Source of the DNA: Thermoplasmata archaeon
GTDB taxonomy: Archaea > Thermoplasmatota > Thermoplasmata > Thermoplasmatales > Thermoplasmataceae
Assembly (NCBI GenBank): GCA_021794355.1
Contig: JAJYRA010000011.1
Location: forward strand, 1-35,780
Length of the DNA stretch: 35,780 nt
Direction: 5' to 3'
A program made the translations under genes and the position numbers. Numbering within the stretch: the stretch's first letter is position 1; each line of letters starts with the position of its first letter. The notes beneath the pieces were generated by a model that worked only from the letters and a program-made list of their open reading frames with translations, had not been told where the DNA came from and did no database searches. Positions 1 through 35,780 of this stretch are shown here, piece after piece.

Positions 1-844
1 GTTGATCCCACCTGTATACTGCCGTTACATATTCATTCTTATCAAGATACCTCAGTGATGGTCTTCTTCCAAAGGCACGATCACCAAAGAATATGATCCT
101 TTTCACATGAAATTTCTCCCTGAGATCATTGTTCATGGGTTCCAGTGTTTTTGGATCTACTGTATTCCCAGGGAATACTTCATGATGTATGGGTATGCCA
201 TCTGCCATCATGAGGCCGATGTTAATCTGCTTTTTTCCCCTCTTCTTGTCCCGGGAATATCCAAACAATACAAGATCATTCTTCTCCTTTCCCTCGAAGT
301 ATGTTGATGTTAGATCGTAATATACCCTCTTCAGATCAGGTTTCAGGATATTCACTATGGATGTTTCAATCTCATCCTTCATTGAGATCAATTTATCCAG
401 AGCAGAATATACCTGATCCTTCTTGATCCCCTTTTCCATGGGATAATGTGCCTTTTCAGCAAACCTCAGAAGACCGAAATCCGATGTTGGATTCATGAGT
501 CTTGAGATCACCGATAGGAATATGACCCTGGAATGATTTCCAAGCATGTCAAAGATTCCGTCTAAGCCAAGATCATGGCACAGTACTTCTGCTGCATATA
601 TCATTCCATATTCTTTGGGAGGCATAATATCAAGTGTTCTCAGGTCTGCTTTTTCTATGTGTATCCTTGTGTTCTCGAGTGCAAAGAGTTTTCTATATTC
701 ATCTATGTCTTCTTCTGTGCGGACTCGTCCAAGATGCTTCACTATCTTTGTCTTCTTTTTTCCATCTTCCACATAGTCCTCAACAATCTGGGCATACTGC
801 AGAACGGATTTTCCTCGCTTGACATTGTTGACTCTGAGCCTCAT
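1..844 (-). CDS. IS1634-like DDE transposase, N-terminal part (cut by left window edge)
   Basis: The minus-strand frame is open from ATG 844 to base 1, giving 281 residues. The N-terminus (VEDYVEDGKKKTKIVKHLGR) is the usual opening of IS1634/IS4-superfamily transposases. The first catalytic Asp is D177 in YYDLTSTYFEG and the second is D255 in FFGDRAFG. The glutamate and the rest of the catalytic domain lie outside the window, so I cannot tell whether the gene is intact. A TATA-like stretch (about 855-877) lies upstream, with a perfect 6-bp inverted repeat GTACGG/CCGTAC at 878-893 next to it. The family assignment is from motif recognition; the exact IS name is unknown. The + strand ORFs over this region are antisense shadows. 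Confidence 0.85.
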   Translation of the reverse strand, partial: MRLRVNNVKRGKSVLQYAQIVEDYVEDGKKKTKIVKHLGRVRTEEDIDEYRKLFALENTRIHIEKADLRTLDIMPPKEYGMIYAAEVLCHDLGLDGIFDMLGNHSRVIFLSVISRLMNPTSDFGLLRFAEKAHYPMEKGIKKDQVYSALDKLISMKDEIETSIVNILKPDLKRVYYDLTSTYFEGKEKNDLVLFGYSRDKKRGKKQINIGLMMADGIPIHHEVFPGNTVDPKTLEPMNNDLREKFHVKRIIFFGDRAFGRRPSLRYLDKNEYVTAVYRWDQ

Positions 845-877
845 ACAACTATATTACATAAAAGTATATAAATATAT

Positions 878-893
878 GTACGGTATTCCGTAC
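878..893. promoter_or_regulatory. Inverted repeat upstream of the transposase TATA box
   Basis: Perfect 6-bp arms GTACGG and CCGTAC are separated by TATT, just upstream of the A/T-rich box that would drive the leftward transposase gene. It could be a transposase or host-factor binding site, or part of the element's end. Nothing in the sequence decides between these. Confidence 0.35.
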
Positions 894-944
894 CAACATA
901 TTCACGCATTTATCCGCCATAACAACCGATTTCACAAATTTACA

Positions 945-992
945 TACAGAAAGTCAAGTCCGAATTTATCGGGATTCTCGAGCCTTTCTGTA
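945..992. repeat. Stem-loop with 9-bp perfect arms
   Basis: TACAGAAAG (945-953) pairs perfectly with CTTTCTGTA (984-992). The 30-base loop contains a smaller inverted repeat (CCGA at 960-963 with TCGG). It lies in non-coding sequence between two transposase relics of the same family, so it may mark an IS end or a leftover terminator. No gene spans it. Confidence 0.4.
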
Positions 993-1059
993 TAACTGAA
1001 TAAGATAGCCCAAGGGAAAAGAGTATATGAAAACGATGAATAAAGGTGAGGTTATTACA

Positions 1060-1610
1060 GTGAGAAAAATGGGAAAAAGGCGCAGATTTTCATGTACCTT
1101 GTGATGGCAGATGGCATACCCATGTATCATGAAGTATTACCTAGTAACAAGGTAGAACTAAAAGCACTCAAACCCGCCATATAAGAGATGGGGGATCGGT
1201 TCAAGATAAATAACATGATATCCATTGCGGAAAGGGCATTTAGAGGAGGTAAATCCCTAGATCCTTTATCAGAACTTATATTTCACAGTTACGTACAAGT
1301 AGGATCAGTCCTTATCATTTTCGTGCAGACAGATTTCACAGAAGATCAGAGAAAACTCGCTGAAAAGGGGAAATACATCGTCGTATACAACAAAAAGAGG
1401 GAAGAATTTGATTTCAAGGGTCTGAATTACAAAATTGACATCGCAAGGAAGAAGGTGTCCGAGATATAGGATCAGAAGGAAGTGAAAAAGTCCTTGGGAA
1501 AGACGAAATCGAAAGTAAAGTTCACAAAAAATGTTACATCACTTAAAGAGAAGAGGATCAATATCCTCAATAGACTTGCAAGAAGATTTCTCCTGACAAC
1601 AAATACTTAA
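1060..1610 (+). pseudogene. Decayed IS1634-like transposase fragment
   Basis: Several + strand frame pieces match the transposase at the left edge. About 1070-1180 reads GKKAQIFMYLVMADGIP and continues MYHEVLPSNKVELKALKPAI before a stop. From 1188 the frame reads on through ISIAERAFRGGKSLD, equivalent to IFFGDRAFGRRPSLRYLD in the left copy, with the catalytic Asp replaced by Glu. It stops at 1467-1469, and a further stretch to about 1605 still looks like the region following the second catalytic motif. The nucleotide block near 1103-1122 is nearly the same as the complement near 193-212, so the two copies lie in opposite orientation. Several stops and the loss of both ends make it non-functional. 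Confidence 0.7.
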
Positions 1611-1637
1611 AATGCAAAAAGGGTTACCTGTCCTACA

Positions 1638-2090
1638 TTGAAAAATATAAATGAGATTTTTAAAAATTGGAACCCAGAGCTAGAGAAAGAGTTAAGGAAT
1701 TACTTGAAAATCGCATCAGTCATAGCTATTCTGAACTTAATATGGTGGATTATTAGTCTAATCTACTCACATTTAATATTGACAACATATGAAACGAACT
1801 ACAATTTCAGAAATGCACTTCTCACGGCAGATGGGATATTGCTCGCTTTGGTCTTCGCTTTGATTCCCATAGCGTATACGGCATGGAAGGAAAAGGATCG
1901 AGAGACGACAGATTTCAAGTTCTTAATCAACAGGATACTTTTACTGGGGGTTTCGATTGGAATATTGGTTATTTTCAATTTAGCAACTTATTTCATATCA
2001 GGAATCGCTGATGATTTTCTAATATTCTATCAACTATGGACAGCTCCTGCTTTATTACTTGTTTTGCATACAATACTTAGAACGAGATGA
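1638..2090 (+). CDS. Small four-helix membrane protein of unknown function
   Basis: This gives 150 residues starting at TTG; no ATG occurs in frame, so TTG is the only plausible initiation codon. A TATA-like tract (TACTTAAAA, near 1603-1612) lies about 25-35 bases upstream. Four hydrophobic segments are visible at roughly 23-48, 62-83, 97-120 and 125-147. The second and third are separated by a charged stretch (WKEKDRETTDFK), probably a cytoplasmic loop. I do not recognise the family. It sits alone between transposase debris and the restriction operon, so it may be accessory. It could also be the remains of a longer gene. Confidence 0.55.
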   Translation: MKNINEIFKNWNPELEKELRNYLKIASVIAILNLIWWIISLIYSHLILTTYETNYNFRNALLTADGILLALVFALIPIAYTAWKEKDRETTDFKFLINRILLLGVSIGILVIFNLATYFISGIADDFLIFYQLWTAPALLLVLHTILRTR

Positions 2091-2651
2091 AGGCGAGTTA
2101 GGGAGTGTTCATGATCATTTTCAAATTATAGCATTTTATGTACACTACCAGTTGCTTTTGAAAACATATCAACCATTCCTACCTCTCTAATAACATCCTA
2201 ACCCTACCCAATTTACCGTGTAGATGCAATTCCCATTGAGATATTAACGCCAGTGTTAACTCTTAACCAATAGTTAGAGAGGGAAATGACAAAGAATTTT
2301 TCAAGCTACCACCGCGACTAATCAGTTTTCTTGAGCAAATGCGGAATGTCGTCAATCCAGTTTGCTTTCCATGACCTTTTTCCCATAGAAACAAAACCCA
2401 TTATGATCCTTTTCACCAACTTTCAGCATTCTCCACGGGGAAACGTGATTGCTAAGAACGATCCATTTGAGGAAGTTCTGGTAACTGCAATTAATCTTTC
2501 CGCCTTTCACTGGACAATTAGTGAAATGAGTTAAATTTTGCCGAGTCAGCGGTTATTTTTCTGATGTTCAGATAAGATCCTTTTATGCCTTTGGTATGAA
2601 TGTAAAGTATAATCTGCAAAAATTTAATTACTCCTATCTTTTCTATTTAAA
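2091..2651. other. 560-bp intergenic stretch upstream of hsdM
   Basis: I find no convincing gene here. A 9-bp inverted repeat, CCTCTCTAA (2182-2190) and TTAGAGAGG (2274-2282), brackets about 83 bases and might be the ends of a small relic element, but no flanking target duplication is visible. A 67-codon TTG-initiated ORF at 2331-2534 has no recognisable features. The right end holds the hsdM promoter. Confidence 0.5.
2618..2630 (+). promoter_or_regulatory. TATA-like promoter element of the hsd operon
   Basis: AAAAATTTAATTA lies 22-34 bases before the hsdM ATG at 2652. This spacing is expected if transcription starts at or very close to the start codon (leaderless). No Shine-Dalgarno is present between it and the ATG. 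Confidence 0.5.
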
Positions 2652-4187
2652 ATGGACAATGGGAATTCAGACAATAACTTTGAGAAGAAATTATGGAAAT
2701 CAGCTGACAAGATGCGAAGCAACATGGATGCTGCAGAATACAAGCACGTCGTCCTTGGACTTATTTTCCTGAAATACATATCAGACTCATTCAACGAAAT
2801 ACACACAATACTGGAGAATCAGAAGGAGGACTTTTCGGATTCTGAGGATAGGGATGAATACATATCAAGAAATGTATTCTGGGTTCCTCCTGATGCAAGA
2901 TGGGATTATCTGCAGAGAAATGCAAAGCAGCCTAAGATAGGCAGGATGATTGACGATGCAATGGAGGTGATCGAAAGGGACAACTCGTCATTGAAAGGTG
3001 TCTTGCTCACAAACTATTCAAGGCCATCCCTGGATGTACAGAGGCTTGGAGAACTTATCGACCTCATAGGGGGTATAACATTTGGAAATGAACAGAAGGG
3101 GAGGGACCTCCTTGGAAAGGTGTACGAATATTTCCTCGGGCAGTTCGCAGATGCAGAAGGCAAGAAGGGTGGGCAGTTCTATACGCCAAAATCTATAGTT
3201 CAACTGCTTGTTGAGATGATAGAACCGTACAAGGGGAGGGTGTTTGATCCGTGCTGCGGTTCCGGTGGCATGTTTGTGCAGAGTGAAAAATTCATTGAAG
3301 CACACCAGGGAAAGCTGGATGATATACACATATTCGGCCAGGAATCAAACCAGACAACATGGAAACTGTGCAAGATGAACCTTGCAATCCGAAACATAGA
3401 TTCGGATGAGGTTAAATGGAATAACGAAGGGAGTTTCCTCCATGATCTCCATAGGGATCTCAAGGCAGACTTTATCCTTGCCAATCCCCCTTTCAATGAT
3501 TCTGACTGGAAGGGGGATCTAATCAGGGAGGATGTGAGATGGAAATACGGAGTACCGCCCACAGGAAACGCAAACTTCGCATGGGTTCAGCATTTCATTC
3601 ATCATCTTTCACCCACAGGAATAACAGGCTTTGTTCTTGCCAATGGATCAATGAGTTCCAACACGTCCAATGAGGGTGTCATAAGGAAGAACATAATCGA
3701 AGCTGATCTGGTGGACTGCATGGTTGCACTTCCTCCACAACTCTTCTTCAATACAGGCATTCCCGCATGTTTATGGTTTGTTACAAGGGATAAGAAAAAC
3801 AATAAGTTCAGAGACAGGAGAGGTGAAATACTTTTCATAGACTCAAGGAACACAGGAACCATGATAGACAGGAGACATAGAATCCTAACGGATGAGGACA
3901 CAAGGAAGATATCCGATACTTACCATATGTGGAGGGGAGAAAAGGAAGGTTATGAAGACATCAAAGGATTCTGCAGATCCGTTGATCTGGAGGAGGTAAG
4001 GCAACAGAACTGGGTTCTCACACCTGGTAGATATGTCGGTTCTGAAGAAAAGGAAGATGACATGGAGGAATTTGAGGAGAAGATGGAAAAACTAACCTCA
4101 GAGCTTGCAAAGCAGATGGAAGAAGGGCAGAGGCTTGATACAGAGATAAGGAAGAGTCTGGAGAAGATTGGATTTGGCCTATTCTGA
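2652..4187 (+). CDS. hsdM: Type I restriction-modification system, DNA methyltransferase subunit HsdM
   Basis: This 511-residue protein is the expected length for the M subunit of type I systems, which methylates adenine at the site chosen by HsdS. An N-terminal helical domain (about 8-150) is followed by [10 protein letters not shown] (174-183). The SAM-binding motif [11 protein letters not shown] is at 199-208 and the N6-adenine methylase motif NPPF at 278-281. The C-terminus (about 470-505) is charged and probably coiled-coil. It is the first gene of an operon with hsdS (20-bp overlap) and hsdR (immediately adjacent to hsdS). ATG 2652 follows a TATA-like box at leaderless spacing. All visible catalytic motifs are intact, so it should be active. 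Confidence 0.97.
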
Positions 4188-5469
4188 AGACACCAAGAAT
4201 ACTGGAGACCGTAAGAAGATATCTGAATTATGCAGAATTCATTTAGGTGGTACTCCTAAGACAGGTAAAAAGGAGTTTTGGGGTGGTGACATAAAGTGGG
4301 CAACAGCAAAAGATGTAGCCAATCTCCAAGGAAGGTGTCTGACAGAAACTGAGAGGAGAATTACAGAAAAAGGTGTAAACGGAAGCAATGCCAAAGTATT
4401 CCCTGAAGGGACTATCGTAATAACGGCCCGTGGGACCGTCGGCAAATTAGCGATCTTGGGAGAACCAATGTCTTTCAATCAAACGTGCTATGGACTGATT
4501 CCCATTCCAGCAATAGACAAAATGTATGTCTTTTATGCATTAAAAAATGGAATCTCAAAAATTGACGAATTGTCTTATGGAACCGTATTCCAAACCATAA
4601 CAATGAAAACATTCGACGAGTTAGAAATCCGTGCGCCATCCTTAGAACAACAACGAAGAGTATCAAAAATCCTCGCAGACCTCGACTCCAAAATAGAACT
4701 CAACCAGCAGATGAACAAGACCCTCGAATCCATTGCCCAGGCCATATTCAAGCACTGGTTCATAAATTTTGAATTTCCGGATGAAAATGGTCAGCCTTAT
4801 AAGTCAAGTGGGGGAGAAATGGTTGATTCTGAACTTGGGGAGATACCAAAGGGGTGGGAAGTTTTAACTCTTGGAAATTTACTAAGTTCCATTGAATCGG
4901 GCAAAAGACCAAAGGGTGGCATTGACCCAGACTTGAAATTTGGAATACCAAGTATTGGAGCAGAAAATATCAGTGGACTTGGATATTATGATTACTCCAA
5001 GACAAAATTCGTTTCATTTGAATATTTTGAAGGGATGAAACAAGGAATAGTTAAAGATAAAGATGTCTTACTCTACAAGGACGGCGCACAAATAGGTAGA
5101 AAAACAATGTTTGGATGTGGTTTTCCTTTCGATAAATGCTGCGTTAATGAGCATGTTTTCATTTTGAGAACTAATGAAAAAATAAATCAGTTTTTCTTAT
5201 TTTTATGGCTGAATCAAGACGAAGTGACAAGAAATATACAGAATCTCAATTCCAATTCAGCTCAACCGGGTTTGAATAGGGATTCCATCAAAACACTTCA
5301 AGTCTTTGTCCCCGATAAAGATGTATTAAACAATTTTGAAGGGGTGGTTTCTAAGTTGATTGGAAAGATATTCTTAAATAGTTTAAATTCGAGAGAACTT
5401 TCCTTGATTCGAGACCTTCTTCTCCCTAAACTCATGACAGGAAGAATAAGAGTCCCCCTGGAGGAATAA
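4168..5469 (+). CDS. hsdS: Type I restriction-modification system, specificity subunit HsdS
   Basis: This 433-residue protein has the two-half architecture of HsdS, which recognises the bipartite DNA target and bridges M and R subunits. The first target-recognition domain (TRD) spans about 15-157. A central conserved helix ([15 protein letters not shown], from 159, to HWF at 196-198) follows, then the second TRD (about 222-390), which starts after LGEIPKGW. A weaker C-terminal helical repeat ends near [10 protein letters not shown]. It starts at TTG 4168 inside hsdM; no in-frame ATG occurs before residue 101, and a GGAG sits 4 bases upstream, so coupling to hsdM is likely. The TRDs are visibly more A/T-rich than the central helix, which fits domain exchange. 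Confidence 0.95.
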
Positions 5470-8400
5470 ATGTCAAAGAGGATTTCAGAATCAGATTTGG
5501 AAGAGCTTTTCCTCGATCTTCTATCTAAAACCGGATATTCTGTCAAGTTCGGTCCGGACATTTCTCCCGGTGGTCCCAATAAGGAGAGGGAATATTCTGA
5601 GGTAGTCCTTCGTGATCGCCTGATTCAGAGGCTGCAGATAATAAACCCTGATATCCCAAGAGAAGCCATTGGTGATGCATACAGAACCATAGTTAAATCG
5701 GAATCTCAGGATATCATATCCGACAACCATTCCTTTCACAATCTTCTGGTGAATGGCATCAACGTTCAGTACAAGAAGAAAGATGGGTCCATAAAGCATG
5801 ACAAGGTTTTCATGGTAGATTTCAACAATATGGATAACAATGAGTTTCTTGCAGTGAACCAGTTCACAATCATGGAGGATAAACACGAGAGGAGGCCGGA
5901 TATCGTCCTATTTGTAAATGGCATTCCACTTGTGCTTATCGAACTTAAGAATCCAGCAGACGAGAATGCAACCATATGGTCAGCATACAGCCAGATTGAA
6001 ACATACAAAAATGAGATTAAATCAATATTCAGGTTCAATGAGATTGTCATAATAAGTGATGGTCTCGAAACCCGATCAGGCACAATAACATCACCTAAGG
6101 AAAGGTTCGCAACATGGAGAACAGTTGACTATGAGAGACCAGATGACATGACGAATCTTGAGATAAGCATCAATGGTATGTTATCTCCTCCTGTCCTTAT
6201 CGACTTAGTGAGAAATTTCATCGTATTTGAATCTGAACATTCCAACGGTTCAGTAAAGATAGCAAAGAAGCTTGCAGCATACCAGCAATATAATGCAACC
6301 AACAAGGCTATAATATCTACAGTGACTGCAATGGATTCCGATCACAAGGCAGGTATTGTGTGGCACACACAGGGATCGGGGAAAAGCCTTACAATGGCAT
6401 TTTATTCAGGTAAACTTGTCCTTGAACCTAAGATGGGCAATCCCACAATTATTGTTCTCACCGATAGAAATGATCTGGATGATCAGCTGTTCCAGACATT
6501 CACAAGATGTCAGGAACTGTTGAGACAGGAACCCAAGCAGGCAGAATCCAGAGATGTACTAAAGTCATTGATAAATGTGGCCTCAGGTGGTATAATATTC
6601 ACCACAATACAGAAATTCCTTCCTGAGGATGGATCAAATGAATTTTCTCTTCTCTCTGAAAGGAAGAACGTTGTAGTAATAGCAGATGAGGCACATCGCA
6701 GTCAATATGGTTTCCGTGCTGACATATCAAAGGAAAATGCGAATCTGAAATACGGTTATGCCAAATACCTCAGGGATGCAATACCCAATGCCACATTCAT
6801 CGGCTTTACCGGAACGCCAATAGAGAAGGAGGATAGGAGTACACCACAGGTCTTTGGTGAATACGTTGACATATATGACGTTCAGCAGGCTGTTGAGGAC
6901 GGATCAACAGTACGCATATATTATGAGAGCAGGCTTGCAAAGATTGATCTCAAGCCTGAGGAAAGACCCCATCTGGATCAGGAATTCGAGGAGATCACCG
7001 AAGGAGAGGAGATATCCACCAGAGAGAAGCTTAAGACAAAGTGGGCCAGAGTTGAAAGTGTTGTGGGAAGCGAGAGCCGTATCAAAACAATTGCCAACGA
7101 TATTGTGCAGCACTGGGAACAGCGTTCTTCTGTTCTGGAAGGAAAGGCCATGATCGTAACCATGAGCAGGCGTATAGCAATAGAACTCCATGACGAGATT
7201 GTAAAACTAAGACCTGAATGGTATAATAAAGAAGACGATAGTGGTAAAATAAAGGTCATAATGACGGGTTCTGCAGCCGACGGAGCAAAATGGCAGGAAC
7301 ACATCCGGAACAGGGAGAGAAGGAGGAGGATCGGAGAAAGGATGAAAGACCCCAACGATTCCCTCAAGATAGTTATAGTGAGAGATATGTGGCTAACGGG
7401 GTTTGATGCGCCGAGTCTTCACACCATGTACCTGGATAAGCCCATGCAGGGGCACACGTTGATGCAAGCAATCGCAAGGGTCAACAGGGTCTTCATGGAC
7501 AAGGACGGTGGCCTGATCGTGGACTATCTTGGACTTGCTTTTGAACTGAAGAAAGCTTTATCCCAGTACACTGAAGGTGATAGAAAAGAAACTGGTATAC
7601 CACTAGAACAGGCTATCGCCCTCATGGAGGAGAAATTCGAGATTGTCCAGGATATGTTCGGTGCGTTTGAATACAGAAGGTTCTTCATATCAGACACAAA
7701 GGAAAGGCTGAGGATAATGGAAAACGCCATGGATCATATCCTCGGATTGGACGATGGAAAGGAGAGATACATGAAGAATGTTACCGAACTAACCAAGGCC
7801 TTTGCCCTTGTTATCCCTGATCAGTCAGCAATGGTCATAAGGGATGATGTGGGTTTCTTCCAGGCCGTGAGATCTGCACTCATAAAGAACACGGAATCAA
7901 GGAAAGTTGGTGGTTCGTCGTCTGAGACAGCAATACAGCAGATACTTTCCAAGGCTCTCGTATCGGATCGTGTCATAGACATATTCGCCGCCGCAGGATT
8001 AAACAAGCCTGACATATCCATACTATCCGATGAGTTCCTTGCTGAGGTGAAGGACATGCCCCAGAAGAACCTTGCATTTGAGATGCTGAAGAAACTACTC
8101 AACGATCAGATCAGGATCAGGATGAAGAAGAACCTTGTTCAGGCAAGATCATTTCTGGAGATGCTGGAGAATGCCATAAGGCAGTATACAAACAAAAGCA
8201 TAGAAACGGCCCAGGTAATTCAGGAATTACTGGATCTTGCAAAGAGGATCAGGGAAGAACAGAACAGGGGAAAGGATCTTGGAATGAAAGAAGAGGAGAT
8301 TGCATTCTACGATGCGCTTGCAGATAATGAGAGTGCGAAACAGGTGCTTGGCGATGACACCCTGAAAATAATTGCAAGGGAACTTCTTGAAATGGTCAAG

Positions 8401-8568
8401 AGAAATGTGACCATTGACTGGGCAGAAAGGGAAAATGTGCAGGCAAAACTGCGGTTGATGGTGAAGAAGATCCTGAGGAAATATGGATATCCGCCGGACA
8501 AGCAGGAGAAAGCCACCTTGACCGTACTGGAACAGGCAAAACTACTTGGATATGAGTGGGTTAATTAG
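5470..8568 (+). CDS. hsdR: Type I restriction-modification system, endonuclease/translocase subunit HsdR
   Basis: This 1032-residue protein is the R subunit, which uses ATP to pump DNA and cut it away from unmethylated sites. The nuclease motif is D144 ... ELK (158-160) in [20 protein letters not shown]. Walker A is QGSGKS (301-306), DEAH is at 406-409 ([11 protein letters not shown]) and the helicase motif GFTGTP at 445-450. Another helicase motif region contains [21 protein letters not shown]. The C-terminal third is helical and serves complex assembly in this family. ATG 5470 directly follows the hsdS stop, and GGAGG in the hsdS 3' end (5461-5465) provides an SD. No frameshift or motif loss is visible, so the whole operon appears functional. 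Confidence 0.97.
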
Positions 8569-8652
8569 GCTGATTTGAAAAGAAACAAACAGGATTATTC
8601 ACTGCTTTTGAAATAATTAAATATTATTGTGCTTATATGTACTTGCTTTCAG

Positions 8653-8865
8653 ATGGGAATCAGCGAAGTGAAAAAGGAATTATCTACATTTGCCGTAAAC
8701 TGGTGGGTAAGCGGAACATTCTTTTTTTTCTACATAATAGTGAATCGCATTCTTTTTGAATTGAATGGTGGAAGATATCCCATTAGCAACATAGCTACTT
8801 TTCTAACTAGTTGGTTCAATCCAATGGAAGATTTTACCAGATTATATGGAAACGGGTATATCTGA
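8653..8865 (+). CDS. Short single-helix hypothetical protein next to the IS element
   Basis: From ATG 8653 the frame gives 70 residues with one hydrophobic segment (VSGTFFFFYIIVNRILF). A GTG further upstream at 8629 would give 78. An A/T-rich box (AATAATTAAATATTA, about 8612-8626) stands 27-41 bases before the ATG. The stop is only about 10 bases from the left end of the IS element. The product may therefore be the 5' remnant of a longer gene cut by the insertion, or just a chance ORF. I do not recognise it. Confidence 0.35.
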   Translation: MGISEVKKELSTFAVNWWVSGTFFFFYIIVNRILFELNGGRYPISNIATFLTSWFNPMEDFTRLYGNGYI

Positions 8866-8876
8866 ACTCCGCAGAT

Positions 8877-10424
8877 TTAGGTACATGTAATTGACTGAAT
8901 AGCCTTCAGGATGTCATTCTGCCGTTTGGTTCTCTCCCTTTCGATCATTTTGCCATCAATCTCCATTATCTGCAGCTTCTCCAGTTCAAGAAATACCTTG
9001 TCCATGGAATATTTCTTGTTCAATCCCGATTCTGTCAACATCCTTCTCATGGACAATCTCACTATCAATGAAAGATAGAGAATGAAAATAAGTCCCCTTA
9101 CGGTGGTTGGCGTTCTCTCCCTCAGGGGGAAGATATCCAGATCTGATTTCATGATTTCAAATGCTTTCTCCACCCGATCCTTGTCACGGTAAAGATCAAG
9201 GCATTCAATGGGCGTATATTCACCACGGTATACAAGCAGGAAACGCCCCATACGATTTTCCCTTTGAGATATTGCATTGTTTCTTGCCTGTGTGTGATAA
9301 GTTCCATCCTTTGCCGTTGTTCTTATGTACTTGTAATATTCCCCCTCCACGGATCGAATCTGGGCAATCTGTGTGGATCTCTTCTCCTTTGGAACAGTCT
9401 TTTCCATTGCATCCATGGCATCCCTGATGTGCCGATGGAAGTTTGATCTTTCCCTCATTTCCAGATCCAGATCATGATAGAGGTATCCATTCAGGGAAAG
9501 ATCGCCAATGGAGAAATCCACATGCATGGCAAATATGGGTTTGCCATTGTAGACGATTGTGTTGTCTGCAGAATCCAGCCTCTTCCCATTGGCAGAGAAC
9601 ACATGCTTGATCTCATTCCTGGAGTATGTTGCTGAGATTATGTATCCATGATCCTGAAGGAGCCTGAGGTTGTCCAGCGAAAAGAAACCACGGTCAAGGA
9701 TGATTGCCACTTCCGGTACAATGTTACTGATCCTTTTCAGCGTTATCTCAAGGGTGGAAACATCCACAATGCTCCCAGGATATATCTCGAATAGGATTGG
9801 CAGTGACCTTTTCCTTTCCATAACAAGTGAAAGGTTGATTTCCGGGAGATCTGCATGATCCTTTGCATGGCCATACTCGAACATATTGCTGGTGGAATAT
9901 GATGCAATGGTCGTTATATCATATAAGAGTGAAGATTCCGGCTTCATGAGTGATGAAAATGCAGAGAAAAACCTGTCCGGGATGGCACTGTCTCCAATGT
10001 CGTTAAGCAAACGTGAGATGTGCTGTGAAGAAACATCACATGGGTATTCCTTTGCGAGATATGTTCCATCATACCATGTGCGAACGAGATCCACGGGAAG
10101 TGATCTTATTGCACGTGCAGCAGTGAATGCAATGATGGTGTTTCTGTCTTCTTTGTTGAAGAAAGAATCCAGGGTGCTCTCGATCCCCATTTCCTTTATG
10201 ATCCTCAAAACCGGTATTAATGGACCATAAACAAAAATATTCTTTGGAAGATGTGTCCTCACCTTTTCTATGCCATTTTCCTTCTGGACTCCAAGGTATT
10301 TGCTGTGATACCTGATCTTCTTCTTCTCCTTGTCCCAGTAAGGGGTCATCTCATAGAAATATTCCTTGCCACTGATCTCTTTTCTTCGGGTGTATGTGTT
10401 CAATATGTACCTAAATAGGTACAT
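8877..10424 (-). CDS. DDE transposase of IS4/IS1634 superfamily
   Basis: From ATG 10424 the protein has 515 residues. An in-frame TTG at 10475 would add 17 residues with no visible conserved feature, so I prefer the ATG. Catalytic D169 lies in LLYDITTIASYS, D244 in AIILDRGFFS and E419 in the Y(4)R(1)E signature YRDKDRVEKAFEIMK. The reading frame is complete and its TAA is formed by the IS terminal repeat. It differs from the transposase at the left window edge, so two distinct IS types are present. A perfect palindrome at 10404-10425, made of IS-end sequence, covers the start codon and may let the transposase repress itself. Confidence 0.93.
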   Translation of the reverse strand: MYLFRYILNTYTRRKEISGKEYFYEMTPYWDKEKKKIRYHSKYLGVQKENGIEKVRTHLPKNIFVYGPLIPVLRIIKEMGIESTLDSFFNKEDRNTIIAFTAARAIRSLPVDLVRTWYDGTYLAKEYPCDVSSQHISRLLNDIGDSAIPDRFFSAFSSLMKPESSLLYDITTIASYSTSNMFEYGHAKDHADLPEINLSLVMERKRSLPILFEIYPGSIVDVSTLEITLKRISNIVPEVAIILDRGFFSLDNLRLLQDHGYIISATYSRNEIKHVFSANGKRLDSADNTIVYNGKPIFAMHVDFSIGDLSLNGYLYHDLDLEMRERSNFHRHIRDAMDAMEKTVPKEKRSTQIAQIRSVEGEYYKYIRTTAKDGTYHTQARNNAISQRENRMGRFLLVYRGEYTPIECLDLYRDKDRVEKAFEIMKSDLDIFPLRERTPTTVRGLIFILYLSLIVRLSMRRMLTESGLNKKYSMDKVFLELEKLQIMEIDGKMIERERTKRQNDILKAIQSITCT

Positions 10425-10425
10425 A
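10404..10425. repeat. 22-bp palindrome built from two IS-end sequences over the transposase start
   Basis: TATGTACCTA, two bases AA, then TAGGTACATA: 10-bp perfect arms. Each arm equals the terminal repeat of the surrounding IS. The right arm extended to 12 bp (10416-10427) is also the exact complement of 10490-10501 at the right end. Thus an 86-bp segment (10416-10501) carries its own 12-bp inverted repeats inside the IS right end. Confidence 0.7.
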
Positions 10426-10585
10426 GTATTTACATGTTTCGCTTCGGTAAAACGTGTATTATCCGATGTCTTCAAATGGTTTCTGGGGAACTATGTACCT
10501 AAAAGGAGAGGATCTGGTATTTAGGAATTTTCAGACTTATTATTCATGTAAAGTCACGAAAATAAGAATTGGTTGATCGATAGAA

Positions 10586-13363
10586 TTATAAAAGACTCAT
10601 CATATTAGCATTGAACTGCTCGTCGAATAGCTTTGACATGTGCTCAATAGAATCCTCCCTACCAAAATTTAAATTTTCTTCCTCCTTCATAAATGACTTC
10701 TTTAAGATGCTCAAGAGTAATTCAGATGTTGAAACAATTTCTTTCAGAGGTTTATTTTTCGATGTATAACCCTTTATTTTGTTTACCACCTCAGAAATCT
10801 TCCTATTAAATTCAATTGAACCTCCGACTAAATAATTCCACTGTATTACATTCCTCAAGACCAGTGCAGATGGTCTAGAACCTCCGTCTTTATACGCGAA
10901 GAGTAAACCTATAGAAGACTTTTCCTTTAATATTGATTTTATGCCTGTAATACTATTCCATGCTAGAAATTGTATGTATTTTTCTGGCTGCACAATGAGA
11001 CCCGATACGTTTCTAAGTCTTAAAGCGAGACCTGAATCGGTCACTATAAATTCACAATTGTAAACATGATCTCCACAAATTAAGTGGAAACTTTCAAAGT
11101 AGTTTTCTGGCGTCAATTCTGATAAATTTTGAAAGGCTAAATTTGCTACCTCTCTTTCTTTATTTTTTAGAAATTTTAGGATATTTTTTTTATTCCCAGT
11201 TTTTGAGTAGAAATAAATGATCAAATTCAAAATATTCTCATTACTGCTTGTTTCGTACTTTTCCAGTTCTGATTCGTTTGAAAGAAAGTACTCTTCCGAG
11301 AGCTCCATACCAACGTACTTGAGTTCTTCTCTACCACTTTGGAGAAACTCTTGTCCAGTCTCTAAACCAAGGGCTTTCAGTGAGGGATTCAACCACGGTA
11401 GGGCAATTATTGTTGATGATGGTGCATACCACCATTCATCGAAAATGTCACCGCTTTCAAATAGTATTCTCTTCAGCTTCCGGAAAGAAATTTCCCCTCC
11501 GCAATACCTTATTACTCCAGAGTAAGTTGCCAGGCTCTTTCCAAGATCCCCGCTGCTTTCCATTTTTCTCCAAATTTTATTTTCTAGCCTTTTTCTATCC
11601 AATCGCCTGAGACTTCTTAGATAAGACATGTCTCCTTCTAAACTGACTTCTTTGTCCTCTTGGGAAACGAACAATTCAAATATTGTATCAAAAGAGCTTA
11701 GGTCGCCAAGTTTAGAAAGGGAGTCAGAAGCCTGAATTTTCATATCTTCCGTATCAATATTACTCATCTGATCATCATAATTGAGGAAGGGTCGTATCTC
11801 GTTAATCATACAGGAATCCTTGAGATCCCCTAGTGTTTTAATTATTAGATATTTTAAGTAATCATCGTGGCTTTCATGAAGTACACTAATAAGTTTGTCC
11901 GTTACGCCTTCAGGTTTGAGAGTTGACATTGCATTTAAGGTGAATTTTAATTCATTCGTTACGGATGTGAATCCACCGGAACTCCCTTTATTCCTTTCGT
12001 AGATTAAATCAAAGAATTCCATTATATGATAGCCCATATCTTTCAATTCGAGCGTTGCAGAAACTTCGAACATGATCTTCAAAACATTATCCCATTGTGA
12101 GATATGCTTGGAGAGCTCACCTAATTTTTTTTCTATTTCTAGGACTCCATTGCGGGAAGCATTGGACCCCCGTCCTCTTGTATTTATTAGTATCTCATCT
12201 CTCTCGGCTTTAAGTTTATTACTCTCAATTATCATATCAGAATAATTTTTGAATATCCTATTGCCGTAAAGATCTGTTAATATTTCTAAAATCAATGGCC
12301 TATTGTCGAAGAATTCCATCGATTCCACTATTAGTTCAATATTTTCATAATACGTTTCTGTTTTCAGCTTTTCCTGAATAGACTGCAACATTTTAGTGTC
12401 ATATGGCTTAGTTCCTAGCGCTAAATATTCTAATGCAATCTTTCTTATCGTATGACTTTCATCGTTTAAACACACTTTTAAGAGGTCTTCTGACTTAGTG
12501 ATATATTTGTTAGGATATTCTATTAACCAATCAACCAAAAGTCTGTAACCTTTTTCCCTTAAACCTTCACCCAGACGTGGAAGTAAGGCTTCAATCAATT
12601 CGAAGTTATTTATCAATTTCAATTCCATTGAGTAACTTAAACCCTTTTCGATCTCATCCGGCACAAAGGACTGTAGAAATTTTTCAACAATGTAGGACTT
12701 TGAATTCTCAAGTTCCGGAACAACGGGTCCAGTATTCCAATAACCTGACGGAGGTTTAATAGCTCCTATAACTCTAATGAATTTTGAAAATTCCATTTCT
12801 GTTATCGAGTTCTTTGATTCCTTACCAAACAGAGATAATGCCTTAATAAGTTCATGATTAAGAGGGACTACAATTTCCCACCATTCCAAGTCTTTGTTAT
12901 CTAAGACTATCTCCGAATTTCTTGATGTTACTATCCACGAATTAAGATTTTTTCTTATTTTATGATTTACCTCATTAGTTATTTCTGTTGCCCCTTGGTT
13001 GAAAACATTCTGCGAAAACCATTTTACGTATTCCTCTCTCTGCCTATGTATCTGATTAAATGGGTTCTCACCCTGCTTTTTCATCAACTTTATTTTTCCA
13101 AATTTATCCTCAGCATCCCAAGATCCGTTACGCTTGGGGTAAATCCTATTTTTATAATCTTTTAATTCTAATATTATAGTATTACCTCTGAAATACAGGA
13201 TAGCATCTATCTGAGGGATATCTTTGACTCTCGGATCAATTATAATGTATTGCCTTTCATTTCCATACCTATTAAAATAAGTGTTCAATAGATCTATAAG
13301 CTCCTTTGCCTGCCTCTTTTCGTGCGAATATTCTAAATCATTACCTCTGTAAACTTCAAGCAT
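10586..13363 (-). CDS. NERD-domain protein with HEAT-like helical body and possible PH-like tail
   Basis: This 925-residue protein has an N-terminal NERD domain (about 14-125). This PD-(D/E)xK nuclease-like fold shows its usual signature: D53 in PQIDAIL, the ELK triad (66-68) in IILELKDYKNRI, and NPFNQ at 100-104. Residues about 240-760 are helical and leucine-rich with repeated amphipathic pairs, like HEAT/ARM repeats (for example PRLGEGLREKGYRLLVDWLI). Residues about 768-865 are beta-rich, with a tryptophan-containing strand pattern (IQFLAWNSITGIKSI) that resembles a bacterial PH-like domain; this last part is uncertain. ATG 13363 has a strong SD (GGAGG, complement of 13373-13377) and overlaps the 3' end of the radical SAM frame by 8 bases. 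The gene is A/T-rich compared with the core genes, suggesting transfer. Function unknown; a DNA-targeting defence role is inferred. Confidence 0.8.
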   Translation of the reverse strand: MLEVYRGNDLEYSHEKRQAKELIDLLNTYFNRYGNERQYIIIDPRVKDIPQIDAILYFRGNTIILELKDYKNRIYPKRNGSWDAEDKFGKIKLMKKQGENPFNQIHRQREEYVKWFSQNVFNQGATEITNEVNHKIRKNLNSWIVTSRNSEIVLDNKDLEWWEIVVPLNHELIKALSLFGKESKNSITEMEFSKFIRVIGAIKPPSGYWNTGPVVPELENSKSYIVEKFLQSFVPDEIEKGLSYSMELKLINNFELIEALLPRLGEGLREKGYRLLVDWLIEYPNKYITKSEDLLKVCLNDESHTIRKIALEYLALGTKPYDTKMLQSIQEKLKTETYYENIELIVESMEFFDNRPLILEILTDLYGNRIFKNYSDMIIESNKLKAERDEILINTRGRGSNASRNGVLEIEKKLGELSKHISQWDNVLKIMFEVSATLELKDMGYHIMEFFDLIYERNKGSSGGFTSVTNELKFTLNAMSTLKPEGVTDKLISVLHESHDDYLKYLIIKTLGDLKDSCMINEIRPFLNYDDQMSNIDTEDMKIQASDSLSKLGDLSSFDTIFELFVSQEDKEVSLEGDMSYLRSLRRLDRKRLENKIWRKMESSGDLGKSLATYSGVIRYCGGEISFRKLKRILFESGDIFDEWWYAPSSTIIALPWLNPSLKALGLETGQEFLQSGREELKYVGMELSEEYFLSNESELEKYETSSNENILNLIIYFYSKTGNKKNILKFLKNKEREVANLAFQNLSELTPENYFESFHLICGDHVYNCEFIVTDSGLALRLRNVSGLIVQPEKYIQFLAWNSITGIKSILKEKSSIGLLFAYKDGGSRPSALVLRNVIQWNYLVGGSIEFNRKISEVVNKIKGYTSKNKPLKEIVSTSELLLSILKKSFMKEEENLNFGREDSIEHMSKLFDEQFNANMMSLL

Positions 13364-13598
13364 AATTCTTTACCTCCGTTTCATAATTCCTGAGACGTTT
13401 AACAGCGATCGAAATTGAATGGGATGAATCCTCCATCTTCTTCTGAATTCCTTTTAGAAAGAACACTTCATTTTTATTCATCCATCTTGTTGCAATTACC
13501 TCTCTAGGAAATATTGGGGAAAACTGTATTCCCCCTTCATTGTTTTCGAAGCTGCTTGCTACATCAGTGCCGCGAAGAAGTGAGAGCGGGAAAATGCG
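13356..13598 (-). pseudogene. 3' continuation of the radical SAM reading frame after an in-frame amber codon
   Basis: The frame of the upstream radical SAM gene stays open for 80 codons after TAG 13601-13599. It begins RIFPLSLLRGT, which is the normal continuation of B12-type radical SAM proteins of this family (an FPL..LRGT segment after the last barrel strand). It ends at TGA 13358-13356, 8 bases into the NERD gene. Apart from the single TAG the reading frame is undamaged. The substitution is explained by one base change, for example TTG to TAG. So the full gene would be 14702-13356 (448 residues). Confidence 0.7.
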
Positions 13599-14702
13599 CT
13601 ATTTCTTGCATCCCATTTTGCTCAGTGAAAATACATCAGCAGTGAATGACTTCATTGACTGATTTGGCAAACCATATATGAGATGTGTTTCAAATCTAAC
13701 TTTTTTTGATACCAATGTTTCTATGGATTCTCGAACCTTCTGATGGTTGTTAACTCTCTTGATCGACCTCTGAACCTCAGTATCTAATGTCTGCACACCA
13801 CATTCCAGTTTTACGTCCATTGAAGCGAGGATGGTTATAATTGTTGAATCCAAGTGTTCAAATCTGGACTGTATACTAAATTCAACATCCGGAGTGATTG
13901 AAGCCATAAGCCTTAGAATCACAATCGACCTGTTTCTGTTTAGGAAGAATACTGGATCTAATACCGCGACTTTCCTTATATTCATTTCTTTAATTTTCCT
14001 CAATTCAAATGTCACAGTCTTAATGTCACTTTCAACTACGGTTCCGTTTGGGGATTTAAAAGCGCAAAATGTGCATCTGAATACACAGCCTCTTTGTGTC
14101 TGCCATCTTAAGAAATTACGTCCGAGCAGGGACATTTCAAGTTGCGGTTTGAAAAATGGAGAAGATTCAATTCCGCTAGAAGGAATTGCCAAGGTCTGAC
14201 CGAGCTTTTCTCTTTTCGTATAGATTCCTGGAAATGAAGGAGTTCTCTTTTCTTTAACAGATCTTACTATTTCAGCAAATGCAGATTCTCCATATCCCTT
14301 AACAAAATAGTCTGCAGTAGGAAATTCTTCTTTTAGTTCATTTCCTCCATACGTTATTTCAGGCCCTCCTAGGACGACAAGAGGTTTGCATCCAAATTCT
14401 TTTAATGAATAGAGGATCTTACCAACCGCTTCATTATTCCAAGCATACACCCCAATCCCAAGGATGTCTGGCATTATTGTCATTATTTGATGAATCGCAT
14501 CGCTTAAGTTATCTCTTACATCATATTCCACTAGTTCCACTTCTATTTTAGCAAAAGCCTCATCCACATTTTTAAGTTTGGAATAAATGTACCCCATTCC
14601 CAAAGGAGTCCTAGGGTCTTTTCTCCTATACCAATTAAACGATAATAGGACAATTTTCATTTTGCTCGTATTCATATCTTTTGTTTTAATTATGGAAGAC
14701 AT
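13599..14702 (-). CDS. B12-binding-type radical SAM protein (truncated by in-frame TAG)
   Basis: The frame gives 367 residues up to TAG. Residues about 15-150 form a cobalamin-binding-like Rossmann domain ending in the typical VVLGGPEITYGG (109-120), although the classical DxHxxG motif is not evident. The radical SAM domain follows, with the [4Fe-4S] cysteine triad C206, C210, C213 (GCVFRCTFC). Later barrel motifs include LECGVQTLD and LIYGLPNQS. Family members cleave SAM to make a 5'-deoxyadenosyl radical; the substrate here is unknown. The conserved sequence runs on in frame past the TAG, so this is either a recent nonsense mutant or a readthrough gene. ATG 14702 is used here; ATGs at 14675 and 14660 are alternatives, the last giving MKIVLLSF. 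It is the first gene of a coupled pair with the NERD protein. Confidence 0.75.
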   Translation of the reverse strand: MSSIIKTKDMNTSKMKIVLLSFNWYRRKDPRTPLGMGYIYSKLKNVDEAFAKIEVELVEYDVRDNLSDAIHQIMTIMPDILGIGVYAWNNEAVGKILYSLKEFGCKPLVVLGGPEITYGGNELKEEFPTADYFVKGYGESAFAEIVRSVKEKRTPSFPGIYTKREKLGQTLAIPSSGIESSPFFKPQLEMSLLGRNFLRWQTQRGCVFRCTFCAFKSPNGTVVESDIKTVTFELRKIKEMNIRKVAVLDPVFFLNRNRSIVILRLMASITPDVEFSIQSRFEHLDSTIITILASMDVKLECGVQTLDTEVQRSIKRVNNHQKVRESIETLVSKKVRFETHLIYGLPNQSMKSFTADVFSLSKMGCKK

Positions 14703-14739
14703 ATACCGACCGAGTTATCAGTCAGGAGAGATTACAGTA

Positions 14740-14781
14740 TCTTTATTATAATATACTATATAAATATGACTTTTCAGTCAT
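14740..14781 (-). promoter_or_regulatory. Promoter with adjacent inverted repeat for the radical SAM-NERD operon
   Basis: Read leftward, a long A/T box (complement of about 14742-14764, TTTATATAGTATATTATAA) precedes the radical SAM ATG by 40-60 bases. Immediately upstream of it, ATGACT (14766-14771) and AGTCAT (14776-14781) form a perfect 6-bp inverted repeat with loop TTTC, placed where a regulator would touch the BRE/TATA region. Confidence 0.4.
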
Positions 14782-14869
14782 TTTATCCAACCCGACATTA
14801 TCATTTTTTTCCTTGATTCAGTTTTGAATCTTATGTCCTGATCCCTTGGGTTTTACCACTATAATGTAG

Positions 14870-15118
14870 TCATCCCGAGCCGCTAAGAAGCGTAAGAATA
14901 GCGTAACTTACTATTCCAAGAGAATGTCAAAGTTGATCCTAAAATTGAAAATGCACCATAAATATAGAGATATCTCAGAAAGTATCCAAATGACCATAAC
15001 GAAAAACAAGGTGGGGGTTGCCATGAACACAAAAAACGCATTCCATGAAATCGCTCTCAGGGATAAATTCAGAATAGGTGCCTTCTCTAAATTAAAGGAA
15101 AAAATAGACCATATTTGA
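14870..15118 (+). pseudogene. Possible N-terminal remnant of a transposase
   Basis: The frame is open from just after TAG 14867-14869 to TGA at 15116-15118. The sequence NSVTYYSKRMSKLILKLKM followed by KYRDISESIQM and LRDKFRIGAFSKLKEKI loosely recalls the helix-turn-helix start of archaeal IS5-type transposases. An internal ATG at 14924 would give 64 residues. There is no downstream catalytic domain, and the opposite strand has a competing hydrophobic ORF that looks like a shadow. The rest of 14,703-15,242 holds only the promoter described at 14,740 and A/T-rich sequence. Confidence 0.25.
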
Positions 15119-15242
15119 TATTGCCCTATCATTGCAAAACGTGAGGTTTTAGATTATTTTTATTCAACCACTAATATATCTCAACATCATTTCATAAGGG
15201 TCGATAATCCATTCCTAGTTGTTAGGTTACCATTAATCCAAA

Positions 15243-15572
15243 CTATTTCTTTGTCTTTTTCTTCACGCCAGTGGATTTTGAACTCTTATTGACGCCTGAC
15301 CCCGTGGAGTTTTTAACTGATTTCACTGCTGGTTTAGTTTCTATTCCCAATTGTTTTTTCAGTTCATTTATAGTTCTTACTCCCTTAATCTTTTCCGAAG
15401 CTTCCGGTTCACCTATGTACAAAAGCCAGCTGGATAGGTGCCCTTCCTTCAAATGGTATTCCACACATAAAGAATCTATCTCTGATAATCTTTTAATTTC
15501 CCTTTTCAATTCTTTAAGATCCGATGCTGAACCAATTTCTATTCCGTAACTCTTAAAATAGAACTTATCCAT
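15243..15572 (-). CDS. Small DUF5752-like protein with Lys/Ser/Thr-rich tail
   Basis: From ATG 15572 the product has 109 residues. An ATG at 15665 opens a longer frame, but its extra 31 residues are hydrophobic and lie over the promoter. Residues 1-75 show the pattern of DUF5752-type domains: FYFKSYGIEI, a run of LKELKREIK, then EYHLKEGHLSSWLLYIGE with HL and W conserved. The C-terminal 35 residues are low complexity (Ser, Thr, Lys, ending KKKTKK), typical of a disordered nucleic-acid- or membrane-contacting tail. A TATA-like ACTTTTAAG (complement of about 15595-15606) is at leaderless distance. It is divergent from the DUF72 gene. Function unknown. Confidence 0.65.
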   Translation of the reverse strand: MDKFYFKSYGIEIGSASDLKELKREIKRLSEIDSLCVEYHLKEGHLSSWLLYIGEPEASEKIKGVRTINELKKQLGIETKPAVKSVKNSTGSGVNKSSKSTGVKKKTKK

Positions 15573-15692
15573 GATATCAATATAATACAATATAGACTTA
15601 AAAGTTACGGACTGTAGGTCGAGTATATAGCAAAGGATTAGGAAAGGAAAATTCAAAATCCTCATATAAATAGCAGGAGGAGATTAACTTAT

Positions 15693-16508
15693 ATGGGTTC
15701 TAAATCAGGCTTTTTTGTGGGATGTTCAGGATGGAGTTATGGAAAGTGGAAAGGTCCATTTTATCCCATAGGCACAAAAATGAAAGATATGCTACACCTG
15801 TATTCAGAAACCTTTAGTGCTGTGGAAATAGATTCAACTTTTTACGGGATTCCCTCCAGTGAAACGGTCAAGAATTGGTATGCCTCAACTGTAAAAGAAT
15901 TCGTTTGTTGCCCGAAACTGCCACGTTTAATAACCCATGATAAGAAACTGAGGCATTGCGAATCTGACCTAAGTGGTTTCATAGAAAGAATTCAGGGTCT
16001 CAAGGAAAAACTTGGACCCATCTTAATACAGCTTCCACCGTGGATGACCTATGATCACCACTTTAATGATCTCAATGAATTTGTGAGCATTCTCAATGAT
16101 GGTAATTTATTTGCAATGGAATTCAGAGACATGTCATGGTTCAGGGAAGATGTATTAAGAATCCTGAGGGAAAGGAATATAATTACTGTGTGGGCAGATA
16201 TCCCTTATGTAAAACCACCACCTTGGATTACGGGAAATTCAATATACCTCAGGCTGGTTGGAGATAGAAGTATAGGGGAAGATAAATTTGGAATCGTTGC
16301 TTTGGATAAAGGTGAAAATATAGTATACTGGGCAAACTTGTTGAGAAGAAGTGAGTTCGAGAAGGCTTACATATTCGCAAATAACCATTTCGAAGGGTTC
16401 TCACCCCTTACTGCCAATAAGATAATGGAGAGTCTTGCTTTGGAAATACCCAAATGGCCAAATTCCATGGGCGGAAATAATAACTCCGTGCAGAAAACCC
16501 TATTCTAA
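15693..16508 (+). CDS. DUF72 family protein (YecE-like)
   Basis: This 271-residue protein is close to the usual length of the family, which has a TIM-barrel-like fold and unknown activity. The opening FVGCSGWSYGKWKGPFYP is the hallmark DUF72 start. It is followed by FSAVEIDSTFYGIPS, then LGPILIQLPPW and FAMEFRDMSWF, and near the end YIFANNHFEGFSP (the conserved NNH..G segment). ATG 15693 has a strong SD, GGAGGAG at 15676-15682, 10 bases upstream, and an A/T box (GTATATAG, near 15620-15630) further up. A second TATA-like ATATAAATAG lies closer. It is monocistronic and divergent from the DUF5752-like gene. Confidence 0.93.
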   Translation: MGSKSGFFVGCSGWSYGKWKGPFYPIGTKMKDMLHLYSETFSAVEIDSTFYGIPSSETVKNWYASTVKEFVCCPKLPRLITHDKKLRHCESDLSGFIERIQGLKEKLGPILIQLPPWMTYDHHFNDLNEFVSILNDGNLFAMEFRDMSWFREDVLRILRERNIITVWADIPYVKPPPWITGNSIYLRLVGDRSIGEDKFGIVALDKGENIVYWANLLRRSEFEKAYIFANNHFEGFSPLTANKIMESLALEIPKWPNSMGGNNNSVQKTLF

Positions 16509-16643
16509 TTGGGTCTTTAGATGATCTTTTTCTAAGCTATAATATTCCCAATCACCATTCTTTGGAAAAATAGATGCCGTGAAACTGTTGAATTTTTCAA
16601 TCATAAAATAATATTAATTTCACAAATTTAACATTTAGAGTCT

Positions 16644-16655
16644 AAAATTATATAG
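16644..16655 (+). promoter_or_regulatory. TATA-like element of the VAT gene
   Basis: AAAATTATATAG is 21-32 bases upstream of ATG 16676, the normal leaderless spacing. This argues against the upstream in-frame GTG at 16655, which overlaps the box. Confidence 0.5.
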
Positions 16656-16675
16656 TGATTTGTGCTTATAGTAAT

Positions 16676-18919
16676 ATGTCAGGTTCGAATAATGATGGTA
16701 TTACACTAAGGGTCGCAGAAGCAAATGCTACAGATCCGGGCATGTCCAGAGTGAGGCTGGATGAGGATTCCAGATTTCAGTTAAACGTTGAAATCGGGGA
16801 TGTGGTAGAATTAGAGAAAAACAAAAAAACAGTGGGAAGGGTTTTCAGGTCAAGACCTGAAGATGAAAACAAGACGATCGTGAGAATCGACAGCGTTATG
16901 CGAAACAACTGCGGCGCTTCCATTGGCGATAAGGTAAAGGTAAGAAAGGTAAAAACAGAGGTAGCAGCTAGGGTAGTTCTTGCACCCATTATAAGAAAGG
17001 AACAGAGACTGAAGTTTGGAGAAGGAATAGATGATTTTGTCCAGAGGGCTCTCATAAGAAGACCGATGCTTGAACAGGATAATATAAGTGTTCCCGGTCT
17101 CACACTGGCCGGCCATTCAGGCTTACTCTTCAAAGTTGTTAAGACAATGCCTCCCAAGGTACCAATAGAAATTGGTGAGACCACAAAAATAGAAATACGT
17201 GAGGAGCCCGCCTCTGAGGTCCTTGAGGATGTTTCAAGAATAAGTTATGAGGATATCGGTGGTCTTTCGGATCAGCTGGGAAAGGTAAGGGAAATTATAG
17301 AACTACCACTGAAGCATCCGGAACTCTTCGAAAGACTGGGTATCAGGCCTCCAAAGGGGGTCCTACTTTTTGGCCCTCCGGGTACTGGCAAAACTTTAAT
17401 TGCAAGGGCCGTGGCCAATGAATCTGGAGCCAACTTCTTCTCCATAAATGGTCCAGAGATAATGAGCAAATATTATGGCCAGAGCGAGCAGAAACTCAGG
17501 GAAATATTCACGAATGCTGAAGAGAAGGAACCTTCCATAATTTTCATTGATGAGATAGATTCCATTGCACCCAAGAGGGAGGAGGTTCAGGGAGAGGTTG
17601 AAAGGAGAGTCGTTGCGCAACTTCTCACCCTGATGGATGGATTGAAGGAAAGAGGCCATGTTATTGTCATTGGAGCCACAAACAGGATAGATGCAGTGGA
17701 TCCGGCACTCAGAAGACCCGGCAGGTTCGACAGGGAGATAAATATCGGCGTTCCTGACAAGAAGGGAAGAAAGGAAATTCTTACCATACACTCAAGAGCA
17801 ATGCCACTGAACATGGACGAGGATTCAAAATCAGCGTTCCTGGATGAAATTGCAGACGTAACTTACGGCTTTGTGGGTGCCGATCTTGCTGCACTGGCCA
17901 GGGAATCTGCAATGAATGCCCTGAGAAGGTATCTTCCGGAGATCGATCTGGATAAACCCATACCAACGGATATTCTGGAGAAGATGGCCGTCATCGAGGA
18001 TGATTTCAGGGATGCCCTGAAATTAATAGAACCAAGCAGTCTCAGGGAGGTCATGGCTGAAATCCCTGATATTCACTGGGATGATATAGGTGGAATGGAG
18101 GATGTGAAGAGGGAGTTAAGAGAAAGTGTTGAACTGCCTCTCCTGAAACCTGAGGTTTTCAAGAAACTGGGTATCCGTGCTCCAAAGGGATTCCTTCTCT
18201 ACGGTCCTCCAGGTGTGGGAAAAACACTTCTTGCCAAGGCTGTGGCCAATGAAAGCAATGCAAACTTCATATCGGTGAAGGGTCCGGAGGTCCTGAGCAA
18301 ATGGGTTGGGGAAAGTGAAAAGGCGGTAAGGGAAATATTCAAGAAAGCAAAACAGGTTGCCCCTTCCATAGTCTTCCTTGATGAGATAGATTCTATTGCA
18401 CCCAGAAGGGGAGGCGGAGGCGATTCAGGAGTTACAGAAAGAATTGTTAACCAGTTGCTCACATCCATGGATGGTGTGGAGGTGCTTCAGGGCGTTGTCG
18501 TTATAGGTGCAACAAACAGGCCGGATATTCTTGACAGTGCTCTCATAAGGGCCGGCAGGTTTGATAAGATGATATATATTCCACCACCGGACAAGGAAGC
18601 AAGACTTAAAATCTTGAAGGTTCACACCAGAAACATGCCTCTCAACCAGGACATCAACCTTCAGAAGATAGCTGAAATAACCGACGGATATGTGGGAGCA
18701 GATCTGGAGAATCTGTGCCGTGAAGCAGGAATGATGGCATACAGGAATGATCCGGAGGCATCCCTGGTATCAAATGGGGATTTCACGAGGGCTATGAAGG
18801 TGATCAAGCCATCGGTCGATCAGGAAGTGATCAATTTCTATGAAAATATGGCCAAGAATATTGGGAAGAGTGTGAAGGAAAGAAGAAAACAGGTAGAGGA
18901 GTCGGGACTCTACAATTAA
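16676..18919 (+). CDS. vat: VAT, archaeal Cdc48/p97-type AAA ATPase
   Basis: This 747-residue hexameric ATPase unfolds proteins and feeds them to the proteasome or other partners in the cytosol. The N-domain (1-185) begins [20 protein letters not shown], as in Thermoplasma VAT. It contains the double-psi barrel (about 1-95) and the beta-clam half. Ring D1 has Walker A GPPGTGKT (233-240) and Walker B IFIDEID (289-295). Ring D2 has Walker A GPPGVGKT (510-517) and Walker B VFLDEID (566-572). Both arginine-finger regions (RRPGRFDR and RAGRFDK) are present. I chose ATG 16676 over an in-frame GTG at 16655 because the latter lies in the TATA box. The protein is intact and close to the 745 residues I recall for the Thermoplasma protein. 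Confidence 0.97.
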
Positions 18920-18948
18920 ATTTTTAAGGGTTAAAGTCTTTCATTCCC

Positions 18949-19206
18949 ATGGCGTTCAGGAGATTTAAGAAGGTTTCAGGAAAATCCATAGCAACCAGCG
19001 ATGGTAGGATAGTCGGCAGGATCGTTGATTTCATAACCGATGAGGGTACCGGAAATATTGTGGAAATTCTCGCAGTACCGGCACCTGGCAAAATTGAGAA
19101 TCTAAAAAAAGATATTGACGGAAGATACATAATACCCTATTCTATCGTAAAACCAGGAGAGGATTTTCTGGTTGTTGATACGGAAAAGCTCAGAAGATTA
19201 AAGTGA
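18949..19206 (+). CDS. PRC-barrel domain protein
   Basis: This 85-residue protein is a single PRC-barrel: [20 protein letters not shown], then [30 protein letters not shown]. Such stand-alone proteins are common in archaea and are thought to act in RNA or ribosome-related processes or as adaptors; in this case nothing more can be said. The TATA-like TTAAATTTTTAAGG (18916-18929) overlaps the VAT stop codon and is 20-33 bases before ATG 18949. The gene thus has its own leaderless promoter while following VAT by only 29 bases. Its last 9 bases overlap the convergent aRF1 gene. Confidence 0.9.
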
Positions 19207-20436
19207 AGATGCCGTAGGAGCGTATCTCAATATACCAGCGACTCCGCCAAATGCCTTTTTGAGCGTGCTTCCTTCATCGCTCTCGTCTCCTATTATTTCC
19301 ACGGTCGCGCCAGATTCCTCAGCCATTTTGTATAATTTTGTTATGTAATCCTCCTCGTGATCCATTTCCATTGCAGCACCGCATTTGGGGCAGGTATTAT
19401 CTTCAGGCCTCTGCAAGAATTCCTGTTCGTACCCACAGGATGGACATTTGTAAAAATATTTTGTCTTGCGAATTCCATCTGACAGGAGCAGGAGATCAAG
19501 AGCTTTTCTTTCCAGTGCACTCTGTATCTCTACCTCACCATACACCGCAAGCCCACCGTCACCCTTTTTCAGTTCTCGCATAAACCTATTGACAAGATCC
19601 TTTTCCCTCGTGATCTGGAGATCCTTCATGGATTCGGATGCTTTTTCCACAAGTTCCCGTAATCCTGATTCGTCCGTGTAACCAACGTCAAAAAGATCGA
19701 CAACCTTTCTTGTTATGTCCTTGAACATGTATTCATTTTCGAAGAAGAAATTCTTTGTTGATCCGGGACCTCCAATGAAGATGCCTTTCATATCCCGGAT
19801 AATGGGCATAAAGGTGTTGTTAGCTATTTCTCCCATCTTTTTAAAGTATTCATTCGCCGTTATTTCAATTAGCCTCTCATATCGGCGTGATGATTGACCA
19901 CCCTGATGATGCTTGCTTGGAACCAGGGATTGCTCATTGGTTACCACCTGTATGTTGGTTCCATTGAGAAAACCTATGGTCGCCTCCTTCCTATCTATGA
20001 CGATCAAACCGTATATTTCCTTGGCCTTCAACTGTGCCATCAATGGCTCCGTGTAAAATTGTGAGTCACACTTATAAATGAAGGTCTGGATTGGTTCGGG
20101 AGGTTCAACTATCTGGCTGTACATCTCAGTCTGATCACCCCGCTTTTGAATGTGTCCTACAAAGAAAACCAGGCCAGTTTCCGGTGGCTGCTTGAAATAT
20201 TTAAGCTTGGACATGATGGACTCTATGGCACCCAGCACGTTTTTCCTGGTGGACTTGGACTTTATGTTGGCCGATGTTGAATATTCTTCCCTCAGGTACT
20301 GTACAACATCGTATATCATCTTATCTGGCGGAATATAAAGTGAAATAAGTTCTGTTCCCCTGCCCTTCAGCCCTTCAAGTTCTTCCAGGGCTTTCTTGAA
20401 TTCGTATCTTCTTAATTGCTTTTCATCCGCAGGCAT
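19198..20436 (-). CDS. prf1: Peptide chain release factor aRF1
   Basis: This 412-residue class I release factor recognises all three stop codons and triggers peptide release on the ribosome. The stop-codon-reading motif NIKS is at 57-60 and the catalytic GGQ at 179-181 ([15 protein letters not shown]). A C-terminal zinc-ribbon-like minidomain has C331, C334, C349 and C352. Length and motifs are complete. It has a bidirectional promoter with pyrH in a 37-bp gap. The 3' end overlaps the PRC-barrel gene by 9 bp in convergent orientation, so antisense contact between the mRNAs is expected. The release factor looks normal, with no sign of altered stop-codon recognition. Confidence 0.97.
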
Positions 20437-20473
20437 ATATGAGAAAATTTATAATACTATATAACTTTGATGA
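20437..20473. promoter_or_regulatory. 37-bp bidirectional promoter between aRF1 and UMP kinase genes
   Basis: The gap is almost wholly A/T and contains TTATAATACTATATAA (20449-20464). Read rightward, TTATAATA is 18-25 bases from the pyrH ATG. Read leftward, TTATATAGTATT is 17-28 bases from the aRF1 ATG. The two TATA elements therefore overlap, so the two transcripts probably compete for TBP. Both would be leaderless. Confidence 0.5.
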
Positions 20474-21163
20474 ATGAATTTCATGGAATCATTTGTAGTT
20501 TCCGTGGGAGGGTCGATGATCAACCCATCCACGGTGGATATAGAATATGTGAGAGAGTTTTCAAATATTATCAGGAATGTGAAGGCACCCAAGGTTGGCA
20601 TTGTGGTGGGTGGCGGCCAGACGGCAAGGAATTATGTGGGATCCATGAAGAATTTCACATCCAATGATTTTTTTCTGGATGAGATCGGTATAATGGCTAC
20701 CAGGATGAATGCAAAAATACTGAAAGCTTCCATAGGCAACCTTGCCAGGAAGATTCCTGAAGATATTAATGAAGCAATCGTCCAACTTTCAGAGGATGAC
20801 AGGGTAGTCATGGGTGGAACTGTCCCCGGTCACACCACCGATACTGTATCCGTACTCCTTGCAGAGGCTTTCGGGATAAAGAAGGTTTACAATCTTACTT
20901 CAGTGGATAGGGTATATGATGAGGATCCAAAGAAAAACCCCCATGCAAGGCCCATGGAAAAAATCGGCTATAAGGAAGCTTTTGCAATCTCATTGAAAAG
21001 TTATACCGGAGCCGGGAGTAACCAATTCATGGACTCAGTTTCCCTCCTGATTGCCATGAGATCTGGAATTGAGATAAACCTGATGCATGGCAAGGATCTG
21101 AATAATTTTGAAAATGCCCTAAATGGAAAAAAATTTGTTGGGACTAAAATTTTTGGGAATTAA
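20474..21163 (+). CDS. pyrH: UMP kinase (archaeal type)
   Basis: This 229-residue amino-acid-kinase-fold enzyme converts UMP to UDP with ATP in pyrimidine synthesis. Visible motifs are FVVSVGGSMINP (phosphate-binding start, 7-18), VVGGGQTARNY, GTVPGHTTDTVSVLLAE and YNLTSVDRVYDEDPKKNPHA, followed by a short C-terminus as in archaeal PyrH. ATG 20474 is at leaderless distance from the shared promoter. An internal ATG (20483, MESFVVSVGGS) is an alternative, and the ATG at 20470 is out of frame. The last 4 bases overlap the convergent korB gene. Confidence 0.95.
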   Translation: MNFMESFVVSVGGSMINPSTVDIEYVREFSNIIRNVKAPKVGIVVGGGQTARNYVGSMKNFTSNDFFLDEIGIMATRMNAKILKASIGNLARKIPEDINEAIVQLSEDDRVVMGGTVPGHTTDTVSVLLAEAFGIKKVYNLTSVDRVYDEDPKKNPHARPMEKIGYKEAFAISLKSYTGAGSNQFMDSVSLLIAMRSGIEINLMHGKDLNNFENALNGKKFVGTKIFGN

Positions 21164-22086
21164 CCTATGAGTCTATCTTCAAAGGTTTTCTCTGCATCCA
21201 CAACCGTGTAACCATCTGCCGAGGATATTCTCTGTTCAGCGGGAACGGTCTCAAAGTAGTTTGGAACGTTCTTGCTTATTCTCACAGGGAATGGGTCAAG
21301 GGCAGTGTTCCGGTAGAAGATTCCTGTTGGTATTTTATCTCCCCATTCCTGAGCTCTTGCCATGGACATTGCAAAAATACTGTCTGCATCTGCAATGTTC
21401 TCCTTTGAAACCAACGGATTCCAATTCTTATCGTCTTCCAGCTTGTAGACCCTCTCCTTGTACCATTCCATGGTGTTTATGTTGTTATATGTGGGGCATG
21501 GTTGCAGGATGTCGATTACAGCCGATCCTGGATGATTCATTGCCTTCTTGATGATTTCCTTCAACTGCTTCATGTCAAATGAAAATCCTCTTGCCACAAA
21601 ACTGTATCCAGAACTCAGGGCCAGTGCTATGGGGTTCAGTCTCGTGAAGATATTGGGTCTGGAAAGGCTCTTTGTCTTCTGCTCCAGTGGCATTGTGGGT
21701 GCTGCCTGACCTTTCGTCAACCCATACACCTCATTATCATATATCATTATGGTTAAACCACTGTTTCTTCTCCCCTCGGCAACCAGATGACCTACTCCTA
21801 TGCCCATCAGGTCTCCGTCACCACCGGTAACAACAACCTTCAGATTGGGATTGGATAGCTTTACTCCCGTTGCAAAGGGTATGGATCTTCCATGCAGTGT
21901 GTGAATTCCCCCCACATTTATGTAATGGGGAGTCTTTCCGGAGCATCCTATTCCAGATACCATAACCACACCAAGTGGATCAATATTCAATTCCGCCATG
22001 GATTGCTGTATGGATGTAAGGATTCCGAAATCCCCGCACCCAGGGCACCAGTCCACGGTCACGTCAGTCTTAAAATTATGCGCCAT
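21160..22086 (-). CDS. korB: 2-oxoacid:ferredoxin oxidoreductase, beta subunit
   Basis: This 308-residue beta subunit binds thiamine diphosphate and a [4Fe-4S] cluster. C14, C17 (WCPGCGDFG), C48 (GIGCSGKTPHY) and C197 (LQPCPTYNN) are the cluster ligands. GDGD (89-92) and the DNEVYGLTKGQ segment bind Mg-TPP. The two-subunit type converts pyruvate or 2-oxoglutarate plus CoA into acyl-CoA and reduces ferredoxin. ATG 22086 overlaps the end of korA by 11 bases, so the pair is translated from one mRNA. Substrate preference (pyruvate or 2-oxoglutarate) cannot be read from the sequence. Confidence 0.95.
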   Translation of the reverse strand: MAHNFKTDVTVDWCPGCGDFGILTSIQQSMAELNIDPLGVVMVSGIGCSGKTPHYINVGGIHTLHGRSIPFATGVKLSNPNLKVVVTGGDGDLMGIGVGHLVAEGRRNSGLTIMIYDNEVYGLTKGQAAPTMPLEQKTKSLSRPNIFTRLNPIALALSSGYSFVARGFSFDMKQLKEIIKKAMNHPGSAVIDILQPCPTYNNINTMEWYKERVYKLEDDKNWNPLVSKENIADADSIFAMSMARAQEWGDKIPTGIFYRNTALDPFPVRISKNVPNYFETVPAEQRISSADGYTVVDAEKTFEDRLIG

Positions 22087-23980
22087 GTTTTAACACCTTT
22101 TCTACTTTTTTCTCCTTGTTATTAATAATCTCTCTGGAAGCAGACAGAATTTCATCCTCTGTCATGTGTCTTCCATTATATTTCAATATCCTGTTTTCAA
22201 TCTTTATACCCGTCTTTCCCATAATTACCTCAGCCAGCTGTCCAAGGAAATTGCTTTCCACATCTATGACGATCTTTGCTTTGGAAAGAATGTCCGTTAC
22301 AAATTTCGTCGGGAATGGAATGAACATTTTCACATATAACAGATTTGCCTTGATACCTTCCTCTGCCAGAAGATCTATGACATCCAGTATGGGACCCTTC
22401 TGACTTCCCCATGTTACGAATGTGACCTCAGCATTTTTGTCACCGTAAAGGATTGCCTTATCCTCCAAAGGAATTTCAGAATCTGCAGTTTCAAGTTTGG
22501 TAAATCTCTTCACCATCATCCTGTCCCTTACATCAGAATCTTCAGTTACATGTCCCAGTTCATCGTGTTCATCCCCGGTCATCCAGAATATATCCTTTCC
22601 AAATGCCCCGAGATTGGATATGCCATTCTTCGTGTTCAGATCGTACCTCTTGAAGTTCAATCCATGGACTTCAAACTTCGTGGCATTTACAGGAACCTTT
22701 TTTCCGTCAATGCCTGAAATGAAGTCCGATGTGTTTGCCAGGTTCTTGTCTATCAAATGAATAATAGGCATCTGGTATCTCTGTGCATAGTTGAGTGCTT
22801 TCATTGAGTCATATATGCATTCCTCAACATCCCCTGAGGACATAACAATTCTTGGAAATTCTCCGTGTCCCGTGTTCATTGCAAACAGGAGATCGGATTG
22901 ACCGTTCCTTGTTGGAAGACCCGTACTGGGTCCACCTCTCTGATAGAGAGTAACGACTAGGGGCACTTCATCTGTTCCTGCAAAGGAGAAACCTTCTGCC
23001 ATTAAGGAAAATCCGGGACCACTGGTTGCTGTTGCCGTTCTTGTTCCTGTGAGTGCTGCCCCTATGGCCATTGTTATGGCAGAAATCTCATCTTCCGTCT
23101 GAACGACAACTATCCCTGCCTCCTTAAGCTTGGAAGCTTCTGAGTCCACCCACCTGATGTAATTGTGCTCCTCCATTATGGTACTTTCATCGCTGGCAGG
23201 CGTGATAGGATAGTAGGTTTGAAACCTGAGGCCACCCATCATTTTACCGATGGCTGCACCGTCGTTTCCTGTGAGCATATATCTCTTTGGATGGTCTATG
23301 TCAGGCAGTGTTTCACTTGCAAGCTTGTTCTGGGAGCAATAATCATAGGCAGCCTTCACTACCGCAATATTTTCTTCTATAATTTTGTCCTTTCCGGAGA
23401 AAACAAGCCTTATGCTTTCGTTCATATGCTTAATATTTACTCCGGATATGGCCAGCGTTAGAGCTGCTCCAAGGGTGTTGAAATATCTTGAGGGTACACC
23501 ACCGGAAATGGCCTGTTGAACAACGGAAGTGAAGGGTACGGCTATTGGTATGGCTCCCCTTGACTTCATCCATGCAATTGCCCCTGAAATGGTGTTAGGA
23601 TAGCTTTCCTCGGTTAAAGTCTCCTTTATCTTCAGTGCTGTATCCTTCATTATCATCCTTGCCTGTGATAACTCAGCCTTTTCGATGGCGCTGTCATAAA
23701 TAATCTTGGTTCCATGGCCCACATCTTCAAGATGCTCGAAGATGCTGTCCGGATCAAGCGCAACCAGAAAATCAATGGGGTATTTTAAGGATCTTGGTCT
23801 TTCATCTTTAATTCTAACGTGTGTATAACTGTGCCTTCCCTTGATGTTTGAATGATATTCCCTTACACCAAAAACGAAATAACCTGACTGTGCGAAGGCC
23901 CTGCTTATCATATTGGAGGATGTGTCTATTCCGCCACCCTGAGGGCCACCAACTGTAATGTTGATGTCAACTTTTGTCAT
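22076..23980 (-). CDS. korA: 2-oxoacid:ferredoxin oxidoreductase, alpha (fused gamma-alpha) subunit
   Basis: This 634-residue protein carries the gamma domain (1-190, starting with the glycine-rich VGGPQGGGIDT) fused to the alpha domain. The motif YPITP at 257-261 is the one used for 2-oxoacid binding in the Sulfolobus-type two-subunit enzyme. Other conserved stretches are TATATSGPGFSLMAEG and RGGPSTGLPTRNGQSDL. I chose ATG 23980 (MTKVDINITVGG); the longer frame from 24043 adds a lysine-rich stretch lying over the promoter. The TATA-like ATTTTAATTA (complement of 24001-24010) is 21-30 bases upstream. It is followed by korB with an 11-base overlap. Confidence 0.95.
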   Translation of the reverse strand: MTKVDINITVGGPQGGGIDTSSNMISRAFAQSGYFVFGVREYHSNIKGRHSYTHVRIKDERPRSLKYPIDFLVALDPDSIFEHLEDVGHGTKIIYDSAIEKAELSQARMIMKDTALKIKETLTEESYPNTISGAIAWMKSRGAIPIAVPFTSVVQQAISGGVPSRYFNTLGAALTLAISGVNIKHMNESIRLVFSGKDKIIEENIAVVKAAYDYCSQNKLASETLPDIDHPKRYMLTGNDGAAIGKMMGGLRFQTYYPITPASDESTIMEEHNYIRWVDSEASKLKEAGIVVVQTEDEISAITMAIGAALTGTRTATATSGPGFSLMAEGFSFAGTDEVPLVVTLYQRGGPSTGLPTRNGQSDLLFAMNTGHGEFPRIVMSSGDVEECIYDSMKALNYAQRYQMPIIHLIDKNLANTSDFISGIDGKKVPVNATKFEVHGLNFKRYDLNTKNGISNLGAFGKDIFWMTGDEHDELGHVTEDSDVRDRMMVKRFTKLETADSEIPLEDKAILYGDKNAEVTFVTWGSQKGPILDVIDLLAEEGIKANLLYVKMFIPFPTKFVTDILSKAKIVIDVESNFLGQLAEVIMGKTGIKIENRILKYNGRHMTEDEILSASREIINNKEKKVEKVLKHGA

Positions 23981-24105
23981 CAATATAGGATATTGATTCT
24001 TAATTAAAATAGTTTTCAAATGTAGTCTTTTCCTTTTTTTCATGAAGCTTCATAAAAATTGTCTGCTTCATAAAATAATTAACCTTTAATGTGATAGACC
24101 CTTTC

Positions 24106-24648
24106 ATGCTTATTGTAACAGGTATGCCAGGATCAGGCAAGGATGAATTTATCAAGGTTGCCAAAAAGCTGGGATGGGCAGATTATCACATGGGAGACAC
24201 CGTAAGGAAATATGCGGCGAGGAATAATATTGGAACGTCTGATAAGGAAATAGGGAGTTTTGCAAATCGTGAAAGGGAACTTTATGGCAAGGATATATGG
24301 GCTGTAAGATTAACTGAAAGCATAAAAGACGGTAGAAAGGTTATCATAGATGGACTGAGAAATATGGAAGAGTATAACTATTTCAAGAGCAGGTTTCCAG
24401 ATCTTGTGCTCATAGCAATACATACAGACAGGGATGAAAGAATGAAACGTATTAAGAGAAGAGGCAGACCGGATGATGCCCAGTATCTGGATCAACTCAT
24501 AAGCAGGGATGACAGGGAGTTGTCTTGGGGGATTGGAAATGCCATATCCCTGGCAGAGTATATGATCGTGAATGATTCAACCCTCGAAGATTTCAAGAAA
24601 AATGCAGAGGCTCTCCTTAAGAGAATTGAAAGGGAGAGATATTCCTGA
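24106..24648 (+). CDS. UPF0200 P-loop nucleotide kinase-like protein
   Basis: From ATG 24106 the protein has 180 residues and begins MLIVTGMPGSGKDEF, a Walker A P-loop (GMPGSGKD) typical of UPF0200 proteins related to dephospho-CoA/adenylate kinases. YHMGDTVRKYA, VIIDGLRNMEEY and HTDRDERMKRIKRRGRPDD follow, with the last segment resembling a lid region. The substrate is not established for the family. A TATA-like TAAAATAATT (24071-24080) is 26-35 bases upstream, which favours this ATG over the in-frame GTG at 24091. It converges on purQ with 4 bases between the stops. Confidence 0.88.
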   Translation: MLIVTGMPGSGKDEFIKVAKKLGWADYHMGDTVRKYAARNNIGTSDKEIGSFANRERELYGKDIWAVRLTESIKDGRKVIIDGLRNMEEYNYFKSRFPDLVLIAIHTDRDERMKRIKRRGRPDDAQYLDQLISRDDRELSWGIGNAISLAEYMIVNDSTLEDFKKNAEALLKRIERERYS

Positions 24649-24652
24649 TTGA

Positions 24653-25438
24653 TTATAGCTTCCTTGCATATTCGGATATGGCCTGGAAAAATAATTTTCC
24701 TATGGGAACCTTCTTCATCCTCCTTGCACCGCTTGAAAGCTGATATTCATAAGCAATTCTTTCCGGGTGTGGCATAAGGCCTAAAACATTCTCATATTCC
24801 CCTGATATTCCGGCTATATTTTCAGGAGAACCGTTGGGGTTCCATGGGTATCCAGATAGGGCACCTTCCGGATCAACATACCTGAAAAGTGTCCTGTTAT
24901 CCCCTATTACTTCGGATTTTACCCTTTCGTTTAAGAAACGTATTCTACCCTCTTTGTGGGCTACGGGTATTTCGTATATGGTGTCGACGGATATTTTTCC
25001 ATCAAAAATCTTGTTTTTGCCTGTATACTTTATCAACACTGTCCTGCATTCAAATTTACCACTTTCATTGACATCCAGGGCTATATCCCTTGATTCTCTC
25101 CTTGAGGATGTTAACCCCATCTCTGATAGTACCTGAAACCCATTGCATGTTCCCAAAATCGGCTTGCCATCCTCAACCATTTTATTGATTTTACTACCAG
25201 CTGCAGTTTTTAACCTTATGGCAAATATCACTCCTGCCCTTACATAGTCCCCGGCTGAAAACCCTCCCGGGATAAAAAGTACCTGAAAATCTTCCAGATC
25301 GATTTTTTTTGTTTCTATTTCGTGTAAATGCACATATTTAGGATTCAGTCCAGATTCCCGTAAAGACCTGAAAGCCTCTGAATCGTTATTGGTTCCTTCC
25401 ATCCTCAGTACTGCTGCATTAGGAAGATTGCTGTCCAA
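24653..25438 (-). CDS. purQ: Phosphoribosylformylglycinamidine synthase, glutaminase subunit PurQ
   Basis: This 261-residue class I glutamine amidotransferase supplies ammonia to PurL for purine synthesis. The triad is visible: nucleophile C98 (GTCNGFQ), and H224 and E226 (LMPHPER). LFIPGGFSAGDYVRAG and the N-terminal RMEGTNNDSE are family motifs. It begins at TTG 25438; the next in-frame ATG (25402) would remove the first beta-strand. A strong SD GGAGGT (complement of about 25448-25453) stands 9 bases before the TTG, inside the end of the L40e gene. The two genes form an operon with a 4-base gap. Confidence 0.95.
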   Translation of the reverse strand: MDSNLPNAAVLRMEGTNNDSEAFRSLRESGLNPKYVHLHEIETKKIDLEDFQVLFIPGGFSAGDYVRAGVIFAIRLKTAAGSKINKMVEDGKPILGTCNGFQVLSEMGLTSSRRESRDIALDVNESGKFECRTVLIKYTGKNKIFDGKISVDTIYEIPVAHKEGRIRFLNERVKSEVIGDNRTLFRYVDPEGALSGYPWNPNGSPENIAGISGEYENVLGLMPHPERIAYEYQLSSGARRMKKVPIGKLFFQAISEYARKL

Positions 25439-25442
25439 ATTA

Positions 25443-25592
25443 TTACTGACCTCCCCTTCTTTCCTTTGCCTTCATTCTCAGACCTGTATATCCACATTTT
25501 CTGCATTTGATTGCCTTTACTGAATTTCTGGCATCGCATCTCATGCATATTTTTTTATTCAACCTTCTCTCTATTGATTCTGCAAATGGCAT
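25443..25592 (-). CDS. rpl40e: Ribosomal protein L40e
   Basis: This 49-residue protein is a zinc-ribbon protein of the large ribosomal subunit. It reads [20 protein letters not shown] and continues to the second Cys pair KCRKCGY, ending KAKERRGGQ. Four zinc cysteines lie in CMRC and CRKC. Length (about 48-50) and basic composition fit archaeal L40e. ATG is at 25592, and a TATA-like GTTTATAAGT (complement of 25626-25635) lies 34-43 bases upstream. It is the first gene of an operon with purQ. It is too short for many ORF callers and easy to miss. Confidence 0.92.
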
Positions 25593-25779
25593 TTTAATAA
25601 CCTGATAGACCCCCTATTCATATCAACTTATAAACTCTTTCTCAAATGTTATTCCTTAGTTATATTGCGTCAGAATAGTCTCAGAATTCCCGCCGCATTT
25701 CAAATAGTCATATCACAATTTATCCCGTAATTCTTATGATTTTTCATTAATTTGAATAGCTGATCAATATCTTAATGCC

Positions 25780-25809
25780 GTAGTGAAACACTTTTTTCTT
25801 TTTCACTAC
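25780..25809. repeat. Hairpin with 9-bp perfect stem
   Basis: GTAGTGAAA (25780-25788) and TTTCACTAC (25801-25809) flank a 12-base pyrimidine-rich loop. It lies about 190 bases upstream of L40e in non-coding sequence. It might be a terminator of a lost gene, a small RNA or a protein site. Poly-T within the loop makes a simple terminator unlikely. Confidence 0.45.
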
Positions 25810-25963
25810 AAGAAAACGGGTATATACGATGAAAAAGAACCTTATACACCTCTTAGGCGTAATATGTATCTTTGAAAAAAACTAAGTATATTTTGCCCCC
25901 ATATTTCGGAATTGCAGTCATTGACCTATGGCGGAAATTGATGGTTGATTCTTTCAGACCTTT

Positions 25964-26125
25964 CTAACTGGCATTACTCAAATTTCGCAAAGCATAGGCT
26001 TTATCCATCATTTCGTCATTGTACGTATTCTCAGCCAATGAATTACTGAGCTTTGTTTCTATTGCTTTATCAACCAGATTCAGAATATTCTTTCTCACTT
26101 TTACTCTTATGTTTTCTTGCAGTTG
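25964..26125 (-). pseudogene. Leftward coding-like remnant
   Basis: A 53-codon frame between stops reads RVKVRKNILNLVDKAIETKL, then SNSLAENTYNDEMMDKAYAL, ending with TAG at 25966-25964. Its amphipathic, charged composition is protein-like rather than random, but no ATG occurs before residue 41 and I do not recognise the family. Likely the tail of a decayed gene. Confidence 0.25.
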
Positions 26126-26242
26126 TTAGCGTAACTGGCAATTACGTAATACATTTTGATTGCTTCTGAATCCAGTATTTTCCGTAAGAAATGATACAAA
26201 ATATAATTATAGAGTCAACTGTATATAACCGCCATAGTGGGA

Positions 26243-26383
26243 ATGAGAAGATTCAAGAGAGGATTTCTAATAACCGCAAAAATGGAATCTTTCAATTCAT
26301 TGACTCTTGATGGAAAAGGTGTATCCGTCTGTGTTGGGAGAAACCTATCAGGTTGGTGTTCTCCAGAAAACCGGGGTTTTTAG
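26243..26383 (+). CDS. Candidate 46-residue microprotein
   Basis: ATG 26243 to TAG 26383, beginning MRRFKRGFLITAKMESF. A TATA-like TGTATATAACC (26219-26229) is 14-24 bases upstream, a little close for a leaderless start. It ends in RNLSGWCSPENRGF with two cysteines. No family recognised. It could equally be a transposon scrap. Confidence 0.22.
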   Translation: MRRFKRGFLITAKMESFNSLTLDGKGVSVCVGRNLSGWCSPENRGF

Positions 26384-26529
26384 AAATCGTCAGGAAATGT
26401 GGATGGCAGGAAATTCCTTAGTTCCATAGCTTTTTACCGGTGGTACCAAAATAGATCAACATTTGATTTAATCCCGTAAATAATGACTTGGAAATCCTAG
26501 CTAAACTCCATAAAAAAGAGGAGTTGTTA

Positions 26530-28122
26530 TCATATTATTCTTGGGACGACGATTTCAATCATTAACAGGACCAGAATGATCGTGGTCGTCAATGAAAGTA
26601 CACTGGCTATATTCTTTTCATCCCTGAAGTATTTAAATCGTTCCCTCCTGGATGCTATCATCAGGGTATCCCTTAAAAATTGGGCACCATCGAAAATGGC
26701 CAGAGGAAGGGCGTTGGTTATGGCCAGTAGGATATTTACCCAGAAGAGCCAGTAGATGGTGTTCACTGAGAACCAAAAAACAGTGTACCCCATTGGTACA
26801 GTGAAAAGATGGGCAAACCCAGATGGTACTGGAGAAAGCCCGTTGAAGGGCAGGGCAATCGTTTGAAGAACTCCCTGCGGACCAACCGAGTATGCACTGG
26901 ATCCAAAAACCAGAGATTTGAAATATCCCATTGTGGTTAGACCCAACCCACTGTACGTTATTCCCACACCTATGAAACTCTCGTTTTTCATGGCACTGGT
27001 TACAGCCGCTGGGTCCACCTTCTCATAGAAGGAATAGGTTGATCTTGTCGTAAATGATACTGTGCTTATGACAGGATTGTTCAAACCTGCAGAGAAATTC
27101 TCGATTCCAACGTGGATATCCGTTCCCGGTTTAGTTCTGTCAAGTACGTTTCCAAGGCTGGTTTCATTGTATATGGTCGTATTATCCACTGAAATTATAA
27201 AATCGCCTGCGCTTATATTTTTATAGGCAGGGTACCCTTTATAGGTTGAAACGACCTGAATTCCCGCTGGAGTTGTATAATTAATTATTTTTTGACCGTT
27301 ATAAAAAGAGGCGGTAACCAGAGTTCCGGGTACAATTGTGGAATTGGTAATGAGGGTTGAAAGATCATTTCCCTTGAGGTTCCCCATGGATATGAGCTCC
27401 GTCTCTGTAAGATTCTTGTGAAGGAGGGGAGAACCAGGACAGACTGTGTCCACGTATGCTCCCGGGTATGTTTGTACGGCAGCATGTGACATGGCCAGAG
27501 ATAGGAAAAGGAAACAGATTATGGCTATGACAAAATTGATCGCTATACCGGCACCAACAATTCTGCGTCTTATAACCGGAGTTGTTTCAGTAATTTCCTT
27601 TTCATCAGGTTCAACGAATGCACCTATGGGTACAACAAACAACATTAATCCCACGGAATTAACTTTAATTCCATGTTTTCTTGCAACAATTCCATGGAAC
27701 ATTTCATGTATAACAAGAGAGATTGCAAAGGCAATGAGACCATAAACAATGGGTATTTCAGGATCGATCCCGGGGAGAGCCAGGTATTCTGTCACAGGTA
27801 TATTTTGTTTAACTCTTACTGTAAGGGAAAGAATTGTTCCAAGGACTAGGAGAGAAATGCCCATTATGAAAAGGACGTAGACTATTGGCACAGAGAGTCT
27901 TGAAAACAACTTTGACTTGGATGTCCCCGCTATCCTGTCAAGAATCTTTCTGTTCTTTTTCACCTTTATGAGCAACAGTATACCGCCCATTGTCTGAAAA
28001 TGTTGACTCCTATTGATTGCCGGCCGCAGAACTATCATTAATAAGATCCAGATGAATACTATGAGTAAGCCAATTTCAAGGTAAGACATATTTCGAACTT
28101 CCAGAACCATGATGTCAATCAT
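26530..28122 (-). CDS. Membrane site-2 metalloprotease (M50 family)
   Basis: This 530-residue polytopic protein cleaves peptide bonds inside the membrane with zinc. HEMFH (139-143) is the HExxH zinc motif in a transmembrane helix. The third ligand motif is N470..P473..D478G (NALPLAIFDGAQ), equivalent to NxPxxxLDG. N-terminal hydrophobic segments lie at about 15-33, 78-102 and 124-145, one at 188-213, and three or more near the C-terminus. Between them is a large soluble insert (about 215-400), which faces outward and includes a PDZ-like part (YPAYKNISAGDFIISVDN). This insert has many N-glycosylation sequons (NLT, NST, NYT, NIS, NTT, NET, NFS). ATG 28122 is used; 28089 (MSYLEIGLL) is an alternative. 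It is monocistronic. Confidence 0.9.
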   Translation of the reverse strand: MIDIMVLEVRNMSYLEIGLLIVFIWILLMIVLRPAINRSQHFQTMGGILLLIKVKKNRKILDRIAGTSKSKLFSRLSVPIVYVLFIMGISLLVLGTILSLTVRVKQNIPVTEYLALPGIDPEIPIVYGLIAFAISLVIHEMFHGIVARKHGIKVNSVGLMLFVVPIGAFVEPDEKEITETTPVIRRRIVGAGIAINFVIAIICFLFLSLAMSHAAVQTYPGAYVDTVCPGSPLLHKNLTETELISMGNLKGNDLSTLITNSTIVPGTLVTASFYNGQKIINYTTPAGIQVVSTYKGYPAYKNISAGDFIISVDNTTIYNETSLGNVLDRTKPGTDIHVGIENFSAGLNNPVISTVSFTTRSTYSFYEKVDPAAVTSAMKNESFIGVGITYSGLGLTTMGYFKSLVFGSSAYSVGPQGVLQTIALPFNGLSPVPSGFAHLFTVPMGYTVFWFSVNTIYWLFWVNILLAITNALPLAIFDGAQFLRDTLMIASRRERFKYFRDEKNIASVLSLTTTIILVLLMIEIVVPRII

Positions 28123-28247
28123 TTCTATATTACTTTTCCAACGGAATGGTTCAGATTAATACAGTTTTTTGATCCTCCAATGGTAATAATTCTTTTGACT
28201 GATCCCAATTTATACAAAGTCCTACGGCACTAATTAACAAACGAATC

Positions 28248-28260
28248 TTTTTAATATAAC
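28248..28260 (+). promoter_or_regulatory. TATA-like element of the FBP aldolase/phosphatase gene
   Basis: TTTTTAATATAAC lies 18-30 bases upstream of ATG 28278, consistent with a leaderless transcript that also carries the dCMP deaminase gene. Confidence 0.45.
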
Positions 28261-28277
28261 TTTGTTATAGATAATTG

Positions 28278-29435
28278 ATGAAAACAACATTAACACATAT
28301 CAAGGCTGATATAGGAAGTCTTCCTGGACATACTACCGTACATGAAGACGTTTTAAACGAAGTTAAGAGATTTATGAAGGAGCAATCGAAAGGCGTTATC
28401 TGGGATCACTTTGTGGGATATGTTGGCGATGATATTCAAATCACGATGGTTCACGATAATGGTGTGAATGCATCGGAGGTACATAAACTGGCTTGGGACG
28501 CTTTCAAGGCTGGAACTGAAGTGGCCAAAAAACTGGGATTATATGGAGCCGGGCAGGACCTTTTAAAAGATTCCTTTTCAGGAAATATAAAAGGAATGGG
28601 TCCTGGCATTGCGGAAATGGAAATAACACCAAGGAGAAGTGAGCCGTTTATTGTGTACATGATGGATAAAACTGAGCCGGGTGCTTTTAATTACCCAATT
28701 TTCAAGATGTTTGCTGATCCCTTTAATACGCCTGGTCTCGTTATTGATCAGAGCATGCACGCAGGTTTTAAATTCGAAGTGTGGGACATTCAGGAAGCTA
28801 AAGCCATTATGCTGGATGCTCCTGAGGAGATGTATGATATTATATCACTCATTGGGACGAAGGGTAGGTATGTCATCAAGAGAGTGTATACAAAGAAAAG
28901 CCATGAAAAACTACCGGATGAAAATGTTGCAGTAATAACCACGGATAAACTTTCATTCATAGCCGGGGAATATGTTGGAAAGGATGATCCTGCGGCCATA
29001 GTGAGGATACAGTCAGGCCTGCCTGCATCGGGTGAGGCCATGGAAGCGTTTTCACACCCCTATCTCGTCTCAGGATGGATGAGAGGATCTTTCAACGGAC
29101 CCTTGATGCCAGTGGCCATGAAGAATTCAAAAATGACAAGATTTGATGGACCACCCAGAGTGGTGTCCCTTGGATTTGTCTATAAGGACAAAAAGCTCAC
29201 CGGACCTGTGGATATGTTTGATGATCCTGCCTATGACAACGCCAGAAAACTTGCAGTGGACATTGCAGATTATATCAGGAGGATGGGACCCTTTGAACCG
29301 CACAGGCTTCCTGAAGAAGACATGGAATACACAACACTTCCAAAGGTTCTGGAAAAACTGAAGGGAAGATTTGAACATGTGGATACCGTAGAAAAGAAGA
29401 AAAGCAAACACGGTTCAGGAAGAGATTCAGATTAG
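28278..29435 (+). CDS. fbp: Bifunctional fructose-1,6-bisphosphate aldolase/phosphatase (FBPA/P)
   Basis: This 385-residue archaeal gluconeogenic enzyme joins triose phosphates and then dephosphorylates FBP to fructose 6-phosphate. The start [14 protein letters not shown] is the diagnostic FBPA/P N-terminus with Mg-binding Asp. Other family motifs are [61 protein letters not shown] and [15 protein letters not shown] 28278 is preferred to the TTG at 28275 because it matches the family start and the TATA distance. The C-terminus has a short lysine- and serine-rich tail. It is 11 bases upstream of the deaminase gene, probably one operon. Confidence 0.96.
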
Positions 29436-29446
29436 GGAAACGAAAC

Positions 29447-29899
29447 ATGATTAATCATCCTTCCTGGGACAGGTATTTCATGGAGATGGCAAAACTTGCA
29501 TCTTCTAGGGCAAACTGTGTGAGGAGGCAGGTTGGTGCGTTGATTATAAAGGATCATAATATACTTGCCACAGGGTATAACGGGCCGCCAACCGGAGCTC
29601 AACACTGCGATGTGGTTGGATGTATAAGAATAGACATGGATATTCCCTCAGGTGAGAGACACGAATTATGCAGGGGCCTGCACGCAGAACAGAACGCCAT
29701 AATTCAGGCTGCTGTCCATGGTGTCAGCATAAGGGATGGAGTAATATATACCACGACTTTCCCATGTGTTGTATGCGCAAAGATGATAATTAATGCCAGA
29801 CTCAAGGAAATTATATATTTAGATGGATATCCAGACGAACTTTCGGAGTTGATGCTCCTGGAAAGTGATGTCGTAACACGACGTTTTAAAATAGAATGA
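29447..29899 (+). CDS. dCMP deaminase-type cytidylate deaminase
   Basis: This 150-residue zinc enzyme deaminates dCMP to dUMP, supplying thymidylate synthesis. The zinc-binding and proton-transfer motif is HAE (79-81, GLHAEQNAI), and the second half PCVVC has C107 and C110. The N-terminal [18 protein letters not shown] and the substrate segment [10 protein letters not shown] match ComEB/dCMP deaminases. Extra Cys and His residues near 53-75 (HCDVVGC, HELC) suggest the additional zinc site seen in this family. It follows FBPA/P by 11 bases with no clear SD. Confidence 0.94.
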
Positions 29900-29931
29900 T
29901 TTTTTAACCAAAACGTATTGGGCATTAGAAA

Positions 29932-30597
29932 ATGACTTCTATAATTACCGGCCTAATAGAATATATTGTGAACATGATTATTTATGTTATCAGGGTTTCC
30001 AATTATCCAGGTATCTTCTTTTTGATGTTTCTTGAAGGACTCCTGTTGCCTGTTCCGTCTGAAGTGATAATGGCTTTTTCGGGATACCTTGCCCTCTCCG
30101 GTCAGCTACCCACGATTTTTAATATACCATCATATTTGTTAGTGCTTCTGGCCGGAACAGTGGGTAACTTAGCAGGTGCATCAGCAGCCTACGCCATAGG
30201 ATACTATGGAGGAAGACCGGCCATACTGAAACTTGGAAAATACATAAAACTGGATGAGAATTCCCTGGCCAGGACTGAAAAATGGTTCAACAAGTATGGA
30301 GCAATTTCAGTTTTCTTTACAAGACTTATACCCATATTCAGAACTTTTATCTCAATACCAGCTGGACTGGCCGAAATGAATTTCAAAAAATTTGCGATTC
30401 TCACTTTTGTAGGTAGTGCCATATGGGATTCTGTTTTGATTTATTTAGGGTTTTTATTGGGAAAGAACTGGGAGGATATTCTGGGTCTCTTCAATGACTA
30501 TACTTATTTAGCTCTGGCGCTTGCTGCAGTGATTCTTGTATACGTATACAGGATATTGAGCAAGGGGGCCAAAAATAAGAAACTCACGGCTAATTAA
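29932..30597 (+). CDS. DedA family membrane protein
   Basis: This 221-residue polytopic protein has about five hydrophobic segments. EGLLLPVPSEVIMAFSG (from about 35) carries the conserved acidic residue of the first re-entrant region. FFTRLIPIFRTFISIPAG (about 128-145) is the DedA signature with its conserved Arg residues. Relatives are linked to phospholipid transport or flipping and membrane homeostasis. A TATA-like GATTTTTTAAC (29898-29908) is 24-34 bases before ATG 29932, so it has its own leaderless promoter rather than being part of the deaminase operon. The tail is basic (KGAKNKK). Confidence 0.92.
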   Translation: MTSIITGLIEYIVNMIIYVIRVSNYPGIFFLMFLEGLLLPVPSEVIMAFSGYLALSGQLPTIFNIPSYLLVLLAGTVGNLAGASAAYAIGYYGGRPAILKLGKYIKLDENSLARTEKWFNKYGAISVFFTRLIPIFRTFISIPAGLAEMNFKKFAILTFVGSAIWDSVLIYLGFLLGKNWEDILGLFNDYTYLALALAAVILVYVYRILSKGAKNKKLTAN

Positions 30598-30618
30598 ATC
30601 AAGTAACAAAAAACCAAA

Positions 30619-31238
30619 TTAAATATTGATTTTCTTCACTTCAAGTGGTCTCTTTTTGAAATATGTATAGGCGTAAAAGGCGCAGATGCCAGCAGCAGTG
30701 TCAACTAAAGCACCCGAATTCGAACGGAAAGAGGATGTCGAGTTTGTAAAATTAACCGTATTATTACTATTCTTTCCATTGACCGTTATGGAGAGAGGTG
30801 ATGTGAATACTATACCTCCTGAAGTTCGTACAAAGGCCCTCCAATGAATACGTTCCGTTAGCCAGGGCGCTTGTGTATGTCATATGATACTGACTCGATT
30901 AGAACCATGGGATAATTAATAAATCTCACTGGGTAAATATTCGAATCCACCATTCATTACTACTCCTCATTGAGCTCCGGAACTCACTCCCTTTCCAGTG
31001 AAAATTACCGTATAAAGCTTCTGTGTTGAAATATTCATATTGACATTCACATTTGAGCCGTTCAAAATTGCCGATCTTGGTGGGTTTGAAATTGCGTATG
31101 ATCCGTGGGATTGAGGAATGCTGCCCATTGCTCTGGGAAAAACTGGTTGATGAATGTGACAAATTACTTTACTGGGTGGCAAACGACACAGGCAACGCCA
31201 ACAATACGCCAAAAATTACGGGTATTGCGAAAGGTTTC
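30619..31238 (-). pseudogene. Decayed secreted, C-terminally anchored surface protein
   Basis: Leftward pieces fit one gene. ATG 31238 opens a signal peptide (MKPFAIPVIFGVLLALPVSF), stopped by TAA after FATQ. Another frame then gives GSYAISNPPRSAILNGSNVN followed by VNMNISTQKLYTVIFTGKG, an Asn/Ser/Thr-rich ectodomain. Near 30,880 the sequence reads MTYTSALANGTYSLEG and, after a frame change around 30,840, RTSGGIVFTSPLSITVNGKN. It ends in a hydrophobic anchor (ALVDTAAGICAFYAYTYF) and a basic tail to TAA 30621-30619. A TATA-like box near 31,272-31,280 survives. There are at least two frameshifts plus stops, so it is not functional as read. Short antisense ORFs over it are shadows. Confidence 0.55.
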
Positions 31239-31580
31239 ATGTTGGATGAATATTTTTTTCGACATGGGTGAATATAAAATAGTAATATTCAAATCTTAAC
31301 TAATCACCTGTGGTAATCATTGGTGGATTGACACAGAATAGCAAGGTGAAATTTCCAGTTTCTGGCGGTTAACTGTTTCACTGCCTTTATACCTCTAACT
31401 CTCAGATAAGATTCCACATCATAAAGCGTCAATTATTACATACAACAAGTACTCTTTAGAAATAGGTGTTTTCAGTAAGAAATAATGTAAAAAATAATTA
31501 TTGGACAACCATCATATAATTACCAAATGCGAAATAATAAAATATAAATTACAACATTTATTATCTCTGAAATAAAGTAC

Positions 31581-32786
31581 ATGAAATCAAATAGAAAGGA
31601 TCAAGGCATTCTTACCGATAGTTCGGGCAATGAAATTTCTCCAACATCAGCCAGCAGCCCTTTCTGGACATTTCGTAAATCGATGAAGGTCTACTTCGTT
31701 GGTGCAATTCTTGGAACCGTGTTTTCGATTCTCAGTGGCATTTATTTTGGGGGGCTTCCGGCACTATTCTATCTATCTACTGGTGTATCTAATAACAGTG
31801 GCACAGTTTACCTTTTTCTCAATAGGCCCATTATAGCATATGCAGCATTGCCGATTCTGGGTTGCCAGATGATCTTTTCCATCGTTTTTTTTCTTTCCCT
31901 GTTCAAGATGCTGGGAAATCGGAGTAAGAATGGAAAGATTTCAAGAATAGGGCTTATTCTTCTGGTAATATCCTATGTTGAACAATTCTTATTTCTTTAC
32001 AGTAGTTTCCTAATAGCCTCAGGGAATCCTCCTCCAAACACCTCTGCAGGCTCTGCGGGATCGCTAACCATGCTCATACCTATTTTATTTCTTTGGACAA
32101 TTACCATCTTTCTGTTATTTGGATTAATTGCGGGCGTGATAATGGGGACGGAAATCCTCGCAAAGGAGAAAATGGGGCAAAGCGATCCTGTGTTTCCCTT
32201 CTTAGTTTTCGTTGGATTTTTCTTTTTCCCCATAGGAATATTTACCTCTGCTGCGTTTTTCATGTTTGGAAGCTCAAGGATCAAACAGTCCCTGGATTTC
32301 ATTATTGAACAGTCGAGAAAATTTTGGGCGTATTTCAGTACCAGTAAAAGGGTTCTGATCATAACTGCCATATCAGGATTTTTGGTGTCTGCGGTTATTA
32401 TAACATCTTGTCTATTGGCCACTCCTGTTTACGACAATGGATACTTTTTATACTTCCAGAACCCAGTGTTTCAGGGAAATGCACAATTTGTTCCTATACT
32501 TATAGGCCCATTTTCTGAATTGACCACCGTTGGATCACTCATGCTTCTTTTTAAAAAGAAAACGCGCACTATTCATGCCATTTCCATCACCCTATTTGCA
32601 ATTCCTCTTATATGTATAGTATTAATCGAATTCGGCGTCGGTGTGTTATTTTTGAATTGGGGTTCATCTCACCTTAACATAAGTTTCCTATTAACTTTGA
32701 TATTTCCAAATTATGGCCTTTTACTTGGAGGCGTGATTCGACCTCGAAACAAACCAAAGTGGAATCCTTATGAAATAATAAAATGA
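31581..32786 (+). CDS. Polytopic membrane protein of unknown function
   Basis: This 401-residue protein has a hydrophilic N-terminal tail of about 33 residues and then some nine to ten hydrophobic segments (for example VYFVGAILGTVFSILSGIYF, IGLILLVISYVEQFLFLYSS, FPFLVFVGFFFFPIGIF, RVLIITAISGFLVSAVIITS). Loops between them are short and often Asn/Ser-rich. It ends in a short basic segment (RPRNKPKWNPYEIIK). I recognise no transporter or enzyme motif. A/T-rich boxes (for example 31527-31543) lie upstream of ATG 31581, and no SD is clear. It lies in a region of decayed genes but is itself intact. Confidence 0.75.
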   Translation: MKSNRKDQGILTDSSGNEISPTSASSPFWTFRKSMKVYFVGAILGTVFSILSGIYFGGLPALFYLSTGVSNNSGTVYLFLNRPIIAYAALPILGCQMIFSIVFFLSLFKMLGNRSKNGKISRIGLILLVISYVEQFLFLYSSFLIASGNPPPNTSAGSAGSLTMLIPILFLWTITIFLLFGLIAGVIMGTEILAKEKMGQSDPVFPFLVFVGFFFFPIGIFTSAAFFMFGSSRIKQSLDFIIEQSRKFWAYFSTSKRVLIITAISGFLVSAVIITSCLLATPVYDNGYFLYFQNPVFQGNAQFVPILIGPFSELTTVGSLMLLFKKKTRTIHAISITLFAIPLICIVLIEFGVGVLFLNWGSSHLNISFLLTLIFPNYGLLLGGVIRPRNKPKWNPYEIIK

Positions 32787-33089
32787 CATCTTCGATTTGA
32801 TCACCCAAATAGTGGCTAAATTCAGGATTTCAAAGATATCACCGAAATGTATTTGCGTGCCTGGCTTTCCTCTCGATTTTTTCTTTCTTTGGATCCGTAG
32901 GAACCCTTTTTCTTATGTGCACTACTGTGTAGAAGAGGAGTATCTGGTCACGGAGGGTAGGTTCCATCGCAAAATCCCCAAGAATCTTACACTATTCACA
33001 GAATGGTTTACTGAGATAATACGTGTAACATATATAATACACAAACTTGTCTACAACAAGATATATTTATTTGCAACATATATAAAGAC
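32787..33089. other. 300-bp gap without a supported gene
   Basis: An open + strand frame (32797-33093) has only a TTG start, unusual composition and no known motif, so I do not call it. The right end has a CTTGT/ACAAG hairpin near 33047-33061 and A/T boxes that could drive the micro-ORF at 33090. Confidence 0.4.
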
Positions 33090-33164
33090 ATGAACTACAA
33101 TGAAAGTGCGGTTAGGTTCATACGTATAAAAAGAAGAATAGTAATGGAACAGGGTAGTCGATGA
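33090..33164 (+). CDS. 24-residue micro-ORF overlapping the metallo-beta-lactamase start
   Basis: The frame reads MNYNESAVRFIRIKRRIVME and ends QGSR. Its TGA (33162-33164) overlaps the ATG at 33161 as ATGA, the usual arrangement for coupled translation. A TATA-like ATATATTTATTTG (about 33060-33073) is 17-30 bases upstream. It may be a leader peptide or the last piece of a lost regulator. Confidence 0.3.
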   Translation: MNYNESAVRFIRIKRRIVMEQGSR

Positions 33165-34086
33165 CGGAAGTTGATTTTTCAAATTTCAATGGACAGGAGA
33201 TGAAAGTAAAACGGATTCACGGATCTATGGATCCTAAGAGACCGACCCTCCCTTACAGGTATATTATTTTGATGAGAACACAGTGATAACGTGGCAGAGC
33301 AAGGATTTATCATTTGAAGCTCCGTTCATGTTCCTTTTCATTGGGAATAATAAAGCAATCCTTTTCGATACCGGTGCCACAAATGACATGATAAGATTTC
33401 CGCTGAGAAAGACTGTTGATGCAATTTTGGAGAAGTGGCTCTCAAAGAATAAGAGAGAGAACTATGAACTTATAGTTGCCCATACCCATGAACACAATGA
33501 TCATACTTCTGGAGACACTCAATTTCTTCATAGAGCGAATACTAAAGTAATTGCAAAGGACCTCGATTCCGTTGGTTCTTTCTTCGGAATTCAAAAGGGG
33601 GCGCTTGGCACGGGCAAATGCGACTTAGGGGGAAGGGTTCTGATAATCTTGCCAATACCTAGGCACGATCCTGGGTCTATTTCAATTTAGGATCGATACA
33701 CAGGAATTCTTTTGACTGGCGATACAGTCTACCCAGGAAGATTGTATATTTCTGACTTCCCTGCGTTTCTAGGGAATCTACGGAGATTAGTGTCATTTTG
33801 CAGGGAGAATCCAGTGAAATACATTATGGGATGCCATATGGAGATGCCCCAAACCCCAGGGGAAGGCTATCCAGCGACTTCAAGATACCAACCTGACGAA
33901 CTTCCACTAGAAATGACCGTTGACCAGTTGAAAACGGTCGAGGAGGCAGCCATAAGGGTAGAGAGCAAGCCAGGACCGCATGTATTTGATAATTTTGCCA
34001 TTTACAATGGACCTTGTTATAGTGCAATGATCAAGCAATTATTCAAGGCATATTTTTCTAACCTGAAACGCAGAACTGCCGTGTGA
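33161..34086 (+). pseudogene. Metallo-beta-lactamase-fold hydrolase, broken
   Basis: The gene starts at ATG 33161 and runs about 25 codons, then shifts frame near 33,230-33,250. The next frame reads DPPLQVYYFDENTVI and continues through FEAPFMFLFIGNNKAILFDT to the metal motif HTHEHNDH (about 33,482-33,505). An in-frame TAG at 33688-33690 interrupts SISI*DRYTGILLTGD, where relatives have Tyr. The rest (LLTGDTVYPGRLY, MGCHMEMPQTPG with a further His ligand) is normal to TGA 34086. One frameshift and one nonsense codon imply inactivation. Substrate unknown; it belongs to the broad MBL hydrolase superfamily. Confidence 0.75.
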
Positions 34087-34267
34087 TGTATAGTTAATAA
34101 TAATGACATTATCGAATCCTCGTTGATAATTTGAAATTGAAAACACTCTAGAACAGTTGCTTTAAGCAAAACCAATAGTTTTTGCTATTTCAAACAAGCG
34201 CACATAAGGTTACCTGAACCCTCAAGGAGAAAGTCTCAACTAAAACTAGACAATGTTAAAAAAGAAA

Positions 34268-34322
34268 TGTTTTAATACTTTTAATTAATTCATAGTTGTC
34301 AACTAAAGGTTGACAAGAGGTG
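34268..34322 (+). promoter_or_regulatory. hsp20 promoter, inverted-repeat operator and SD
   Basis: A/T boxes (TTTTAATA at about 34269-34276 and TTTAATTAAT at about 34280-34290) precede a perfect 8-bp inverted repeat, TTGTCAAC (34296-34303) and GTTGACAA (34309-34316), spaced by TAAAG. The repeat covers the expected transcription start. GAGGTG (34317-34322) is a good SD 6 bases before ATG 34329. The arrangement suits a repressor that blocks RNA polymerase and lifts on stress; the ArsR-like product of the second gene is the obvious candidate. Confidence 0.65.
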
Positions 34323-34328
34323 TAAAAC

Positions 34329-34877
34329 ATGGTAGTAAGAAGAAAAAGAGATGAGGACTGGGACGACGATTTCTTTGGAGATTTCTTCGAAGATTTTGGT
34401 TTTGACTTTGAAAGGGTAAATGAGAGAATGAGAAAGATGATGGAAAGGATGCTCCGAAATACAGATGAAACCACCGTTGGGCCATATGTTTATGGATTCA
34501 GCTACAAGGTTGGACCTGATGGGAAACCCGTATTTCAGGAATTCGGAAATCTCCCAAACAAGCCATCCCTTAGCACAAGAGGCACAGAAACAGAGGCAAG
34601 GGAACCCTTAACAGATATAAATTACGACAAGGAAAAGGTATATATCACCTTCGAACTCCCGGGAATTGCCAAGGAGGATATAGATCTGAAAGTTTCTGAG
34701 AATGAAGTGACAATTAATGTTCCAAACGGACCGAGGAAATATTTCAGGAACGTTGAACTGGAACAGCCGGCCAAACCTGAAACAGCTGTTGCCAAATTTA
34801 TAAATGGAATACTGGATCTTACTCTTGACCTGGCAAGAAAGGGAAATGAAAGAGAGAAATCTGTTAAGATAGAGTGA
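34329..34877 (+). CDS. hsp20: Hsp20 / alpha-crystallin family small heat shock protein
   Basis: This 182-residue chaperone holds unfolding proteins in soluble oligomers. The acidic, Phe-rich N-terminal arm (DDDFFGDFFEDFGFDFE, about 11-28) is followed by a Gly/Pro-containing linker. The alpha-crystallin domain (about 92-170) contains VYITFELPGIAKEDIDLKVS and NGILDLTLDL, the latter matching the conserved GxLxLxL segment. The last residues (NEREKSVKIE) end in VKIE, possibly the I-x-I-type tail contact. The SD and operator upstream mark a regulated gene. One base separates its stop from the regulator gene. Confidence 0.95.
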   Translation: MVVRRKRDEDWDDDFFGDFFEDFGFDFERVNERMRKMMERMLRNTDETTVGPYVYGFSYKVGPDGKPVFQEFGNLPNKPSLSTRGTETEAREPLTDINYDKEKVYITFELPGIAKEDIDLKVSENEVTINVPNGPRKYFRNVELEQPAKPETAVAKFINGILDLTLDLARKGNEREKSVKIE

Positions 34878-34878
34878 T

Positions 34879-35457
34879 ATGGACGATATAGACACACTCC
34901 TCTCTATCCTTGAAAATTCCACAAGAAGGGCCATACTGAGGAGACTCCTTATGGAGGACTCCTATGGCCTAGAGTTGAGCAAGAACCTTGGTATTTCACA
35001 ACAGGCAATTAATAAGCAACTGGAAATCTTGGAGAAAGCCAATTTGATATTATCCATGGGCATTGTACCTAGCAGCCTAGGGGCACCCAGAAAAGTTTAC
35101 AAACCCACGGGTTTCTCCACCGTCGTCATTGACTATACCCCAACTTTTATCCATATATCTAAATTCAATCTTGAGGAGTCAGAAATCAAAAGTAAAAACT
35201 TTGAATTTTCCATAGAGAAGGTCCGGGAACTGGATGAAAGAATGAAGCAATTGATGATGGAAAGACAGTCATTGCTTGAAGAGAGAAACTTTATTGTGCA
35301 AAACCTCCGGAGAGAAATTAATGAAAATGTTAAGGAGAGCTTTGTAAAACAGGTGCTTCTTGAGTATCTGGACTCCATGGATATGGAAATGATATCAAGA
35401 TCAACCGGCATTCCAGTGGAAATTGTAGAGGATATAGTACACAGGGCATTTGGATAA
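34879..35457 (+). CDS. ArsR-like winged-helix transcriptional regulator, likely heat-shock regulator
   Basis: This 192-residue protein begins with a winged helix-turn-helix (about 5-80): ENSTRRAILRRLL, then the recognition helix region ISQQAINKQLEILEKANLI, then the wing with GAPRKVYKPTG. Residues about 110-155 form a charged coiled coil (ERMKQLMMERQSLLEERNF) and the C-terminus (about 165-192) is another helical segment (RSTGIPVEIVEDIVHRAF). Sharing an operon with hsp20, and lying behind a perfect inverted repeat, it probably represses that operon, in the manner of the unrelated-by-name archaeal Phr regulator. That role is inferred. Confidence 0.85.
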   Translation: MDDIDTLLSILENSTRRAILRRLLMEDSYGLELSKNLGISQQAINKQLEILEKANLILSMGIVPSSLGAPRKVYKPTGFSTVVIDYTPTFIHISKFNLEESEIKSKNFEFSIEKVRELDERMKQLMMERQSLLEERNFIVQNLRREINENVKESFVKQVLLEYLDSMDMEMISRSTGIPVEIVEDIVHRAFG

Positions 35458-35462
35458 AATGT

Positions 35463-35485
35463 AAATCCAAATCACTTTGGGATTT
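35463..35485 (+). terminator. Possible terminator hairpin after the hsp20 operon
   Basis: AAATCCAAA (35463-35471) pairs with TTTGGGATTT (35476-35485) with one bulged base and a four-base loop. T-rich sequence (TTCTTTTAG) follows within about 6-20 bases. The position just after the regulator stop fits a terminator. Confidence 0.35.
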
Positions 35486-35637
35486 AACAATTCTTTTAGC
35501 CAACAACTTCTTTATATTCCCTGAGATAGGATTTATCAACCTTTTAGGTCAGGGGATAAATTCTCAATGGGATGCATCGATTATATAGTTAATAAAACTG
35601 TTAATCTTACAATATAGTATGTGACAGGTTATTAATA

Positions 35638-35780
35638 ATGAAAGCCAAAGAGGTTTTGAATTTACTACAGATATCCAGAAAAACACTTCATGTTTACGCT
35701 AAGGACGGGAGAATACACTATACAGTAATGCCAAACAAAATGTACAATTATAACGAAGAGGATGTTTATAAAATACTGAA
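35638..35780 (+). CDS. IS607-type serine recombinase, N-terminal DNA-binding part (cut by right edge)
   Basis: From ATG 35638 the frame is open to the window end (47 residues). MKAKEVLNLLQISRKTLHVY and KDGRIHYTVMPNKMYNYNEE form the MerR-like helix-turn-helix that opens IS607 OrfA transposases, with the KMYNYNEEDVYKIL segment matching the usual R.Y..EDV. The catalytic serine domain and any tnpB-like OrfB would lie outside the window. A/T-rich boxes lie upstream near 35,585-35,625. The 180 bases between the hsp20 operon and this start may include the element's left end. Confidence 0.75.
   Translation, partial: MKAKEVLNLLQISRKTLHVYAKDGRIHYTVMPNKMYNYNEEDVYKIL

What the first reader, a model, noticed from the sequence alone, without database searches (positions are those of the whole stretch)
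10586..14702. Coupled radical SAM + NERD-HEAT gene pair: candidate undescribed system
A cobalamin-type radical SAM gene and a 925-residue NERD nuclease-like protein with a helical body are arranged head to tail. The radical SAM frame ends 8 bases inside the NERD gene (ATGCTTGA), and a strong SD for the NERD gene lies within the upstream frame. They share an A/T-rich base use and sit between an IS and the restriction operon, as defence genes often do. NERD domains are nuclease-like, whereas a radical enzyme would modify something, so a modify-and-cut pair is conceivable. I know of no described system with this composition, but I cannot search for one.
Basis: partly seen in the sequence, partly recalled or inferred. 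Interest (0 to 1): 0.75.

Follow-up and report, generated by a model that had tools for sequence, protein, structure and literature searches.

The report
Broken copy of archaeal nuclease cassette
In an acid-loving archaeon, a cobalamin-type radical enzyme gene and a large nuclease gene overlap end to start, recur as a unit beside restriction genes in related archaea, and look like an undescribed two-gene anti-virus cassette, though in this genome the radical enzyme gene carries a premature stop.

Summary
TAG is an ordinary stop in this genome and no pyrrolysine machinery was found, so this copy is probably broken (or an assembly error).

The pair itself is conserved. In all 117 genomes of the order, every full-length rSAM of this family (4/4) lies directly upstream of the NERD-HEAT nuclease with a 4-8 nt overlap. 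A fifth nuclease overlaps a different cobalamin-type rSAM. The pair is incongruent with the core genome (moves between genera as a unit) and sits beside type I restriction or HerA/methylase genes.

The rSAM matches PADLOC candidate PDC-M51A (5e-83), whose listed partner PDC-M51B looks like a thymidylate/viperin-associated kinase, not a nuclease. More distant M51A-type rSAMs adjoin a NYN RNase or a CHAT protease. I read the rSAM as a shared activating module and NERD-HEAT as one of several degradative effectors. Context supports a defence role; the mechanism is inferred. A restriction-like 'modify-and-cut' is less likely, because intact NERD-HEAT persists without a working rSAM.

The parts
13356..14702 (-). 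Cobalamin-type radical SAM gene (PADLOC PDC-M51A family), 448 codons if read through; interrupted by an in-frame TAG
   Evidence: B12-binding + Radical_SAM; PDC-M51A 5.2e-83; CxxxCxxC at C206/C210/C213; 82% identical to an intact copy in G071.
13599..13601 (-). Premature in-frame TAG (codon 368); CTA (Leu) in the closest relative
   Evidence: falls in a predicted strand at residues 367-372; dN/dS 0.18 both before and after it.
10586..13363 (-). NERD-HEAT protein, 925 aa: PD-(D/E)xK-type nuclease domain (about 1-120), HEAT-like solenoid (about 223-750), beta-rich then helical C-terminus
   Evidence: (D53, E66, K68 invariant).
13356..13363 (-). 8-nt overlap ATGCTTGA between rSAM stop and NERD start; SD GGAGGT just upstream
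   Evidence: overlaps of 8, 7, 4 and 4 nt in G071, G052, G050, G032.
2652..8568 (+). Type I restriction-modification operon hsdM (2652-4187), hsdS (4168-5469), hsdR (5470-8568); defence neighbour
   Evidence: HsdM/HsdR 74/75% identical to those directly beside the pair in G052.
8877..10475 (-). IS transposase (DDE_Tnp_1) between the RM operon and the pair
15243..18919 (.). Right border: small ORF (15243-15665, -), DUF72 (15693-16508, +) and CDC48 (16655-18919, +), syntenic with sister genomes that lack the pair here
   Evidence: loci L055, L056.

Best explanation
It is a mobile two-gene defence cassette: a cobalamin-type radical SAM enzyme (PDC-M51A family) plus a NERD-HEAT nuclease effector, translated as a coupled pair. 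Most likely the rSAM is the activating half: it makes a modified small molecule (possibly a nucleotide) or modifies the effector itself, which licenses the NERD-HEAT nuclease, with the solenoid as sensor or scaffold, to cut invading or cellular DNA. The same rSAM family is coupled elsewhere to other degradative effectors (NYN RNase-like, perhaps a CHAT protease). In this genome the rSAM gene carries a premature stop, so the cassette is probably inactive here. Shown: the pairing, overlaps, conserved catalytic residues, defence neighbourhood, incongruence with the core genome as a unit, the stop codon. Inferred: defence function, direction of control, substrate, nuclease activity.
For: Pairing: 4/4 full-length rSAMs in 117 genomes of the order lie directly upstream of NERD-HEAT, with 8, 8, 7 and 4 nt overlaps; a fifth NERD-HEAT (G032) overlaps a different B12-rSAM by 4 nt. 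Unit of transfer: aRF1 identity to own genome is 94% (G052), 81% (G050), 73% (G071), but the pair is nearest G071 (rSAM 82%, NERD 69%) and remote in congeners (50-52% and 26-31%). Defence context: type I RM beside the pair here and in G052; HerA + DNA methylases in G050; related rSAM-NYN in G560 in an island with a mad8-like HerA, AbiEii-like, UvrD-nuclease, D12 methylase and DpdB-like genes. Effector swapping: rSAM overlapping a NYN gene in G560, rSAM after a CHAT protein in G397. rSAM fold: closest to TokK, CysS, AprD4, TsrM, MgmA. Nucleotide hint: the PDC-M51B model hits thymidylate kinases, which also hit VakA. Activator rather than antidote: NERD-HEAT is intact here under constraint (dN/dS 0.25) although the rSAM is interrupted, and G062 keeps NERD-HEAT with no such rSAM.
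Against: No functional data exist. Only four pairs of this exact composition were found, all in one order. Neighbourhood counts are small and two contigs (G071, G032) end near the pair. The interrupted rSAM may be very recent or an assembly error, which weakens the activator argument. G062's NERD-HEAT is itself damaged at its C-terminus. The CHAT link rests on one locus with an intervening gene. A B12-binding domain does not prove cobalamin use (own knowledge of AprD4-type enzymes). Structure models rest on 3-4 sequences with low confidence for the nuclease part.
Confidence: 0.45

Rival explanations
1. Modify-and-cut (restriction-like): the rSAM places a mark on host DNA or RNA and NERD-HEAT cleaves unmarked nucleic acid.
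For: The two parts are a modifying enzyme fold and a nuclease fold, tightly coupled, near a restriction operon.
Against: NERD-HEAT persists intact where the rSAM is interrupted (own) or absent (G062). The same rSAM family adjoins a NYN gene and a CHAT gene, for which a DNA mark makes little sense. No DNA-binding domain was found in the rSAM.
Confidence: 0.12
2. Toxin-antitoxin-like control: the rSAM restrains NERD-HEAT by modifying it or supplying an inhibitor.
For: Overlapping genes with the rSAM first, as many antitoxins are placed; partner swapping among degradative effectors.
Against: Interrupted rSAM with intact NERD-HEAT in this genome; NERD-HEAT without the rSAM in G062.
Confidence: 0.12
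3. Viperin-like chemistry: the rSAM itself is the antiviral effector making an altered nucleotide; NERD-HEAT is a sensor or a second, independent effector.
For: PDC-M51B, PADLOC's partner for this rSAM family, is thymidylate-kinase-like and its hits resemble viperin-associated kinase VakA.
Against: No kinase next to the pair in own, G050 or G052, nor on the short G071 contig. Closest folds are C-methyltransferases and AprD4; viperins come much lower.
Confidence: 0.15
4. Non-defence function: a metabolic or protein-maturation pair that happens to sit in islands.
For: B12-rSAM relatives on plasmids sit among housekeeping genes where annotation exists.
Against: Those are generic B12-rSAM relatives at about 22-27% identity. 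This subfamily is patchy, incongruent with the core genome and beside RM or HerA/methylase genes.
Confidence: 0.15

Closest known systems
PADLOC candidate system PDC-M51 (PDC-M51A rSAM + PDC-M51B kinase-like)
   Same: The rSAM matches PDC-M51A over residues 14-384 at 5e-83.
   Different: No PDC-M51B beside the pair; the partner is NERD-HEAT. PDC-M51B model hits in these genomes are thymidylate kinases elsewhere.
PADLOC candidate PDC-M16A (NERD-containing)
   Same: N-terminal about 120 residues of the NERD protein match (3e-8).
   Different: Only about 116 of 917 model positions match; the body is unrelated or too diverged.
Mokosh type I / Nhi-like (listed with PF08378 NERD in PMC10952713)
   Same: NERD domain in a defence protein.
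   Different: No helicase or PLD-type partner here; an rSAM instead.
Prokaryotic viperins (pVip, VakA)
   Same: Radical SAM in defence, sometimes with a nucleotide kinase.
   Different: pVip hit is at noise level (0.007, one homologue); this rSAM has a B12-type domain and methyltransferase-like fold neighbours.
Cobalamin rSAM methylases TokK, CysS, MgmA; diol dehydratase AprD4
   Same: Fold and sequence relatives.
   Different: 14-21% identity; biosynthetic or MCR-modifying enzymes, no nuclease partner known to me.

Membership tests
Cobalamin-type radical SAM enzymes | CxxxCxxC cluster motif in a Radical_SAM domain | tested here: met
   Pfam 1.9e-15; C206, C210, C213 invariant.
Cobalamin-type radical SAM enzymes | N-terminal B12-binding domain | tested here: met
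   PF02310 2.4e-9, above cutoff; actual cobalamin binding not testable.
Cobalamin-type radical SAM enzymes | Complete open reading frame in this genome | tested here: not met
   TAG at codon 368; intact in G071, G050, G052.
PADLOC PDC-M51 | PDC-M51A rSAM present | tested here: met
   5.2e-83.
PADLOC PDC-M51 | PDC-M51B partner adjacent | tested here: not met
   PDC-M51B hits lie on other contigs; those examined are thymidylate kinases.
NERD nucleases | NERD domain with D-ExK catalytic residues | tested here: met
   PF08378 1.1e-6; D53, E66, K68 invariant; activity not testable.
Viperin (pVip) | Viperin-type rSAM | tested here: not met
   No pVip hit for the own protein; 0.007 for one homologue.
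Anti-phage defence system | Protection against phage or plasmid | not testable with these tools
   Needs experiment.
Anti-phage defence system | Association with known defence genes | tested here: met
   RM beside the pair in own and G052, HerA/methylases in G050; other two contigs too short. Small numbers, no formal enrichment test.

The most novel reading that the evidence does not exclude
A family of archaeal immune cassettes in which one cobalamin-type radical SAM module makes a previously unknown activating molecule or protein modification that switches on interchangeable effectors: a NERD-HEAT DNase, a NYN RNase or a CHAT protease.
Probability: 0.25. Interest if true: 0.88.

Novelty: new variant of a known kind. 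Interest (0 to 1): 0.58.

Why it matters
If confirmed, it would add cobalamin-type radical chemistry to prokaryotic immunity, in which viperin is the radical SAM example I know of, and would help explain an unvalidated database candidate (PDC-M51A). The apparent effector swapping makes a clear question testable: does one rSAM make a signal or mark that several different effectors share? Thermoplasmatota have a low prevalence of CRISPR-Cas (PMC12988326), so what they use instead is of interest.

Tried and rejected
Pyrrolysine or other recoding of the TAG: rejected as unlikely. No PylS above cutoff; 54 of 292 well-scoring frame ends in 732 kb of this genome are TAG; no excess of mid-gene TAG; no CTA-anticodon tRNA among 19 found in that 36% of the genome, so a suppressor elsewhere is not excluded.

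Phage or plasmid origin: no relatives of either protein in viral contigs, no NERD-HEAT on plasmids; plasmid and phage B12-rSAM hits are remote (about 21-29% identity), and the two large annotated plasmid neighbourhoods read are housekeeping.

Pfam search of the NERD C-terminus: nothing significant; a PH-like fold is only a guess from its strand order.

Literature for PDC-M51, NERD + radical SAM, and CHAT + radical SAM: nothing in the open-access library; the PDC source preprint (cited as reference 15 of PMC12988326) is not held.

Full report
Observation. The window holds two minus-strand genes: a 925-codon NERD-HEAT gene (13363-10586) and, upstream, a B12-binding/radical SAM gene starting at 14702. 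Read through, the rSAM frame has 448 codons and its TGA overlaps the NERD start by 8 bases (ATGCTTGA, 13363-13356), behind a strong SD GGAGGT. But the frame is not open: TAG at 13601-13599 stops it after 367 residues. Aligned relatives have Leu, Leu and Val at that position, and the closest one has CTA. In the model of an intact homologue the position lies in a strand at residues 367-372, near the end of the barrel (mean pLDDT 66). Codons before and after the stop show equal constraint against G071 (dN/dS 0.18 each; NERD 0.25), so the lesion is recent, or an assembly error.

Is the TAG read through? No PylS exceeds the family cutoff. In 732 kb of the same genome, TAG ends 54 of 292 well-scoring frames, split frames show no excess of TAG, and no CTA-anticodon tRNA is among 19 found. 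Two other genes appear interrupted by TAG (an MBL-fold gene, window 33688; an epimerase-like gene, L085 5402). I treat all three as nonsense changes or assembly errors; a suppressor tRNA in the unsampled part is not excluded.

Neighbourhood. Order: type I hsdM-hsdS-hsdR (2652-8568, +), IS transposase (8877-10475, -), NERD, rSAM, then a small ORF, DUF72, CDC48 and further genes syntenic with two sister genomes. The pair is therefore between the IS and core genes, not between the IS and the restriction operon. Its GC (0.35-0.38) is at the low end of the window's genes.

Relatives. All 117 genomes held of the order were searched. NERD-HEAT occurs in six, the full-length rSAM in four, and all four rSAMs lie directly upstream of NERD-HEAT. 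Overlaps are 8 nt (own, G071), 7 nt (G052) and 4 nt (G050). In G032 a different, diverged B12-rSAM overlaps NERD-HEAT by 4 nt. G062 has NERD-HEAT without such an rSAM, but its C-terminus is disrupted. A second rSAM copy in G071 is a multiply interrupted remnant. NERD residues D53, E66 and K68, and rSAM residues C206, C210 and C213, are invariant. By aRF1 the own genome is closest to G048 and G052 (95, 94%), then G050 (81%) and G071 (73%), yet both genes of the pair are closest to G071 (82%, 69%) and remote in congeners (50-52%, 26-31%). The pair has thus been exchanged or retained as a unit, out of step with the core genome.

Defence context. G052 carries a type I RM operon with 74-75% identical HsdM/HsdR directly beside its own, much diverged pair. 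In G050 the pair follows an Eco57I/mad2-like methylase, with a HerA and another methylase nearby. The G071 and G032 contigs are too short to judge. No formal enrichment test was possible.

Known family. The rSAM matches PADLOC candidate PDC-M51A at 5e-83. Such candidates come from a guilt-by-embedding analysis (preprint cited as reference 15 in PMC12988326) and mostly lack validation. PDC-M51B is a 191-position model whose hits examined in these genomes are thymidylate kinases that also match VakA, which I take to be the viperin-associated kinase model; its identity as a kinase family is inferred from those hits. None lies beside the pair. The wider phylum and class samples gave a few more M51A-type rSAMs: G560, overlapping a NYN-domain gene by 4 nt inside an island with a mad8-like HerA, AbiEii-like, UvrD-nuclease, D12 methylase and DpdB-like genes; G397, after a CHAT-domain protein and a 206-aa protein; G208, no evident partner; G375, cut by the contig end. 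NERD-HEAT gave no plasmid match and neither protein a viral-contig relative.

Structure. The rSAM model's nearest solved folds are TokK, CysS, AprD4, TsrM and MgmA. NERD-HEAT is modelled as an N-terminal nuclease domain (low confidence), a confident helical solenoid at about 223-750 matching HEAT/ARM proteins, and a beta-rich then helical C-terminus.

Mechanism. Shown: coupling, conserved catalytic residues, defence neighbours, incongruence with the core genome as a unit, and the same rSAM family beside other degradative domains. Inferred: the rSAM is the activating or signal-making half and NERD-HEAT the DNA-cutting half. The direction is argued from the intact NERD-HEAT beside an interrupted rSAM and from G062; it is weakened if the stop is an artefact or very recent. 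Restriction-like modification and antidote models predict harm when the rSAM is lost, which is not what is seen. A viperin-like nucleotide product is possible because of PDC-M51B, but no kinase is linked here.

Novelty. The composition rSAM + NERD-HEAT was found neither in PADLOC hits nor in the open-access papers searched. Because one half is already a listed defence candidate, I rate it a new variant of a known kind.

Noticed in passing
window 33283-34086 (+): MBL-fold hydrolase-like gene interrupted by an in-frame TAG at 33688 (...HDPGSISI*DRYTGILLTGDTVY...), a second mid-gene TAG in this window.
   Followed up: partly
L085:5402 (G000 contig 10): NAD-epimerase-like gene interrupted by an in-frame TAG (...GKTVI*PLNADLTHNFTYIDD...).
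   Followed up: partly
L062:7305-9262: PDC-M51A-type rSAM overlapping a NYN-domain RNase-like gene by 4 nt, inside a rich defence island (HerA/mad8-like, AbiEii-like, UvrD-nuclease, D12 methylase, DpdB-like).
   Followed up: yes
L034:963-6675: PDC-M51A rSAM downstream of a 1210-aa CHAT-domain protein and a 206-aa protein of unknown family.
   Followed up: partly
L006:600-4567: NERD-HEAT overlapping by 4 nt a different B12-rSAM with no BLAST similarity to the PDC-M51A type; found in no other genome of the order.
   Followed up: partly
L038:1127-4004: A remote NERD-HEAT relative begins 3 nt after a thymidylate kinase gene that matches PDC-M51B; may be the housekeeping kinase.
   Followed up: no
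L018:5854-12700: Type I RM operon close to the window's (HsdM/R 74-75% identical), with an extra 275-aa gene between hsdM and hsdS, directly beside a much diverged rSAM-NERD pair in another orientation.
   Followed up: partly
L020:2222-2967: Multiply interrupted remnant of a second rSAM copy in G071, with no NERD remnant detected beside it.
   Followed up: partly
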